Below are positions 1-63,721 of a DNA stretch of 63,721 bases, in pieces. Each line of letters begins with the position of its first letter. Positions within the stretch are counted from its first letter, which is position 1. The notes under the pieces were generated by a model. It saw only the letters and a list, made by a program, of their open reading frames with translations. It had not been told where the DNA came from and ran no database searches. The DNA lies in NCBI GenBank assembly GCA_902783885.1, contig CACZSQ010000094.1, positions 1 to 63,721 of the forward strand, written 5' to 3'. A program made the translations under genes and the position numbers. The stretch comes from an uncultured Bacteroidales bacterium (GTDB lineage Bacteria; Bacteroidota; Bacteroidia; Bacteroidales; Bacteroidaceae).

Positions 1-234
1 CTCTGCCTCGCTGCCGTTGCCCCACTCAGCGTTGGTGAACGTGTTCATGCCGAAGTGGAAGAAGGCGTAGAACTCCGTTTCCTGCCAAAGCAGCTGACGC
101 TGGCTCGGCACTGGATGAACGGGTGCCGGCTCGTTGTCGGGATTCGGCAATGTCTCTTCGTACATCTGCCCGTTGCTGGCAGTTCCGAATGCCAGCAAGG
201 CCATCATAGAGAATACCAATCTTTTCATGTTCAT
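1..234 (-). CDS. alpha-L-fucosidase (GH29), N-terminal part, cut by window edge
   Basis: Only the first 78 codons are present; the gene runs off the left edge. The start is the ATG at 234, with a second ATG two codons later. A signal peptide ([15 protein letters not shown], then Ala/Gly) is followed by [11 protein letters not shown] and [13 protein letters not shown], which resemble the N-terminal strand of GH29 alpha-L-fucosidases of Bacteroidetes. Members release terminal L-fucose from host or plant glycans in the periplasm or at the cell surface. The catalytic nucleophile and acid/base lie outside the window, so activity cannot be judged. A putative promoter lies at 364-371, giving a leader of about 120 bases. 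Confidence 0.8.
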
Positions 235-363
235 ATTTGTTAGTTTTGTAAGTCGTTTGCCAAGGATAAAGTTACAAGACAGTACGGCTCCATGGCGGAA
301 TTTTTAAAGCTTATTATCTGTGCAATAGTTCTAAATAATAGCATTTATTGCATTATTTTGGGG

Positions 364-371
364 CAAATGTA
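364..371 (-). promoter_or_regulatory. Putative -7 box for the fucosidase gene
   Basis: The leftward strand reads TACATTTG, matching the Bacteroidetes -7 consensus TAnnTTTG. No clear TTTG -33 box is seen about 20 bases upstream, so this is moderate evidence only. The 241-567 gap holds nothing else I can support. Confidence 0.45.
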
Positions 372-567
372 CAACTTTTCTTGAATAAATATGCGTTTGA
401 GTGCGTTAAAAGAGGTTTATGGTTATGGATATTCCTCGTTTAAGTTTTGCCTTCATCGTCTATATCAAAATACCTGTTGCTCATATTGTACTGTGATTAA
501 ATCCTTTATCCCGTCCATCGTTACGATAAACTTCGGTAGTGCCATTCAATATTTGTCAGAATCTCTT

Positions 568-1341
568 CTATTTCGGATTCGTTGCTGATGGCACCTCGTC
601 GAGGGTGAAGCAGGGCTTGTAGATGGCGGGGTGCTTGTCGAAATCGTTGCAGAGAACCTGCTTCTTGCCTTCGAGGTTCTTGTGCTGCCAGTCGAAAGCC
701 TCTTCCATGCACTCCCACTGCTTTCTTTCAGGCCACCTCTTGAACTCAAGATATTCTTGCTCTGTTAGTAGATAATACTCATAATCATCAGAGTTGCGCC
801 TCGGATAGGCAAAGGCGATGCTGTAGATTCTATCTACTTTTTTTTCTCTGCTGAGCTTTGTTTCGAAGTGCCCTAACAGCAGGCGGATGCCCTCGAAGAG
901 CACCTTTTCGCATTTGAAATCACGAGTGCCGAACTGTATGCAGCCGATGCCCTTCTCCTCAACCAGCTGCTGCTGCATCTTGTCCTCCACTTCGTCTATC
1001 TGATTGTCGCAGCAGCAGTCTATGGCTGTTGTGAGCAGTCGGCAGAAGCGCTCAGCATTGTGGTGCTTTCCCGAGATGGTGCGCACGAGGTATCTGCTGT
1101 CTTTGACGAAGCCCTCGCACTCTCCGGGGTTGAAGGCGTTATGGATGAATGCCACCGCCTTCCCGTCCTTTTGAATAATGGCTATCGGTTCGTAGGGCTG
1201 ACAACCGAAGGTGTAGCGTTCGCCCTTATAAATCATCACGGGTTCGCTGCCCTCGAAATAGAGCCTGCGCTCCTCGTCTTGCCACACCTGCTTGCCGTCT
1301 ATGGAATCACATGTCTGACTCATCTCTTCTGTGTTTAGCAA
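568..1341 (-). CDS. hypothetical protein, about 250 residues
   Basis: I do not recognise this gene. It encodes a soluble, acidic, cysteine-containing protein of 257 residues (251 if the ATG at 1323 is used, which gives MSQTCDSIDGK). There is no signal peptide or membrane segment. The N-terminal third has a run of short beta-strand-like stretches (RRLYFEGSEPVMIYKGERYTFG, positions about 26-47) that looks like an immunity- or WG-repeat-type fold, but this is only an impression. It has a consecutive triple cysteine (DCCCD). A possible -7 box (TACTTTTG on the leftward strand, 1406-1413) lies upstream without a good -33. It has no obvious functional partner next to it. Confidence 0.6.
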   Translation of the reverse strand: MLNTEEMSQTCDSIDGKQVWQDEERRLYFEGSEPVMIYKGERYTFGCQPYEPIAIIQKDGKAVAFIHNAFNPGECEGFVKDSRYLVRTISGKHHNAERFCRLLTTAIDCCCDNQIDEVEDKMQQQLVEEKGIGCIQFGTRDFKCEKVLFEGIRLLLGHFETKLSREKKVDRIYSIAFAYPRRNSDDYEYYLLTEQEYLEFKRWPERKQWECMEEAFDWQHKNLEGKKQVLCNDFDKHPAIYKPCFTLDEVPSATNPK

Positions 1342-1546
1342 TGATACTTGTTATGAATGCGCATATCGCGTTATTCAAAGTGTGAGAAGTGAAATCATTT
1401 GGGCTCAAAAGTAATCAAAAGTTCTTGTTTATAAATGAACTGGCGCGAGAAAAAAAGTTAAATCGGGGTAAAATCGTTGTCTTAGCTCATAAAACGGTTA
1501 AAAATGTCACCCCATAACGCTCGGAATGCCGCCCGAGAAAACCGGC

Positions 1547-1746
1547 CGTTTCACCGTTTCGCCGTTTCGCCGTTTCTTCAAGCGAATTTCATGTTCCGGT
1601 TACAGTCATTTCATGGTTACATTTATATATATTATTATATTAATAATATATATAAATGTAAAAGTAAATTCACTCATTAAGTAACTCTGGCCGTTTCGCA
1701 TTAGAAAGCGGTTCATGAAACGGCGAAACGGCGAAACGGTGAAACG
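1547..1746. repeat. Nested inverted-repeat element (GC-word arms outside, AT palindrome inside)
   Basis: Bases 1547-1576 are tandem copies of the word CGTTTCGC (with one A variant), and their exact 30-base reverse complement recurs at 1717-1746. Inside lies a second perfect inverted repeat: 1617-1637 pairs with 1641-1661 (21 bases each) around a 3-base loop. No open reading frame occupies the element. It lies in the 1342-2155 gap between the hypothetical gene and the BAX-inhibitor gene. Confidence 0.85.
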
Positions 1747-1801
1747 CCATCAAGAAAAAGCGGCGTGGTTACGAAAAATGTAAAAGAAATTCGCAGATTT
1801 G

Positions 1802-1833
1802 TTTGGATGGGGTAAATATTTTTCGTACCTTTG
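1802..1833 (+). promoter_or_regulatory. Bacteroidetes-type promoter
   Basis: TTTG at 1802-1805, 20 bases, then TACCTTTG at 1826-1833: a full match to the Bacteroidetes housekeeping consensus. Transcription would run rightward through the 1858-1944 hairpins into the BAX-inhibitor gene, giving a leader of about 320 bases. Confidence 0.6.
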
Positions 1834-1857
1834 CAGCGTCGAAAGGGGACAGAAGAC

Positions 1858-1944
1858 GCAGGTCTTAACGGCCGAAGACCTAAGTCCTAAGCCCCGAAGA
1901 CCTGGGTCTTAGCCCCCAAGCCCCTAAAGGGGAGTGTTGGGAGG
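1858..1944. repeat. Tandem AAGACCTRGGTCTTA-type words and CCCCTAAAGGGG palindrome
   Basis: Three partly palindromic words of the form (A)AGACCTNNGTCTTA lie at about 1858-1912. They are followed by CCCCTAAAGGGGAGTG at about 1920-1936. The first word family recurs at 19675-19761 and the second at 9486-9521, so both are dispersed in the genome. Confidence 0.7.
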
Positions 1945-2096
1945 CCCACGCCTTCGAAGGCGGCATCGTTTTTTGACACTTCCATGTTTTAATGCCGCAA
2001 ATATACCACTATCGCATGATATCGAGCACCATTATCCGTTAAAAATACTGAAAAAGGAGATAATAACACGGCGTAAGATGGTGGCGGGGGCGAGAT

Positions 2097-2113
2097 TTGG
2101 CACTATCTTTGCA
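2097..2113 (+). promoter_or_regulatory. Sigma-54-like -24/-12 element (or a -7 box) for the BI-1 gene
   Basis: The bases TTGGCACT-N4-TTGCA differ at one position from the sigma-54 consensus TTGGCACG-N4-TTGCW. GG and GC are 10 bases apart, as required. The same stretch contains TATCTTTG (2104-2111), a Bacteroidetes -7 box, but no TTTG lies about 20 bases upstream. The start codon is 43 bases downstream. Which sigma factor uses it cannot be decided from sequence. Confidence 0.4.
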
Positions 2114-2155
2114 GCGTTTTGGTGGAATACCAATGATATAATTATTGTTAGAAAC

Positions 2156-2911
2156 ATGAACGACTACATCGAAATCAACGACAATTACGATCGCGGCTCT
2201 TACGTCCGCTCGACAACAGGCAGCGCTGCCACCACCTTCTCCGGCGTCATGACGCGCGTCTATCTCTGGATGACGGCAGCCTTGATGCTCACCGCAGGCA
2301 CGGCCTTCTTCACGGCCGGCAGTCCGGCACTCCTTCAGATCATCGGCAACTCTGCCTCCATCTGGATTCTCTTCATCCTGGAACTGGGCCTTGTCATGGG
2401 TGTCTCTGCTGGCATCAGCCGGCTGTCTCCCACAACGGCAACGGTGCTCTTCCTGCTGTACTCTGTCGTGAACGGACTCACGCTGTCCGTCATCTTTTTC
2501 TACTACTCGATAGGCACCATCTATCAGGCGTTTGCCGCCTCAGCGCTTACCTTCGGGGCCATGAGCCTGTTCGGCTACACCACGAAGAAGGATCTTAGCG
2601 GCCTGGGCAGCTACCTGTTCATGGGGCTCATTGGCCTGATTATTGCCAGCGTCATCAACATCTTCTGGGGCAACTCTGTGATGGATGCTATCATCACCTA
2701 CATCGGCGTGTTCCTGTTCGTAGGCCTCACCGCCTATGACACGCAGAAAATCAAGCAGATGTGCTATGCTGTTGACCAGGGCTCTGCCATGGGCTACAGC
2801 GACGCTGCTGCTCCTCGTCGCATCGCCATCCTCGGTGCCCTGACGCTCTATCTGGATTTCATCAACCTCTTCCTCTATCTCCTTCGCCTCTTCGGTCGCA
2901 ACCGAGATTAA
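2156..2911 (+). CDS. Bax inhibitor-1/YccA family membrane protein
   Basis: A 251-residue integral membrane protein with about seven hydrophobic segments between residues 32 and 245. It carries the family signature FVGLTAYDTQKIK near residue 190. Family members are pH-sensitive cation-leak channels; bacterial YccA modulates the FtsH protease. The frame stays open upstream to 1934, but that part lacks a membrane-protein character and covers the hairpin leader, so the ATG at 2156 (MNDYIEIND) is preferred. The cupin lipoprotein follows 44 bases later on the same strand. Two candidate promoters lie upstream, one of sigma-54 type. Substrate and role are inferred from family only. Confidence 0.9.
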   Translation: MNDYIEINDNYDRGSYVRSTTGSAATTFSGVMTRVYLWMTAALMLTAGTAFFTAGSPALLQIIGNSASIWILFILELGLVMGVSAGISRLSPTTATVLFLLYSVVNGLTLSVIFFYYSIGTIYQAFAASALTFGAMSLFGYTTKKDLSGLGSYLFMGLIGLIIASVINIFWGNSVMDAIITYIGVFLFVGLTAYDTQKIKQMCYAVDQGSAMGYSDAAAPRRIAILGALTLYLDFINLFLYLLRLFGRNRD

Positions 2912-2955
2912 GAAGAAGGAGGCTGAATCATAATCATTACAATCTCGAAAATACG

Positions 2956-3432
2956 ATGAAAAAGTCAATGAACTGGTTGATGTCTGCTGCTCTCGTCTGC
3001 AGCGCAAGTCTATTGATGTCGTGCAAGAACGCGCAGGTGAAGGACGAAACACCTGCCGAAGAACCCGCCGCTAAGGTGGTGAGCACCGAGCTGATTCGCA
3101 CCTCGCAGAGCTGGGACGGCGTGGAACTGCCCGACTACTTTGAGGGCCGTCCGGAACTGGTGGCTGTGAAGTATGTCTTCCCTGCCGGTCAGAAGCTGGG
3201 CTGGCATCATCACGTGGCCATGAACTACGGTGTGCTGGTTCAGGGTGAGCTGACCATCATCGGCCTGGACGGCAAGACGAAGGTGGTGCACGAGGGCGAG
3301 GCGGTCGTAGAGATGGTGGGCACCGTCCACCATGGCGAGAACCGCGGCACGAAGGACTGCGTCCTTTATATGTTCTACCTCTCGCAGAAGGATATGCCGC
3401 TAGCCGTTCAGCACCCTGAAATCCCGCTGTAG
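2956..3432 (+). CDS. cupin-domain lipoprotein
   Basis: A 158-residue protein with a lipoprotein signal peptide: hydrophobic core and lipobox LLMSC, the lipidated cysteine being residue 23. A single cupin fold follows, with metal-binding histidines in GWHHHVAMNYG and a later VHHGEN motif, like small periplasmic cupins of quercetinase or isomerase type. No enzyme activity can be assigned. It lies 44 bases after the BI-1 gene, possibly co-transcribed, and ends at a strong hairpin (3445-3480). Confidence 0.85.
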   Translation: MKKSMNWLMSAALVCSASLLMSCKNAQVKDETPAEEPAAKVVSTELIRTSQSWDGVELPDYFEGRPELVAVKYVFPAGQKLGWHHHVAMNYGVLVQGELTIIGLDGKTKVVHEGEAVVEMVGTVHHGENRGTKDCVLYMFYLSQKDMPLAVQHPEIPL

Positions 3433-3444
3433 TAATGTAAAAAA

Positions 3445-3480
3445 ATGCGCCATCCAGTATTTGATTGCTGGGTGGCGCAT
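3445..3480. terminator. Bidirectional hairpin terminator
   Basis: A 13-base stem, ATGCGCCATCCAG paired with CTGGGTGGCGCAT (one G-T pair), is flanked by an A-run on the left and TGTTTT on the right. It sits between the convergent cupin and acyl-CoA ligase genes and can end both transcripts. Confidence 0.8.
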
Positions 3481-3500
3481 TGTTTTAGGGGCTTTATGAT

Positions 3501-5171
3501 TTAGATCTCGTAGTCGATGTACTTGAAGCGCTTGATGCTCTTCTTGGGGGTCTTCTCGAACTCCTCGGGCATGAGCTTGATGCCTTGCACGCGAGCGTAG
3601 GCGGGAATAATCTTGTTCAGTTCTATGAGGTTCTGCTCCATCTGCTCAGCAAGCTGACTCTGCGTGAGGCCGCCCTTGCGCACCTCGTCGGGGTCGGCAT
3701 AGACGAGACCGTAGAGTTGCTCGCCCTTCTGAATGACTACGCACTCGGTCACGTAGGGGAGGGATGACAGCTTGTCCTCAATCTCCTCGGGGTAGATGTT
3801 TTGGCCGTTGGCGCCCAGAAGCATGTTCTTGGAGCGGCCCTTGATGAAGACATTGCCCTCTGCATCCATCACGCCCAGGTCGCCCGTGTGGTACCAGCCG
3901 TCCTTGAGCGTGGCAGCGGTAGCTTCGTCGTTCTTGTAGTAGCCCAGCATCACGTTCATGCCGCGTGCCAGGATCTCGCCTGGGATGTGCTGTGGGTCGG
4001 GGCTGTCGATGCGCACCTCCATGCGGGGTGCTGCCTTACCACAAGAGCCCTGCACGAATTTGTTCCAAGGAGCATAGCAGATGATGGGGGCACACTCGGT
4101 GGCACCGTAGCCGATGGTGTAGTTGAAACCGATGCCCTTGAGGAATATTTCGATGTCCTGGTTCATGGCGGCACCGCCCACAATGATCTCGAAGAAGTTG
4201 TCGCCGAAAGCTTTCTGCATCTTGCGGCGGATATTCAACTTGACGCGGTCGCGCAGCAGCGGCGTCATCAAGGCCAGACGGATAGCGGGAGCTTTGATCT
4301 TGGGGAAGATGGCCTTGCGGACAATCTTCTCGATGAGCAGGGGAACGGCGATGACCACCTTCGGCTTCAGCTCCTCGAAAACGTGTAGCATGACGGTGGG
4401 CGAGGGAGTCTTGCCGAGGAACGTCACGTGGGCACCGCGTGTCATCTCATAGAGGAACTCGAAAGCCATGCCGTACATGTGTGCGGTGGGCAGGATGCTC
4501 ACTACGTTCTCGCCGGGCTTCACATGTTCGTCGTAAACCTCGGACGCAAACTTCACATTGCTCCAGAGTGCGCGGTAGGGAATCATGACGCCCTTGGAGT
4601 TGGAGGTCGTGCCGCTGGTGTAGTTGAGCACGGCCATCTCCTCGGGGGAGTCCTGATAGTAGTTGATGTCGCGGGCGCGGAAATTCATGGGGTAGCGCTC
4701 GCCGAAGAGGCGGTTGAGGTTCTCACGGGCATAGCGCACTTTCTCTGTGCGTGCCACGAGAATCTTGTATTCATCGTTAGAATTGGAGAAGATACCTTCC
4801 AGCCCCGGCATCTTGCTGGCATCGAGCTTGGGCCACACCTGATCGCCCACGAAGAGCAACTTGGCGTTGGAGTGGTTCACCAGGTCGTGGATCTGTTCGG
4901 GATGGAACTCATGCAGGATGGGCACTGCCACGGCACCATAGGTGATGGTGGCCAGGAAGGCAATGCCCCAGCGTGCTGAGTTGCGGCCGCAGACGGCCAC
5001 CTTGTCGCCTTTCTGCACGCCGGATGCTTCCAGAATGATGTGAACTTTCTCGATGATGCGGGCTACATCCTTGTATCTGAAGGTCTGAGCACCGTAGTCT
5101 GTGAGGGCATCGAAATCCCAGTAATCTTGAATAGCTTTTTGTATGCAGGCATTAAAGCTTGGACATTCCAT
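3501..5171 (-). CDS. AMP-forming acyl-CoA synthetase (long-chain fatty acid-CoA ligase family)
   Basis: A 556-residue ANL-superfamily enzyme that activates a carboxylic acid with ATP to an acyl-adenylate and transfers it to CoA. The phosphate-binding motif NYTSGTTSNSKG is at about residues 183-194. YGATECAP and the GWYHTGDLG hinge motif follow, then the C-terminal lysine region KTPKKSIKRFKY. There is no signal peptide, so it is cytoplasmic. The fatty-acid or aryl-acid specificity cannot be read from the sequence. It is a single gene between a terminator and its own promoter (5226-5257). Confidence 0.9.
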   Translation of the reverse strand: MECPSFNACIQKAIQDYWDFDALTDYGAQTFRYKDVARIIEKVHIILEASGVQKGDKVAVCGRNSARWGIAFLATITYGAVAVPILHEFHPEQIHDLVNHSNAKLLFVGDQVWPKLDASKMPGLEGIFSNSNDEYKILVARTEKVRYARENLNRLFGERYPMNFRARDINYYQDSPEEMAVLNYTSGTTSNSKGVMIPYRALWSNVKFASEVYDEHVKPGENVVSILPTAHMYGMAFEFLYEMTRGAHVTFLGKTPSPTVMLHVFEELKPKVVIAVPLLIEKIVRKAIFPKIKAPAIRLALMTPLLRDRVKLNIRRKMQKAFGDNFFEIIVGGAAMNQDIEIFLKGIGFNYTIGYGATECAPIICYAPWNKFVQGSCGKAAPRMEVRIDSPDPQHIPGEILARGMNVMLGYYKNDEATAATLKDGWYHTGDLGVMDAEGNVFIKGRSKNMLLGANGQNIYPEEIEDKLSSLPYVTECVVIQKGEQLYGLVYADPDEVRKGGLTQSQLAEQMEQNLIELNKIIPAYARVQGIKLMPEEFEKTPKKSIKRFKYIDYEI

Positions 5172-5225
5172 ATCTTATGAGACTGTTTTAAGGTGCATTT
5201 CTTGCACATTTATTGAAATCGTGTG

Positions 5226-5257
5226 CAAAGGTAATGCGTTTTTTGCACACTCCCAAA
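5226..5257 (-). promoter_or_regulatory. Bacteroidetes-type promoter for the acyl-CoA ligase
   Basis: On the leftward strand TTTG (5254-5257), 20 bases, then TACCTTTG (5226-5233). The leader to the ATG at 5171 is about 50 bases. Confidence 0.75.
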
Positions 5258-5273
5258 TAAAATGAGCAAAAAA

Positions 5274-5939
5274 TCAATATTGTCTCTGTCCAAAGATGGT
5301 TGTCCCTATACGAATGAGGGTGCTGCCTTCCTCGATGGCGATGTGCCAGTCGTCGCTCATGCCCATGGAAAGCTCTTTGAAGGCAGGAAGGTCAGCGCTG
5401 AGCGACGCTTCTTCAAAGAACCTGCGGGCACGACGGAAATCATCGCGGATGCGGCGGGTGTCGTCGGTGTTGGTGGCCATGGCCATCACGCCGGCCAACT
5501 CTACGCCCTCCAGCTGTCGCCATTCTCCGCTCTCGATAAATGCCTTAGCCTCGTCGGGCGTGAAACCGAACTTGGTCTCTTCCTCTGCCACGTGCAACTG
5601 CAACAGACACGGAATGCGGCGCCCAGCCTTCAAGGCCTGCTTGTTGATTTCAGCCAGCAGACGAGGGGAATCGACAGCGTGGATGAGCGACACGTAGGGG
5701 GCGATGTATTTGACCTTGTTGGTTTGCAGATGGCCGATGAAATGCCATTCTATGCCCTGCAGGTCGGCCAGTTCGCCATGCTTCAGCTGCAATTCCTGGG
5801 CATGGCTCTCGCCGAAGATACGCTGACCGGCAGCGTAGGCCTCGCGTATAGCCTCTGCAGGATGATACTTCGAGACAGCCACCAGCCGCACGCCAGCTGG
5901 CAACTGCTCCGTAATCTGATGTATTTCCTCTGCAATCAT
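5274..5939 (-). CDS. yggS: YggS/PROSC family pyridoxal phosphate homeostasis protein
   Basis: A 221-residue TIM-barrel PLP-binding protein of the YggS (PLPBP) family. The PLP-anchoring lysine is K24 in LVAVSKYH. FGESHAQEL, EWHFIGHLQTNK and the C-terminal SMGMSDDWHIAIEEGSTLIR signature are all present. The family buffers free PLP and affects amino-acid pools; it has no racemase activity. The frame is open upstream to 5981 but overlaps the preceding gene there, so ATG 5939 is chosen, 10 bases after the DUF4494 stop; the two form an operon. Confidence 0.93.
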   Translation of the reverse strand: MIAEEIHQITEQLPAGVRLVAVSKYHPAEAIREAYAAGQRIFGESHAQELQLKHGELADLQGIEWHFIGHLQTNKVKYIAPYVSLIHAVDSPRLLAEINKQALKAGRRIPCLLQLHVAEEETKFGFTPDEAKAFIESGEWRQLEGVELAGVMAMATNTDDTRRIRDDFRRARRFFEEASLSADLPAFKELSMGMSDDWHIAIEEGSTLIRIGTTIFGQRQY

Positions 5940-5949
5940 GCCTGAGCGC

Positions 5950-6396
5950 TTAACTCTCCACTTTCTTGTAGCGGTACACATCCATGATCTGAGTCTCGGT
6001 AATGCTCACCAGCACCCATTCGCCCAGCGTCCCTTCCATGGCCTTGTCCAGAGTCTTCACGGCTTCGCGTATGTCGGTTCCCTGGATGAGCACTTGCTGA
6101 TTGCTGCGCTTCTCGGCACCTGTCTTCTCGTCGAGGCTGATGTATGCCACTTTGGCTTTGAACCAGCGGTCTGCGGCAGCATCGTTGCTCTCGAAGATTT
6201 CTGACAGGCTGGCGCGCTTGATGTCTTTCACCGTGAACTCGCCGCTGATGCGGGGAGTCATTTCCTCGATGAAACGGCGCTCTGCCTCTGTGAAGCTGAG
6301 GGCATCCACCAGGTATGTTTCCGTCACTTTCTTCTGTACACCCGTTTCCATCGTCTTGTCGAAGCGGGCCTTACATTCAAACCAATCACTATTCAT
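5950..6396 (-). CDS. DUF4494 domain-containing protein
   Basis: A 148-residue soluble protein that starts WFECKARFDKTMETGVQKKVTE and contains SFTEAERRFIEEM, features of the Bacteroidetes-restricted DUF4494 family. The function is unknown. It is first in an operon with yggS (10-base gap). A -7 box lies at 6465-6472. Confidence 0.85.
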   Translation of the reverse strand: MNSDWFECKARFDKTMETGVQKKVTETYLVDALSFTEAERRFIEEMTPRISGEFTVKDIKRASLSEIFESNDAAADRWFKAKVAYISLDEKTGAEKRSNQQVLIQGTDIREAVKTLDKAMEGTLGEWVLVSITETQIMDVYRYKKVES

Positions 6397-6464
6397 AGTT
6401 GTTCGTTTTTATCGTTTGTTTTAATAATGTTCGTTTTTATCGTACGTTTTATCTTTTGCGGCTG

Positions 6465-6472
6465 CAAAGGTA
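6465..6472 (-). promoter_or_regulatory. Putative -7 box for DUF4494-yggS
   Basis: Leftward TACCTTTG, about 70 bases upstream of the DUF4494 start. No clear -33 box; the upstream bases are A-rich repeat words. Confidence 0.5.
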
Positions 6473-6544
6473 CAACAATATGAATTAAAAACGAAAAGTG
6501 AAAAGTGAAAAAATCAATCTTCACTCCTCATTTTTCATTTATTG

Positions 6545-8802
<2,258 letters not shown>

Positions 8803-8807
8803 GTGTG

Positions 8808-8815
8808 CAAAGGTA
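8808..8815 (-). promoter_or_regulatory. -7 box abutting the helicase start (leaderless mRNA candidate)
   Basis: Leftward TACCTTTG ends only 5 bases before the ATG at 8802, so transcription would start within a few bases of the start codon. No -33 box is evident in the repeat-rich upstream DNA. Confidence 0.5.
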
Positions 8816-8832
8816 CAGAAAAGTTCATAGTT

Positions 8833-8910
8833 TTTCACTTTTCATTCTTCATTTTTCACTTTTCCCTTTTCATTCTGCACTTTTCATTCTGCATTTTTCA
8901 TTTTTCATTA
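8833..8910. repeat. Low-complexity CTTTTCATT/CATTTTTCA word array
   Basis: Repeated words of the form TTTTTCAT, TTTTCACT and CATTCTGCA fill the gap between the divergent helicase and nitroreductase genes. The complementary word GTGAAAAGTGAAAA occurs at about 6496-6510, beyond the other end of the helicase gene. Confidence 0.7.
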
Positions 8911-8919
8911 TTTTTGCCG

Positions 8920-8927
8920 TACCTTTG
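8920..8927 (+). promoter_or_regulatory. -7 box for the nitroreductase
   Basis: TACCTTTG, 25 bases before the start codon. A T-rich stretch replaces a clear -33 TTTG. Confidence 0.5.
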
Positions 8928-8952
8928 TGCCACTTATAATTTATAATAAGGT

Positions 8953-9480
8953 ATGGAAAGATTTTCTGAACTCGTTCGTCTGCGCCGCTCGATGCGTAAG
9001 TTCACAGACGAACAACTGACTCCCGAAGAGGTGCAGACGCTGTTGAAGAGCGCTCTCATGGCACCTTCAAGCAAGGGCAAGCACGCCTGGCACTTCGTGG
9101 TTGTTGACGACCGCTCGATGCTGGAGAAGCTTGCGCTGTGCAAGGCGCAGGGCGCTGACTTCCTTGCCGGTGCTGCGATGGCCATCGTCGTCGTGGGCAA
9201 CCCCGAGGAGAGCGATGTGTGGATTGAGGATGCCAGCGTGGCCTCCACGATTCTGCTCTATCAGGCCGAGGACTTAGGGCTTGGAGCCTGCTGGATTCAG
9301 GTCCGCGAACGCTACACTGCCGAGGGCGAACCCGCCGACAATATCGTACGCTATCTGTTGGAAATCCCCGAACCACTGCGCGTGGTCTCCATCATCGCCA
9401 TTGGGCATAAGGGCATGGAACGCAAGCCCTTCAATGAGGATCGTCTGCTTTGGGACCAAGTTCACGTGGATAAGTTCTGA
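8953..9480 (+). CDS. nitroreductase family protein
   Basis: A 175-residue FMN-dependent oxidoreductase of the nitroreductase fold. The N-terminal LRRSMRKFTDEQLTPEE supplies the FMN-phosphate arginine and serine pattern. ALMAPSSKGKHAWHF, ASVASTILLYQAEDLGLGACWIQ and the C-terminal IIAIGHKG turn follow. It reduces quinones, nitro compounds or flavins with NAD(P)H; the substrate is not predictable. It is a single gene with its own promoter. A dispersed repeat (9486-9521) follows the stop. Confidence 0.9.
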   Translation: MERFSELVRLRRSMRKFTDEQLTPEEVQTLLKSALMAPSSKGKHAWHFVVVDDRSMLEKLALCKAQGADFLAGAAMAIVVVGNPEESDVWIEDASVASTILLYQAEDLGLGACWIQVRERYTAEGEPADNIVRYLLEIPEPLRVVSIIAIGHKGMERKPFNEDRLLWDQVHVDKF

Positions 9481-9485
9481 AGTGA

Positions 9486-9521
9486 AAAGCCCCCGAGCCC
9501 CCTAAAGGGGAGCGTAGGGAG
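9486..9521. repeat. Dispersed CCCCTAAAGGGG repeat
   Basis: The block GCCCCCGAGCCCCCTAAAGG, continuing GGAGCGTAGGGAG, matches 1911-1944 in nearly all positions. It is palindromic at its core and lies between nitroreductase and DUF2520 genes. Confidence 0.7.
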
Positions 9522-9587
9522 TGAAAAATAAAAGAAAGATTGTTGCTTTAAGCACTGAACGAAACAACTGAACGTGAATCGAAAATC

Positions 9588-10367
9588 ATGAAGGTAGCGT
9601 TGATAGGTGCTGGCCGCGTGGCCACGAACCTCGCTCCAGCGTTGCAGCGGAGTGGGGTAGAGGTTGTTGAAATCTGGAGCCGCAGTCGTGCTTCGGCTGA
9701 GGCTCTCGCGAACCGTCTGGGCTGTCGCGCTGTGTGGGGCAACTACGATGCTGTCACCCGCGATGCCGACCTTTATCTCCTGTCCCTTAAGGACGATGCC
9801 CTGACGGAAGCTATCAGGCAGTTGCATACCGGCCGTGAGCAGGCGCTCTTTGCTCATACTGCCGGTTCCATGCCGCTGTCGCTCTTTGCTGATGCGGGTC
9901 ATGAGCGTGGTGCCGTGTTCTACCCCTTGCAGACGTTTTCCAAAGAACGCAGTGTGGATTTTGCCACTGTGCATTTCTTCGTCGAGGCCTACAGGGAGGC
10001 TGACGCACAGTTGCTGTCGAGCTTGGCTGCATCGCTGACAGGCAGTGCACAGCTCGTGCATCGCTCCACCTCGGCGCTACGCCGACAGCTTCATCTGGCA
10101 GCCGTCTTTGCCTGTAACTTCGCCAACCACTGCTTTGCCATCTCCGACGAACTCCTGCGAGAGTGTAATCTCGACTTCTCTGTCATGCTTCCGCTGGTGG
10201 AGGAGACGGTCGCCAAGCTTCACGACCTCTCACCTCGCGATGCACAGACGGGTCCTGCCGTCAGGCATGACGAGCAGGTGATGGGACTCCAGCGTGCCAT
10301 GCTCCTCAACCGCCCTGACCTTCAGCGACTCTACACACTCCTCTCAGAGGGGATTATGAGAGAATGA
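9588..10367 (+). CDS. Rossmann-like/DUF2520 domain protein
   Basis: A 259-residue protein. The N-terminal NAD(P)-binding Rossmann motif IGAGRVATN is at residues 6-14. It is followed by the DUF2520 C-terminal helical domain, with HTAGSMPLS, GAVFYPLQTFSKE and an AAVFACNFANH helix. This is the 6-phosphogluconate-dehydrogenase-like fold (ProC/KPR relatives), but the substrate is unknown. It is the first gene of a run with kdsC and maf, an arrangement common in Bacteroidetes. Confidence 0.88.
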   Translation: MKVALIGAGRVATNLAPALQRSGVEVVEIWSRSRASAEALANRLGCRAVWGNYDAVTRDADLYLLSLKDDALTEAIRQLHTGREQALFAHTAGSMPLSLFADAGHERGAVFYPLQTFSKERSVDFATVHFFVEAYREADAQLLSSLAASLTGSAQLVHRSTSALRRQLHLAAVFACNFANHCFAISDELLRECNLDFSVMLPLVEETVAKLHDLSPRDAQTGPAVRHDEQVMGLQRAMLLNRPDLQRLYTLLSEGIMRE

Positions 10368-10430
10368 GGCCTATAAGCCCTATGTGCCTATAAGCCTTAT
10401 GAGCCCCCCAATTAAAAAACTCATTAGACA

Positions 10431-10949
10431 ATGATAAACTACGATTTAACCAAGATACGCGCGTTGCTGTTCGACATCGACGGCGTGCTGAGTGCCGAGA
10501 CCATCTCTCAGGGACCTGACGGGGAACCCGTGCGCACGGTGAACATCAAGGACGGCTATGCTCTGCGTCTGGCGCAGATGAGCGGTCTGCATATCGCCAT
10601 CATCACCGGTGCCCGTCCCGAAGCCATCCGTCGGCGCTATGAGCTGTTGGGCATCGAGGACATCTTCCTCTCCTGTGCCGTGAAGATGGAAACCTACGAG
10701 TTGCTGAAAGCAAAGTACGACCTCAGCGATGATGAGGTGCTCTACATGGGCGACGATATCCCCGACTATGAGATCATGAGCCGTGTGGGCTGTCCTGTCT
10801 GTCCGGCAGACGCTGCCCCCGAGATTAAAGCCATCTCTGTGTATATCAGTCATCTCAAGGGCGGCTACGGCTGTGGGCGTGATGTCGTGGAACAGGTGCT
10901 GAAAGCTCAGGGCAAGTGGATGAGTGACAAAAAAGCTTTCGGGTGGTAA
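10431..10949 (+). CDS. kdsC: KDO-8-phosphate phosphatase (HAD family, KdsC type)
   Basis: A 172-residue HAD phosphatase without a cap domain, the KdsC/YrbI type. It removes phosphate from 3-deoxy-D-manno-octulosonate 8-phosphate in lipid A-core synthesis. The aspartate pair D15/D17 is in [10 protein letters not shown], the motif II threonine is in IITGA, and motif III/IV is GDDIPDYEI. The usual DGVLTD is DGVLSA here. The size matches the family (160-190). It lies 63 bases after the DUF2520 gene. Confidence 0.9.
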
Positions 10950-11067
10950 GGAGGGCAAAATGTGGCTTGTCCACATTTTAGAAATGACTGAATGTCATTT
11001 CGGCCCGACTGACCGAGTCAGACCTCTTCTGACGAGGACGGGGAACAGCGGAACGCTGTACTTTAAC

Positions 11068-11267
11068 CATTGGCTTTTGGCTCTTGGCTTTGGCCGTTGG
11101 TTCTTGGCTGTTAGCTCTTGGCTTTTGGCTTTTAGCTTTTAGCTCTTGGCCGTTGGCATAAAACTCTTAACTCTCCACTCTCAACTCTCCACTCTCAACT
11201 CTTAACTCTCAACTCTTAACTCTTAACTCTTAACTCTTAACTCTCAACTCTTAACTCTCCACTCTCA
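11068..11267. repeat. Two consecutive heptamer arrays before maf
   Basis: Bases 11068-11155 are copies of TTGGCTT/TTGGCTC/TTAGCTC-type words. Bases 11163-11267 are about fifteen copies of the heptamer ACTCTTA/ACTCTCA/ACTCTCC. The second array runs directly into the ATG of maf with no recognisable ribosome-binding site. The 10950-11067 stretch in front has no gene. Confidence 0.9.
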
Positions 11268-11846
11268 ATGCGTCTTATACTTGCCAGCAATTCCCCTCGT
11301 CGCCGCGAGCTGTTGAGCGGCCTCGGCCTCGATTTCGAAGTCCGTGTGCTGCCGGGCATCGACGAGAGCTACCCTTCCAATCTTCAGGGTGGGGATATAC
11401 CACTATATATCAGTCGTGAGAAGGCCGCAGCCTATCGTGACAGTCTTGCTGCCGACGAACTTCTCATCACCGCCGACACCATCGTGTGGCTCGACGGTCA
11501 GGTGCTCGAGAAACCCAAGGGCGAGGCCGATGCCTGTCGGATGCTACGCGACCTCTCTGGCAAGACACACCAGGTGTTCACGGGCGTTAGCCTGACCACC
11601 ACCGAGAAACAGGTGTCGTTCTGTGCGTGTTCCGATGTCACCTTCAGCGAGCTCTCCGAGCAAGAGATTCTCCACTATGTCCGCCACTACCGTCCGTTCG
11701 ACAAGGCTGGTGCCTACGGCATCCAGGAGTGGATAGGCTACGTGGGCGTTGAACGCATCGAGGGTTCCTTCTTCAATGTCGTTGGTTTGCCTGTGCAACA
11801 ACTCTATCGCAACTTAAAGCAACACTTTAACATCGTCGTAAAATGA
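11268..11846 (+). CDS. maf: Maf-like nucleotide pyrophosphatase
   Basis: A 192-residue Maf/YhdE protein. These cytoplasmic enzymes hydrolyse non-canonical or modified nucleoside triphosphates (dTTP, UTP, methylated bases) to monophosphates. The motifs ASNSPRRRELL (residues 6-16), SREKA, ITADTIVWLDGQVLEKP, KTHQVFTGV and FDKAGAYGIQ are all present. The start codon follows a heptamer repeat directly. It overlaps the EamA gene by 4 bases (ATGA), so translation is coupled. Confidence 0.93.
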   Translation: MRLILASNSPRRRELLSGLGLDFEVRVLPGIDESYPSNLQGGDIPLYISREKAAAYRDSLAADELLITADTIVWLDGQVLEKPKGEADACRMLRDLSGKTHQVFTGVSLTTTEKQVSFCACSDVTFSELSEQEILHYVRHYRPFDKAGAYGIQEWIGYVGVERIEGSFFNVVGLPVQQLYRNLKQHFNIVVK

Positions 11847-12769
11847 ATATTAAGGTTAAGGGAGTTACGCTCGGAAGCATTGCGGCTGCAAGCTATGGCC
11901 TGAACCCATTGTTCGCCCTTCCGTTGTATGCCGACGGCATGACTGCTGACAGTATGCTCTTCTATCGCTACGGCTTCGCAATCCTGATGATGGGCACGAT
12001 GATGTGGGCGCAGGGCAAGTCGTTCCGTCTGCGTCTGCGCCAGCTGTTGTCGCTGGCCTTCATGGGACTGGTGTTCAGTGCATCCTCGCTCCTGCTTTTC
12101 CTCAGCTATCAGTATATGGATGCCGGCATCGCTTCCACGATACTCTTTGCCTATCCGCTGCTTGTGGCGCTTATCATGTGGGTGGTCTTCAAGGAGCGTG
12201 CCGGTCTGCTCACGTGGCTCTGCATTCTCATGGCTCTCGTGGGCATTGCCTTGCTTTATCGCGGTAAGCCCGATGCACCGCTCTCGGCTGTGGGTGTGGC
12301 ATTGGTGCTTCTCTCGTCGCTCAGCTATGCTGTCTATATTGTGGGTGTCAACCGTTCGGTGCTCAAGAAGATGGATTCTGCCACGCTCACGTTCTGGGCA
12401 CTGGTCTTCGGCTCCATGCTCTATGTCGTTCGCCTCACGGGCATCGATGCCGAGGCGGGCTCGTTCACTTTTGCCCTGCAGGTGCCTCATAACCCATGGC
12501 TGTGGGTGAACCTCGTCTGCCTGGCGCTGTTCCCCACCATCATCTCGCTGGTGACCATGAATCTGAGCATCCACTATATCGGTTCCACGTCGGCGGCTAT
12601 CCTCGGAGCCCTGGAGCCCATCACGGCCCTGGTCATCGGCGTCTTTGTCTTCGGTGAGGTGCTCACACCCCGCATCGTTCTCGGCATCGTCCTCATCCTC
12701 TCTGCCGTCACCCTCCTTGTTGCCGGCAAAAAGCTCCTTTCACTCTTTACGCCCTTCGGGCGGAAATGA
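11843..12769 (+). CDS. DMT-superfamily (EamA) transporter
   Basis: A 308-residue membrane protein with ten hydrophobic segments in two EamA repeats. The first starts at GSIAAASYGLNPLFALPLY, the second at LSAVGVALVLLSSLSYAVY. The second repeat ends with ILGALEPITALVIGVFVFGE, a typical EamA end. It is probably a drug/metabolite exporter of the inner membrane; the substrate is unknown. It is translationally coupled to maf by a 4-base overlap. Confidence 0.88.
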   Translation: MNIKVKGVTLGSIAAASYGLNPLFALPLYADGMTADSMLFYRYGFAILMMGTMMWAQGKSFRLRLRQLLSLAFMGLVFSASSLLLFLSYQYMDAGIASTILFAYPLLVALIMWVVFKERAGLLTWLCILMALVGIALLYRGKPDAPLSAVGVALVLLSSLSYAVYIVGVNRSVLKKMDSATLTFWALVFGSMLYVVRLTGIDAEAGSFTFALQVPHNPWLWVNLVCLALFPTIISLVTMNLSIHYIGSTSAAILGALEPITALVIGVFVFGEVLTPRIVLGIVLILSAVTLLVAGKKLLSLFTPFGRK

Positions 12770-12853
12770 TTCTGATAGATTTCCTGCCATGGCGGCCAAC
12801 CAAATAAAAACTCTCGGAGACACCGCATAGCGGCTCCGCAAAAGCAAATAGTT

Positions 12854-13846
12854 ATGAAAAAAGTGATTCTTAGTCTTCTCCTGTTGGTGATGCAGAGCGG
12901 CATCCTGTGCGCCCAGCGGCGCCACTTGCCCACTTACCGCGAGAATGTCCCCGTGGACAGCATCCTGCTCAGCGACCCGTTCATCCTCACCGACTCAGCC
13001 ACCCAGACCTACTACATGACAGGCACCGGCGGCCTGCTGTGGACCTCCAAGAACCTCCGGACATGGAACGGACCCCGCAAAGTCATAGAGATCGACACCA
13101 CCTCATGGATGGGGCCGCACCCTGAAGTGTGGGCCGCTGAGATTCATCACGTTCGCAACAAATACTACTACTTCGCCACCTTCACCAACAACGCCATCTG
13201 CATCGACTCCCTGAACGGGCGCCATATCCCGCGTCGTGCCTGCCACGTGCTCGTCAGCGACCGCCCCGACGGCCCCTACCGCCCCATGGCTGATGCCGCC
13301 TATCTGCCCCCGCATAAGCCTACGCTCGACGCCACCCTCTGGTACGACACCGACGGCCATCCCTATATGGTCTATTGCCACGAATGGTTGCAGAACGGCA
13401 ATGGTACTGTTGAGAAGATACGCCTCACCGACGACCTCACCGGCACCATAGGTTGGGAACAGGTGATGTTCCGCGCCAGTGACAGCCCCTGGAGTCGCAA
13501 CGACGAAGGCACCGCCTTCAATGCCGTTACCGACGGCCCCTGGCTCTTCCGCACTCAGACGGGTCGCCTTGGCTGCCTCTGGACAAGTTGGGTTGGCAAG
13601 GAATACACCGAGGGTGTGGCCTACAGCCTCAGCGGCACCCTCGACGGCCCTTGGGTGCAGGAGGAAAAGCCCATCACGCCTCCTAACTACGGTCACGGGA
13701 TGCTCTTCCACGACTGGCGCGGCCGTCTGATGCTGGTGCAGCACAGCCATGAGGAACGCAATGGCCGTTACATTCGCCGTCCCCATTTTTTCCTCATGGA
13801 CGACGAGGGCGACCGTCTCCGTCCCATTGCCAACTTCGTGCCGTAA
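12854..13846 (+). CDS. GH43-like glycoside hydrolase, secreted
   Basis: A 330-residue protein with a signal peptide (KKVILSLLLLVMQSGILCAQ, cleavage near residue 21) and a single five-bladed propeller domain. The early SDPFILTDSATQTYYMTGT carries the blade I aspartate typical of GH43. HPEVWAAEIHHVRNKYYYFAT carries the next blade and DATLWYDTDGHPYMVY the third. Family members remove arabinose or xylose from plant polysaccharides; the exact activity is not readable. It is not embedded in a SusC/SusD locus here. It ends before a repeat-rich gap. Confidence 0.85.
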   Translation: MKKVILSLLLLVMQSGILCAQRRHLPTYRENVPVDSILLSDPFILTDSATQTYYMTGTGGLLWTSKNLRTWNGPRKVIEIDTTSWMGPHPEVWAAEIHHVRNKYYYFATFTNNAICIDSLNGRHIPRRACHVLVSDRPDGPYRPMADAAYLPPHKPTLDATLWYDTDGHPYMVYCHEWLQNGNGTVEKIRLTDDLTGTIGWEQVMFRASDSPWSRNDEGTAFNAVTDGPWLFRTQTGRLGCLWTSWVGKEYTEGVAYSLSGTLDGPWVQEEKPITPPNYGHGMLFHDWRGRLMLVQHSHEERNGRYIRRPHFFLMDDEGDRLRPIANFVP

Positions 13847-13887
13847 AAGCCCCTCTCCCCGCTCCCCCCCCGTGGTGGGCTGGGGAG

Positions 13888-14098
13888 AGTTAATAGTTGA
13901 GAGTTAATAGTTGAGAGTTGAGAGACAGTAATATGAGTTAATAGTTCTTCGCAGAGCGCGCTCGGCCCAAAGGGACGCTTGACACTTCAAGAGGCTCGCA
14001 AGCGCCGAGCGGAGAGTTGAGAGTTGTTCGCAGAGTGCGCTCGGCCCAAAGGGACGCTTGACACTTCAAGAGGCTCGCAAGCGCCAAGTGGAGAGTTA
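13888..14098. repeat. Heptamer words plus a 79-base direct repeat
   Basis: GAGAGTTAATAGTT-type words at about 13888-13943 are the reverse complement of the 6545 array. They are followed by two near-identical copies (13948-14019 and 14027-14098, period 79) of a GC-rich core that begins TTCGCAGAG and contains GCTCGGCCCAAAGGGACG. Each copy ends in the heptamer word GAGAGTT. No reading frame explains it. Confidence 0.85.
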
Positions 14099-14146
14099 AG
14101 CGTTAATCATAGATTTTTCTGATATTAATTCGCATAATTCGCTTAA

Positions 14147-14230
14147 TTAGCCGTTATGATTTTCCGCATAGCCGTTGGGGTATTTGTCGGCGAATTGTGC
14201 AAATGAAGCGAATAACATTCGTCGTTGCAT
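14147..14230 (-). CDS. possible 27-residue small ORF
   Basis: An ATG at 14230 opens a 27-codon frame (MQRRMLFASFAQFADKYPNG and seven more residues, ending in TAA at 14147). A -7 box (TACCTTTG) lies upstream at 14294-14301. There is no other support for translation. It may be chance coding inside a dispersed repeat. The rest of 14100-14460 holds no feature I recognise. Confidence 0.25.
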   Translation of the reverse strand: MQRRMLFASFAQFADKYPNGYAENHNG

Positions 14231-14293
14231 ACTTGGCCGGCCCTCAACACCTGCGTAGCGTGTTGCCTTGATGAATATTTGACTATTGTGGGG

Positions 14294-14301
14294 CAAAGGT
14301 A
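14294..14301 (-). promoter_or_regulatory. Leftward -7 box in the repeat-rich gap
   Basis: TACCTTTG on the leftward strand, with a weak TTG about 22 bases upstream. It would transcribe the small ORF and the 79-base direct repeats. Confidence 0.35.
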
Positions 14302-14462
14302 CTACATTTTTCATTTATGTTTGCAATTTTTGCCCATTTAATCGCGCTTTTTCACATGATTCCGGCGTGATTGAACATAAATGGCATAGAATAATGGCAT
14401 ATGATAGACCTTAATCTATATTAAGAATTTTGTTTTCGTTGCACAAAAAGTTCACCTTCCTA

Positions 14463-14493
14463 TTGTTTAAGTCGCGTTTTTGTACTACTTTTG
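14463..14493 (+). promoter_or_regulatory. Promoter for the 1028-residue secreted protein
   Basis: TTG at 14463-14465, 20 bases, TACTTTTG at 14486-14493. The leader to the ATG at 14601 is about 100 bases and rich in A. Confidence 0.6.
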
Positions 14494-14600
14494 CGACCGT
14501 TTATTAAGAAGAGACCCAAAAAGAAATGAATGCTTTACAACATACGACAAAGAAGACAATAAAATAAATCAATAACAAACTAAACTTTATCAAAATCACA

Positions 14601-17600
14601 ATGAAACAAAAACTACTCAATTCATTCAAGCTACGAGTATGTCTGCTCGTGGCAGTCCTTTGCGCAGGGTTCACTAGTGCGTGGGGAGAGACAAAAACCC
14701 TGACGTTCGTTCAGACATCAACAAGTGCAGGAACATTGTCTGGTGATGTTCCTACTGGTGTAACTGCTACTTTTAGCAACACTTATACAAACAACAAAGA
14801 GCAACTGACAAGTGGGAATAGCATGACCTTGACCCTTTCAGGTTGGAATGAAAATGCTACTATCAAAGGCGTAACACTAGAAGTAAGAAATAACGCATCA
14901 AAAGGAAATGGTACGGCTACTGTCATGATTGGTAGTACTACTCTTGGCACATTATCTATTACTGGATTGGGCGCTACGTATCAAGAGAAAGCCATAGAAA
15001 TCACAGAGACAAAGACTACTTCTGCTTTGGTTATCACCATATCGGCAACAGTGAATTCTGTATATTGTGACAAGTTTATTATCAGCTACGAAGAAGGTGG
15101 GTCTACTCCCGATCCAACTTTGGAAGAATCAAATCTTGCACTAACAGGTGCTCCAATTGCTCTCAACTTCGACCTCTATAATAATTCATCCGCACAGGTC
15201 ATTAACTATACAACATCCAGTACCGGTGCCGTGACCATCGAAGACAATGACTATGCGACCTTTGTTGTTAACGAAACTGCTAAGACCATCACCGTCACAC
15301 CGACAGCAGTAACTCCCAGTGCTCAGACCATCACCGTGAGTCAGGCCGCCGATGAAACCTACGCTGCTGGCTCTAAAACTTTCACCATAACGATTGATGA
15401 TAGCACACCTATTCCTACCCACACAGCTACATTCAGCGTCAACGGCGTTACAAGTACTGACAATGTGGAGGAAGGGGCTGCAATCACCTTCCCCGCTGAT
15501 CCTGCTAACCAAGAAGGAAAAGTCTTCTGTGGATGGACGACCTCTACAATCACAGGCACGACCAACGAAGCACCCACTATGGTGACTTCTGCCACAATGG
15601 GTAATGCAGATGTAACCTACTATGCTGTCTTTGCTAATAAGATTGCTGGAACAATGGAAGAAGTAACGGACGTTCTGACGAATGCAAATACGATTAATAG
15701 TACATCCAATTCGTATTCCAATTGGACAACTTCCGACACCTCCTTAGCTGCTGTCTATAAAGGTAACAGTGGAGGTGACCATAGTAGCATTCAACTTCGC
15801 TCCAATAACAACAACAGCGGAATTGTAACAACCACCTCTGGAGGTAAAGCTACAAAGATTACTGTAGAATGGAACTCCAATACAGGAAGCGATCGTGTTC
15901 TTAACATTTATGGAAAAGGATCTGCATACGAATCTCCTGCAGATCTGTATAGTGGAGACCCTATTGGAACAATTGGTAGGAATAGTACTTCATTTACTCT
16001 CCCGTATAATTATGCCTTCATTGGTATTCGTTCCAACAGTGGTGCTCTTTACCTCGACAAGGTGTCCATCACATGGAGCAATGGTGGCACGCCCGACAGC
16101 TATTCTGACTACTGCACCACAGTCGCAGCCGACACTCGCGACGAAGCTGGCATCAGCTTTGCAAATGAAACTGTTACAAAGGGAATCCACGATACATACA
16201 CAGGTGAGGTCTTGAACAATCCCAACTCCCTCACTGTCAGCTACACCAGCAGCGACGAGGACGTTGCTACTGTGAATGCAGCTACGGGCGCGGTAACGAT
16301 TGTTAGTTCTGGCGAAACCATTATCACAGCTTCTTTCACAGGTAACGAAGACTATAAGGCTGGCAATGCAAGCTACACGCTTACCGTCAAGGGCGAAGCT
16401 AGCATTCTTGTTGTAGATGATAACGTTGTATACGGCTCTACATACACTGTAGATGACAGCGTGATTGAAGGTGGCAACATCACGGTGACCTCTAGCAATA
16501 CCGCCGTTGCTACTGTCAGCGGTCTCACCATTACTCCTGTTGCTGTCGGAACCACTACTATCACCGTGGCCACGGCTGAAAATGCAACTTACCTGGCAGG
16601 CAGTGAGACATTCGAACTAACCGTTACTGCACCCGAAGGAAAGACTACAGCTGCTGCTGCAACAGAAACCGTGTTCGAAGAGACGTTTGCAGATTGCAAT
16701 GGCACAGGTGGCAATTCTGAAGGTTTCGCAACAGCAGGTAGTACTGTAATTTCAAATCCCGACAATTATTCAGACATTGATGGATGGACTTTAGAAAATG
16801 GTTATCCAGCTGATGCATGTGTAAAATTCGGTGGCAGTTCCAAAAAAGGCAGTGCGAACTCTCCGGACATTACAGTCGAAAGTGGAAAGACTTATACTTT
16901 GACCTTCAAGGCTGCTCCATGGAACGAAGAAGCTGATAAAACTATGACTATCTCTGTTAGTGGTGGTACAATAAATAGCGAGGTATCAGTCACCACATCC
17001 AACATGACTATTGGTCAATGGAATGAATTCGAATACGATATTGTGGCTAACTCAACAACCCTTTCGCTCGGTTTTACATGCTCCGCAAACCGCTTCTTCC
17101 TTGACGATGTGAAGGTAACGACTGCTGGTGATCCTCTTTCCGTCACCCTCAACGCCACAACTGGTTACGCCACCTACTGCTCTGAGTATCCTCTGGACTT
17201 TAGCGACGACAGCGAGTTCAGCGCATGGGAGATTACAAACATCGAAGGCACCACCATCACCTTCAACCAGATTACAGGTTCTGTCAAGGGTGGCACTGGC
17301 TTGTTCCTGATGGGTACTCCTGGAGCTACTGTCACCTTGACTTCTGCTGCCAGTACAACAGAACTGGGCGACAACCTTCTTATTGGTACGCTTGCTCCTA
17401 CATACGTGGAAGAAGGTGCAGCCTATGGTCTCTCGGGTAACCAGTTCGTCCAGAGTAGTTATGCAGGCACAATTCAAACTGGCAAGGCCTATATCCCTGC
17501 AGATGTTGTTCCCACAGAGGTGAAGTCCTTCACTTTCAAGTTCCAGAATCCGGCAACGGGTATCACCGAGACTCGCACAGCTACCCGCGAAGAGGTGGAA

Positions 17601-17687
17601 GGTATCTTCAACCTCGCCGGTCAGCGCATGAGCAAGATGCAGAAGGGCATCAACATCGTGAACGGTAAGAAAGTATTGGTAAAATAA
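14601..17687 (+). CDS. large secreted multidomain protein with Big_2-like repeats and C-terminal LAGQR...GKKVLVK tail
   Basis: 1028 residues. A signal peptide (residues 1-29, ending near TSAWGE) is followed by a beta-sandwich module (about 30-170) and Ig-like repeats (about 175-265). Next come an InlB-like segment with GWTTSTITG (about 270-345), another beta-sandwich (350-490), and two Big_2-type repeats (about 510-660; DVATVNAATGAVT, AVATVSGLTI). A CBM-like module follows (about 670-830). The last 200 residues contain GYATYCSEYPLDFS and end in FNLAGQRMSK...GINIVNGKKVLVK, resembling type IX secretion or anchoring tails. No catalytic domain is seen. It is probably a surface adhesin or glycan binder. 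Base composition is more AT-rich than the flanking core genes. Confidence 0.75.
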   Translation: MKQKLLNSFKLRVCLLVAVLCAGFTSAWGETKTLTFVQTSTSAGTLSGDVPTGVTATFSNTYTNNKEQLTSGNSMTLTLSGWNENATIKGVTLEVRNNASKGNGTATVMIGSTTLGTLSITGLGATYQEKAIEITETKTTSALVITISATVNSVYCDKFIISYEEGGSTPDPTLEESNLALTGAPIALNFDLYNNSSAQVINYTTSSTGAVTIEDNDYATFVVNETAKTITVTPTAVTPSAQTITVSQAADETYAAGSKTFTITIDDSTPIPTHTATFSVNGVTSTDNVEEGAAITFPADPANQEGKVFCGWTTSTITGTTNEAPTMVTSATMGNADVTYYAVFANKIAGTMEEVTDVLTNANTINSTSNSYSNWTTSDTSLAAVYKGNSGGDHSSIQLRSNNNNSGIVTTTSGGKATKITVEWNSNTGSDRVLNIYGKGSAYESPADLYSGDPIGTIGRNSTSFTLPYNYAFIGIRSNSGALYLDKVSITWSNGGTPDSYSDYCTTVAADTRDEAGISFANETVTKGIHDTYTGEVLNNPNSLTVSYTSSDEDVATVNAATGAVTIVSSGETIITASFTGNEDYKAGNASYTLTVKGEASILVVDDNVVYGSTYTVDDSVIEGGNITVTSSNTAVATVSGLTITPVAVGTTTITVATAENATYLAGSETFELTVTAPEGKTTAAAATETVFEETFADCNGTGGNSEGFATAGSTVISNPDNYSDIDGWTLENGYPADACVKFGGSSKKGSANSPDITVESGKTYTLTFKAAPWNEEADKTMTISVSGGTINSEVSVTTSNMTIGQWNEFEYDIVANSTTLSLGFTCSANRFFLDDVKVTTAGDPLSVTLNATTGYATYCSEYPLDFSDDSEFSAWEITNIEGTTITFNQITGSVKGGTGLFLMGTPGATVTLTSAASTTELGDNLLIGTLAPTYVEEGAAYGLSGNQFVQSSYAGTIQTGKAYIPADVVPTEVKSFTFKFQNPATGITETRTATREEVEGIFNLAGQRMSKMQKGINIVNGKKVLVK

Positions 17688-17691
17688 TTCA

Positions 17692-17791
17692 AATCAAGAA
17701 TTAGAGAATTAGAGAATTTCTTAACACATGGCAATTCGCAATCCAAGAATGTGAAAAAGCATGGTTCTCTAATTCTCAAATTCTTGACATT
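17692..17791. repeat. Inverted word element after the secreted-protein gene
   Basis: The left arm, 17692-17718, consists of AGAATT/AGAGAATT words. The right arm, 17765-17791, is its imperfect reverse complement (TTCTCTAATTCTCAAATTC...). A second copy with the same arms and an unrelated core lies at 19373-19465. Confidence 0.8.
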
Positions 17792-17820
17792 GATAAATAG
17801 AAAGTAATAATAGAAAAGAT

Positions 17821-18015
17821 ATGAAAAAGACATATATTATTCCTGCAACACAGATTGAGGTTGTACAGCAACAGACTATCATTGCTGCTAGTCCGAATGT
17901 TACGTTGAATAGGTCATCAGAAGCAGGTGTTAGACCTGAAGACTTTGAAGTCAAGGGTGACCGCGGTAGCCGCACCGACTACAACGTCTGGAACGACGAC
18001 TGGAGCAATAATTGA
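17821..18015 (+). CDS. small conserved peptide, 64 residues (paralogue 1)
   Basis: It encodes MKKTYIIPATQIEVVQQQ followed by IIAASPNVT, a variable middle and the C-terminal block DYNVWNDDW. A paralogue at 19487-19675 shares the N-terminal MKKxYxIPxT...VQQQ, the NRSS centre and the DYNVWN(D/E)DW end. Similar short MKKxYxxP proteins are common orphan genes in Prevotella and Bacteroides. It lies behind the CTD protein and the inverted word element, a layout repeated in the second cassette. There is no signal peptide or membrane helix. The function is unknown; the leader/core look hints at a precursor peptide, but no modifying enzyme is nearby. Confidence 0.7.
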   Translation: MKKTYIIPATQIEVVQQQTIIAASPNVTLNRSSEAGVRPEDFEVKGDRGSRTDYNVWNDDWSNN

Positions 18016-18141
18016 TGTAAGATGTAATATGTAAGAAGGAAGATGTGATTCCTTCGATGATCATAATCCTCGCCGTTGGGCCTCTAGCCTGGCAGCGAGG
18101 ATTTGTTTGTGGCCGAAATAGCATGAATAAGTGAGTTTTTA

Positions 18142-18173
18142 TTTGGCGGTTCAACGTAATGTTACTATCTTTG
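18142..18173 (+). promoter_or_regulatory. Bacteroidetes-type promoter
   Basis: TTTG 18142-18145, 20 bases, TATCTTTG 18166-18173: an exact consensus. It drives the small gene at 18203 with a leader of about 25 bases. Confidence 0.8.
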
Positions 18174-18202
18174 TGGCGTAAAACAGAAGAAAAGATAGAA
18201 TT

Positions 18203-18388
18203 ATGGAAGCTACAGCTTATCATTTTACGCAGGAAGATTGGCTCGAACACGAGAGGTTCGTGCAAATGTTCCGTGCTGCTAAGCGCAGGAAGCGCGAATG
18301 GCAAGCACGAATGGAAGTCAAGCTGGCCAAGGAAGAAGAAGAGATTCGCAAGCGCCGTGCCGCTGTCAATGCACTTTTTGATGACTGA
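18203..18388 (+). CDS. small charged protein, 61 residues, frame continues past an in-frame TGA
   Basis: It encodes a strongly charged helix-rich peptide (FRAAKRRKREWQARMEVKLA and onward to NALFDD), likely a coiled coil. It stops at TGA 18386-18388. The same frame then continues open for 51 codons (VLNPLDLQRVKL..., to the stop at 18544), so this looks like one gene of about 113 codons broken by a nonsense change, or two adjacent short ORFs. A consensus promoter precedes it. I do not recognise the family. Confidence 0.55.
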   Translation: MEATAYHFTQEDWLEHERFVQMFRAAKRRKREWQARMEVKLAKEEEEIRKRRAAVNALFDD

Positions 18389-18544
18389 GTCTTGAATCCT
18401 CTGGACTTGCAACGTGTCAAATTGGTGGACGAAGATGAGGAGAACTATATTGCCATCATTGTGAAACGGTCTCATCCACAATTGCCTCTTATCATTGAGA
18501 CCTTTGACAAACAGATAGCTCTTTTCAAAGCCAATAAGCCATAA
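18389..18544 (+). pseudogene. in-frame continuation of the 18203 gene after TGA
   Basis: 51 codons in the same frame as the upstream small gene, beginning VLNPLDLQRVKLVDEDEENY and ending FKANKP. There is no ATG start; a TTG at 18392 is possible. The protein-like composition (alternating hydrophobic and charged residues, IIVKRSHPQLPLIIETFDKQ) argues that it is the real C-terminal half of the upstream product. Confidence 0.45.
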
Positions 18545-18546
18545 GG

Positions 18547-19364
18547 AACAGACACCACTACGGCCTATTATTCAACAAGCTCAACGGGCTCATACACCGA
18601 GTTAACGGGGAGTGGGCGGGGCAGGAGCTACAAGCTTCGTTACACGTTCATATTCCTTGCCTGCTGCGGCTCAGGTTTCTACTCTTTATCTGAAGATTGT
18701 ATGGAACACCTCCAACACTGGTGCTGTCATCGACGAGGTTCAGCTAACAGGTTCTTCCGCGGGTTCTCCCGCAACGTTCGATGTCACCCTCAACGGCTCT
18801 GGCTACGCGACCCACTGCTCCGAGTATCCGCTGGACTTCAGTGACTATGCAACTGCCGACTACAGCGCATGGTATATTACGGGCATTAGCGGCTCGACCA
18901 TCACCTTCTCTCAGATCACAGGCTCTGTGAAGGGTGGTACTGGTATGCTCCTGTGGGGTACGCCTAACGCGACTGTCACATTGACCTCTGTTGGAAGCTC
19001 CAACACACTTGATGACAACTTGCTCAATGGAACACTGGCTCCCACGTATGTGACAGCCGGTGGAGTCTATGGTCTCTCTGGTAACCAGTTCGTGCCGAGC
19101 AGCGTTGCTGGCACCATCCCCATAGGTAAGGCTTATCTCGATGCCAACGTCGTTCCAGAAGTCTCAGAAGTGAAGGCCTTCACCTTCGTATTCAAGGATG
19201 CAGATGGAATTGATACAATTGCCAAGAGCCAAGAGCCAAGCGCCAACGGCAAAATATTCAATCTCGCTGGGCAACGCATAGATAATTCACAATTCACAAT
19301 TCACAATTCACAATTACGCAAGGGGATCTATATTGTGAATGGCAAGAAAGTATTGGTCAAGTAA
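18547..19364 (+). pseudogene. C-terminal remnant of a second large secreted CTD protein
   Basis: An open frame runs from 18612 (MGGAGATSF) to 19364, 250 codons, but lacks a signal peptide. The bases just before it encode YYSTSSTGSYTELTGSG in another frame, a natural continuation, so a one-base frameshift near 18610-18618 and loss of the N-terminal part are likely. From about codon 57 the sequence aligns with the last 200 residues of the 14601-17687 product (GYATHCSEYPLDFS, QITGSVKGGTG, PTYV, GVYGLSGNQFV, KIFNLAGQR, IYIVNGKKVLVK). Two runs of intergenic-type repeat words (19226-19257 and 19281-19318) lie within the coding frame. Confidence 0.65.
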
Positions 19365-19372
19365 ATAATTCA

Positions 19373-19465
19373 AATCAAGAATTAGAGAATTAGAGAATAA
19401 AAGCTTTATACAGTTTACTCCATCATTAGGTTGTGAGAGAGTTCTCTAATTCTCGAATTCTTGAT
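19373..19465. repeat. Second copy of the AGAATTAGAGAATT inverted word element
   Basis: The left arm 19373-19399 and right arm 19441-19465 match those at 17692-17791; the core between them differs completely. It occupies the same place, between a CTD gene and a small-peptide gene. Confidence 0.8.
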
Positions 19466-19486
19466 AAAAAGAAAAATATCTAGAAG

Positions 19487-19675
19487 ATGAAAAAGATATA
19501 TACAATTCCCACGACACTGATGATGGCTGTGCAGCAGCAGATGGTTATCGCTGGTGGCCCTAGCGTAACTGTTAACCGGTCATCTGCTGGTGTTAATCCT
19601 GGCGAATTTCAAGTCAAGGAAGACCGCAGCAGCCGTTCCGACTACAACGTCTGGAACGAAGACTGGAATAAATAA
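19487..19675 (+). CDS. small conserved peptide, 62 residues (paralogue 2)
   Basis: It encodes MKKIYTIPTTLMMAVQQQ, then VIAGGPSVTVNRSS and the end SDYNVWNEDWNK. About half of its residues match the 17821-18015 peptide, strongest in the N-terminal 10, the NRSS centre and the last 12. Its IAGGP corresponds to IAASP in the paralogue, a place where a leader-cleavage site could lie. The function is unknown. It is followed within the stop codon by a palindromic terminator. Confidence 0.7.
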   Translation: MKKIYTIPTTLMMAVQQQMVIAGGPSVTVNRSSAGVNPGEFQVKEDRSSRSDYNVWNEDWNK

Positions 19676-19694
19676 GACCTAGATCTTACGTGCA

Positions 19695-19761
19695 TAAGAT
19701 GCAGGTCTTCGGCGCTTAAGACCTAGGTCTTCAGGACTTAAGACCTGCATCTTATTTTTTT
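19695..19761 (+). terminator. Intrinsic terminator built of AAGACCT words
   Basis: TAAGATGCAGGTCTT (19695-19709) pairs perfectly with AAGACCTGCATCTTA (19740-19754), followed by a T-run. A second palindrome, AAGACCTAGGTCTT (19718-19731), sits in the loop. The words match the 1858-1912 repeat. Confidence 0.8.
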
Positions 19762-19862
19762 ACGTGTGGAAGCTCAAGGAATAATTTATTTATGGTAGTT
19801 CGAACAGGGTACATGCACTCGGTACTTAACTGAGTGATTCCCTGTTGATTAAATACCGATGA

Positions 19863-19929
19863 AGGGTACACTCAGCCTACACTCAGGGTTCACTCCTCGT
19901 GTATTCTTAGTGTACCCTGAGTGTACCCT
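19863..19929. repeat. GGGTACACTCAG word hairpin
   Basis: AGGGTACACTCAG (19863-19875) is the exact reverse complement of 19917-19929. Related words (ACACTCAGGG, GTGTACCCTGAGTG) lie between them and around 19807-19845. The gap 19762-20122 holds no gene. Confidence 0.75.
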
Positions 19930-20122
19930 ATACGCTGCCTTTTCTGCACTCAAATTGTTGATATACAACAAAATACATTGCTAGTGTATGTAGGCAATTG
20001 CAAGTGCTATAATTTTATATTGGTGTCCGCTAAAACTTATAATCCATAAAAAATTGAGCCATACGCCTAATTTTCGCAAAAAACTTGTAAGAGGGCTTCT
20101 CCGTGCGAAAAGATTGCAAAAA

Positions 20123-20154
20123 TTTGGTCGAATACGTGAAAGAACTTATCTTTG
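20123..20154 (+). promoter_or_regulatory. Promoter of the PIN toxin-antitoxin operon
   Basis: TTTG 20123-20126, 20 bases, TATCTTTG 20147-20154, exact consensus. The leader is about 15 bases to ATG 20173. Confidence 0.8.
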
Positions 20155-20172
20155 CAGCGAGAAATAGATATT

Positions 20173-20412
20173 ATGATGAACATTTCATTCCAACAGAGAG
20201 CACAACTGGAGTTGCTGAATGTAGTGAACGGTATTCAGACAGAGAGGGAATTTAATGAGTTCCGTGATGTCTTAGCGCATTACTATGCAACCAAGGCACA
20301 ACAAGGTATTGATGCCTTATGGGACAAGGGCGTAATCAATCCAGAAACTATTGAAGAATGGGGGAATGAGCACATGAGAACCCCTTATCGTAATGCAAAG
20401 AATTGTTCTTGA
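20173..20412 (+). CDS. antitoxin-like protein paired with a PIN toxin
   Basis: 79 residues (MMNISFQQRAQLELLNVVNG...). The frame opens earlier with a TTG inside the -7 box, so ATG 20173 is chosen. It is soluble and helical, without a clear DNA-binding motif that I can name. It overlaps the toxin gene by 20 bases, the usual order for type II modules (antitoxin first). The antitoxin role is inferred from the overlap and from the PIN neighbour. Confidence 0.7.
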   Translation: MMNISFQQRAQLELLNVVNGIQTEREFNEFRDVLAHYYATKAQQGIDALWDKGVINPETIEEWGNEHMRTPYRNAKNCS

Positions 20413-20797
20413 TACGAACTGCTTGCTACAGGTTCTGCCATCATGTAGTCCTTACCATAAGGTTTGGGAAGATATTTTGTCAGGAAAGATTGTGTTGTGC
20501 GTTAATACCGATATCCTGGCAGAGTATGAGGAAATCATTGCCTTAAAGACAACTCCGGAAATAGCCTATCATGTGGTTGAAGCTATTGCCCGTTTACATA
20601 CTACTTTTTTTCAAGATGTTTATTATCATTTTGGACTAATTGTAGATGATGTCGATGATAATAAATTTGTTGATTGTGCTGTTGCAGCCGGGGCTGACTT
20701 TCTTGTATCTAATGATAAGCATTTTGATGTTCTCCGTACTATTTCATGGCCACGGATAGTTGTCATTCGCCTTCGTGATTTTATGATGCATATATAA
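20393..20797 (+). CDS. PIN-domain toxin (VapC-like ribonuclease)
   Basis: 134 residues of PIN fold. The first acidic residue is D7 in RIVLDTNCLLQ, another acid lies in TDILAEYEEI, and the C-terminal pair is in VDDNKFVDCAVAAGADFLVS. These acids bind Mg2+ for cleavage of RNA, often tRNA, by PIN toxins. This is the shorter PIN family typical of Bacteroidetes and cyanobacteria. The start lies inside the antitoxin gene, so expression is coupled. A strong hairpin follows. Confidence 0.85.
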   Translation: MQRIVLDTNCLLQVLPSCSPYHKVWEDILSGKIVLCVNTDILAEYEEIIALKTTPEIAYHVVEAIARLHTTFFQDVYYHFGLIVDDVDDNKFVDCAVAAGADFLVSNDKHFDVLRTISWPRIVVIRLRDFMMHI

Positions 20798-20828
20798 TTG
20801 CATATTCGGTAATTTAGAATAAATTATT

Positions 20829-20860
20829 AAGCCCTGCAGACGAGGTGGTCTGCAGGGCTT
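20829..20860. terminator. Bidirectional terminator
   Basis: AAGCCCTGCAGAC pairs perfectly with GTCTGCAGGGCTT around a 6-base loop (GAGGTG), between the convergent toxin and GH57 genes. Confidence 0.85.
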
Positions 20861-20905
20861 CTTCGTAACTCCAGAGTTAGTGTTTGTCTGTGGGCTTAGA
20901 AAGTC

Positions 20906-22420
20906 TTACTTCTTAGCGGGAGCTTTCTTGGCAGGGGCTTTCTTGGCTGGAGCCTTCTTTGCGGGTTCTGCCTCCTTGGCGGCGGGCTCTGCAGCAGGCT
21001 TCGCAGGCTCTGCCTTCTTGGCCGGTGCCTTCTTTGCGGGTGCTGCCTTTGCTGGGGCAGCCTTCTTCGCAGGCGCTGCTTTCTTGGCAGGTGCTGCTTT
21101 CTTGGCAGGTGTCTCGGCCTTGCCTTCGAACTTCTGCAGACGGGCTTGCAGGCGGGTGATCTCGGAATCCTTCACGTTGATCTCGTCGGCCTGGTTGCGG
21201 ATGGTGGTCAGCAGGGCGTTCAGCTCGTCGTTCTCAATCTCGGTGGGATAGAGGGCGTTGACGCGGTTGATGAAGTCGCCGAGGATGTTCATGTAGTTGG
21301 TGAAGGCATCGTAGGGGCTGTCGTAGATGCCGCGGTAGAAGCCGACTCCCACATTCTTAGTGGTCATGAAGCTGAAGTTGTTGGAAGCCTGGATGCGGTC
21401 CCAGTCCTGGGTGATGCGACGGTCCTTGCAGATGAGCACGCGGTCGGCGATGCTGTAGAGCTTGTGGAAAGCCTCGCGCTGCATGACATTACCAAGCCAG
21501 CAGCTGGTGTCGCGCTCTTCGTCGTTCCAGCTCATGGGATAGGGCACCTCGATGGGGGCTACGCTCTTGGACTTGGCGATGATCTCGCTCGGGGTGGCGA
21601 AGGTGATGCCGCGGTCCTTGGCTACGGCGGGCAGCGCCTTGATGAACTCCAGGATGTTGGAGCTCAGCGGCTGGTAGATGCCCAGTGCGCACAACTCCAT
21701 GAAGATGTTGACAATCTTCTCCTCCTCTGGCAGCTGGGCAATCCAGTCCATATAGGTGTCGGCAAAGAGGGGATACTCGTTCCACGAGGAGTCGTTGAAG
21801 CGGAGTGAGATGTCGTCGCTGAGCTTGTAGTCGCGCAGGAGCAACTTCAGGTTGGGGTTCTGGGCGCAGTGGTAGAGGAAGTGGGGACTCTTCCATCCGA
21901 GGATGTGCTTGGCGCCCTCGGCAATCATGCCCTTGTAGCCCATGTCGGCCACGAGGCCGCCGATGTCGTCGCTGTAGATGAGGGAGCTGTTGCGGAGCAC
22001 AGTGGGCTTCTTGCCGAAGAGTTCCTTCATCTTCTTGGCCTGGCGCTCCACCTCGTCGCGGAAGACGTCCTCGTTGATGAGTGAGCTGAGGCCGTGGCTG
22101 TAGGGCTCGGCGAGGAACTCCACGCAGCCGGTCTCATTGAGCTCCTGCAGCAGCTCGATGACCTCGGGAGCGTACTGCTCCAGCAGTTCGAGGGCGCAAC
22201 CGCTGATGGAGAAGGAGACCTTGAAGGCTTTGCCATAGGTCTTGGCCATCTCGAGGAAGGTCTTGATGGCGGGGATGTAAGAACGCTCTGCGGTCTCGGT
22301 GATGCCGCGCTCGTTCTCGTAGTCATCGAAATAGTAGTGATCCTTACCTATCTCAAAGAAGCGATAGCGCTTGAGATGTACGTTCTGGTGGATCTCAAAA
22401 TAAAGACAGATGGTCTTCAT
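20906..22420 (-). CDS. GH57-family glycosidase with Lys/Ala/Pro-rich tail
   Basis: 504 residues. The N-terminal catalytic barrel begins MKTICLYFEIHQNVHLKRYR, with the early histidine of GH57. EFLAEPYSHGLSSL and the segment around FNDSSWNEYPLF follow. GH57 enzymes include alpha-amylases, amylopullulanases and 4-alpha-glucanotransferases; which one cannot be stated. Residues about 415-433 form a coiled coil. From about 435 to 504 the chain is PAKKA repeats (about 70 residues), like the tails of histone H1-type proteins. There is no signal peptide. It is last in an operon with GT4 and GH133, pointing to intracellular glycogen or maltodextrin metabolism. Confidence 0.88.
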   Translation of the reverse strand: MKTICLYFEIHQNVHLKRYRFFEIGKDHYYFDDYENERGITETAERSYIPAIKTFLEMAKTYGKAFKVSFSISGCALELLEQYAPEVIELLQELNETGCVEFLAEPYSHGLSSLINEDVFRDEVERQAKKMKELFGKKPTVLRNSSLIYSDDIGGLVADMGYKGMIAEGAKHILGWKSPHFLYHCAQNPNLKLLLRDYKLSDDISLRFNDSSWNEYPLFADTYMDWIAQLPEEEKIVNIFMELCALGIYQPLSSNILEFIKALPAVAKDRGITFATPSEIIAKSKSVAPIEVPYPMSWNDEERDTSCWLGNVMQREAFHKLYSIADRVLICKDRRITQDWDRIQASNNFSFMTTKNVGVGFYRGIYDSPYDAFTNYMNILGDFINRVNALYPTEIENDELNALLTTIRNQADEINVKDSEITRLQARLQKFEGKAETPAKKAAPAKKAAPAKKAAPAKAAPAKKAPAKKAEPAKPAAEPAAKEAEPAKKAPAKKAPAKKAPAKK

Positions 22421-22423
22421 ATA

Positions 22424-22453
22424 GTTTAATGTTTAATGATTAACGTTTAATGT
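22424..22453. repeat. GTTTAATG word repeat
   Basis: Three TTTAATG words in the 26-base gap between the GH57 and GT4 genes, reaching into the stop of the latter. Confidence 0.5.
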
Positions 22454-23730
22454 GAATACTTTTCCAGGCACTGGTCATAGAGCTTGCGGATGCGCACGCC
22501 CACCTTCTCCCAGGTGATGCCATCGACTTCCTTCTTGCCTTCGACCTGTAGGTACTCGTGGAGGGCGTCGTTGGTGCAGAGACTGTACATGGCATCGGCC
22601 ATGGCATCGATGTCCCAGTAGTCGGTCTTGATGCACTTGTCGAGAATCTCGGCGCAGCCGCTCTGCTTGGAGATGATGCTCGGCACGCCGCTCTGCATGG
22701 CTTCCAGAGGACTGATGCCGAAGGGCTCGGAGACGGAGGGCATGACATAGACATCGCTGTCGCGGAAGATCTCGAACACCTGCTTGCCTTTCATGAAGCC
22801 GGGGAAGTGGCAGCGGTCGGCGATGCCGTAGGCGGCAGCCATGTCGATCATGGCGTTCATCATGTCACCGGAGCCGGCGAAGCAGAAGCGTACGTTTTGG
22901 GTGCGCTCGAGCACACGCTTGGCGGCTTCGATGAAGTACTCGGGACCTTTCTGCATCGTGATGCGGCCGAGGAAGGTGACGACCTTCTCCTTGCGGTCCT
23001 TGTAGGGCAGACGCTTATCGACAATCTCCTGCAACTCGGGTGCGAGGGGATAGACGGCGTTGTGCATGGCGAAGCACTTGGCGGGATCCTGACCATAGTG
23101 GTTGATGACCGTCTGGCGTGTGAGCTCTGACACACACATGATGCAGTCGGCATTGTCCATACCGTTGCGCTCGATGCCATAGACCGTCGGGTTGACGTTG
23201 CCGCGTGAGCGGTCGAAGTCGGTGGCGTGGACGTGGATGACGAGGGGCTTGCCGCTGACCTGCTTGGCATGGATGCCGGCGGGGTAGGTGAGCCAGTCGT
23301 GGGCGTGGATGATGTCGAACTGTTCCGTGCGAGCCACGACACCGGCGATGATGGAGTAGTTGTTGATCTCCTCCGTCAGGTTGCCGGGATAGCCGCCTGC
23401 GAACTCCATGCAGCCGAGGTCGTTGACGTGCATATAATTGAAGTCGGCATAGAGGTGGTCACGGTAGCGGAAGTAGTCTTCCGGCTGCATGATGTTGCCG
23501 AGGCGCTGACGGACATAGTCGTAGTTGACGTCGCGCCAGACAATGGGCACCGAGTTCATGCCGATGATCTTGCAGGCACTCTGATCCTCATCGCCGAAGG
23601 GACGAGGCAGGCAGAGGAGCGTCTCGATGTCGCCCTGTGCCTTGAGGCCGTGCGTAATACCATAATTGGCGGTGGCGAGTCCACCGAACACATGAGGAGG
23701 ATACTCCCATCCGAACATTAATACTTTCAT
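22447..23730 (-). CDS. GT4-family glycosyltransferase, glycogen synthase-like
   Basis: 427 residues of GT-B fold. The start MKVLMFGWEYPPHVFGGLATA carries the glycine-rich donor-side loop of glycogen and starch synthases. HAHDWLTYPAGIHAK, VSELTRQTVINHYG and FLGRITMQKGPEYFIEAA follow. The E-x7-E motif is EPFGISPLEAM, near residue 340. It probably transfers glucose to an alpha-glucan. It lies 18 bases after the GH133 gene and 26 before GH57, so the three are co-transcribed. Confidence 0.9.
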   Translation of the reverse strand: MKVLMFGWEYPPHVFGGLATANYGITHGLKAQGDIETLLCLPRPFGDEDQSACKIIGMNSVPIVWRDVNYDYVRQRLGNIMQPEDYFRYRDHLYADFNYMHVNDLGCMEFAGGYPGNLTEEINNYSIIAGVVARTEQFDIIHAHDWLTYPAGIHAKQVSGKPLVIHVHATDFDRSRGNVNPTVYGIERNGMDNADCIMCVSELTRQTVINHYGQDPAKCFAMHNAVYPLAPELQEIVDKRLPYKDRKEKVVTFLGRITMQKGPEYFIEAAKRVLERTQNVRFCFAGSGDMMNAMIDMAAAYGIADRCHFPGFMKGKQVFEIFRDSDVYVMPSVSEPFGISPLEAMQSGVPSIISKQSGCAEILDKCIKTDYWDIDAMADAMYSLCTNDALHEYLQVEGKKEVDGITWEKVGVRIRKLYDQCLEKYSH

Positions 23731-23748
23731 AGTTGCTTCCTCCTTGTT

Positions 23749-25692
23749 TTATTCCATAATATATTTATCAAGTAACTTGACGACGCGCATGATCTCGGCC
23801 ACGTTCATGGCGAAACTCATGGCACCGCGTCCGTGGAAGGGCGGGTTGCCGTCGAAGACCTCGGGCAGCGTGCCGATGCAGTGGTAGAAGAGTTCCTCCT
23901 CGTAGCCTACGAGCTGGCGCTCCACGAAGCTGACGCGTGAGTAGCCGAAGACCTTCAGGCACGCTTCGAGATAGAAGCCTGCGAGCCAAGGCCATGCGGT
24001 GCCCTGATGGTAGGCGTAGTCGCGTTGCACCTGAGGACCTACGTACATGGGGTTGTAGCCTCCGCTCTTGGGCGAGAGGGTGCGGAGCCCCTTGGGCGTG
24101 AGCAGCTCCTTGGTGCACATGTCGAGCACACCTTTCTTCTGCTTGGCATCGAGGGGTGAGTAGTCAAAGGCGCAGGCGAAGATCATGTTCGGGCGGACGC
24201 TCCAGTCAACGTTGGTGCCATCGACATAGTCGAGCAGATAGCCGAAGTCGTTGAGGAAAGTCTCCAGGAAGTTCTTCTTCGTCTTCTCCGCCATAGCCTC
24301 CAGAGAGGCGGCTTCGTCGGCATCGTTCATGTGGCGGCAGACGTTGGCACTGAACATGAGTGCGTTGTACCACAGTGCGTTGAACTCAACAATGTAGCCG
24401 GAGCGCGGGACGATGGGGTGGCCGTTCTGGCTGGAGTTCATCCATGTGATGGCTTTGTCGCGTCCGTTGGAATAGACGAGACCGTTCTCGTGCATGTACA
24501 GGTTGGGGTGCTTGCCGGCAATGAGCCATCCCATGATGTCGCGCAGCAACTGCCCGTACTTCTGGATGCCCTTGTCCATGCCCACGAACTTGCAGTACTG
24601 CTGGATACACCATACGGCCCACAAGAGCACGTCGGGATGCTCCATCTCGTAGATCCTGACGCTGAGAGGCTTGTCGTTGATGAACTGGCGGATGCCCTTC
24701 TCGGCGGTGGCCATCACCTTCTCGAAGTGGTCAACCTCATCGTTGGTCAGCGTGAGGCCGGGCAGGGAGATGAACATATCGCGTGCGCGGCACTTGAACC
24801 AAGGATAGCCGGCGAGGATGTAGGTCTCGCCCTCACGGTAGTTGAAGAACTGGTGGGCGCTGTTGACGAGGCAGTGGTAGAAGTTGTCGCGCGGGGTGCG
24901 TATGTTGACTTCGAAGTCGGCGAGTTCCTTCAGTTTGGAAGGATTGCACTCCTTGATGCCGGCAGAGAAGACTACGCTCTCGCCCTTCTTGATGTCGAAC
25001 TCGAAATAGCCGGGGACGTAGAGATCCTCATTCGAGGCGTAGCCGCGCTCGGTCTCCTTGGGGTAGTCAACGCCGCGGTACCAGTCGGGGCGGAACACCC
25101 ATTCGGCCTTCTTGTTGAGCTGCATGTAGAGGTCGGGATAGCCGGGGTACATGCAGGTCTTGATGCCGTTCTTCACTTCCTGATAGTCGCGGTTGGCACG
25201 GGGATTCTCATGGGTGAACTCGCGCACGCTGCGGAATGCGAGCCAGGGCTGCAGGCGGAGCGTGGTCTTGGAATGGGCGTCGAGTAGCGTGTAACGGATG
25301 AGCACGCGGTCCTCGAAGTGCTGGAACATCAGTTCGCGCTTCAGGAAGACGCCGCCGACACGGTAGATGGTGGTAGGAACTTGTTGACAGTCATACTCGC
25401 GGATGTACTTGTGGCCGCGAGGACTGAAGTTGTCGCCTTGATACTTGTGGAGTCCGAGGTTGAATTCTGCGCCGTGCTGGATGACTGTGCAGTCGAGCGA
25501 CGAGAGCAGGACGTGGTTCTCATCGTCCAGCTCCGGCACAGGCACTACAAGCAGTCCGTGGTACTTACGCGTGTTGCAATCCAGGATGGTGGAACACGAA
25601 TAAGCCCCCGAGCGGTTGCTTCGCAGGACTTCTTTTTTCAGAGCTTCCTCCAGATTGGTCATCAAGGTCTTGTCAAACTGTAAATAGCTCAT
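23749..25692 (-). CDS. glycogen debranching enzyme (amylo-alpha-1,6-glucosidase, GH133)
   Basis: 647 residues. The N-terminal domain (about 1-270; RSNRSGAYSCSTILDCNTRKYHGLLV) is the bacterial Glyco_hydro_debranch N region. The C-terminal alpha/alpha barrel (about 290-640) has AGYPWFKCRARDMFISLPGL, GLVYSNGRDKAITWMNS and QGTAWPWLAGFY, all typical of GDE_C. It hydrolyses alpha-1,6 branch points during glycogen breakdown. It is the first gene of the operon. The 25693-25890 gap carries the rightward promoter of the Crp gene; leftward CAAAAATA matches (25763-25770, 25789-25796) are uncertain promoters for this gene. Confidence 0.92.
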   Translation of the reverse strand: MSYLQFDKTLMTNLEEALKKEVLRSNRSGAYSCSTILDCNTRKYHGLLVVPVPELDDENHVLLSSLDCTVIQHGAEFNLGLHKYQGDNFSPRGHKYIREYDCQQVPTTIYRVGGVFLKRELMFQHFEDRVLIRYTLLDAHSKTTLRLQPWLAFRSVREFTHENPRANRDYQEVKNGIKTCMYPGYPDLYMQLNKKAEWVFRPDWYRGVDYPKETERGYASNEDLYVPGYFEFDIKKGESVVFSAGIKECNPSKLKELADFEVNIRTPRDNFYHCLVNSAHQFFNYREGETYILAGYPWFKCRARDMFISLPGLTLTNDEVDHFEKVMATAEKGIRQFINDKPLSVRIYEMEHPDVLLWAVWCIQQYCKFVGMDKGIQKYGQLLRDIMGWLIAGKHPNLYMHENGLVYSNGRDKAITWMNSSQNGHPIVPRSGYIVEFNALWYNALMFSANVCRHMNDADEAASLEAMAEKTKKNFLETFLNDFGYLLDYVDGTNVDWSVRPNMIFACAFDYSPLDAKQKKGVLDMCTKELLTPKGLRTLSPKSGGYNPMYVGPQVQRDYAYHQGTAWPWLAGFYLEACLKVFGYSRVSFVERQLVGYEEELFYHCIGTLPEVFDGNPPFHGRGAMSFAMNVAEIMRVVKLLDKYIME

Positions 25693-25820
25693 AAGTTAGT
25701 AATGGTTATTTTTAGGTATGCAAATACTCATTAAAATAGGCATAAATAGCCGATTTTGTCCTCAAAAATAGCCATTTCTTCTGATACACAAAAATATTTT
25801 CCACAAAAGTTACGCATAAG

Positions 25821-25852
25821 TTTGCTGTTTTTCTTGAAAAGTTGTATTTTTG
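25821..25852 (+). promoter_or_regulatory. Promoter of the Crp/Fnr gene
   Basis: TTTG 25821-25824, 20 bases, TATTTTTG 25845-25852. The leader to ATG 25892 is about 36 bases and includes an AGAAGG ribosome-binding-like sequence. Confidence 0.75.
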
Positions 25853-25891
25853 TGCCGTATAACATATAAAAGAGGGAGTAAAAAGAAGGTT

Positions 25892-26593
25892 ATGGCACGT
25901 AAAAGTTTGAGTATAGAAGATGTTTTGCCGCATCTGTCATTGTTAACAGGTTTGTTAACTGCTGAGCAGCGTGTCAGTTTTATGCGCCACGCCTCAGTGC
26001 ATGTATATAAGAAGAATCAGAAGATCTACGAGGAAGGCGATATGCCGACGCATTTGTTGTGCCTTGTTTCCGGAAAGGTGAAGATTCACAAGGAGGGCGT
26101 CGGCGGACGTTCACAGATTGTCCGCGTGTTGCGGCCTGTAGATTACTTCGGCTACCGTGCTGCATTTGCGAGCCAGAATTATGTGTCGGCAGCTACGGCC
26201 ATTGAACCTACGATTGTCGTGCGTGTACCGGTCGGCACGGTGATTCATCTCATCCTGGAGAACGCTCGTCTGGGGTGGTTCTTCATGGAGCGGCTGGCGA
26301 AGGGACTGGGCACTGCCGACGAGCGCGTGGTCAGCCTCACGCAGAAGCATATCCGCGGGCGTCTGGCCGAGTCGTTGCTGTTCCTGCGTGAGAGCTATGG
26401 CGTGGAGGAAGACGGCTGCACGCTGAGTATTTATCTCAGCCGCGAAGATTTGGCAAGCCTCTCAAACATGACGACATCCAACGCCATCCGCACCCTCTCA
26501 GCTTTTGCCGCAGAGAAGATGGTGGCTGTAGATGGGCGCAAAATCAAGATTCTGGAAATCGGAAAACTGGAGAAGATCAGCCGTGTAGGTTAA
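25892..26593 (+). CDS. Crp/Fnr family transcriptional regulator
   Basis: 233 residues. The N-terminal cyclic-nucleotide-binding-like beta roll (about 15-125; YEEGDMPTHLLCLVSGKVKIH) is followed by a dimerisation helix (about 125-150). A C-terminal winged HTH contains LSREDLASLSNMTTSNAIRT. No Fnr-type cysteine cluster is present, so oxygen sensing by an iron-sulfur cluster is unlikely. The frame opens upstream at 25850 inside the -7 box, so ATG 25892 is used. The ligand and targets are unknown. It is divergent from the glycogen operon, which it may control (inference). Confidence 0.9.
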   Translation: MARKSLSIEDVLPHLSLLTGLLTAEQRVSFMRHASVHVYKKNQKIYEEGDMPTHLLCLVSGKVKIHKEGVGGRSQIVRVLRPVDYFGYRAAFASQNYVSAATAIEPTIVVRVPVGTVIHLILENARLGWFFMERLAKGLGTADERVVSLTQKHIRGRLAESLLFLRESYGVEEDGCTLSIYLSREDLASLSNMTTSNAIRTLSAFAAEKMVAVDGRKIKILEIGKLEKISRVG

Positions 26594-26621
26594 TCGGACT
26601 CTCTGCCTGGGCGGTGCTGTT

Positions 26622-27566
26622 TCAGTCGGGGATGATGAACTGAATATGCTCTGCCATCAAGCCGACCTCAAAGGGACCTTTAGGCGAAGGTATCGTGAGG
26701 CCGTCGGCGCTGACAGTGGCATTGCGGATGTCCTCGAACAGGATGGGGCGGTTGGTGCGATAGGCCGCAACATCTTTGTGGCTGATGAACTTGCCGGTGA
26801 CCAGGAGCCACATACCTTCAATAAGCTTTGTGATTTTGGGATGCGAGACAATGGACACATCCAGCATCCCGTTATAGGGCACGGCGCGGGGCGTCTGCCC
26901 GTAGCCGCGGCCGTTGCCCACGCAGACGGTCATCACCTTGCGCTCCACCAACTCCTCGTTCACGTGGAGTCGCATACGGGTCGTGAAGCGTTGGAAGAGC
27001 AGCATAATCATGCTTGAGAAATAGGTGAGGGTGGTGAGACCGAAGATGCGGCGTGCCTGGTATTTCAGTTTCATGATGTTCGCGACAAGCCCTATGTTCA
27101 CGCAATTGAGAAAGTAGTAGGGCTGGCTGTAGATGTCCTCTTCTGTATGTTGGCCATAAGAATGGATGTAGCCGACATCAACCTTCTTTACTCTTTTGTT
27201 AATCAGTTGCTTGACGGTCTTTGCATCATCTTCTTCTGTAATGCCCCAGAAGGTGGCGAAGTCATTGCCGCGACCGTTGGGAATCACTCCGAGCTCGACA
27301 CGCTGGCGCACCTCGTCGTCGAAAGAAAGCAGTCCGTTCAGAGCACGATTCAACGCTGAATCGCCGCCCACGATGATGAGGGTGGTATAGCCGTTGTTGA
27401 TCAGCATTTTCGTCAGGCGCCCCACAGACTCAGGACCCTCACTCTGAACGAAATCGTAGGCTACCTGCTGTTCATCGAGCAGCCTCTTGATATGCTCCCA
27501 GCGCTTGTGGGTCCGTCGCACGCCTTGTTTCGGACAGTAGATGATTCCCCAACGTGATGATTCCAT
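26622..27566 (-). CDS. diacylglycerol kinase-family lipid kinase
   Basis: 314 residues of the DAGK_cat/YegS type. The nucleotide-binding GGDSALNRALNGL begins near residue 67. PNGRGNDFA is at residues 96-104. A beta-rich C-terminal domain follows, with TVCVGNGRGYGQTPRAVPYNGMLDVS. The usual GGDGT is GGDSA here. It phosphorylates diacylglycerol, sphingosine or ceramide-type lipids; Bacteroidetes make sphingolipids, so several substrates are possible. It lies 34 bases after miaA on the same strand, probably co-transcribed. Confidence 0.88.
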   Translation of the reverse strand: MESSRWGIIYCPKQGVRRTHKRWEHIKRLLDEQQVAYDFVQSEGPESVGRLTKMLINNGYTTLIIVGGDSALNRALNGLLSFDDEVRQRVELGVIPNGRGNDFATFWGITEEDDAKTVKQLINKRVKKVDVGYIHSYGQHTEEDIYSQPYYFLNCVNIGLVANIMKLKYQARRIFGLTTLTYFSSMIMLLFQRFTTRMRLHVNEELVERKVMTVCVGNGRGYGQTPRAVPYNGMLDVSIVSHPKITKLIEGMWLLVTGKFISHKDVAAYRTNRPILFEDIRNATVSADGLTIPSPKGPFEVGLMAEHIQFIIPD

Positions 27567-27600
27567 TCTTGGTCTATGTTTATAGTTTAATATATAAGGT

Positions 27601-28530
27601 TTAATGCTTAAAGCACGCTGTGCGCTCTATCTCTTGGACAATGTCAGCGGTTGGACGTGTGGCATCTACCCAGCGAATCGCCACACCGCGGCGCTCCATG
27701 CCACGGAAGTAGGTCATCTGCCGTTTGGCGAACTGGTGGATGGCGATTTCCAGTAGGCGCACCATCTCCTCGTAAGTGAGCTGCCCGGTCAGGTAGAGCG
27801 TTAGGTAGCGGTATTCCAGACCATAGCTGATGAGGGCTTCCGGCGTTACACCCTTGTCGAGCAAGCGCTGCACCTCTGCCACCATTCCTTCCTCCTCCAA
27901 CCGCTTGTGCAGGCGGCGGCTGATGCGCTCGCGACGTAGCTCGCGCGGGATGCTGAGCCCAATGGTCAGGGAGTTCAGCGAAGGAAAGGGATTCGTCTCT
28001 TCGATGCGGTGCTCGCGGTAGAATTCCTCAATCTCAATGGCTCGGATGGCTCGACGCGAGGTATCGACATCCGTGGTATTGTGGAGACGCTTGTAAGAAG
28101 CGAGTAGCGCCGTCAACTCGGCGAGGCTCTTGCCCTCCAGACGTTCGCGCAACGCCGGATTCACGGGCACTTCAACCAACCGATAGGCCCGCAGCACACT
28201 CTCGATGTAGAGTCCCGTGCCACCGCATAGAATGGGCATCCGGCCGTGAGAAATAATATTATGGTACGCGCGTAAGAAGTCGCGCTGAAACTCAAACACC
28301 GAGTACTTCTCGCCTGCTTCGCAGATGTCGATGAGGTGGTAGGGGATGGCGCCGTATTCACCCAGATCTTTGCCCGTTCCGATGTCCATCCCGCGGAATA
28401 CCTGACGCGAGTCGGCGCTGATGATTTCAGCGGGCTCGCCATGGCTGTTTGTCAGGCGGGCGGCCAACTGCGTAGCCACTGCCGTTTTCCCGCAGGCTGT
28501 AGGGCCAAGAATGGTGATGATGTCATACAT
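27601..28530 (-). CDS. miaA: tRNA dimethylallyltransferase
   Basis: 309 residues. MiaA transfers dimethylallyl to N6 of A37 in tRNAs reading UNN codons. Walker A GPTACGKT is at residues 9-16. SADSRQVFRGMDIGTGK is the catalytic and tRNA region, followed by YHLIDI, GGTGLYIESV and the C-terminal QFAKRQMTYFR. The length fits the family. Its promoter (28539-28569) leaves a leader of only about five bases, so the mRNA may be leaderless. Many Bacteroidetes carry two miaA-like genes; a second was not seen here. Confidence 0.95.
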   Translation of the reverse strand: MYDIITILGPTACGKTAVATQLAARLTNSHGEPAEIISADSRQVFRGMDIGTGKDLGEYGAIPYHLIDICEAGEKYSVFEFQRDFLRAYHNIISHGRMPILCGGTGLYIESVLRAYRLVEVPVNPALRERLEGKSLAELTALLASYKRLHNTTDVDTSRRAIRAIEIEEFYREHRIEETNPFPSLNSLTIGLSIPRELRRERISRRLHKRLEEEGMVAEVQRLLDKGVTPEALISYGLEYRYLTLYLTGQLTYEEMVRLLEIAIHQFAKRQMTYFRGMERRGVAIRWVDATRPTADIVQEIERTACFKH

Positions 28531-28538
28531 ACTGCGTG

Positions 28539-28569
28539 CAAAAGTACGAATTTATTGTTTCCCTGCAAA
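28539..28569 (-). promoter_or_regulatory. Promoter of miaA
   Basis: Leftward TTTG (28566-28569), 19 bases, TACTTTTG (28539-28546). The -7 box ends 8 bases before the ATG at 28530. Confidence 0.7.
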
Positions 28570-28601
28570 AAAAAGGCTCAAAAAAACGAAGAAGACAGAT
28601 G

Positions 28602-28618
28602 TTGGCACGTAATTTGCA
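28602..28618 (+). promoter_or_regulatory. Sigma-54 (-24/-12) promoter of grpE-dnaJ
   Basis: TTGGCACG (28602-28609), four bases, TTGCA (28614-28618): every position fits the sigma-54 consensus YTGGCACG-N4-TTGCW. GG (28604-28605) and GC (28616-28617) are separated by the required 10 bases. Initiation would be about 12 bases downstream, leaving a leader of about 20 bases before ATG 28651. No CIRCE element (TTAGCACTC-N9-GAGTGCTAA) and no full TTTG/TAnnTTTG pair is seen here. Confidence 0.75.
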
Positions 28619-28650
28619 GTATGTATTGACAAATTAAATATGATACAATT

Positions 28651-29265
28651 ATGGCAGAAAACAAGAACGTTCAAGACGAAATGTCAGAGAATGAAGAGAA
28701 AATAGCTGACCCCGAGATGGCAGCAGACACGGAACAGACGGCAACTACCCCAGAAGGCGAACAGGCTACCGGCGACGAGGCCCAGGCTGAGTCTCAGGAA
28801 GAGAAGACGCCCGAGGAACTGCTGGCGTTGGCCAAAGCCGAGATAGAGGAACTCAAGACGCAGGCGCTCTACAAGCAGGCTGAGTTCGAGAACTACCGCA
28901 AACGGACAGTCAAGGAGAAGGCAGACCTGATCCTAAACGGCTCTAAGTCAGCCGTGATTGCGTTGTTACCTATTGTGGACGATCTGGAGCGCGCACTGCC
29001 CTCTATGAAGAAGGCAGAGGACGTGGCCGCCGTGGCTGAAGGCGTGGAGCTGATCTATCAGAAGTTCCTGAAAGCGCTGGCCGGACTGGGCGTGAAGCAG
29101 ATAGACACTGAGGGTAAGGACTTCGATGTGGATATGCACGAGGCTATCGCCCAGGTGCCAGGTGTCCCTGATGAGCAGAAGGGCCGTGTCATCGACTGCG
29201 TGGAAAAAGGCTACACTTTGAACGACCACGTCATCCGTCATGCCAAAGTGGCAGTAGGGATGTAA
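28651..29265 (+). CDS. grpE: GrpE nucleotide exchange factor
   Basis: 204 residues. An acidic, low-complexity N-terminus (1-55) is followed by a long coiled coil (about 55-105; ALAKAEIEELKTQALYKQAE, then FENYRKRT) and the C-terminal beta domain with MHEAIAQVPGVPDEQKGRV. It releases ADP from DnaK. It is the first gene of an operon with dnaJ, 58 bases downstream; dnaK is not in the window. A sigma-54 promoter precedes it. Confidence 0.95.
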   Translation: MAENKNVQDEMSENEEKIADPEMAADTEQTATTPEGEQATGDEAQAESQEEKTPEELLALAKAEIEELKTQALYKQAEFENYRKRTVKEKADLILNGSKSAVIALLPIVDDLERALPSMKKAEDVAAVAEGVELIYQKFLKALAGLGVKQIDTEGKDFDVDMHEAIAQVPGVPDEQKGRVIDCVEKGYTLNDHVIRHAKVAVGM

Positions 29266-29323
29266 GCATGTCCCTCAGTAAAATCATTAATCTTAAAAAA
29301 CAACGGCTAAGGCCGTACAGGAT

Positions 29324-30523
29324 ATGGCAGAGCAGAAAAGAGATTACTACGAGGTCTTAGGCGTGGCGAAGAACGCCACTGAGCAGGAGATCAAGAAGGC
29401 CTATAAGAAAATGGCCATCCAATACCACCCTGACCGTCAGGGTGACAAGTCGGAAGCTGAGAAGAAGGAGGCTGAAGCCAAGTTCAAGGAGGCTGCTGAA
29501 GCGTATGATGTGCTGCATGACCCGCAGAAGCGTCAGCGCTACGACCAGTTTGGTTTTGCCGGTGTCGGCGGAGCTTCAGGCAGCTACCAGAATATGTCGA
29601 TGGACGATATCTTCTCGCAGTTCGGCGATATCTTCGGCGACCTTTTCGGCGGCGGAGCTTCGTTCGGCGGCTTTGGCGGCTTCGGCGGCGGCTTCGGCGG
29701 TGGGCGTGGAGCACGCAAGCCCCAGCATCGTGGCGGCGACCTGCGTCTGAAGGTGCGCCTGACGCTGAAGGAGTGTGCCACGGGTGTGACCAAGAAGTTC
29801 AAGGTCCGCAAGAAGGTCACGTGCAGCCACTGTCACGGCAGTGGTGCTGAAAGTGGCAACGGCGATGTGCAGACGTGTCCAACCTGTCACGGTACAGGTT
29901 ATGTGTTGCGTCAGCAGCGTTCGATGTTCGGGATGATGCAGACGCAGAGCGTGTGCCCCGACTGTCAGGGCGAAGGCACCATCATCAAGAACAAATGCCG
30001 CCAGTGTGGAGGCACGGGTGTTCAGTCGGGCGACGAAGTTGTGGAGGTGAAGATTCCCGCTGGCGTACAGGACGGAATGGTTCTGACTGTGAACGGCAAG
30101 GGTGACGCCGCTATACACAATGGTGTCCCGGGTGACATCCAGGTGTTCATTGAGGTGGAGCAGGACAAGGAGTTTGTGCGTCAGGACAACGACATCATCT
30201 ACAACCTGCTGATTGATGTGCCGACGGCTGTGCTCGGCGGTAGCGTGGAAGTTCCTACGCTCGACGGCAAGGTGATGCTGAAGATAGATCCTGGAACACA
30301 ACCCGGCAAGGTCCTGCGTCTGCGCGGCAAGGGACTGCCGGCCCTGCAAGGCTATGGCTATGGCAAGGGCGACGAGATTGTGAACATCTCGGTCTATATC
30401 CCCGAAACGCTCTCCCGCAGCGAGAAAGAGGCTTTTGAACAGATGCGCAACAGCGAGAATGTCAAGCCTAATCAAAGCGCCAAGAATAATTTCTTCAATA
30501 AGTTCAAGCGAATGTTTGAGTGA
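29324..30523 (+). CDS. dnaJ: DnaJ co-chaperone (type I)
   Basis: 399 residues. The J domain (5-75) has HPD at 35-37. A Gly/Phe-rich linker (about 90-135) follows. Four zinc-finger repeats are present: [24 protein letters not shown] and CRQCGGTG. The two substrate-binding beta domains follow, with LRLRGKGLP. It delivers unfolded proteins to DnaK and stimulates its ATPase. Its TGA shares one base with the folC ATG (TGATG), so folC translation is coupled to the chaperone operon. Confidence 0.96.
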
Positions 30524-31779
30524 TGGACTATCAGCAAACGATAGATTATCTTTACCATGCAGCCCCGTTGTTCCAGAACATCGGGGCTGGTGCCTATAAG
30601 GAGGGACTGACGAATACTCACGTGCTGGACAAGCATTTCGGACATCCACACCGCCGCTACCGCACCATCCATATTGCTGGTACAAACGGCAAGGGCAGCG
30701 TGTCATCTATGCTGGCTGCCATCCTGCAGGAGGCCGGCTTGCGCGTGGGACTCTACACCTCGCCCCATCTTGAAGACTTCAGAGAACGCATCCGCGTGAA
30801 CGGGGAGATGATACCCGAGGAGCGCGTCGTCACTTTTGTGGAGCAGGAACGCGCTTTCTTCGAGCCCTTGCATCCCTCGTTCTTCGAACTGACCACAGCA
30901 CTGGCTTTCCTCTATTTTGCAGAACAGCAGGTGGATGTGGCCGTTGTGGAAGTGGGGTTGGGCGGCAGAATGGATTGCACGAATATCATCCAGCCGGACC
31001 TCAGCATCATTACCAATATTTCTTTCGACCATCAGCAGTTCTTGGGCGACACGTTGGCTCTGATTGCCGGCGAGAAGGCCGGCATCATCAAGGCGGGTGT
31101 CCCTGTCGTGGTCGGTGAGACCAACGGACATGCAGATGTCCGCGCCGTGTTTGTTGAGCGTGCAAAAGCGCTCGGTAGTCCCCTGCGCTTTGCTGACGAA
31201 GAAGCATGGCAACCCATTGAAGGTGAGCTGTCAGGTCGCTACCAGCGCGCCAACAGGGCGACTGTTCAGTGTGCTGTGGATGAGCTGCGCAAGCAACCGT
31301 TCTATAGCGAACGGATTAGTGATGCAGCGCTGCGCGACGGACTGCTCCACGTGTGTGAACTTACAGGGTTGCGCGGTCGCTGGCAGGTGGTGGGGCAACA
31401 GCCCACGACCATCTGTGATGTCGGTCATAACGCAGCCGGCATAGAGCAGGTGGTGCAGCAGCTGTCAGAGCAGCCCCATGAGCATCTGCTCATCGTCTTT
31501 GGGATGGTAGGCGACAAGGACTACCGCAAAGCGATGGAACTGATGGCGGTCCTGCGTGACAGAGCCGATTTTTATCTGACGCAGCCTTCGTCGGAACGTG
31601 CGCTGCCTGCTGAGACACTGGCAGAAGCGGCACGACAGAACGGGCTACGCGTGCGCGCATGTTTTCATACAATAAAAGAAGCCGTCGAGGCGGCACACGC
31701 TGATGCTCGTCCCGACGACTTGTTGTTTATCGGCGGCTCCTGTTATCTGGTTGCCGACTATTTCTCAGGAGCCAGATAA
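30523..31779 (+). CDS. folC: bifunctional folylpolyglutamate/dihydrofolate synthase
   Basis: 418 residues of the Mur-ligase fold. P-loop GTNGKGS is at residues 53-59. YTSPHLEDFRERI is the folate-binding loop. VEVGLGGRMDCTN, HQQFLGDTLALIAGEKAGI and the C-terminal VGHNAAGIEQV follow. It adds glutamate to dihydropteroate and folates. A GTG at 30520 is possible, but ATG 30523 overlaps the dnaJ stop as TGATG and is preferred. The 3' end overlaps the convergent C69 peptidase gene by 22 bases. Confidence 0.93.
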   Translation: MDYQQTIDYLYHAAPLFQNIGAGAYKEGLTNTHVLDKHFGHPHRRYRTIHIAGTNGKGSVSSMLAAILQEAGLRVGLYTSPHLEDFRERIRVNGEMIPEERVVTFVEQERAFFEPLHPSFFELTTALAFLYFAEQQVDVAVVEVGLGGRMDCTNIIQPDLSIITNISFDHQQFLGDTLALIAGEKAGIIKAGVPVVVGETNGHADVRAVFVERAKALGSPLRFADEEAWQPIEGELSGRYQRANRATVQCAVDELRKQPFYSERISDAALRDGLLHVCELTGLRGRWQVVGQQPTTICDVGHNAAGIEQVVQQLSEQPHEHLLIVFGMVGDKDYRKAMELMAVLRDRADFYLTQPSSERALPAETLAEAARQNGLRVRACFHTIKEAVEAAHADARPDDLLFIGGSCYLVADYFSGAR

Positions 31780-33389
31780 CGTTCGCCTGTAGTTTCAACA
31801 ATGGCCCGACGGTAGCGCTCGGGATAGCCTGGGCGGATGACAGGAACGTGCTCGCCGCCGGCTGTACGTTTGTAGCGGCCGTCGGCCTCGGGCTTCTCAG
31901 CCATATCATTGTACTTGACAATCAGTCGCTCAAACAGCGTGCGCCAACGGTCCATCATCAGGCCCGATGTGCGTGCGGTGTAGCCTGTCAGATAGCGTAC
32001 GGCTTCTGCCTGTGAGAGGGCGGCAGCTTCCTTTTCCACCTGCGCTTGCAGCGCTTCGAGTTCACGGTCCAGCGTGTCGCGTGCCTGCATCACCTCTGGA
32101 AAGAGCTGACAGTAGCGTGGATAGACAAAGTTCGAGAGCGCATTCTGCAACCAGTAGGCGCTCTTGACAGAGAAGTCGAAGGGGCCTGCCGTCTGTTCAG
32201 CATAGGGCTCAGGGCATAGCGTTGAGCAGCCATAGACAGGTGTGAAAGGCACCATGTTGGCATCGTCGAAACCCACCCAAAGCAAACCGCCTATATAATC
32301 GGGTAGCCATGAACGCAGCTGTGCCAGATAGGTGACAGCTGTCTGCTGGGTGGAGATGGGGCGTTCGTTGAAGTACTTCTTACCGTCAACTTCAAAAAAC
32401 AAGGGCGTCGGACGGTAGGGGGCTTCGTAGGGGCCGGCTCCGAGGTCGGAGGCCATCTCCAATGGAGTGCCCTCGAAGTGGTCGCGCATGGCCTGCTTCA
32501 GATCGTTGAGCGTGACGGGCTTTTCGGGGCGGATGCACCAGGGCAGCTCTTCGGTGCCGTCTTCCTTGCCGAGAATATAAGGAAGATAGCGTTCCATGCC
32601 GCCGGCATGGCGGTTGAAGAAACTCCACACGCGGGCATCGCAAATGCGTCGGCCGCTGAAGTCGTTAGGAGCATAGGCGTCGCGGAATGAGAACTCTGCG
32701 TCCTTCCCTGAGAAATAGCCCTTTTCACGGGCGAACTTGATGACATCCTTGGCATAGAGGCAGTTGTCCTTGTCTTTGAGAGGGAAGGTGGTGATGCGGG
32801 CCTGGTTGGCGTGGCCTGTGATGCAGTCGTCGGGCAGGCGGCGTGCCACCCAGACGATGCCTTTGCGGCCAGGCCCTTTGCCCACGAATTCCAGCACCCA
32901 CACCTCGTTGGGGTCGGCCAGCGTGATGCTCTCGCCTTCGCTGCGGTAGCCGTAGGTCTCGCAAAGCTTGACCCACACATCGATGGCCTCGCGGGCGGTC
33001 TTGGCACGTTGGAGGGTGACATACATGAGCGAGCCGTAGTCAAACAGTCCCGTGGAATCAACCAGTTCCTCGCGACCGCCGAACGTCGTTTCCATGATGC
33101 TGAGCTGGTGATCGTTGATCTGCCCAATGACGCCATAGGTATAAGGTGCTTCGGGGATTTGGCCTAGATAGTTGTTCGTCTCGTAGTCGTAGAGCGCACG
33201 CATCTCACCTGGCTTGTGCTGTCCGGCTGGGTAGAAGTGGAGATAGCCGTAGGAGCCATAGTCATCAGACGAGTAGGTGATCATCACCGACCCGTCAGCC
33301 GATGCCTTCTTGCCGACGATGAGGTTCGTGCAGGCCATGCCGGCGAAAGCAACGAGCCAGGAGAACAGGAATAAGGTTGTTCGTTTCAT
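31758..33389 (-). CDS. C69-family dipeptidase (PepD-like), exported
   Basis: 543 residues from ATG 33389; the frame extends to 33449 but that part lacks signal features. A signal peptide (KRTTLFLFSWLVAFAGMA) is followed by C20-T-N-L. In C69 peptidases the N-terminal cysteine is the nucleophile freed by processing, so C20 serves as both cleavage product and catalyst. It could be misread as a lipobox. DLGAGPYEAPYR and YGCSTLCPEPYAEQTAG are family features. It cleaves dipeptides in the periplasm. It lies 25 bases after tamB, probably in one transcript. Confidence 0.9.
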   Translation of the reverse strand: MKRTTLFLFSWLVAFAGMACTNLIVGKKASADGSVMITYSSDDYGSYGYLHFYPAGQHKPGEMRALYDYETNNYLGQIPEAPYTYGVIGQINDHQLSIMETTFGGREELVDSTGLFDYGSLMYVTLQRAKTAREAIDVWVKLCETYGYRSEGESITLADPNEVWVLEFVGKGPGRKGIVWVARRLPDDCITGHANQARITTFPLKDKDNCLYAKDVIKFAREKGYFSGKDAEFSFRDAYAPNDFSGRRICDARVWSFFNRHAGGMERYLPYILGKEDGTEELPWCIRPEKPVTLNDLKQAMRDHFEGTPLEMASDLGAGPYEAPYRPTPLFFEVDGKKYFNERPISTQQTAVTYLAQLRSWLPDYIGGLLWVGFDDANMVPFTPVYGCSTLCPEPYAEQTAGPFDFSVKSAYWLQNALSNFVYPRYCQLFPEVMQARDTLDRELEALQAQVEKEAAALSQAEAVRYLTGYTARTSGLMMDRWRTLFERLIVKYNDMAEKPEADGRYKRTAGGEHVPVIRPGYPERYRRAIVETTGERYLAPEK

Positions 33390-33414
33390 AAGGGTATATT
33401 GATTCTTTAGTTTT

Positions 33415-36400
33415 TTATTGCTGACTGGCACGTGGACGGAATAAATCACGTAGGCTGTTGAAGTCCTTTTTCACCTGAATGCCGATGCCTTGGGTGGTGA
33501 GGGCAGTCTTGGTGAAATAGCGGTCATTGGTCTCGCTGTAGGCTTTCAGACGGACATTTCCGGAGGGTGTGAGCAACCATTGGACATCGAAATCGCCGAT
33601 GAAATTGGTATTGGCCATGGGCGTGTCGCGATAGCCGAAGGTGCCGTTGATGAGCAGACGGTTGTTGAGCAGGCGGCCACTGAGCATTCCCTCCACATCG
33701 ACTTCATCCCAACCTTGTGTGCCTGTAGCAAGGTTGGTTCCGAAATTCCAATTGCCGTTCCCTATCATATTGGATAACAGCTCATTGACTTGCCCAGAAA
33801 GGGTCGTGGACAGGAGGCTGCTCATGGCGGCATTGGTCTGACTCCGACCAGGGTCGATATCATAGGAGTAGAAGCGTCCGATGCCGAGAAGATAGACAAC
33901 TTGCATATTCCGTTCCTCCTCGGTGGAGATAAGCGAACGTACCATCTGTTTCTCGTCCTCGTTGACATTCGGAATGTCGAAGTCGAATGTTACCTGTGGC
34001 TGTTCGGCGCGACCGCCGATGTTCATCAGACAGTTCACGCGGACATTGGTATTTGAGATATTGCTCCCTGATGCTAAGTCGTTCAGGGAGACACTGGGAA
34101 CTGTATAGACAGCCTGCATATTGAGGTCGGCTTTCATCGGGCTGCCGCCGAAGACAATCGTTCCCCCGGGATTGAAGCTGAACTCCTTGCGGATAACTTC
34201 CTGAATGGAGAACTTGTAGTTGCCGTGATCCACACGGTAAGTACCATACATCTGGAAGCGTCCCTTGTTGTAGTATGAGGCGCGTATGCGTCCGTCGCCA
34301 TAGAGAGTAATGTAGTCTTCTGTGCGGGAATCCATGAGGAGCCGCATCTGTGCCGCCGGTGTGACGTTGATGTCAAAATCGATATAGATGTTCAGCGGTT
34401 CATCACTATCCTCTGATTCCTGCTGTTGGACGTCGGGCTTTTCAATCATTGGGGCTTGAGGCGTCACGAATGTGATGAAGGCGTTGTCCATACGGCTGTC
34501 AGTGGCTGAGGCATTGTAGGTGAAGGAGGAGCCGGCAGTAGGCGTGCACTGTACACCGACTCTCAGTGTCCCCGGTTCTCCGGAGAGGGTGACTTTGCCG
34601 GAGCCGAAGACGGTGCCGTAGAACAGTTCGTCGCCGAAGTCGTGGAAGTTGTAGCCAAGGAAGTCCTGTGCCGTCATCTCGAAATTATAGCTGATGTCTT
34701 TGAAATGGCGATAGCGTAGCTCGCCGTTGACCTGTGCGGAGTGGTCGTCTCTCTCCCAGTTGCTTATGCCGTGTGTCTCATCGCAGGCGATGAGGTTCCT
34801 GAACTCTATGCCGGAGTCGTGCAAGCGTACCTGGCCTCCAGGCTTGAGGTGGTAACGGCTGTTCAGCACATCGATGGTCAATGCTGCATCATCGATAGTC
34901 AGGTTTCCTTCCAAGTCGAGTTCGCTGAAGGGACCGTGCAGGTAGGCGTGGCCCGATGCGTGACCTTGCACATCAGAGAAGAAACTATCCGTAAAGGTGT
35001 TGATGAAATAGGCATTCATGTGGTGAGCCTCTACCTCCAGTTCCATTCCTCTTCCGGGTGCGCGACCGGGTTTGATGAGCGCTGTCACATGGCTGATGGC
35101 TCCTTGGTCGGGCTCTGTGATATATCCGTCAAGGTCTATGGCATGATCATCCTTACGCCCGAATCCTCCTGTGACGTTCAACGTGCCAAGAAGTCCTTCG
35201 TTCATCGCAAAATCTTTTACTTGAAGCTGGGCGTCGATTGCCGGATCGTTGAAGGGGTCGTGGAGTTGCAGGGTACCTGTAGCAAGACCAGCAAATTCCA
35301 CATCGTGAAAATCGATGAGGTTGAAGACATATTCCAGATTGATGCCGCGAAGCTCAGCGTGAATGATGTCATTGGGCTTTCGTGACGCGCGCCCGTCAAT
35401 ACGAAGGTGACGCCCTTCCTGAGAGACTTGGAATCCACGGATGTCGGCGTAGTCTTTGTGGAAACTGATATGCGATTCGTGAACATCCCACAGTGTGTCA
35501 GAGATGACGATGTGACCAGACTGCACCTTCGTGTCGAAACCTATCTCGTTCTGATCATCGGTGTAGAAGTGCGTGAGCGTTTGCAGTCGTCCACGCTGAG
35601 CAGGCTGATGGTGGTCATCCCAGGACATCTGTGCGGTATAGCGGTCGTTGCGACCTTCGACATTGACAGCCATCTCAACAGGACCTTCCTCCATCATGCG
35701 CTGCAGTTGAAGAGCCGTTCGCAGGCTGTCACCCACTTGCTGAAAGGTTAGGTCGGCAGCTTGAAATTCCTCGGATTCATACTGCAGATGAGGAATTTGG
35801 GCATGGAAACTCATAGATTGGCGCGGCAGATTGACGACACCTTTGACATAGCTTGACTGTTGGAGTTGAATGGGAATGTCAAAGAGGTTTGCGAGTTGGC
35901 TGCAATCCCATAGCTGGGCAGAAAATGAGAATTGTCCATCGGTGGCTTTAACCTGTTGATGAGGCATTCTTACCAACGACGGTATAGCTTGATGCAAAAT
36001 CTGTTGCATCATAGGAACTAACTGCTCGTAGCGAAAGCGGCCATCAGCATGAGCATCAATGAAATCACCGCTCAGGAGCAGATGCTTCCCGTTGTCGTCG
36101 GTGTTTATGGACAGTCGTAGCTGTCGCAGGTCGAAGGTTTTCTCTTTCTGACGCACATACAGCTTTTCCAACTTGCACTGCCCTTGCAGGTCGTTGAGGC
36201 CGGAAAGCGTAGGCTGGAAGTCCTTGGTGCTCTGCATATTGGTGGTCAACAGTCCGCCAAATTCGTCGTCAGATAACTGGGTGCTGGTGACAAGCTTTTG
36301 AGGCGATATGGTGAAGGTCGATTCAAGTCCATTGAGCAGGGTGCCGAAGGCTTGAATGTCGTGGGCTTGCGCTGTTCCCTGCACAAGGCGCTGCCGAAGG

Positions 36401-37644
36401 CTTCCTTTGGCTTGGATATCAGCAGACAGGCATTTGACGGGGAATGGTTGCTCACCGTTAAGCAGTTCTGCCAGCTGGAAGTCCTGAACATTGGCTTGGA
36501 GGTTGAACAGATCCTGACGGGTGAGTGCTCCATTGAGCCGTACAGCACCCAAGGTGCTTGCCAACTGAAGGTCTGCATGTATTCCCTGGTTCTGTGAAGT
36601 GTAGTCGGCATTTCCTTCGATATGAATGTTCCCTAAACGGGAAAGTTTTTCTGCTAAGGAGGGAGAGAGTAGGGGATTGCTATCTTCTGAGACTGGCTTC
36701 GCGAGACGTTCGCACACATATTTCAATAAGGGCGCTTGTGCGTTCAGTTGCTGCACTCTCACTTTCGCGCTTCCGATGCGAATACTATTGGATGAATCGG
36801 ATGTCTCAATGGTTAGGTTGCCGTCAGAATCCAGACGCAGTCCATCGCTGTCTGCATGTAGCTGAGTGAACGAGATGTCATGACCGGTCTTCTCAGCGTG
36901 CATGATTATGGTAATGGGTTGACTGAAATTCTTGAAGGCCGGAATGACGGCAGACAGGTCGCGTGGTGTCACGAGGCTGTTGATATCGGCCGTGGCATCA
37001 GCTGTTAGCCAATCGGAAATAGAGCCTTTTAAGTGTATGGAGGGAATGGCAATTTCAGAGTTCTCCAACAGGATGTTGACGTTGGAGAGCTGGGTCTCGT
37101 AAGGTGTAGTCCTGAAGGCGGCTTCTCCATCTTTAACGATTAAATCCTTAGATGAATCTTTAAGATTTAAGCTATTGAAAGAAAAAGAAATAGAATCTTC
37201 TGTTAAATAGTTTATTTGACCTCGAAGTCCAAACCCTTCGAGCTTGAAATGGGCGGGCGTGAAATGCTCTTGACGTGGCTCGTAGTCGAGATGGTGAGAG
37301 ATAGAACCACGTCGAATGAGAATGCTGTTAATGCTTAAATCTATGGGAGCGCTGGTGGTGTCCTCGCTGGCAAAATAATCGACGAGGAATTGGAAGTTGT
37401 AAGGGCGGTCTGATTGTGGTCGGTGCAGACGAACGTCGTACCCGAAGAGTTGTATGTTTCCGATACGTACGCTTCCATTCAAGAGCTGCCTGGGATCCAT
37501 TGTTACGCTGAGGCGAGTAGCTGACAGCATAGTGTCGGCTTCCTGATCAGTCACTAAGAGGTCGTCAATCACCACTCGATTGAAAAGTCCTATGCGCACC
37601 TTACCGATGTGTACGTTCGTCTGCCACTCATCGGATAGCCACAA
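33415..37644 (-). CDS. tamB: TamB-like translocation/assembly module protein
   Basis: At least 1409 residues. The C-terminal DUF490 domain (last 400 residues) carries LYGDGRIRASYYNKGRFQMY, FSFNPGGTIVFGGSPMKADL and a beta-strand end. The middle is long amphipathic beta repeats. TamB proteins bridge inner and outer membranes for autotransporter insertion or lipid transport. The first conventional start is TTG 37644, but the same frame continues upstream without a stop to 37779. That stretch encodes KKLGYIVRFLVVFVIALYLG, the expected membrane anchor, without any ATG, GTG or TTG. The true start is therefore probably near 37764. The promoter lies at 37788-37819. Confidence 0.9.
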   Translation of the reverse strand: MWLSDEWQTNVHIGKVRIGLFNRVVIDDLLVTDQEADTMLSATRLSVTMDPRQLLNGSVRIGNIQLFGYDVRLHRPQSDRPYNFQFLVDYFASEDTTSAPIDLSINSILIRRGSISHHLDYEPRQEHFTPAHFKLEGFGLRGQINYLTEDSISFSFNSLNLKDSSKDLIVKDGEAAFRTTPYETQLSNVNILLENSEIAIPSIHLKGSISDWLTADATADINSLVTPRDLSAVIPAFKNFSQPITIIMHAEKTGHDISFTQLHADSDGLRLDSDGNLTIETSDSSNSIRIGSAKVRVQQLNAQAPLLKYVCERLAKPVSEDSNPLLSPSLAEKLSRLGNIHIEGNADYTSQNQGIHADLQLASTLGAVRLNGALTRQDLFNLQANVQDFQLAELLNGEQPFPVKCLSADIQAKGSLRQRLVQGTAQAHDIQAFGTLLNGLESTFTISPQKLVTSTQLSDDEFGGLLTTNMQSTKDFQPTLSGLNDLQGQCKLEKLYVRQKEKTFDLRQLRLSINTDDNGKHLLLSGDFIDAHADGRFRYEQLVPMMQQILHQAIPSLVRMPHQQVKATDGQFSFSAQLWDCSQLANLFDIPIQLQQSSYVKGVVNLPRQSMSFHAQIPHLQYESEEFQAADLTFQQVGDSLRTALQLQRMMEEGPVEMAVNVEGRNDRYTAQMSWDDHHQPAQRGRLQTLTHFYTDDQNEIGFDTKVQSGHIVISDTLWDVHESHISFHKDYADIRGFQVSQEGRHLRIDGRASRKPNDIIHAELRGINLEYVFNLIDFHDVEFAGLATGTLQLHDPFNDPAIDAQLQVKDFAMNEGLLGTLNVTGGFGRKDDHAIDLDGYITEPDQGAISHVTALIKPGRAPGRGMELEVEAHHMNAYFINTFTDSFFSDVQGHASGHAYLHGPFSELDLEGNLTIDDAALTIDVLNSRYHLKPGGQVRLHDSGIEFRNLIACDETHGISNWERDDHSAQVNGELRYRHFKDISYNFEMTAQDFLGYNFHDFGDELFYGTVFGSGKVTLSGEPGTLRVGVQCTPTAGSSFTYNASATDSRMDNAFITFVTPQAPMIEKPDVQQQESEDSDEPLNIYIDFDINVTPAAQMRLLMDSRTEDYITLYGDGRIRASYYNKGRFQMYGTYRVDHGNYKFSIQEVIRKEFSFNPGGTIVFGGSPMKADLNMQAVYTVPSVSLNDLASGSNISNTNVRVNCLMNIGGRAEQPQVTFDFDIPNVNEDEKQMVRSLISTEEERNMQVVYLLGIGRFYSYDIDPGRSQTNAAMSSLLSTTLSGQVNELLSNMIGNGNWNFGTNLATGTQGWDEVDVEGMLSGRLLNNRLLINGTFGYRDTPMANTNFIGDFDVQWLLTPSGNVRLKAYSETNDRYFTKTALTTQGIGIQVKKDFNSLRDLFRPRASQQ

Positions 37645-37787
37645 AGCAACTTTCTCAGCCGTCCAGCGCTGTGAACCGGGTAGGGCCGTGAAAAGGAGCA
37701 GTCCCAGGTAGAGAGCTATGACAAATACTACCAGGAATCGGACAATATAACCAAGCTTTTTGATGGTGCTATAGCATTTTCAGAGAG

Positions 37788-37819
37788 CAAAAGTAGTGTT
37801 TTTTTACATCGTAGGCAAA
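37788..37819 (-). promoter_or_regulatory. Promoter of tamB
   Basis: Leftward TTTG (37816-37819), 20 bases, TACTTTTG (37788-37795), exact spacing. The expected start of transcription is near 37784, so the frame encoding the membrane anchor is fully inside the transcript. Confidence 0.8.
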
Positions 37820-37859
37820 ATTGTTGCCCATTTATGCACGTTTGTTGTCCTTTTTTCTT

Positions 37860-37867
37860 TAATTTTG
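37860..37867 (+). promoter_or_regulatory. Putative -7 box of the nqr operon
   Basis: TAATTTTG, 40 bases before nqrA. The nearest TTTG is only 15 bases upstream, so the match is partial. Confidence 0.4.
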
Positions 37868-37907
37868 CGCAGATTTTAGCTAAATCCATTTTTATAACAC
37901 TTTTTAT

Positions 37908-39236
37908 ATGGCAAATGTAATCAAGTTACGCAAAGGCCTCGACGTGAACCTGAAGGGCAAGGCAAACTTGGAAACAATGCAAACGAAAGTCGAGGGACAG
38001 TTCGCTCTGGTTCCCGATGATTTCTATGGCATGAAACCCAAGGTTGTAGTCAAGGAAGGTGACACCGTCAAGGTCGGGGATGCCTTGTTTGTTGACAAGA
38101 ATCATCCCGAAGTGAAGTTCGTTTCGCCTGTCAGTGGAACCGTGGCTCTCGTGGAGCGCGGTGAACGCCGTAAGGTGATGAGCGTTCGCGTAGATGCCGA
38201 CGGTAAGCAGACAGCTGTCTCTTTCTCAGAGAAGGACCCGCTGAAACTACTTCTTGAAAGCGGCTTGTTCGGTTTCTTCCGCCAGCGTCCCTATGACGTG
38301 GTGGCGAATCCAGAGGACAAGCCCAAGGCAATTTTCATCAGCGCGTTCAACAGTATGCCTTTGGCTGCCGACTTCGAGTATGTCCTAAAGGGACAGGAGA
38401 AGGAGTGGCAGGCTGGCCTCTCACTGCTCAGCAAGATTGCCAAGGTGAACCTCGGCGTCAGCTGCAGTCAGAAGGCTGATGCCCTGACCGGTGCTAAGGA
38501 CTGTACCATCACTTTCTTTGACGGTCCTGCTCCTGCCGGAAACGTTGGCGTGCAAATCAACCATGTGGATCCGATCAACAAGGGTGAGGTCGTCTGGACA
38601 CTCGGTGCAGAGGAGGTTATCTTCATCGGTCGCCTTGTGTTGACGGGTAAAGTGGATTTCACCCGTACCATTGCTGTCGCAGGCTCCGAAGTCAAGGCTC
38701 CCAAGTACGCCAAGATTCTCATTGGACAATCTCTTGCTGCACTCCTTGCAGGTCAGATTGATGAGCAGAAGAGCCTTCGTATTATCAATGGTAATCCTAT
38801 GGTGGGCGTGAAGACTTCGAAGAACGGCTGGCTCGCAGCTCATGCGACCGAAGTTACCGTGATTCCCGAGGGTGACGACGTCTATGAGATGCTCGGTTGG
38901 ATAGCTCCCCGCTTCAAAGAGTTCAGCACCAGTCGCAGCTATTTCAGCTGGCTGCGTCCCAAGAAGGCTGAGTACACACTCGATGCCCGCATCAAAGGTG
39001 GTGAGCGTCACATGATTATGTCCGGCGAGTATGACCGCGTTTTCCCGATGGATATCTATGCAGGCTATCTTGTGAAAGCCATCATCGCTGGCGATATCGA
39101 CCGTCAAGAAGCACTCGGCATCTACGAAGTGGCTCCTGAGGACTTCGCCATTGCTGAGTTCGTGGATAGCTCCAAGCTTGAATTGCAGCGTATAGTGCGT
39201 GAGGGTTTGGATATCCTGCGCAAGGAAAACATGTAA
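37908..39236 (+). CDS. nqrA: Na+-translocating NADH:quinone reductase subunit A
   Basis: 442 residues, the usual size. The start IKLRKGLDVNLKGKA, then PVSGTVALVERGERRKVMSV (lipoyl-like domain) and the C-terminal CAP-like region identify NqrA, the soluble subunit that binds quinone at the cytoplasmic face. It is the first gene of nqrABCDEF. Confidence 0.95.
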   Translation: MANVIKLRKGLDVNLKGKANLETMQTKVEGQFALVPDDFYGMKPKVVVKEGDTVKVGDALFVDKNHPEVKFVSPVSGTVALVERGERRKVMSVRVDADGKQTAVSFSEKDPLKLLLESGLFGFFRQRPYDVVANPEDKPKAIFISAFNSMPLAADFEYVLKGQEKEWQAGLSLLSKIAKVNLGVSCSQKADALTGAKDCTITFFDGPAPAGNVGVQINHVDPINKGEVVWTLGAEEVIFIGRLVLTGKVDFTRTIAVAGSEVKAPKYAKILIGQSLAALLAGQIDEQKSLRIINGNPMVGVKTSKNGWLAAHATEVTVIPEGDDVYEMLGWIAPRFKEFSTSRSYFSWLRPKKAEYTLDARIKGGERHMIMSGEYDRVFPMDIYAGYLVKAIIAGDIDRQEALGIYEVAPEDFAIAEFVDSSKLELQRIVREGLDILRKENM

Positions 39237-39237
39237 T

Positions 39238-39342
39238 CAATTCACAATGCACAATTCAAAATTCATAATTGGCTGCGCGGTGAAAACCCAAACGCCTTCA
39301 AGGCGTACTAATTGTGAATTGTGAATTATGAATTGTGAATTA
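39238..39342. repeat. Word-flanked hairpin element between nqrA and nqrB (copy 1)
   Basis: The left arm (39239-39270), AATTCACAATGCACAATTC and onward, pairs imperfectly with the right arm 39310-39341. The core contains GGCTGCGCGGTGAA and a small hairpin ACGCC-TTCAA-GGCGT. Copy 2 lies at 42441-42556. Confidence 0.85.
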
Positions 39343-39355
39343 AACATCAGTTATT

Positions 39356-40522
39356 ATGAACAGTTTAAGAAAATATTTCGACAAGATAAAGCCGAACTTC
39401 GAGGAGGGTGGTAAGTTGCATGCCTTCCGTTCGCTTTATGATGGCTTCGAGACGTTCGCTTTCGTGCCCAACACTACGGCACGTGTTGGCGGAACACACA
39501 TCCATGATGCCATCGACAGCAAGCGTATCATGTCGCTTGTGGTCATCGCGCTTGTGCCTGCGTTGCTCTTCGGTATGTATAACGTAGGTTATCAGAATGC
39601 GCTCGCTGCCGGTCAACTGGAGAATGCCACTTTCTGGGGGATGTTCTTCTTCGGCTTCCTGGCTGTACTGCCCAAGCTGATTGTCAGCTATGTGGTGGGC
39701 TTGGGCATTGAGTTCACTGTGGCACAGTGGAAGAATGAGGAGATTCAGGAAGGATTCCTCGTCAGTGGTATTATCATCCCGATGATTGTGCCCGTGAACA
39801 CACCGCTGTGGATGCTCGCAATTGCTGTTGCCTTCTCCGTCATCTTCGCCAAGGAGATTTTCGGCGGCACTGGCATGAACATTTTCAACGTAGCCCTTAT
39901 CACGCGCGCGTTCCTTTTTTTCTCTTATCCCTCCAGCATGACAGGTGACGACACTGTATGGGTGGCTCAGAATGCAATCTGGGGCCTGGGCTTCGATGTG
40001 CCCGACACCTTCTCTGCGGCTACACCTTTGGGAGAAATCGCAGCTGGACTCACAGCTCCTACCACGAGTTTCTGCGACCAGGTGATTGGCCTGATTCCCG
40101 GATCTATCGGTGAGACGAGTGTCATAGCCATTGCCCTTGGCGCTTGCTTGCTGCTGTGGACGGGCGTCGCTTCATGGAAGACGATGCTGAGTGTCTTTGT
40201 TGGCGGTGCTCTGACGGGCTGGTGCTACAATGCGTTAGGTCTGTCAACTCTAGACGCCTGCCAGCACATCGTGCTTGGTGGTTTCTGCTTCGGCGCTGTC
40301 TTCATGGCTACCGACCCTGTTACCAGCGCTCGCACGGAGGGTGGTAAGTGGATTTACGGTTTCCTGATTGGCTTCGTCGCTGTGACGGTGCGTGTCCTCA
40401 ACCCCGGTTATCCCGAGGGTATGATGCTTGCCATCCTGCTGATGAACCTCTTCGCACCGCTGATCGACTACTGCTTCGTCAGCCGTAATATCAGTCGTCG
40501 CGCAAAACGTGCAATCAAATAG
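39356..40522 (+). CDS. nqrB: Na+-translocating NADH:quinone reductase subunit B
   Basis: 388 residues with about ten membrane helices. The covalent FMN site is S220-A-A-T223 in DTFSAATPLG; the usual motif is S-G-A-T, so the glycine is replaced by alanine. GGTGMNIFNVALITRAFLFF is a family feature. NqrB forms the sodium path together with RnfD-like folding. The nqrC gene starts 8 bases after the stop. Confidence 0.95.
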   Translation: MNSLRKYFDKIKPNFEEGGKLHAFRSLYDGFETFAFVPNTTARVGGTHIHDAIDSKRIMSLVVIALVPALLFGMYNVGYQNALAAGQLENATFWGMFFFGFLAVLPKLIVSYVVGLGIEFTVAQWKNEEIQEGFLVSGIIIPMIVPVNTPLWMLAIAVAFSVIFAKEIFGGTGMNIFNVALITRAFLFFSYPSSMTGDDTVWVAQNAIWGLGFDVPDTFSAATPLGEIAAGLTAPTTSFCDQVIGLIPGSIGETSVIAIALGACLLLWTGVASWKTMLSVFVGGALTGWCYNALGLSTLDACQHIVLGGFCFGAVFMATDPVTSARTEGGKWIYGFLIGFVAVTVRVLNPGYPEGMMLAILLMNLFAPLIDYCFVSRNISRRAKRAIK

Positions 40523-40530
40523 TTACAGAT

Positions 40531-41703
40531 ATGGCAAAGAAATTTATATGCAGTCAGTGCGGTCAGACGTTCGAAGCCGCATCCATGCCCGACAAGTGCC
40601 CTATCTGCGGCGCTGACACTTCTCATCTCAAAGAAGTGAAATCAAAGGGCATAAACACTAATAGTAATGTATACACCATCTGCTATGCAGCAGTGATGGT
40701 AGTGATTGTTGCTTTCCTGTTGGCCTTCGTCAGCAGTGCTTTGAAGCCTGCTCAGGATGCCAACGTGGCAATTGACAAACGCACACAGATTCTGGCTTCA
40801 CTCAACGTTCGTGGTATTGCCAAGAGCGATGTGGAAGCTAAGTACAATGAATTGATTCAAGAAACATTCGTTCTCACACCCGATGGTCAGAAGATAGACG
40901 GTGCAGATGCCTTCGATGTTGACACGAAGGAGATTGGCGAGAAGTATCCTGTATATATGGCAAAAACCGCTGATGGCGAAGACGCTTATGTGCTGCCTCT
41001 GAAGGGCCGTGGCCTGTGGGGCGGTATCTGGGGCTACGTAGCCGTGACTCCCGATTGCCAGAAGGTGCTTGGTGCTTTCTTCAATCATGAGAGCGAGACC
41101 GCTGGCCTTGGAGCTCTCATTAAAGACGAACCCTTCCAGAGCCAATTCATTGGTCGTCCCGTAATGGGTCAGGATGGCAAGGTCGCTTTGACCGTGGTCA
41201 AACAAGGCGAAAGCAAGGCTGAGACCGAGGTCGATGGTGTCACCGGTGCTACGTTAACCTCTAAAGGTGTTGGCGAGATGCTGCTCAGTGGCATTCAACA
41301 ATATGTTGATGCACTTGGCGGTGGTAAGCCCGCTGGAGGCTGTGGTCGTCAAGAAGGATGTAAGCACGCTGAAAAATGCTGTAACAAAGCAGACTGCACC
41401 TGCGCTCAGAAAAAGCTCTGCGCATGCAAGGATGGCAGCTGCGGCAACGAAGCCTGCAACTGCGCTGACGAAGCTCAATGCTGTGCACGCGAGGAATGCC
41501 CTTGCACCTGCTGCGAGAAGATGACACCCTGTGAGAAGAAGCATGAAGGCTGCGCCAAGGCTCAGCAAGAATGTGGCGGCTGTCCCGAGAAGGATTCATC
41601 ACCCTGCAAGAGTGGCAACGAATGCTGCAAGAGCGGCCAGTGTGACAAAAGCGGTTCCTGTGGGAAGCCCAGTTGCGATGGTGATAAAGCTTGCTGCAAG
41701 TAA
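40531..41703 (+). CDS. nqrC: NqrC fused to an N-terminal rubredoxin-like knuckle and a C-terminal Cys-rich tail
   Basis: 390 residues; typical NqrC proteins have about 220-260. Residues 1-40 form a rubredoxin/zinc-ribbon-like domain: C7-x2-C10-x12-C23-x2-C26 (CSQCG...CPICG), like the C-terminal rubredoxin of rubrerythrin. NqrC proper follows from about 41 (NTNSNVYTICYAAVMVVIV, one membrane helix), with the covalent FMN motif T238-G-A-T241. From about 271 to 390 comes a tail with 29 cysteines in about 120 residues (CC and CxC pairs, many lysines). The start is fixed by the 8-base gap to nqrB. The tail could bind metals or form disulfides on the periplasmic side, where the NqrC FMN domain lies; the N-terminal knuckle would be cytoplasmic. 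Confidence 0.9.
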   Translation: MAKKFICSQCGQTFEAASMPDKCPICGADTSHLKEVKSKGINTNSNVYTICYAAVMVVIVAFLLAFVSSALKPAQDANVAIDKRTQILASLNVRGIAKSDVEAKYNELIQETFVLTPDGQKIDGADAFDVDTKEIGEKYPVYMAKTADGEDAYVLPLKGRGLWGGIWGYVAVTPDCQKVLGAFFNHESETAGLGALIKDEPFQSQFIGRPVMGQDGKVALTVVKQGESKAETEVDGVTGATLTSKGVGEMLLSGIQQYVDALGGGKPAGGCGRQEGCKHAEKCCNKADCTCAQKKLCACKDGSCGNEACNCADEAQCCAREECPCTCCEKMTPCEKKHEGCAKAQQECGGCPEKDSSPCKSGNECCKSGQCDKSGSCGKPSCDGDKACCK

Positions 41704-41707
41704 CTGA

Positions 41708-41735
41708 CCCTAATTAATCATTAATCATTAAAAGA
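41708..41735. repeat. ATTAATC word repeat between nqrC and nqrD
   Basis: Tandem TTAATCATTAATCATTAA lies in the 112-base gap between nqrC and nqrD. No further structure is obvious in the remainder of the gap. Confidence 0.5.
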
Positions 41736-41815
41736 ATGACCCTACAAACCTTCCAGTAGTCACATCAATTCCTCACCCTCCATGACAGAGAGGGACTGAA
41801 GGTGGGTCTCTTATT

Positions 41816-42442
41816 ATGAGTACATTATTTTCTAAAGCAAATAAGGAAGCGCTGATCAATCCGCTGAACCTGAATAACCCCGTGGTGATGCAGGTCCTCG
41901 GTATCTGTTCGGCCTTGGCAGTTACGGCAAAGCTTGAGCCTGCCATCGTGATGGGCCTCTCCGTGACCATCATCACTGCTTTCTCCAACTTAATTATCTC
42001 TCTCCTGCGCAACACAATCCCCAACCGCATCCGAATTATCGTGCAACTGGTCGTTGTGGCTGCATTGGTGACCATTGTCAGTCAGGTCCTCAAGGCTTTC
42101 GCCTACGACGTGAGTGTTCAACTTTCTGTTTATGTGGGTCTAATCATAACCAACTGTATTCTCATGGGACGCCTTGAGGCATTCGCCATGATGAACAAGC
42201 CCTGGCCTTCGTTCCTTGATGGAATAGGTAACGGTATAGGTTATGCTATTATCCTCATCATTGTCGGCTTTTGCCGTGAGCTCCTCGGCTCCGGCACGTT
42301 GCTCAACATCCAGATCGTTCCCGACTGGTGTTATGAGCATGGCTATGTGAACAATGGTATGATGACCATGCCAGCTATGTCTCTCATCATAGTAGGTTGT
42401 GTCATCTGGGCACACAGAGCGTATAACAAAGATTTAGTCTAA
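41816..42442 (+). CDS. nqrD: Na+-translocating NADH:quinone reductase subunit D
   Basis: 208 residues, six membrane helices. C31 (LGICSALAVT) and C114 (IITNCILMGRLEAF) are the two cysteines that, with those of NqrE, hold the intramembrane 2Fe-2S cluster. Length and order are normal. Confidence 0.95.
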   Translation: MSTLFSKANKEALINPLNLNNPVVMQVLGICSALAVTAKLEPAIVMGLSVTIITAFSNLIISLLRNTIPNRIRIIVQLVVVAALVTIVSQVLKAFAYDVSVQLSVYVGLIITNCILMGRLEAFAMMNKPWPSFLDGIGNGIGYAIILIIVGFCRELLGSGTLLNIQIVPDWCYEHGYVNNGMMTMPAMSLIIVGCVIWAHRAYNKDLV

Positions 42443-42556
42443 TTCACAATGCATAATTCAAAATTCATAATTGGCTGCGCGGTGAACTCCCGACGTTTGA
42501 CCTTAAACGCCGGAACGGCGTACTAATTGTGAATTATGAATTGATAATTATGAATT
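42441..42556. repeat. Word-flanked hairpin element between nqrD and nqrE (copy 2)
   Basis: The first 46 bases differ from copy 1 (39239 onward) at a single position. The right arm (42525-42556) is the imperfect reverse complement of the left. The core hairpin is ACGCCG-GAA-CGGCGT, so the stem is conserved while its inner bases have changed on both sides. Confidence 0.85.
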
Positions 42557-42569
42557 AAAACAAAGAATT

Positions 42570-43196
42570 ATGGAACATCTATTAAGCTTATTTGTCCGCT
42601 CCATTTTTGTGGACAATATGATCTTCGCGTTCTTCCTTGGCATGTGCTCTTATCTGGCTGTGTCCAAGACCGTGAAGACTGCCCTCGGGCTCGGCGTGGC
42701 GGTCACCTTTGTGCTGCTCATCACCGTTCCTGTGGATTACCTGTTACAAGTCTATGTCCTTGGCCCGAACTGTCTGGTTGAGGGCGTTGACCTAAGTTTC
42801 CTGTCATTTATCCTCTTCATAGCCGTGATTGCAGCTATCGTGCAGTTGGTGGAGATGATTGTCGAGCGTTTCAGCCCCTCGCTGTATGCCGCCCTCGGTA
42901 TCTTCCTCCCCTTGATAGCTGTGAACTGCGCTATCATGGGTGCCTCGCTATTTATGCAACAGCGCATCACGATGCCAGACACTAACTCCCAGGCCATCAC
43001 AGGTGTTTGGGACGCCGTAGCATACGCCCTCGGTTCCGGTATTGGTTGGCTGCTCGCCATCACTTGCCTGGCTGCCATTCGCGAGAAGATGGCCTACACC
43101 GATGTGCCACGTCCTCTTCAGGGTCTTGGCATCACATTTATTACCGTCGGTCTGATGGCTATGGCCTTCATGTGTTTCAGTGGATTAAATCTCTAA
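42570..43196 (+). CDS. nqrE: Na+-translocating NADH:quinone reductase subunit E
   Basis: 208 residues, six membrane helices. C26 ([10 protein letters not shown]) and C120 ([11 protein letters not shown]) are the cluster cysteines, at the same numbers as in well-studied Nqr[14 protein letters not shown] and [13 protein letters not shown] are family signatures. Confidence 0.95.
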
Positions 43197-43198
43197 AG

Positions 43199-43350
43199 TA
43201 GACAAGTTGACCAGTAGACAAGTAAACCAGTAGACAAGTAAACAAGTTGGTACTATCCCAGACTCGACACTAAGTCAAATAACTCGTCAACTAATAACTC
43301 GTCAACTCGTCAACCAATAACTCGTCAACTCGTCAACTAATAACTCGTCA
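43199..43350. repeat. Word-array element between nqrE and nqrF
   Basis: Left part: tandem AGTAGACAAGTAAACC-type words (43199-43245). Right part: tandem AACTCGTCAACTAAT-type words (43278-43352), roughly their reverse complement in theme. It fills the 167-base gap, the largest in the operon. Confidence 0.8.
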
Positions 43351-43363
43351 ACTAAAAAGAAAA

Positions 43364-44653
43364 ATGAATACATCACTAATCTTAACAAGCATTGTGGTCT
43401 TCCTCGTGATGATTATCGCGTTGGTCATCATTTTGCTTGTCGCAAAGGCTTACCTCTCACCGAGCGGTAATGTCACTATTACAATGAACGGCAAGGACAC
43501 CTTGTCCGTTCCGCAGGGCGCGAGCCTGCTCTCCACCTTGGCTGCTGAGGGGATATATCTTCCCAGTGCCTGCGGTGGCAAGGGCTCTTGCGGCCAGTGC
43601 AAATGTCAAGTTACAGAAGGTGGTGGCGAGATTCTCGATTCTGAGAAGGGTCACTTTACCCGTAAGGAACAGAAGGATCACTGGCGCCTCGGTTGCCAGT
43701 GCAAGGTCAAAGGTGACCTTGGTATCCAAGTGCCCGACAGTGTCCTCGGCGTTAAGGAATGGGAGTGCACCGTCATTGGTAACAAGAACGTGGCTACCTT
43801 TATCAAGGAGTACAAAGTGGCTCTCCCGCCGGGCGAGCACATGGACTTCGAGCCAGGCTCTTATGCCCAGATTCGAATACCCAAATTCGATTGTATCGAC
43901 TATGACAAGGACTTCGACAAGTCCCTCATTGGTGATACATATCTCCCTGCATGGGAGAAGTTCGGTCTGTTCCCGCTCAAGTGTAAGAACCCCGAGGAGA
44001 CTATCCGTGCTTATTCCATGGCTAACTATCCCGATGAAGGCGACATCATCACCCTCAACGTTCGTATCGCTACGCCTCCCTTCAAGCCGAAGGAGCAGGG
44101 TCCAGGCTTCATGGATGTTAACCCTGGTATCGCTTCCAGCTACATTTTCTCACTGAAACCTGGTGACAAGGTTATCATGAGCGGCCCCTATGGCGAATTC
44201 CGTCCTCAGTATGGTACAGGTCGTGAGATGATTTGGGTTGGCGGCGGTGCCGGTATGGCTCCCCTGCGTGCTCAGATTATGCACATGCTCAAAGGCCACG
44301 GAGTCAAGGATGAGGACCGTAAGCGCCCGATGCATTATTTCTATGGTGCGCGTGCACTTGAGGAGATTCCCTTCCTCGATGACTTCCTGCAGTTGGAAAA
44401 AGACTTCCCCAACTTCCACTTCCACCTCGCTCTCGACCGTCCCGATCCCAAGGCAGATGCGGCCGGTATCAAATACACACCGGGCTTCGTTGCTCCAGTG
44501 ATGGGTGACACCTACCTTAAGGCTCACGAGGCTCCCGAGGATTGTGAGTACTACCTCTGCGGTCCCCCAATGATGGCCAAGACTGTCCTCGACCTCTTGC
44601 ATTCGCTCGGCGTTGAAGATGATATGATTCGCTTTGATAACTTTGGCGGTTAG
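43364..44653 (+). CDS. nqrF: Na+-translocating NADH:quinone reductase subunit F
   Basis: 429 residues. An N-terminal membrane anchor (about 5-28) is followed by a 2Fe-2S ferredoxin domain with C70, C76, C79 and C111. A flavin-binding domain (RAYSMANYP) and an NADH-binding domain (GGGAGMAPLRAQI; CGPPMM) complete it. It accepts electrons from NADH and feeds the pump. It is the last nqr gene and is followed by a strong terminator. Confidence 0.96.
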   Translation: MNTSLILTSIVVFLVMIIALVIILLVAKAYLSPSGNVTITMNGKDTLSVPQGASLLSTLAAEGIYLPSACGGKGSCGQCKCQVTEGGGEILDSEKGHFTRKEQKDHWRLGCQCKVKGDLGIQVPDSVLGVKEWECTVIGNKNVATFIKEYKVALPPGEHMDFEPGSYAQIRIPKFDCIDYDKDFDKSLIGDTYLPAWEKFGLFPLKCKNPEETIRAYSMANYPDEGDIITLNVRIATPPFKPKEQGPGFMDVNPGIASSYIFSLKPGDKVIMSGPYGEFRPQYGTGREMIWVGGGAGMAPLRAQIMHMLKGHGVKDEDRKRPMHYFYGARALEEIPFLDDFLQLEKDFPNFHFHLALDRPDPKADAAGIKYTPGFVAPVMGDTYLKAHEAPEDCEYYLCGPPMMAKTVLDLLHSLGVEDDMIRFDNFGG

Positions 44654-44664
44654 TGAGTCATCGA

Positions 44665-44714
44665 ATAAAAAACGAACCTTTGTTCAAGAACTGAAACAAA
44701 GGTTCGTTTTTTAT
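44665..44714. terminator. Bidirectional terminator after nqrF
   Basis: A perfect 20-base stem: 44665-44684 pairs with 44695-44714 (AACGAACCTTTGTT arms), loop of 10, with A-run and T-run edges. It separates the convergent nqr and rhaM transcription units. Confidence 0.9.
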
Positions 44715-44732
44715 TGCACTTTGCTGAAAATG

Positions 44733-45113
44733 TCAGGGATTCAGTGTGAACATCCGTTGCATCATCTGCCATTTCTGGTCAGAGGTGTCTGAGGAGGCAC
44801 ATTGCTGGAACCTGGAGACGAACGCCTCCCACTCCCTCTGACGAGGTAATGATGCGAGACGTTGCATAGCTGTTCCCCAGTCGAAATCGAGCGGGGTCTC
44901 CACAATCATGAAGAGGCGGTTCCCAATGATGTAAATGTCCATCTCTAAGATGCCCACAGCACGAATACCCTCGCGGATTTCAGGCCAGCAGCCTTCTGGA
45001 CTGTGGTAGTAGCGATAGCGCTCAATAAGTGCAGGGTCGTCCTTGAGGTCTAATGTCTGACAGTAGCGCTTGACGGGTCCCTCGCGAGTGATGATGACGG
45101 ATTCAGCGTCCAT
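44733..45113 (-). CDS. rhaM: L-rhamnose mutarotase
   Basis: 126 residues; typical RhaM proteins have about 104, and the first 14 residues here are an extension. VKRYCQTLDLKDDPALIERY, the active-site YRYYHSPEGCWPEI and VGILEMDIYIIGNRLFMI are clear family features. It interconverts the anomers of rhamnose. Its ATG overlaps the DUF4923 stop by one base (TAATG). No other rhamnose genes are nearby, so it may serve a general sugar role. Confidence 0.88.
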   Translation of the reverse strand: MDAESVIITREGPVKRYCQTLDLKDDPALIERYRYYHSPEGCWPEIREGIRAVGILEMDIYIIGNRLFMIVETPLDFDWGTAMQRLASLPRQREWEAFVSRFQQCASSDTSDQKWQMMQRMFTLNP

Positions 45114-45769
45114 TACTTACTCAGACTGAAACCTACTTTCATTCCTGTGTAGTTCTGGCCCAATATACCAGATATATTACCAAGGGTGGAATTTGTTTTA
45201 CCAAGGGTCGCGCCAACAGTATTCATGATGGTGAGAAGCTTGTCAGCGTCGTAGAGAAGACAGAGGTTTGTGCCATCCATTCCGACAATGCAATTCTGGC
45301 TCATCAGTCCGAGAGTGCTGGTCAGATTCAGAACCTTGGATGAACGGTCGTAAGTATATGTTCCTGAAGCAACGGTTTTGCTGTTAGTTACAATGAGGAA
45401 CGTCTTATCCTCTTTGAAGGTGAAGCTGGTTACTCCTTTTGTGATGCCGATCTTGGCAAGATAGGTGTCAAGCTTCTGCTCGATAGAACCGGCCACAACT
45501 GCACCGCCAGCCTTTGCCAACAGATTCTCACTTTCAAAGCGCACTTGGGGCGCTTGATAGGTCCAAGTTCCAACGAAGCTTTGCTCTGTCAGTGTATTGC
45601 TGAGAATGCTTCCGAGAAGGTTCCCGAGGATGCTTGAACCTGCCGTTGCGAGGTCTGTGCCTGCACTATTGGAGGTGGAAGATGTAGTTGTGCTTGTGGT
45701 GCCTGGACCACAGGCCGTGAAACTAATTGCTGCAGCCACAATAGCTGCGGAAAGAAAAATCTTTTTCAT
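45113..45769 (-). CDS. DUF4923 family lipoprotein
   Basis: 218 residues. A signal peptide with lipobox SFTAC (lipidated C20) is followed by a Ser/Thr-rich linker. A lipocalin-like region with FVGTWTYQAPQVRFESENLL comes next. DUF4923 is a Bacteroidetes family of unknown function. It overlaps rhaM by one base and lies 25 bases after the RluA-type gene. Confidence 0.8.
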   Translation of the reverse strand: MKKIFLSAAIVAAAISFTACGPGTTSTTTSSTSNSAGTDLATAGSSILGNLLGSILSNTLTEQSFVGTWTYQAPQVRFESENLLAKAGGAVVAGSIEQKLDTYLAKIGITKGVTSFTFKEDKTFLIVTNSKTVASGTYTYDRSSKVLNLTSTLGLMSQNCIVGMDGTNLCLLYDADKLLTIMNTVGATLGKTNSTLGNISGILGQNYTGMKVGFSLSK

Positions 45770-45794
45770 GTTGGTTCAATGATGATATGATATG

Positions 45795-46718
45795 TTATTC
45801 TGTTATTTCATTGTTTGTTGTAAAGAACTTCATGAATTCACGAGGGAACGGAGTCTCAAAGTTCATTACTTCACCCGTGCGGGGATGGTAGAAATCAAGG
45901 CGGTAAGCATGGAGGCAGAGGCGTCCGATAGGGTCGTTGCCGTCGCCGTACTTGCGATCTCCGAGCACGGGGTGGCCGATATCCTGCATGTGTACGCGGA
46001 TTTGGTTCTTACGGCCCGTCTCCAGCTTCAGTTCCACGAGCGAGCAGCGTGGAGTTGTCTTGAGAGTGTGGTAGTGGGTGATGGAGTATTTTCCGCCGCC
46101 GGGGTCTTCGGGCGAGGAATAGGTGATGTAAGCCTTATTGTCTTTGAGCCATGACTCAATGGTGCCGCCTTCGCGCTCCATTTGACCACTTACGACAGCC
46201 ACGTAACGACGGTCAAAGACAATATCGTGCCAGTTGTCTTCGAGAATCTGTGCAATCTCACGGTTCTTGGCGTACATCATCAGGCCGCTGGTTTCACGGT
46301 CGAGACGGTGGACGGTGTGGGCGGTGCACTTGAAATGGCGCTTCTGGAAATACTCGTCGAGTACCTGCTTGGCAGAATATTGTTTGGCTGTGGCTGGCAT
46401 AGAAAGGATGCCCTCGTTCTTCTCTATGACGATAAGGTCCTTGTCCTCATAAACAATCTTCACGTATTTGTTCAGAAGCATGTTGGAACGTTTGTGCTTG
46501 CTCACGCGAACAACCTGACCGGGGTGTAACGGCTCGTCGAAACGGGTGGTGTTTCTGCGGTCCACGGTGATCCCGTGGCCGACGAGGATATCCTTGGCTC
46601 GGTTTCGTGAGATGCCACTCAATTCCTTGAGCAGGAATTCCATCAGTGTAGTTTCCTCACGAACGATGTGCTCGCTATATTTCGATGCGGCGTATTCGGC
46701 ACCAGTTTTATTCTTCAT
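45795..46718 (-). CDS. RluA-family pseudouridine synthase
   Basis: 307 residues. An S4-like RNA-binding domain (about 20-75) is followed by the catalytic domain with HRLDRETSGLM (137-147), whose D140 is the nucleophile. RVHMQDIGHPVLGDRKYG is the RluA-type end. It isomerises uridine in rRNA or tRNA; the target (RluC, RluD or another type) is not settled. Confidence 0.92.
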   Translation of the reverse strand: MKNKTGAEYAASKYSEHIVREETTLMEFLLKELSGISRNRAKDILVGHGITVDRRNTTRFDEPLHPGQVVRVSKHKRSNMLLNKYVKIVYEDKDLIVIEKNEGILSMPATAKQYSAKQVLDEYFQKRHFKCTAHTVHRLDRETSGLMMYAKNREIAQILEDNWHDIVFDRRYVAVVSGQMEREGGTIESWLKDNKAYITYSSPEDPGGGKYSITHYHTLKTTPRCSLVELKLETGRKNQIRVHMQDIGHPVLGDRKYGDGNDPIGRLCLHAYRLDFYHPRTGEVMNFETPFPREFMKFFTTNNEITE

Positions 46719-46756
46719 AGATGGACTTAATATTTTTCATTATTTTCATTACTCAT

Positions 46757-47230
46757 TCACTCATGGTGGTAGGGCTCGCCCCGTAGGATGGTGTGGGCGC
46801 GGTAGAGCTGTTCCACGAAGAGGACGCGGATGAGTTGGTGGGAAAAGGTCATCTGCGAGAGCGAGATTTCTTCCTTGGCCAGCTTGTGTATGGATGGGTC
46901 AAAGCCGTAGGGACCTCCCACGATGAACACAATGCGTCGGGCACCGGTGTTCATGCGTTTCTGCAGCCAGCTAGCGAACTCTATGCTCCGACGTTCGACG
47001 CCGTGTTCATCGAGCAATACCACGTGGTCGCCTGTCTGCAACTGTTTTTTGATCAACTCGGCTTCCTGAGCTTTCTGCTGTTCGGCTGTCAGCGCCTTGG
47101 TGTTGCGCAGTTCAGGAATCACGTCCATGCTGAACGGCACGTAATGTCCGAGGCGCTGGGCATAGTTCTCTATGAGCGTCTCTACGTGGCGGTCGGTGGT
47201 CTTTCCTATGACGAGCAGAGACAGTTTCAT
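46757..47230 (-). CDS. rlmH: 23S rRNA (pseudouridine1915-N3)-methyltransferase
   Basis: 157 residues of SPOUT fold. LLDEHGVERRSIEFA and the SAM-binding FIVGGPYGFD, with SLSQMTFSHQLIRVLFVEQLYRAH at the knot, identify RlmH. Length is normal. The ATG at 47230 overlaps the stop of the TPR gene by 4 bases. Confidence 0.96.
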   Translation of the reverse strand: MKLSLLVIGKTTDRHVETLIENYAQRLGHYVPFSMDVIPELRNTKALTAEQQKAQEAELIKKQLQTGDHVVLLDEHGVERRSIEFASWLQKRMNTGARRIVFIVGGPYGFDPSIHKLAKEEISLSQMTFSHQLIRVLFVEQLYRAHTILRGEPYHHE

Positions 47231-48888
47231 GGAGTAAGGAGTTGTGAGGCCACTTCATCGCCGAGGTCAATGGCCTGTTGTAGTGCGGATCGTGCTTCCT
47301 GCTCTTTGCCTTGACCTCGGAGGCTGAGACCGAGGATGCGATAGGCATCGGCAAACTGGCTATCGAGGGCGATGGCCGTGCGGGCAGCAGCGATGGCTTC
47401 CTCGAATTGTCCGAAGCGGTAATTGATGGCGGCTAGCTCAGCTTGGAAGAGCGGTTCGGCTGGTTCCATACGTGTGGCTTGCTCCATGTCGGAGAGCGCC
47501 TGTTGGTACATTCTGCAACGCATCTCAGCCTGCTCACGCTGGTAATAGAAGTTAGCTGTGAGCTCCTTGGATTTCAGATGTTCGTAGTCGTTGAGGTCGA
47601 TGACGGCTTCGCGGTAGCGCTGGAGACTGATAAGGGTGTTGGCGCGCATGAGCAGGGCTGGAGCTGCGGCCTTGACGTAGGGCTTGGTAAAGCAAGCCAC
47701 AGCGCTATCCTGAAGCGCCAGCACAGCTGTTGTGTCGCGGAGCATCTGCTGACATTGCGCCGCATAGAGGAAATTATCGGCTGAGCGGAAATTCGTATGG
47801 TTGAGCGCCAGAAAGTGCTTGCACGCCTCGGCATATTGTTTCTGAGCATAAAGTAATTGTGCAACTAAAGCGGCATATAATGGCTGATTATTAATTGACT
47901 GTGCTGCTTTAGCATCCTGCATTGCCCGTTCGAGGCTCCAACCTTCAGGCATCTTATTGGTTGCCTGTGCAAGGTGGAATATTGCAGCGGCGCGGGCATA
48001 GCGTAGCTCGTCCTCCTTGCCTGTGACGCGGATGCCGGTATCCCACGTGGCCTCAGCCTCCGCGTAGCGGCCTTGGGCGGTCAGGAGATCAGCTTTCATG
48101 GTGTAGCCGTTGGGTTCAGAAGGGAAGAGGGTAATGTAGTCATCAACATAGGTGGCATAGGTGGCGGTGTCGCGTGTTCCAAGTAGGAAGATGAAGCTAT
48201 GTGCTTGAGTCGGGTCCGCCGGCAGGGCTTTACGGATTAGAATGTCGCGATAGTCGGAGTCGCTGGCCGAAAGAGCATTGGTAGCGAGGCTTTGAGCATA
48301 GGCGGCAGATACGGCATAGCTCTTGGCATCTGCAGGATTAGCGGGCATCTGCGCAAGGGCGAGGACCTCGCCTTCCTGATTCATGACAGGACATGACGCG
48401 GATTTCTCATTCAATTGAAGCAGGAGGGTGTAATAGTTGTAGTCACCGTTAAACGTAGAGATGTCAGAAATAGGGGCTGGAGTTGTTAGGCCCGCTTTGT
48501 TGGAGAGATAGGGCATAACGTGAACCTCCTCTCCTTTTGTGGCATGAGTGTTGGCGATGGGGAGCGCAGAGTTTTTGGGTATGTTGACCTTAATCTTCAG
48601 CACATCGTAGAGCGAGCTGGCCCCGGCGATGCAGCTGACAGGCCATTCCTTGCCTGCCTCGTCGATGGCAACAGCGCGAGCGGCACCGCGGAAGGAGTGG
48701 TAGTCGGTGAGCGCTGTCCCTTGATTATCAATAAAGAAACCATTCGTGGCGTGAAGCAGTTGGTCTTTGGTATCGTAGGTAATCAGATTGATTTGTGCTT
48801 TGCGAGCCTTCTTGAACCATTTAGGCTGTGCAGAAGCGTACAGGACTGCGGTCAAGAGTAACAGTGTGTATAGGATTCGGAGTCTCAT
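47227..48888 (-). CDS. TPR protein with degenerate trypsin-like N-terminal domain
   Basis: 553 residues. A signal peptide (LRILYTLLLLTAVLYASA) is followed by a trypsin-like domain (about 25-210): FFIDNQGTALTDYHSF holds the place of the catalytic histidine. At the serine site, where active enzymes have GNSG(G/S)PV, this protein reads KSASCPV, with alanine in place of the serine. It is likely catalytically dead. The rest (about 225-550) is TPR repeats (YAEAEATWDTGI, FEEAIAAARTAI and others). It is periplasmic, a probable scaffold. It lies 6 bases after recN. Confidence 0.8.
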   Translation of the reverse strand: MRLRILYTLLLLTAVLYASAQPKWFKKARKAQINLITYDTKDQLLHATNGFFIDNQGTALTDYHSFRGAARAVAIDEAGKEWPVSCIAGASSLYDVLKIKVNIPKNSALPIANTHATKGEEVHVMPYLSNKAGLTTPAPISDISTFNGDYNYYTLLLQLNEKSASCPVMNQEGEVLALAQMPANPADAKSYAVSAAYAQSLATNALSASDSDYRDILIRKALPADPTQAHSFIFLLGTRDTATYATYVDDYITLFPSEPNGYTMKADLLTAQGRYAEAEATWDTGIRVTGKEDELRYARAAAIFHLAQATNKMPEGWSLERAMQDAKAAQSINNQPLYAALVAQLLYAQKQYAEACKHFLALNHTNFRSADNFLYAAQCQQMLRDTTAVLALQDSAVACFTKPYVKAAAPALLMRANTLISLQRYREAVIDLNDYEHLKSKELTANFYYQREQAEMRCRMYQQALSDMEQATRMEPAEPLFQAELAAINYRFGQFEEAIAAARTAIALDSQFADAYRILGLSLRGQGKEQEARSALQQAIDLGDEVASQLLTP

Positions 48889-48894
48889 CAGATT

Positions 48895-50580
48895 CTATGA
48901 AGCGTTGTGAGAGTGAACGAGTAGAGCCTTGGCATTCTCTATGGCAGCAGGCGTGAGTTGACTACCGCTCAGCATGTGGGCGATTTCCGTGACACGTTCA
49001 TCCTCTGCGAGTTGTTGGATATGGCTAGTGGTTCCTTCTTCATCGTCGAGTTTATAAACTCTGTAGTGATGGCTACCCATGGCTGCAATTTGGGGTAGGT
49101 GAGTGATGGAGATGACTTGCCGGCCATCGTCTCCCATTTCGCACATCATCTCAGCCATCCGTTCAGCTATGCTGCCGCTGACACCAGTGTCAATCTCGTC
49201 AAAGATGATGGTGGGTTGTTTGACAGTCTTGCTGATCATAGCTTTCAGCGAAAGCATAACACGTGCAATTTCGCCGCCGGAGGCTACACTGGCTAATTCC
49301 TGAAGTTTCCCGTTCTTATTGGCGCAGAACAGGAAACGCACTTGATCTAAGCCTTTAGGCGACGGCTCAGGACGGCTGTTTACCTCCACGCGGAACTGTA
49401 CGTTGGGGATGCCAAGTGGCGCGAGGTGCGTGTGCATCTCCTTCTCCACGTTCCTGGCTGCTTTTTCGCGAAGGATGGTAAGTTTCCGGCCCTGCTGGAG
49501 GAGTTCCTGATAGGAGGCTTCACGCAGTTGGCGCAGCTGCTGGATATGTTCTTCGCTGTTGTCTATGAGGCTGAGTTTTTTTCTGAAATCGTCAGCAAGA
49601 GAAATGAGCTCCTGCTCGGTTTGTACGTGGTGCTTCTGCATCGCGCCATAGAGATTGCTAAGCCAGTCGTTGACAAAATCCAGTCTTTTGGGGTTAAGTT
49701 CAACATTTGCTGCTTGGGAACTAAGTTCGTAGGCAATGTCCTTGAGCTCAATTTGGCAGCTGTTGAGGCGCTCTACAAGGTTCTCTGCATCTGGCAGCAA
49801 CTGGCTGATGGAGGACAGACTATGCTCAGCGCGGTGAAGCGCATCCAGTACACTCATTGACTCGTCGTCAGTTCCTTGCAACAGTTGCTCAGCATCCCAG
49901 AGGGCTGTCCGAATCTCTTCGGCATGGGTGAGCGTCCTAGCTTCCTGTTCCATCTCTTCCTGACGGCCTTCTTGAAGGCCGAGTTCCTCGAGCTGTTCCA
50001 GTTGGAATCGGATATATTCTTCGTCCTTCAGCCCGTTGGCAAGGGCTTTTTCGGCTGTCTCCAATGCTTGACAGGCGTTGCTGTAGGCGTCATAGCACGC
50101 ACTGTAAGCCTGAAACTGTTGCTGTGCATGAGCCATGATGTCAACGACCTGCAGTTGAAAATCCTCTTGTGCGAGCAAAAGGTTTTGATGTTGTGAATGA
50201 ATATCAATGAGCCTGTTGCCAAGTTCGCGAAGTTGGGTTACTTGTGAGGGCGTATCGTTGATGAAAGCGCGACTTTTGCCTGCAGTCGTGAACTCGCGAC
50301 GTATAATGCATGTGTGCCCGTCGAAGTCAAACTCGTTTTCATTGAAGAAGTCATCCATCCCGCAGTCGGTGAGGTCAAATTCGGCTTCGATGATGCAGCG
50401 GTTTGCTCCATTCTTAATCATTCTTGATTCAGCCCGTTGTCCTAACAGCAGGCCGATAGCTCCGAGAATGATACTTTTACCGGCACCAGTCTCGCCTGTA
50501 ATCACGGAAAATCCGCGATAAAAGCGGATGTCCAGCTCAGCAATAAGAGCGTAGTTCTGTATGGATAGTGATTGTAGCAA
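48895..50580 (-). CDS. recN: DNA repair protein RecN
   Basis: 561 residues from a TTG start at 50580. Sequence homology begins exactly there (LQSLSIQNYALIAELDI), so the upstream open frame to 50772, which overlaps the DUF4835 gene, is not used. Walker A is GETGAGKS (29-36). A long coiled coil fills the middle. VASGGEIARVMLSLKAM (ABC signature) and IIFDEIDTGVSGSIA (Walker B) follow. It is an SMC-like ATPase that acts early in double-strand-break repair. Confidence 0.94.
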   Translation of the reverse strand: MLQSLSIQNYALIAELDIRFYRGFSVITGETGAGKSIILGAIGLLLGQRAESRMIKNGANRCIIEAEFDLTDCGMDDFFNENEFDFDGHTCIIRREFTTAGKSRAFINDTPSQVTQLRELGNRLIDIHSQHQNLLLAQEDFQLQVVDIMAHAQQQFQAYSACYDAYSNACQALETAEKALANGLKDEEYIRFQLEQLEELGLQEGRQEEMEQEARTLTHAEEIRTALWDAEQLLQGTDDESMSVLDALHRAEHSLSSISQLLPDAENLVERLNSCQIELKDIAYELSSQAANVELNPKRLDFVNDWLSNLYGAMQKHHVQTEQELISLADDFRKKLSLIDNSEEHIQQLRQLREASYQELLQQGRKLTILREKAARNVEKEMHTHLAPLGIPNVQFRVEVNSRPEPSPKGLDQVRFLFCANKNGKLQELASVASGGEIARVMLSLKAMISKTVKQPTIIFDEIDTGVSGSIAERMAEMMCEMGDDGRQVISITHLPQIAAMGSHHYRVYKLDDEEGTTSHIQQLAEDERVTEIAHMLSGSQLTPAAIENAKALLVHSHNAS

Positions 50581-50602
50581 TTGTCTTGTTTTATCTTTCG
50601 AC

Positions 50603-51499
50603 CTATTTGATTTTTTCCCAGTGGTTGTTTTGCGAAGGGTTAATTCGGAAAAGGATATCATAAATGTCCTGACGTTCCTTCGGAGTTCCTTGTCCACTGA
50701 AAATGCTGACAAACTCGTCGCGTTTGAAATCCGTAAAGATTTGCGGCAAAGAACTGAGGGTCTTATTATCACGTGCTTCCTTCAGCAGTGTGATAGCTTC
50801 GGCAGTAGCTTTCCGCCCCTCTTCGATGTTCTCGCTCATCTGATCCAGTCCCTTACGGTAGTAGTTGTACTGCATCTGGCGCAGAGGTTCCATGGCCCCA
50901 TCAAGATAGTCATTGATGATGGCATAACGGTTTTTGGTGTCATCGAATGCTTTCCAGCCAGGAAATCCCAAACTTTCTGCATTGTTGCAGATGTCCTGTG
51001 CCATTTGAAGAATTGCCGTTCCACCCATCGGAGCCATGGAGTCCATATCCAACCCAATAATAACATAAGCCCAATAGGCCAGCATTGCTGTGAGGTTGTT
51101 GTCCACCTGTTCCGGATGCCACTCAAGCTGGTCGAATTCCTGGAAATTGAAGTTAAAGTCCTTGTCGTTCATATTGAAGACCGTCGTGGTGTAGGCAGAG
51201 CCCCACACAGGACGGCTACTGGCAACTAATAGGCTCCCTGTGAACGAGTTATCGGTTTCGCTATAGGTGTTGATGGTGATGTTAAAGGAACACTGTATTC
51301 GTTCTACTTCGCGGAACTCCATCTCTGTCCATTGGCGCTCATTGAGAAAGCGTGTAATGGAGTTTTCCAGCGCATCAAACACGCTGGACTTGGTATTTGA
51401 CACCTGTTGCCGGTTAATACTGACCTTTGCATTCAACTCCTGAGCTTGCATAGCACAGGTGGATAATAGGATGAAAAGTATCGAAAACAGATGGCGCAT
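50603..51499 (-). CDS. porD: DUF4835 family protein, PorD-like (type IX secretion)
   Basis: 298 residues with a signal peptide (RHLFSILFILLSTCAMQA). LNAKVSINRQQV and WSSAYTTTVFNMNDKDFNF-like strands (here WGSAYTTTVFNMNDKDFNF) are features of DUF4835, the PorD family of the type IX secretion system in Bacteroidetes. It lies between coaBC and recN, a gene order conserved in the phylum. The presence of secreted proteins with LAGQR...GKKV tails in this window fits. Confidence 0.82.
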   Translation of the reverse strand: MRHLFSILFILLSTCAMQAQELNAKVSINRQQVSNTKSSVFDALENSITRFLNERQWTEMEFREVERIQCSFNITINTYSETDNSFTGSLLVASSRPVWGSAYTTTVFNMNDKDFNFNFQEFDQLEWHPEQVDNNLTAMLAYWAYVIIGLDMDSMAPMGGTAILQMAQDICNNAESLGFPGWKAFDDTKNRYAIINDYLDGAMEPLRQMQYNYYRKGLDQMSENIEEGRKATAEAITLLKEARDNKTLSSLPQIFTDFKRDEFVSIFSGQGTPKERQDIYDILFRINPSQNNHWEKIK

Positions 51500-51511
51500 G
51501 GCAGTCGTGAA

Positions 51512-52720
51512 TCAATTTGGTAAGATGTTCGCAAGTTGGTCGATGATGTCGGCGGCCACCTCGGTCTTTGACTTGAGCGGGTAGGGTATTATCTCGTTGG
51601 GCGTGACGATGGTGATTTTATTGGTATCGTGTTGGAAACCGGCACCCTCGTCCTGCAAAGAATTGAGAACGATGAAGTCGAAGTTCTTGCGGGCAAGTTT
51701 TTCCTTGGCATGAGTCATTTCGTCATTAGTCTCAAGGGCAAAGCCCACGAGGCGTTGATGGCTCTGTTTCATCTCTCCCAAACCTTTGGCAATGTCGCGT
51801 GTAGGTTTCAGGCGAAGATTGAGGTCGTCCCCCTCTCGCTTGATTTTCGTGTTGGCTACGGTGTCTGGAGTGAAATCAGCCACGGCGGCACAGAGAATGC
51901 CAGCATCAGTTGCTGGGAACACCTTGCTGGCTGCTTCCCACATCTGTTGAGCGCTCTCTACGCGGGTGATGGTGATATTGGGAACTTGTGTGGTGCGTTG
52001 TACCGGGCCGCAGACGAGTTCCACCTGTGCTCCTCGGCGGGCACACTCCTCAGCCAGGGCAAATCCCATCTTGCCACTTGAATAGTTGCCGATGAATCGC
52101 ACAGGGTCAATGCGTTCGTAGGTTGGTCCTGCGGTGATTAGAATGCGACGACCAACCCATTCTTGAGCTTTCGCTTCATGAACGGTTTTTCTTTCCAGTG
52201 CTTCGAGCACCTGCCGAGCAATTTCCTCTGGTTCCTCCATTCGGCCTTTGCCAACTAAGTGACTTGCCAGTTCCCCGCTTGTTGGCTCAATAATGGTAAC
52301 GCCCCGTTGACGCAGCAGATGGAGGTTTTCCTGCGTAGCTTGATGCTTCCACATATCCAGATCCATGGCAGGTGCAACAAACACGGGAGCTTTCATGGAC
52401 AGATAGGTGGTGATTAGCATATTATCAGCGATGCCGTGAGCCATCTTTCCTATAGTAGAGGACGTGGCAGGTGCAATCACCATTGCATCAGCCCATATCC
52501 CCAATGCCACGTGGCTATGCCAGGTGCCGTCGCGCTGTGAGAAGAAATCACTGATGACAGGCTTGGAGGTCAAAGCCGAGAGGGTGATAGGAGTGATGAA
52601 CTCCTTGCCTGCGGGAGTAATAACCACTTGCACTTCATGCCCCAGCTTGACGAACTGACGGATGAGAGTGCAGGCCTTGTAGGCTGCGATGCTTCCTGTG
52701 ATTCCTAAAACGATGTTCAT
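51512..52720 (-). CDS. coaBC: phosphopantothenoylcysteine decarboxylase/phosphopantothenate-cysteine ligase
   Basis: 402 residues. The N-terminal CoaC flavin domain (MNIVLGITGSIAAYKACTLI; APAMDLDMWKH) and the C-terminal CoaB domain (RILITAGPTYERIDPVRFIG; NYSSGKMG) are both present, making two steps of CoA synthesis. The frame opens at a TTG at 52762, inside the exonuclease gene; ATG 52720 is the family start. Confidence 0.95.
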   Translation of the reverse strand: MNIVLGITGSIAAYKACTLIRQFVKLGHEVQVVITPAGKEFITPITLSALTSKPVISDFFSQRDGTWHSHVALGIWADAMVIAPATSSTIGKMAHGIADNMLITTYLSMKAPVFVAPAMDLDMWKHQATQENLHLLRQRGVTIIEPTSGELASHLVGKGRMEEPEEIARQVLEALERKTVHEAKAQEWVGRRILITAGPTYERIDPVRFIGNYSSGKMGFALAEECARRGAQVELVCGPVQRTTQVPNITITRVESAQQMWEAASKVFPATDAGILCAAVADFTPDTVANTKIKREGDDLNLRLKPTRDIAKGLGEMKQSHQRLVGFALETNDEMTHAKEKLARKNFDFIVLNSLQDEGAGFQHDTNKITIVTPNEIIPYPLKSKTEVAADIIDQLANILPN

Positions 52721-52733
52721 GAAGGAAATGGGT

Positions 52734-53507
52734 TTATTTAGTACTCTTGCTGCGAAGGGCAATCTCGGTGAGGACCTGTTTGGTATTTAATGTGAAATCG
52801 CCCTGCATCATCCAGCTGAAGTATCCAGGGTCGCGGCGAAGGACATCTGCCACAGGCATCCCTTTGTACTTACCGAAGTTAAAGAGCTCTACGCCTTTGT
52901 CATCTTTGATTATCCGTCCTGAGAAATCGACGTTGCGATTCATCTGAGAATAGTCAGCGAGGAAGTCAATATTGTTCTGCAGCGTTTCAGGGTAGTAGTC
53001 GAGTTGTGCGCAGAGAACCTCGTAGGTGGCACGAGTGTCGGCCAAAGCAGAGTGAGCGTCCTCGAGATTCTTATGGCAGTAGAACTTGTAGGCGGCGATA
53101 AGTGTGCGTCGTTCCAGTTTGTGGTAAATGTTCTGAACATCAACGCGACGGCATTTGCTGAGGTCAGCCTTGACGCCGGCCCGTAGGAACTCCTCAGCCA
53201 GCATCGGTATGTCGAAGTGGTTGGAGTTGAAGCCTCCGAGGTCGCATCCTTTGATGAACTCCCAGATGCCGGGTGCGGCTTCAGCAAACGTTGGACAGTC
53301 AGCGACGTCCTGGTCATAGATTCCATGCACCTCGGATGCCTCCTTGGGAATATGGATGCCTGGGTTGATTCGCATTGTCTTGGCCTCTTCATTGCCGTTG
53401 GGGAACACTTTCAGGAGGCAGATCTCTACAATGCGATCCTTGACAATATCGACGCCTGTCGTTTCGAGGTCGAAGAATACGATGGGATAATCTAAGTTCA
53501 GCTTCAT
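52734..53507 (-). CDS. DnaQ-family 3'-5' exonuclease
   Basis: 257 residues. The Exo I motif is FFDLETTG with D13 and E15. GFNSNHFDIPML is Exo II and AHSALADTRATYEVL is Exo III with the histidine. The C-terminus (about 200-257) has a small domain with FNFGKYKGMPVADVLRRDP. It is a proofreading-type exonuclease, placed 15 bases after dnaN. Confidence 0.92.
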   Translation of the reverse strand: MKLNLDYPIVFFDLETTGVDIVKDRIVEICLLKVFPNGNEEAKTMRINPGIHIPKEASEVHGIYDQDVADCPTFAEAAPGIWEFIKGCDLGGFNSNHFDIPMLAEEFLRAGVKADLSKCRRVDVQNIYHKLERRTLIAAYKFYCHKNLEDAHSALADTRATYEVLCAQLDYYPETLQNNIDFLADYSQMNRNVDFSGRIIKDDKGVELFNFGKYKGMPVADVLRRDPGYFSWMMQGDFTLNTKQVLTEIALRSKSTK

Positions 53508-53522
53508 GTTGCTGTCGTGGCG

Positions 53523-54647
53523 TTAATCGTTGAGCATCATAGGCATGAGAAGCATTAGGATATCCTCGCCATCTTTTTGCTCGGCAGGGGTGATGATTCC
53601 AGCGCGACCGGGGTCAGCGAGTTGGAAGACCACTTCAGAGCCATCGAGGTTGCCTAATATGTCCAGCAACAGAGTGCCCTTAAATCCGATGTTGATGGTC
53701 GGCGAGTCGTATTCGCACATGATACGCTCTTCAGCACTTGTACTATAGTCAATGTCTTGTCCGCTGACTGTGAGTGAGTTGTCCTTAAATGACAGTTTTA
53801 CCTGTGCGCTGCTCTGGCTGCTGAACACCAGCACTCGCTTGAGCGTGGAAATCAGGGCTGCGCGGTCGATAGTTGCCTTGTAGGGGTTGTTCTGTGGAAT
53901 AACGCTGTTGTAGTTGGGATAGCGTCCGTCGATAAGACGGCAGGTGAGGACAAACTCAGGCGTCTTGACGCATGCCATCTTTTCATTGAAGGACAGTTCT
54001 GCGGGGGCATCGGCTTTCTGCAAGAGGCTCTTGAGTATGTTGGCAGGTTTCTTAGGAAGAATAAAACCAACTTGTTGCTCGCTCTTGACAGTGTTGTCCG
54101 TCATGCGGACGAGCTTGCGGCCGTCAGTGCCCACAAAGATGAGGCTGTCAGGTGTGAAGTCGAAGTAAACACCAGTCATGACGGGACGAATCTCATCGTC
54201 AGCAGTAGCAAAAATAGTGTGGTTTATGCCGCTCAGCAGTGTGCTTTGTGCAATATTATGAACAACTGTATCACCGTCTAAGGCGTGTGGCGCGGGGTAC
54301 TCGTCAGCTCGTTCACCAACAATGTTGAATTTACCATTCTGGTATTTGCCGCGAATCTCCATGGTGTCAAGGTTAATGTCGAAAGTGACGGGCTGGTCGG
54401 AAATCTCCTTCAGGGAATCCTGGATAGTCTTTGCCTTGATACAGAAGCGTGCATCGGTGTCGCTTTCAATGAGTTCCACGGTGGTGACGAGTGTTGTCTC
54501 GCTGTCGGAGGCTGTGACAGTCATTGTCTGTCCCTGTGTCTCGAAGAGGTAGCAGTCGAGGATGGGGAAGGAGTTCTTGCTGTTAAGCACGCGGTTGATA
54601 GAGGTTAGTCGGCTGAAGAGGGCCGCACTGGAAACTTTAATTTTCAT
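53523..54647 (-). CDS. dnaN: DNA polymerase III beta clamp
   Basis: 374 residues, three clamp domains, with FPILDCYLFE, FAVSGDLLRMTL-like positions held by FTPDSLIFVGTDGRKLVRM, and the C-terminal LLMPMML. It is the sliding clamp of the replisome and the first gene of a seven-gene leftward operon: dnaN, exonuclease, coaBC, porD-like, recN, TPR protein and rlmH. The consensus promoter is at 54701-54732. Confidence 0.97.
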   Translation of the reverse strand: MKIKVSSAALFSRLTSINRVLNSKNSFPILDCYLFETQGQTMTVTASDSETTLVTTVELIESDTDARFCIKAKTIQDSLKEISDQPVTFDINLDTMEIRGKYQNGKFNIVGERADEYPAPHALDGDTVVHNIAQSTLLSGINHTIFATADDEIRPVMTGVYFDFTPDSLIFVGTDGRKLVRMTDNTVKSEQQVGFILPKKPANILKSLLQKADAPAELSFNEKMACVKTPEFVLTCRLIDGRYPNYNSVIPQNNPYKATIDRAALISTLKRVLVFSSQSSAQVKLSFKDNSLTVSGQDIDYSTSAEERIMCEYDSPTINIGFKGTLLLDILGNLDGSEVVFQLADPGRAGIITPAEQKDGEDILMLLMPMMLND

Positions 54648-54700
54648 AGAGCCTTGTATATTTTGATTGTTTCTTTGTCTTTTCCTTGACTAAAATCGAG

Positions 54701-54732
54701 CAAATTTAGGAACTTTTGCGCACACTGGCAAA
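54701..54732 (-). promoter_or_regulatory. Promoter of the dnaN operon
   Basis: Leftward TTTG (54729-54732), 20 bases, TAAATTTG (54701-54708). The leader is about 50 bases. Confidence 0.8.
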
Positions 54733-54772
54733 AAAAACTGCTTAAAATTAGTGAAAGTCGCGGAGAAAGGAC

Positions 54773-54780
54773 TATATTTG
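54773..54780 (+). promoter_or_regulatory. -7 box for the DUF3127 gene
   Basis: TATATTTG; a -33 match is weak (TTAG). The leader is about 95 bases to ATG 54880. It is divergent from the dnaN promoter. Confidence 0.55.
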
Positions 54781-54879
54781 CATCGCTTTTCCGAAAAGGG
54801 ATGTTGAAAAGCTCCTTAATAAGGACTTGTTTAACGACCAAAAATAGACTAGATATTTCAATATTCACATTAATATATT

Positions 54880-55317
54880 ATGGAAATTTCAGGAAAAATT
54901 ATTCAGGTTCTGCCTGAGCGTGGTGGAGTCTCACAGCGCTCTGGCAACGAGTGGAAAGTAGCAACTTATTTGCTTGAGACGATGGAACAGTTCCCCAAGA
55001 AGTGTGCTTTCGAGGTCTTTGGCTCTGACCGTATAGCTCAGTTCAATATTCAATTAGGGCAGCAGCTGACCGTGAGCCTTGATATTGATGCCCGCGAGTA
55101 CAATGGCCGTTGGTACAATCAGATCCGTGCGTGGAAGGTGGCCCCCTATGATCCTACAGCAGCTGTTCCTGCTGCCGGTGATGCTGGTCTCGGCGCTACA
55201 CCGCAGACTGCACCATTCCCGCCTGCTGATGCCGCTGCGCCTGCAGCCGCACCGTCTGCGGATGTCGCTCCCATGCCTGCATTCAATGGCGAGAGCAACG
55301 ATGATCTTCCTTTCTAA
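54880..55317 (+). CDS. DUF3127 OB-fold protein with an SSB-like C-terminal tail
   Basis: 145 residues. Residues 1-90 form the DUF3127 region (MEISGKIIQVLPERGGVSQR; FEVFGSDRI; WYNQIRAWKV), an OB-fold-like barrel. A Pro/Ala-rich disordered linker follows (about 92-135). It ends in SNDDLPF, which is nearly the acidic tail by which single-stranded DNA-binding protein contacts replication partners (DDDIPF). It faces dnaN. A role in single-stranded DNA metabolism is an inference from the tail and neighbours. Confidence 0.85.
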   Translation: MEISGKIIQVLPERGGVSQRSGNEWKVATYLLETMEQFPKKCAFEVFGSDRIAQFNIQLGQQLTVSLDIDAREYNGRWYNQIRAWKVAPYDPTAAVPAAGDAGLGATPQTAPFPPADAAAPAAAPSADVAPMPAFNGESNDDLPF

Positions 55318-55328
55318 AACAAATTGAA

Positions 55329-55940
55329 TTACCGGTTTCGGGCTTCAGCTGTCGTCTCTTCTTCTTCAGAGCCAGCTGTCCGAAGTATCATAGTGGTGGC
55401 ACCAATATTAATGATGGTGCCATCTTCTATTCTTAGGCGGTCGTTGCCGCGTAAGATGGTGTTTCCGACAAATGTTCCTGTGCCATCTGGCGTAACGTCA
55501 CGAAGGGTGTAAGCAAGTTCTCCAGCGCGGTTGCGACTCACATTAATAATACAATGTGTCGTATCCACGCTGGGATCAACGGTCTCTATTGGCGTGCTGA
55601 TATGAGAGCCCTTGACGTAACGTCCGATGGTGTTGTCGCCTAAACGTAATGGGAGCGTCTGCTTGAAATGAAATACGTTCTCAATAACGATGAGTGACCC
55701 ATAGTCCATCTGTCCTTCGCCATCGTTGTCAGTCAGGCCGGTGAATATGTCTTTTTGGGTATCCTCTTCCTTTTGGCGGCGTTCGTCTTTGCGTGTCGCG
55801 AGAAATTTGCTCACGCCAATTCGTGCGCCAAACTGGCGATGGCACTCGGGACATTCAAACACGATAGTCTGACCCTCTGTGTAGCGGGTCTCGTCAAAGG
55901 TGAGGTAATTGTCGCATTTGGGGCAGCGAACTCTCTTCAT
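55329..55940 (-). CDS. FHA-domain protein with N-terminal zinc ribbon
   Basis: 203 residues. A zinc ribbon, CPKC...CPEC, lies in the first 40. The FHA phosphothreonine-binding domain occupies about 95-195 (TIGRYVKGSHISTP; GTFVGNTILRGNDRLRIEDG). It is cytoplasmic and may read Ser/Thr phosphorylation. Its ATG overlaps the HU-SPOR stop (ATGA), so the two are coupled. Confidence 0.88.
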   Translation of the reverse strand: MKRVRCPKCDNYLTFDETRYTEGQTIVFECPECHRQFGARIGVSKFLATRKDERRQKEEDTQKDIFTGLTDNDGEGQMDYGSLIVIENVFHFKQTLPLRLGDNTIGRYVKGSHISTPIETVDPSVDTTHCIINVSRNRAGELAYTLRDVTPDGTGTFVGNTILRGNDRLRIEDGTIINIGATTMILRTAGSEEEETTAEARNR

Positions 55941-56965
55941 AATTTCATGACCCACGTGCTCGCAAATTCGCGGCTCTTGTGGTGCATTTCGCTGTTGAAA
56001 GTGTTAGCTTCCTCTTCGGTTGCAAAGCCTGGGATGACGACACGCAACATCTTCCCGTTGTCGTGAATGGTCGCATTGCTGTATCCCCGAGCTTGTAAAT
56101 CAGACTGATAACGTTCTGCGTTCTTCTGGCTGACGTTGCTGGCCAATACGATGCAATAGCCTTTGGATGATTCCGCTTTGGCCGTTGTCTGAGAAGGTGT
56201 AGCTTTTGTCTCCGCAGCTTTGGGTTCAGCGGCCGTCTGCTCGGCAACGACGGGCTGTGCACTAGTCCTTGCCGGCTGTATTGTCAGCGTCTTAGGCGTG
56301 ACCGTTTTCTGTGACGGCTCCACCTTCGTCGTGGGTACAATGGAAGCTTGCTCAGCGCGGTTTGTCTTCATGAGATCGAGAGGACTTGCGAAGAGCACGC
56401 ATACCAGGATGGCGGCAGCGGAGAGCATTGCATAGCGTATGGCACGGCGGCTGATGCGTATGGTGATGTGCGGTTCATGGTCCGCAGTACGGTGCCTAAG
56501 AGTACGAAGATGCCTCCCTTTGGTAGAATCCTGACGCAGCATTGATGAAATCTTCTTCATCATGAAGGGGTCGAGACCATAGAGTGAGGGCGTGACAGCT
56601 CCAGCCTCGCAGGGCTCGAAGGTCACGTGCCCGTCCTCATCCTGCGTGAACACGCCGATGCTCCCGAAATCCACCTGGCCGTCGGCCAATAGCTGTTGGC
56701 GCAGGTCCAGCACCAGGGCTTGTACCATCCTTTTAGCTTCGCTGATGGGACACTGGTGCAGGGCAGAAAGAACGCCCACCAACAAGCCATCATCCTCTAA
56801 AACGTCTGGATTAAATCGCACTACACGTTTGGGAGGGAAGAAAAGATTCTCAGCCTCCGTGCGGCTGGCTTCATTCATTCGTGTAACGAAGGCGCCGAAC
56901 TGAGGGACTACCACGCAGTTATGCGTCAGTAGCAGGTATTCAATGTGTCGAGATAGATTATTCAT
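55937..56965 (-). CDS. HU-like (CCDC81-type) and SPOR domain protein
   Basis: 342 residues. The N-terminal HU/CCDC81-like module (about 1-130; HIEYLLLTHNCVVVPQFGAF) is followed by a membrane helix (about 178-195, MLSAAAILVCVLFASPL). A Thr/Ala/Pro-rich linker and a SPOR domain (about 262-340; YCIVLASNVSQKNAERYQ) complete it. SPOR domains bind denuded peptidoglycan at division sites, so this links a DNA-binding-like fold to the septum. ATG 56965 is the family start. Confidence 0.85.
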   Translation of the reverse strand: MNNLSRHIEYLLLTHNCVVVPQFGAFVTRMNEASRTEAENLFFPPKRVVRFNPDVLEDDGLLVGVLSALHQCPISEAKRMVQALVLDLRQQLLADGQVDFGSIGVFTQDEDGHVTFEPCEAGAVTPSLYGLDPFMMKKISSMLRQDSTKGRHLRTLRHRTADHEPHITIRISRRAIRYAMLSAAAILVCVLFASPLDLMKTNRAEQASIVPTTKVEPSQKTVTPKTLTIQPARTSAQPVVAEQTAAEPKAAETKATPSQTTAKAESSKGYCIVLASNVSQKNAERYQSDLQARGYSNATIHDNGKMLRVVIPGFATEEEANTFNSEMHHKSREFASTWVMKL

Positions 56966-56970
56966 CGGGA

Positions 56971-56978
56971 CAAAGGTA
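56971..56978 (-). promoter_or_regulatory. -7 box abutting the HU-SPOR start
   Basis: Leftward TACCTTTG ends five bases before the ATG at 56965, predicting a leaderless or nearly leaderless mRNA. The -33 box is poor (TTG at 23 bases). Confidence 0.5.
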
Positions 56979-57038
56979 GTGCTTTTCGTTGGAAAAAGAT
57001 TCAATTATAATCAAAAAAATTATTAAAGTTTGAAACTT

Positions 57039-57069
57039 TTTGTGGTTAAGCAGATTCTTCCTATATTTG
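57039..57069 (+). promoter_or_regulatory. Promoter of the addAB-like operon
   Basis: TTTG (57039-57042), 19 bases, TATATTTG (57062-57069), about 31 bases before the ATG at 57100. Confidence 0.7.
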
Positions 57070-57099
57070 CACCACTTATATATAAATTATTAAGGTGTC

Positions 57100-60000
57100 A
57101 TGAATCCATTGGTTGTCTATAAGGCCTCAGCAGGCTCTGGTAAGACGTTCACGCTCGCTGTGCAATACATCAAACTGCTTGTGATGGCTGAGGAACCGGG
57201 CGAATATGCTCGTGTCCTGGCTGTTACCTTTACGAATAAGGCCACGACGGAGATGAAGGACAGAATATTAAGCCAGCTCTACGGCATCGGTCACGGATTG
57301 CGCAGCAGCAAGGTTTATTTCATGGCTCTCAAGGTCGCATTGAAGGAGTCTTCGGCTCCTCCTCTTTCCGACGATGAGATCCGTCGCCGCTGTCGCGAGG
57401 CGCTTCATCAGATACTCCATGACTACTCCCGCTTTCGTGTGCAGACGATAGACGCTTTTTTCCAGATGGTGTTGCGCGGATTGGCTCACGAGCTTGGGCT
57501 GACGGCGAATCTTCAGGTGGAAATCAGCGACACGGAAGTTCTCTCTAAGGCTGTTGATCGCATTATTGACCGTTTGCAAGACGACCCTCAGATTTTTGAG
57601 TGGATACTGAGTCTCGTGCGCGATCGTATCGCCGGCGACCAGCGATGGGACGTGACGCGGGAAGTAAAGGATTTTGGACGAACCATTTTTAATGAAGATT
57701 ATCTGATGCGTGGTGACCAGCTTCGCACCGTGCTCAGCGACAGCCAGTTCATGCGAAGTTTCATGCAACAGCTGAAGGAGCGCGAAGAGAATGCGATAGA
57801 CATCATTAAATTGTTGGGCAATCAGTTGGAAAAGACTGTTTATGACGCAGGTGTCAGCTATAGTGATTTTTCTAATGGCAATACATTACGTTCCTTTGTT
57901 GAGAAACTGAAGGATGGAGACCTGACCGTCGATGCCGGAGCGCGAATCCTACAATGGATAGATGATCCCCTAAAACTGGTTCGCAGGGCAGATCAGGCGC
58001 AACATCCAGAACTGATGGCCATCGCCGATGAAATCAGCGGTCAGCTCGACAACGCAGTCCGTCGGTTACAGACGGCTCTCTATTCCGTCAATAGCGCGCG
58101 TTTGGCACAAGCCCATTTGAAGCCCCTCTGCTTGCTTGACGCCATCGATCGTGAAGTTGCTGCCATTAACGCTGAGACATCTCGCTTTAATCTTGCCAAG
58201 ACTCCGATTCTGCTAAGCCGGATGATTGGTGAAAGTGATGCTCCATTTGTCTTTGAGAAGTTAGGCGCTCTCGTGAGACACGTGATGATTGACGAGTTCC
58301 AAGATACTTCGCGTCTGCAATGGCATAATTTCTGTGCACTTTTGTTGGAGAGTTATGCCAAGGGAGGCAGCAACTTGCTAGTGGGTGACGTCAAACAGAG
58401 CATCTATCGATGGCGCGGAGGCGACTGGCGTGTGTTGGGTGATATCCAGCATCAAATCACTCCCCAACCCCTTATCCGGCATCTGGACGTGAATCGTCGT
58501 AGCGCGCGTAACGTCATACAATTCAATAACGTTTTTTTCAGAGCAGCAGCTGTTGAGTTAGACCATCTTTCAGAGGCCGAGGAGAAGGCCATGGAAGGTG
58601 ACTTCTCTTTTGCCTCAGCCTATAGCGATGTAGAACAACGCATTCCCGAAGAGCGGCCCTCAGAAGGCTATGTAGGGCTTCGTGTTCTCAGTCCCGAAAC
58701 ATACAAGCGGCGCGAGGATTGGCAGCCAGTAGTTCTCGATGAGCTCAAGGAGCAGATTTGCTCTCTTCACGAGCAAGGTCTCCCTTACTCCCAAATGACG
58801 ATACTCGTACGCAACAATTTTGAGATGGAATCCATCATCGATTGTTTTGCGGATGCTACAGATTGGGCCGATCGCCCCGCCATCGTCAGCGACGAGGCCT
58901 TCCTGCTTTCTGCCAGCCCGGCGGTCAGCGTCCTCATAGCCGCCTTGCGGGTTTTGGTAAAGCCCGATGATCCAGTGGCGTCATACTACCTGCACGCTAC
59001 AGCACCCCACCTGCCAGACGACGGCTTGGATGCGAAACTCGCCGAGCTCCCGCTCTACGAATTATTGGAAACGCTCTATGCCCTGTTAGATCTCTCCAGA
59101 ATGCCTCTGCAGGACGCTTACCTGTTTGCTTTCTTCGACGCCGCTGCAGATTTTCTCTATTCACAAGGAGCTGACATTCATGCTTTTCTTACCTATTGGG
59201 ATGAACACCTATCTCGTCAGTCGATACCTGCTGATGCGGTTGATGGTATCCGTGTTATTACCATTCACAAAGCCAAGGGATTGGAATTTCACACCGTGCT
59301 GATGCCATTCTGCACGTGGGCTTTTGAGCGTGACCGCTCCAATGACCTGCTCTGGTGCACACCTACCGAGGCTCCTTATGATGAGCTGTCGCTACTGCCC
59401 ATCACTCCTAATTCAAGGATGGCGCCGAAGTCGGCTTTTGCCCGTGATTACGCACAGTCCCATCTGCTCTCACGCCTGGATGAACTGAACACGCTCTATG
59501 TGGCTTTCACGCGTCCGAAAAAGAATCTCTTAGCCTGGGCCGTAGGTAATGCTGACGGCTTGTCGAAGTCGAAACGAACGGTGGGCGACCTGATAGCTTC
59601 GATTTATCCCGATGGCTGCGAGATTGGTGATCCCGTGTTGTCTGTGGAGGTTAAGGACGATGAGCAGGACAACCGTTTGTTACTCGATTACAGGCCGTTT
59701 CCTGTTCACATGCAGAGTTATCCCCTTCATGCCACATTCCGCCAGAGCAACCGTTCGCAGATGCTCCTGGCTTCTTTTGCCGAAGAAACCGACGATGCGG
59801 CAGCCTCCGAACCAGTGCGCTCCCGACAGTATATCGAGATGGGACTTCTCCTGCACAGCGTCTTGCAGCAGATTGCCACCAAGGCAGATATTTCCCGTGT
59901 GCTGGACAGCCTTGAGCACGAAGGTGTCATCTCCCGTTTCGCTGATGACGGCTCCTATGTGACTGTGCGCCGCAGCGATGTCGAACAGTGGCTTGAGAAA

Positions 60001-60339
60001 GGCCTTGAGGATCCGCTTGTGGCTTCATGGTTCGATGGCTCCTGGACGCTGTTCAACGAGTGCGCCATCCTTACGACCGACAAGGAAGGTCGTCCCAAGG
60101 CACCCCGTCCAGACCGTGTCATGGTGAGTGCCGACGGCCGTTTGGCTGTGGTCGTGGATTTCAAATTCGGACGCCCTCATGAGGGGTATGATGAGCAGGT
60201 GAGTGACTATATGCGCCTGCTGTCACAGATGCTCCCCGAGGCTCGTGTCGAAGGCTACCTTTGGTTTGTATATTCCGGGAAGGTGTCTCCTGTTTCTCCT
60301 CAGACAGATGCTTCCCGACAAATAACGCTTGATTTCTGA
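57100..60339 (+). CDS. addA: UvrD/RecB-like helicase-nuclease subunit (AddA-type)
   Basis: 1079 residues. Walker A is KASAGSGKTF (near residue 8). VTFTNKATTEM is motif Ia and MIDEFQDTS is motif II. GDVKQSIYRWRGGD is motif III, ITIHKAKGLEF is motif V and YVAFTRPKK is motif VI. The C-terminal RecB-type nuclease has DRVM...VVDFKFGRPHEGY. It processes DNA ends for recombination. It is followed by the AddB-like gene with a 4-base gap. Confidence 0.9.
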   Translation: MNPLVVYKASAGSGKTFTLAVQYIKLLVMAEEPGEYARVLAVTFTNKATTEMKDRILSQLYGIGHGLRSSKVYFMALKVALKESSAPPLSDDEIRRRCREALHQILHDYSRFRVQTIDAFFQMVLRGLAHELGLTANLQVEISDTEVLSKAVDRIIDRLQDDPQIFEWILSLVRDRIAGDQRWDVTREVKDFGRTIFNEDYLMRGDQLRTVLSDSQFMRSFMQQLKEREENAIDIIKLLGNQLEKTVYDAGVSYSDFSNGNTLRSFVEKLKDGDLTVDAGARILQWIDDPLKLVRRADQAQHPELMAIADEISGQLDNAVRRLQTALYSVNSARLAQAHLKPLCLLDAIDREVAAINAETSRFNLAKTPILLSRMIGESDAPFVFEKLGALVRHVMIDEFQDTSRLQWHNFCALLLESYAKGGSNLLVGDVKQSIYRWRGGDWRVLGDIQHQITPQPLIRHLDVNRRSARNVIQFNNVFFRAAAVELDHLSEAEEKAMEGDFSFASAYSDVEQRIPEERPSEGYVGLRVLSPETYKRREDWQPVVLDELKEQICSLHEQGLPYSQMTILVRNNFEMESIIDCFADATDWADRPAIVSDEAFLLSASPAVSVLIAALRVLVKPDDPVASYYLHATAPHLPDDGLDAKLAELPLYELLETLYALLDLSRMPLQDAYLFAFFDAAADFLYSQGADIHAFLTYWDEHLSRQSIPADAVDGIRVITIHKAKGLEFHTVLMPFCTWAFERDRSNDLLWCTPTEAPYDELSLLPITPNSRMAPKSAFARDYAQSHLLSRLDELNTLYVAFTRPKKNLLAWAVGNADGLSKSKRTVGDLIASIYPDGCEIGDPVLSVEVKDDEQDNRLLLDYRPFPVHMQSYPLHATFRQSNRSQMLLASFAEETDDAAASEPVRSRQYIEMGLLLHSVLQQIATKADISRVLDSLEHEGVISRFADDGSYVTVRRSDVEQWLEKGLEDPLVASWFDGSWTLFNECAILTTDKEGRPKAPRPDRVMVSADGRLAVVVDFKFGRPHEGYDEQVSDYMRLLSQMLPEARVEGYLWFVYSGKVSPVSPQTDASRQITLDF

Positions 60340-60343
60340 ATCT

Positions 60344-63136
60344 ATGAAGAGCTTCCTTCAACTTGTTGCCGAGTCTCTTTTGGAGCGCTACGGCATTAAC
60401 CTGAGCCACCTCACAGTTGTGTTTCCTGGCAAGCGAGCCAGCCTGTTCTTGAATCAGGCCCTGACTACGGCCAGCGACCGTCCCGTATGGGCTCCCGCAT
60501 ATAAGACCATCAGCGAACTGTTCACAGAGGCTTCGCCCTATGCCCTCTGCGACAGCGTAGAAGCTGTCTGCCGTCTCTACCGGGCCTATAGCCACCATGT
60601 CGAGGAGCCGCAGACGCTCGACCAGTTCTATTCTTGGGGCGAGATTTTGCTGTCCGATTTCGATGATATAGACAAGCATCTGGTCAACGCTCGTCAGCTG
60701 TTTGCCAATATCAGCGACCTTCGTGCCATGGAGGACAACAGCTATATTGATTCCCGTCAGGAGGAGGCTCTCCGGGATTTCTTCGGTAAGTTTTCGCTTG
60801 AGGAAAACTCGGTGTTGAAAGAGCGCTTTCTGGCCCTGTGGAATCAGATGCCGGCCATCTACGATGAACTCAACTCCCAGATGCGTGCAGACGGTGTCCT
60901 CTATGAGGGCGCGTTGCAGCGCGACGTCATAGAGTCCAAGCGTTTGACAGCCGGTGAGCATTCCTCCACGACTTATGTGTTTGTAGGCTTTAATGTCCTA
61001 CACCCTGTAGAACGTGCTCTCTTCGATGAACTTGTTCGCCGTGGCCAGGCTCTTTTCTATTGGGACTACGATACCTATTATATGAAATCGCGTGGGCGTG
61101 AAGAGCATGAGGCTGCTTTCTTCCTGCGACAGAATCTGGAGCGCTACGGCAACGAACTTCCTCCTTCTTGTTTTGACAACCTGAGCCATCCGGGCAAGAT
61201 GACTTTCATCAAGGCTTCCAGCGAGAATGCCCAAGCCCGTTTTCTCCCTCAGTGGCTGGGGTCTCATCTTACGCCCAGTCATCAGGAGACCGCCGTTGTT
61301 CTGTGCAACGAACAGTTGTTGTCACCCGTGCTGCATAGCATCCCGAATGCCGGCCTGCCCGTGAATGTCACGATGGGCTACCCATTCACGGCAACCCCGG
61401 TCTATAGCTTCGTGAGTGCGCTGGCCGCTCTTCAGACCGATGGCTACGACAACGTTCACCATCGGTTCCGTCCCATCCAGCTGAAGGCTGTGGAAGCGCA
61501 TCCTTACACGCGTCGCTTGACCGATGAAGGCTGGCGGCGTCATGTTGAGGGTGGGGTAGAGCTGTTGTCGTGGATTCAGGGCCTTCTGGTGCAGTTGGGA
61601 CCGCAGTTGTCGGGCGACCTGATAGCATCCGAGGGCGTCTATATCGCTTACACCCGCCTCAGCCGTCTTGCCGACTTGGTGAGCGGCCCTCATCCCTGGC
61701 TCTGTGTCAACGATATGACCTTGACTCGACTGATCAGCCGTGTACTGGAGTCGGCCACAATCCCTTTCCACGGAGAACCAGCCACTGGGTTGCAGGTGAT
61801 GGGTGTCTTGGAGACACGCGCTCTCGACTTCCGCCATATTCTCATGCTGAGTGTCGGCGAGGGCTATCTGCCTCGAAAGAGTTCTGAGAGTTCCTTCATC
61901 CCTTACTTCCTGCGTGAAGCCTTCGAACTCACTACACAGCGCCTTCAGGTTGCAGTCTATGCTTACTACTTCTATCGGCTGATTCAGCGTGCTGAGCATA
62001 TCACCTTTGTCTTCAACGAAAGCAATGCGGGCACACGTCAGAACGAGATTTCGCGTTTCCTGCGTCAGCTTATGGCTGAAACCACATTCCCCATCGAACG
62101 CCTCGTGTTGCAGGCGTCCGGCGTGGCTACTCCAATAGAGCCTATTGTTCGCCAGAAAACGCCTGAGGTCATGGAACGCCTGCGTTCTCTTTTCGATAAT
62201 AGCGGACGTTCAGCCGCCAAACGACGCTTCCTGTCGCCTTCGGCTATGAACGCTTACACGAGCTGCCCGATGCAGTTCTACTACCGTTATGTCAAGGGAC
62301 TTTTCATCGACCCTGATCCCGAGGACGGTTTCAATGCCATCTTCTTTGGTAATATCTTCCATCGCGCGGCCGAGCAACTCTACCGCCAGCTCACCTCATG
62401 CGGAGATGTCATTCGCCAGTCCGATCTTGAGCCCTTCATGGAACAGGGCGGGGTGAAGTTGCAGCCCATCGTCCGCGAGGCTTTCCGCACGGAATTCTTC
62501 AAGGAGCGGCCCGTGGAGTACCGGGGCATTCTCTGCATTGCAGAGCGCGTGATTGTTACCTATTTGCTCCAGCTCCTTCGTCATGACAGCCGTCTCACTC
62601 CTTTCCGCGTGTTAGCTGTGGAGCAGTCCTTCACGACCTCGTTCATCGTTAATGGTATGGAGATAGACACAGGCGGCATTATCGATCGTCTCGATTTCGT
62701 CAGCGACAATCAGGTGCCTGGCGGTCAGGCCGTCCGCGTTGTCGATTACAAGACAGGTGGCCGTCCCGACAGCGTTACATCATTGGACAACCTCTTTGCC
62801 GACACTGGACAGACTGAGCACTACTTTTTCCAGACCATCCTCTATGCTTCCATCGTGGCATCCAGCAAGCAGTTGCCTGTCACTCCCTGCCTGTTCTATG
62901 TCCATCGTGCGGGTGCAGACGACTATAGTCCTAAACTCAAGCTTGCAGGCAGCTACCTCCACGATGTCCGCCAGCCTTTGGGCAATGGCGACTCTGCTGA
63001 TACTCTCTCTGCCGTGTTTATGCAACGCCTGGTGGCCCTTATAGAGGAAATCTTCAATCCTGAGATACCCTTCACGCAGACCTCCAATGCCCGCACCTGT
63101 GAGCATTGCGACTTCCGTGCGCTCTGCGGGCGTTAG
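60344..63136 (+). CDS. addB: PD-(D/E)XK nuclease, AddB-like partner
   Basis: 930 residues from ATG 60344; a TTG at 60329 would overlap addA by 11 bases. The N-terminal helicase-like half has lost Walker A (FPGKRASLFLNQAL). The nuclease domain at the C-terminus has IDRLDFV and VDYKTGG. Cysteines in AYTSCPMQFYYRY and the terminal CEHCDFRALCGR fit the AddB 4Fe-4S staple (one upstream, three at the end). It acts with AddA in double-strand-break repair. Confidence 0.88.
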   Translation: MKSFLQLVAESLLERYGINLSHLTVVFPGKRASLFLNQALTTASDRPVWAPAYKTISELFTEASPYALCDSVEAVCRLYRAYSHHVEEPQTLDQFYSWGEILLSDFDDIDKHLVNARQLFANISDLRAMEDNSYIDSRQEEALRDFFGKFSLEENSVLKERFLALWNQMPAIYDELNSQMRADGVLYEGALQRDVIESKRLTAGEHSSTTYVFVGFNVLHPVERALFDELVRRGQALFYWDYDTYYMKSRGREEHEAAFFLRQNLERYGNELPPSCFDNLSHPGKMTFIKASSENAQARFLPQWLGSHLTPSHQETAVVLCNEQLLSPVLHSIPNAGLPVNVTMGYPFTATPVYSFVSALAALQTDGYDNVHHRFRPIQLKAVEAHPYTRRLTDEGWRRHVEGGVELLSWIQGLLVQLGPQLSGDLIASEGVYIAYTRLSRLADLVSGPHPWLCVNDMTLTRLISRVLESATIPFHGEPATGLQVMGVLETRALDFRHILMLSVGEGYLPRKSSESSFIPYFLREAFELTTQRLQVAVYAYYFYRLIQRAEHITFVFNESNAGTRQNEISRFLRQLMAETTFPIERLVLQASGVATPIEPIVRQKTPEVMERLRSLFDNSGRSAAKRRFLSPSAMNAYTSCPMQFYYRYVKGLFIDPDPEDGFNAIFFGNIFHRAAEQLYRQLTSCGDVIRQSDLEPFMEQGGVKLQPIVREAFRTEFFKERPVEYRGILCIAERVIVTYLLQLLRHDSRLTPFRVLAVEQSFTTSFIVNGMEIDTGGIIDRLDFVSDNQVPGGQAVRVVDYKTGGRPDSVTSLDNLFADTGQTEHYFFQTILYASIVASSKQLPVTPCLFYVHRAGADDYSPKLKLAGSYLHDVRQPLGNGDSADTLSAVFMQRLVALIEEIFNPEIPFTQTSNARTCEHCDFRALCGR

Positions 63137-63156
63137 GTAACTCTGTGATAATGTAA

Positions 63157-63193
63157 CACGGGACTATGTCGTTCAAATAGACACAGTCCCGTG
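63157..63193. terminator. Hairpin between addB and ilvC
   Basis: CACGGGACT-A-TGT pairs with ACA-C-AGTCCCGTG, one mismatch, in the 95-base convergent gap; it can end both transcripts. Confidence 0.75.
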
Positions 63194-63231
63194 ATTTGGT
63201 ATTACGTCTTCAGCTGTTGCTGAGCGTTGTC

Positions 63232-63721
63232 TTAGTTGTTCTCAGGGCGCAGCTGGCGGACGACAGCTGCCGTACGCCACATCTCGCTTTCGCGCAGGGC
63301 GGCGAGTTCCTTCTCAAGCCCTTCGCGGTAGCCGGGTTTGCTGTTGCTGTCGATGCTGATTTGTGCTTCGTGTCCGCTCTTGACGCTGGCGTAGAGCTTC
63401 TCCACCACGGGCTTGATGGCATCGTGGAACGGGCCCATCCAGTCGAGAGCACCGCGCTGTGCTGTCGTTGAGCAGTTTGCGTACATCCAGTCCATACCCT
63501 TGGCTGCAAAGAGAGGCATCAGGCTCTGTGTCAGCTCCTCAACGGTCTCGTTGAAAGCCTCGGAGGGAGTGTGGCCGTTCTCGCGCAGCACCTCGTACTG
63601 TGCCAGCAGCAGACCCTGGATAGCGCCCATCAGAGAGCCGCGCTCGCCGGTGAGGTCAGAGGTGGCCTCGCGCTGGAAGGTGGTCTCGAAGAGATAGCCG
63701 CTGCCGATGCCAATACCGAAG
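63232..63721 (-). CDS. ilvC: ketol-acid reductoisomerase, C-terminal part, cut by window edge
   Basis: The last 162 residues of IlvC, entering from the right edge without a start. YLFETTFQREATSDLTGERG and SLMGAIQGLLLAQYEVLREN are characteristic, with the metal-binding acids of the all-helical domain. EALDWMGPF-like (here GALDWMGPFHDAIKPV) and EMWRTAAVVRQLRPE close the protein. It makes dihydroxy acids in branched-chain amino-acid synthesis. The NADPH domain lies outside the window. Confidence 0.93.
   Translation of the reverse strand, partial: FGIGIGSGYLFETTFQREATSDLTGERGSLMGAIQGLLLAQYEVLRENGHTPSEAFNETVEELTQSLMPLFAAKGMDWMYANCSTTAQRGALDWMGPFHDAIKPVVEKLYASVKSGHEAQISIDSNSKPGYREGLEKELAALRESEMWRTAAVVRQLRPENN

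Follow-up and report, generated by a model that had tools for sequence, protein, structure and literature searches.

The nqr operon and its elongated NqrC

The window, i.e. the whole 63,721-nucleotide stretch of DNA from an uncultured Bacteroidales bacterium that was analysed, contains a complete nqrABCDEF operon at positions 37908-44653 of the + strand. All six subunits exceed the cut-offs set in their respective TIGRFAM-type NCBIfam models:

37908..39236, + strand: nqrA (NCBIfam nqrA TIGR01936, 457 bits; cut-off 321)
39356..40522, + strand: nqrB (NCBIfam nqrB TIGR01937, 449 bits; cut-off 350)
40531..41703, + strand: nqrC, 390 residues, with an N-terminal rubredoxin-like domain and a C-terminal Cys-rich tail (NCBIfam nqrC TIGR01938, 174 bits; cut-off 144; FMN_bind PF04205; AF2 model and Foldseek match to 3lwx)
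41816..42442, + strand: nqrD (TIGR01939, 299 bits; cut-off 245)
42570..43196, + strand: nqrE (TIGR01940, 289 bits; cut-off 248)
43364..44653, + strand: nqrF (TIGR01941, 529 bits; cut-off 295)

The nqrC frame (40531-41703, + strand) is open and begins 8 bases past the nqrB stop at 40522. Its product contains 35 cysteines, namely C7, C10, C23, C26, C51, and C176 together with 29 within residues 271-389. The FMN_bind profile PF04205 matches with 56.5 bits (cut-off 22), while the narrower PRK05346 NqrC models stay below their own cut-offs (e.g. 234 versus 352 bits). The best NqrC profile, NCBIfam PRK05346.2-1, aligns to residues 41-260 only, and the NTNSN stretch begins at residue 42. Residues 1-40 and 268-390 thus lie outside the region covered by the normal family and constitute additions to it. 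The core itself shows two predicted hallmarks of NqrC:

40666..40800, + strand: helix 46-90, predicted as the single transmembrane helix and its continuation (AF2 model; NqrC topology after the available part of PMC12174285)
41242..41253, + strand: T238-G-A-T241, predicted covalent-FMN motif (Thr241), with G239 and T241 invariant in 50 sequences

In Foldseek, the AF2 model matches Parabacteroides distasonis NqrC (3lwx) with 42% identity and a probability of 1.00. An ApbE gene is present elsewhere in the window's genome. The description from which we started, an otherwise normal NqrC that begins 8 bases past nqrB and carries TGAT at residues 238-241, is borne out by the reading frame, the TIGR01938 score, and the position of the motif.

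Three gaps in the operon (39238-39341, 42440-42557, and 43196-43355) contain 7-8-bp tandem repeats in two roughly reverse-complementary arms. The arms at 39239-39270 and 39310-39341 are 32 nt long and 88% complementary, and similar repeat runs precede nqrC in the relatives L022 and L023. The repeats are possible hairpins or mobile repeat elements.

Both additions are genuine and recur in relatives

Ten other genomes of the genus align to NqrC residues 1-389 without a break at 79-85% identity, and named rumen MAGs likewise align to residues 1-389 in one piece. A frame error or a chimeric assembly as the source of either end is therefore excluded, since both ends recur in many independent genomes. 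The earlier note had reported both extensions and knew of no described NqrC that combines them. The homologue search confirms that both are real, the two ends being maintained in relatives. The combination is not unique to the window: a rubredoxin domain together with at least 6 tail cysteines occurs in 34 of the 118 classifiable NqrC of the genus.

These counts derive from 122 nqrC loci, one per genome, found among 139 genomes searched. The counts exclude four loci, namely L174, L177, and L184, which are truncated by contig ends, and L095 (G111:C1:112000-116000). The latter contains a frameshift near residue 208, within the FMN domain, reflecting either a MAG error or decay. The rubredoxin domain is found in 73 of the 118 classifiable loci and is absent from 45; 24 of the 118 combine it with at least 15 tail cysteines. 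In the clade of the window (clade A), all 33 members carry a Cys tail (7-45 Cys) and 23 carry the rubredoxin domain. The tail thus occurs without the knuckle in 10 of 33 members, and the two additions vary separately. Outside this clade, tails with at least 6 Cys are present in 22 of 85 loci. Some of these Cys-rich tails are clearly different in sequence, e.g. KKCADCTKECKDG or repeats of GMHEGCPKAEG.

Beyond the genus, the fusion is seen in translated loci from nine further genera of this family (g6, g7, g8, g9, g20, g21, g22, g24, and g29), and it is absent from the translated loci of g3 and g19. In one set of 20 loci of the family, picked for long frames or fusion-type matches, 18 carry the fusion. 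Among 27 loci from other families of the order, 3 carry it (L218, L220, and L221), representing three further Bacteroidales families; this sample was restricted to the best-scoring loci, which favours fusions. No fusion was detected in 147 further genomes of the phylum, taken irrespective of whether they possess NQR (75-aa query, E 1e-12).

The N-terminal domain is of the rubrerythrin type

The first addition corresponds to the following feature:

40531..40638, + strand: rubrerythrin-type rubredoxin-like domain, residues 1-36, C7-x2-C10-x12-C23-x2-C26 (Pfam PF21349, RUBY_RBDX; invariant residues; Foldseek match to 1ryt)

The whole-protein Pfam scan did not report this domain. Excised residues 1-41, in contrast, match RUBY_RBDX (PF21349) with 39.0 bits (cut-off 26.5), and among the best 25 of 50 families it is the only one above its own cut-off. 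Zn_ribbon_8 reaches 23.8 bits and stays under its cut-off of 34.4. The classical rubredoxin family PF00301 does not appear for the window domain among the best 25 of 50 families, and in the domains of two relatives it scores below its cut-off of 23 (17.2 and 16.7 bits). Scores against the classical rubredoxin models of NCBIfam also stay below the cut-offs (NF045768, 14.6 versus 90; NF045720, 31.3 versus 45). Against RUBY_RBDX, 46-56 bits are reached by the corresponding domains of three relatives and by that of a rubrerythrin-family protein encoded in the window's genome.

Across 27 NqrC rubredoxins, K4, C7, C10, G11, P20, C23, P24, and C26 are invariant. The window clade carries Gln after CxxCG, where classical rubredoxin domains have Tyr, whereas relatives retain the classical CGYxHEG. 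AlphaFold models residues 1-30 with block means of pLDDT 91-97, followed by helix 46-90. A structure search with the model of the domain alone ranks rubrerythrin 1ryt (probability 1.00, E 0.005) and rubredoxins first, no match reaching an E-value as low as 0.001. A PDB sequence search with the domain returned mostly short zinc-finger and rubredoxin matches. Hence, what had been called a rubredoxin-like knuckle is confirmed and can be specified as the RUBY_RBDX type rather than a generic knuckle. The metal may be Fe or Zn, between which the sequence does not discriminate.

The window's genome contains three RUBY_RBDX matches. Two are listed at C80 and C21, and the third is presumably NqrC itself. 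The protein at C80 is a rubrerythrin-family protein whose N-terminus is 43% identical to the NqrC domain. In genus g9 of the family, locus L277 (G228:C18:14200-16200) encodes an NqrC (385-aa frame) in which three rubredoxin domains in tandem precede the membrane helix.

The rubredoxin segment changes state many times along the tree

We followed the presence of the domain on a tree of nqrB and the NqrC core (162 rows, quick LG+G4, long outgroup branches). The rubredoxin state changes at least 29 times, partly on weak branches, and 22 independent presence/absence pairs lie on well-supported branches. The tail state (at least 6 Cys) changes at least 15 times. For an association between knuckle and tail, the informative independent pairs are too few to indicate a link either way. 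Placing all rubredoxin-bearing rows in one group is rejected within three clades: in clade D (p-AU 1e-4 for 12 versus 15 rows, at least 9 changes; 12 of 13 rubredoxin-bearing rows, the short L100 being left out), in clade B (5 versus 7 rows, p-AU 1e-101, at least 4 changes), and in the window clade A (22 versus 10 rows, p-AU 1e-14, at least 6 changes; 22 of 23 rows, L005 being left out).

At the DNA level, the domain is delimited as a short segment:

40525..40658, + strand: rubredoxin cassette comprising six leader bases, the start codon, and about 43 codons (DNA search of genus genomes; junction listing)

Other species align to this segment over 125-134 bases at 81-92% identity. A 136-bp cassette query gives one match each in 54 of 139 genus genomes, always in nqrC (six of them shorter or weaker). 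Most matches stop near residue 43, and none outside the window's own genome exceeds 92% identity. No donor copy elsewhere in the genome was found with this query among the 139 genomes.

The junctions are characteristic. In a listing that covers part of each clade, the leader ACAGAT and the start ATGGCAAAGAAATTTATATGC are common to all 24 rows from B, C, and D that carry the fusion. Of the fusion-bearing rows of clade A, 19 of 23 are listed; 12 of the 19 have the leader ACAGAT and the remaining seven another one. The fusion-free rows of B and D carry a GGAGG leader and the start ATGAAA or ATGAAG in 20 of 20 listed cases, and those of A start with ATGGC(A/T)AAG, without GGAGG.

Silent sites point in the same direction. 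Between clades A-D, silent-site identity in the middle of nqrB and in the NqrC core amounts to 0.44-0.50 versus 0.40-0.42 expected, i.e. it is near saturation, while the rubredoxin segment shows 0.69-0.86 versus 0.48-0.50 expected. None of the 182 other 34-codon segments of nqrB and nqrC, which overlap one another, shows as large an excess in any of the six clade comparisons, although the margin is narrow for A-D and for C-D. Elevated identity is also seen at the ends of nqrB in some cases, with 0.64 for the first 34 codons between A and B and 0.69 for the last 34 between C and D. No excess at the same codons is seen in the controls A versus Y and A versus Q2, which involve other rubredoxin types. 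Members of clade D show a silent identity of 0.96 in the rubredoxin segment versus 0.64 in the core; within the control groups Y and Q2, the segment lies modestly above the core. The silent-site excess between clades A-D suggests that the rubredoxin probably spread as a cassette of about 120 bp through homologous recombination, with losses as the counterpart of these gains. Allele-specific constraint at the RNA level could account for part of the silent-site conservation and is the remaining alternative.

Genomes lacking the cassette contain on average 1.98 other RUBY_RBDX proteins (45 genomes), compared to 1.74 besides NqrC in those with it (74 genomes, including the frameshifted L095; p 0.035, relatedness ignored). 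The other RUBY_RBDX proteins evidently do without the cassette, as genomes lacking it hold just as many. There is no clear sign that another rubredoxin gene takes the place of a lost cassette, the genomes without it being only slightly richer in such proteins. A missing RNF complex as the reason for the fusion is not supported either, because the window's genome has an RnfB-like gene (63.7 bits, just under the cut-off of 68.7; G000:C28:7931-8935, L300:3432-4436, near the contig end); RnfB matches occur in 123 of 139 genomes. The gene is preceded by a small ORF (L300:2987-3406) that looks RseC-like. In the 85% complete genome of the window, the RnfG profile detects NqrC only, and the rnfB contig stops just past rnfB.

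The Cys-rich tail is under purifying selection

The second addition consists of the following elements:

41332..41700, + strand: tail rich in Cys (29 in residues 268-390) and free of F, W, and Y (composition; pN/pS 0.32, Cys conservation)
41377..41520, + strand: residues 283-330, first conserved tail block (from the consensus of 32 tails of the window clade)
41605..41700, + strand: residues 359-390, last conserved tail block, retained by 28 of the 33 members of the clade (from the same consensus)

Cysteines make up 29 of the 123 tail residues (24%), as the earlier note had counted, with many CxC and CC pairs. The probability of at least 29 Cys in 123 residues is 5e-31 at a Cys frequency of 1% and 2e-12 at 5%. 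AlphaFold assigns most of the tail a pLDDT below 50. Between the two conserved blocks, the middle is repeat-like and variable in length, with short units such as KAEGC and HEGC, and tails of a few relatives contain one to three aromatic residues. No family in Pfam or NCBIfam matches the tail at E-values up to 10, a metallothionein profile included. No other gene was found to share the tail: matches at E 1e-5 occur in 31 of the 139 genomes of the genus, always at nqrC. The sole other match in the window's own genome is weak (E 0.008), and the frames with more than 8 Cys there are a CoA-ligase-like protein and an antisense frame.

The tail is under purifying selection. Among 32 of the 33 clade tails (L005 being left out), the median pN/pS is 0.32 compared to 0.15 in the core, and the ratio is below 1 in 479 of 481 pairs. 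Moreover, Cys columns are conserved to 97% on average versus 74% for the other columns (p 1.5e-10). The tail is thus real and maintained, some form of Cys tail being present throughout the window clade. Irrespective of the rest of the tail, many NqrC of the genus, among them several of L119-L143, share an acidic C-terminal motif (TDVEQ, TNVEQ, or EDVKQ).

Proposed function of the two additions

We tentatively propose, as a reading whose probability we place slightly below even, that the window encodes an NqrC with a cytosolic rubredoxin electron side port, borne by a recombining cassette, and with a periplasmic tail that binds soft metals. The topology of the window protein we infer from other NqrC. 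NqrC has one N-terminal transmembrane helix and a large extracellular or periplasmic FMN domain, as described in the available part of PMC12174285; the rubredoxin should therefore be cytosolic and the tail periplasmic.

The rubredoxin domain would accordingly sit in the cytoplasm ahead of the single membrane helix. There, it might take electrons from the nearby ferredoxin domain of NqrF (NADH to FAD to 2Fe-2S) and pass them on to soluble acceptors, e.g. the rubrerythrins of the cell, so that NADH oxidized at the pump would also become usable against peroxide or O2. According to the accessible text of PMC10739449, the ferredoxin-like domain of NqrF is cytosolic and lies near or remote from the membrane depending on the state. 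Being on this side, it could reduce a tethered rubredoxin. In Bacteroides thetaiotaomicron, the electrons that flow through rubredoxin stem in part, though not exclusively, from NADH:rubredoxin oxidoreductase (PMC5210497, in the portion available). The location of NqrF, the rubrerythrin-family protein of the genome, and the non-exclusive role of this oxidoreductase in B. thetaiotaomicron are our reasons for proposing a side port to rubrerythrin-type acceptors.

The cassette would represent an optional 5' piece of nqrC that is exchanged between species by recombination. If so, whether it is of advantage probably varies with the niche. Its frequent absence, which indicates that it is dispensable, and the equally numerous other RUBY_RBDX proteins of genomes without it count against the proposed port. 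The tail, beyond the FMN domain, would be an unstructured, metallothionein-like segment in the periplasm that may bind soft metal ions and keep them off the metal-sensitive pump. We propose soft-metal binding because the NQR of Prevotella bryantii is sensitive to silver, being half-inhibited near 0.75 uM Ag+ in the accessible part of PMC6560451. That the tail matches no Pfam or NCBIfam family speaks against this proposal.

An alternative reading takes the N-terminal domain for a zinc knuckle or a redox-sensing lid with a part in regulating or stabilizing the complex, e.g. through NqrF docking or through O2 sensing by metal loss, and with none in electron transfer. We regard it as somewhat unlikely. 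It gains from the weak scores of the window-clade domain against zinc-ribbon families such as Zn_ribbon_8, from the loss of Tyr after CxxCG in this clade, and from the 45 of 118 otherwise normal NqrC of the genus that lack the domain. The low RUBY_RBDX score of the window clade (39 bits, compared to 46-56 bits in relatives) and the Gln in place of Tyr likewise speak against a side port. Set against the knuckle are RUBY_RBDX as the only family above its cut-off among the best 25 of 50, rubrerythrin and rubredoxins at the head of the structure search, the classical CGYxHEG of relatives, and the three tandem domains of L277, a triplication that suits electron handling better than a purely structural knuckle. 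As to the history of the segment, an ancestral cassette lost many times, whose silent-site similarity reflects RNA or codon selection at that position and no horizontal exchange, appears decidedly unlikely to us. Fusions in other genera and families would accord with an early origin, a cassette is easily lost, and the segment is somewhat above the core at silent sites even within the control groups Y and Q2. Yet its excess over all 182 overlapping comparison segments in all six comparisons among clades A, B, C, and D, narrow in the pairs A-D and C-D, has no counterpart in A versus Y or A versus Q2. Further, clades B, C, D, and part of A share leader and start where fusion-free sisters have another leader, and the contrast within clade D (0.96 versus 0.64) also counts against this explanation.

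Two other explanations concern the tail. That it serves disulphide cross-linking to the envelope or thiol redox contact with extracellular electron acceptors, rather than metal buffering, we judge unlikely. Its place beyond an FMN domain that is periplasmic in described NqrC (PMC12174285, available part) and its many CxC and CC pairs would suit such a role, whereas the lack of aromatic residues at 24% Cys gives it, by general knowledge, a metallothionein-like character. Disulphides are also disfavoured in a strictly anaerobic periplasm. A functionless tail, arisen as a neutral by-product of repeat expansion, we consider highly improbable. The variable middle with its KAEGC or HEGC repeats, the range from 7 to 45 Cys, the absence of the last conserved block from 5 of 33 clade members, and the in-frame stops in G137 and G077 where these genomes align with the window tail would fit this explanation. 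It is at odds with pN/pS values below 1 in nearly all pairs, with the far stronger conservation of the Cys columns, with a Cys tail of some kind in 33 of 33 clade members, and with the Cys-rich tails of different sequence that other branches carry on the same subunit.

The preferred reading, a rubredoxin side port combined with a soft-metal-binding tail, may be extended to a branched electron hub. Here, an exchangeable cytosolic port would deliver NADH electrons to rubrerythrin-type reduction of peroxide or O2, a periplasmic metal-thiolate tail would protect or extend the pump, and a cassette smaller than a gene would recombine among rumen species, being gained or lost with exposure to oxygen or metals. 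This wider picture we put forward as doubtful. In the available parts of PMC12174285 and PMC10739449, NQR is portrayed as a pump of six subunits along which electrons follow a single route. If the proposal is correct, a rubredoxin on the cytosolic face of NQR would provide a second electron exit, which could link sodium-motive metabolism to oxygen defence, in an arrangement that occurs on NqrC in many Bacteroidales and is tripled in one. The tail would then be an unusual metallothionein-like guard built into a respiratory pump. As close sister species differ by the presence of the cassette in the same operon, its function is testable as a natural experiment.

Comparison with known systems

In line with the earlier note, which knew of no such protein, literature searches gave no description of an NqrC with both additions. 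The literature searched, to which most subscription journals do not belong, yielded no description of a rubredoxin fusion of NqrC or Na+-NQR (the one paper listed being on Clostridium ultunense) or of an NqrC with a cysteine-rich C-terminal tail. The parts are of known kinds; within the scope of these searches, no earlier account exists of their being fused to an ion pump or of the segment behaving as a cassette.

In its core, the protein resembles NqrC of the Na+-NQR of Parabacteroides distasonis (3lwx), Vibrio cholerae (8a1t), and Prevotella bryantii with respect to the operon, the transmembrane helix, the FMN domain, and the TGAT threonine. It differs in length, comprising 390 residues compared to 210 in P. 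bryantii (PMC6560451, in the part available), which leaves no room there for either addition.

The N-terminal domain shares C-x2-C-x12-C-x2-C, a score above the cut-off, and the best fold match with the rubredoxin-like domain of rubrerythrins (PF21349). There, it is joined to a ferritin-like domain, here to a membrane ion pump, and the window clade has Gln for Tyr after CxxCG. The job we propose for it would be that of the chains of NADH:rubredoxin oxidoreductase, rubredoxin, and Roo or rubrerythrin in anaerobes, i.e. to transfer NADH electrons via rubredoxin to peroxide- or O2-reducing proteins. In contrast to the Roo chain, in which the accessible text of PMC5210497 describes a soluble enzyme and a soluble rubredoxin-dependent chain, the rubredoxin is here fused to a Na+ pump.

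Metallothioneins are rich in Cys and devoid of aromatic residues. With those of bacteria, the tail has in common its 24% Cys, the CxC and CC pairs, the absence of aromatics, and a conserved Cys pattern, and it is predicted to be unstructured. It departs from them in matching no family, in its variable length, and in its attachment to a membrane protein, on which it would be expected to face the periplasm.
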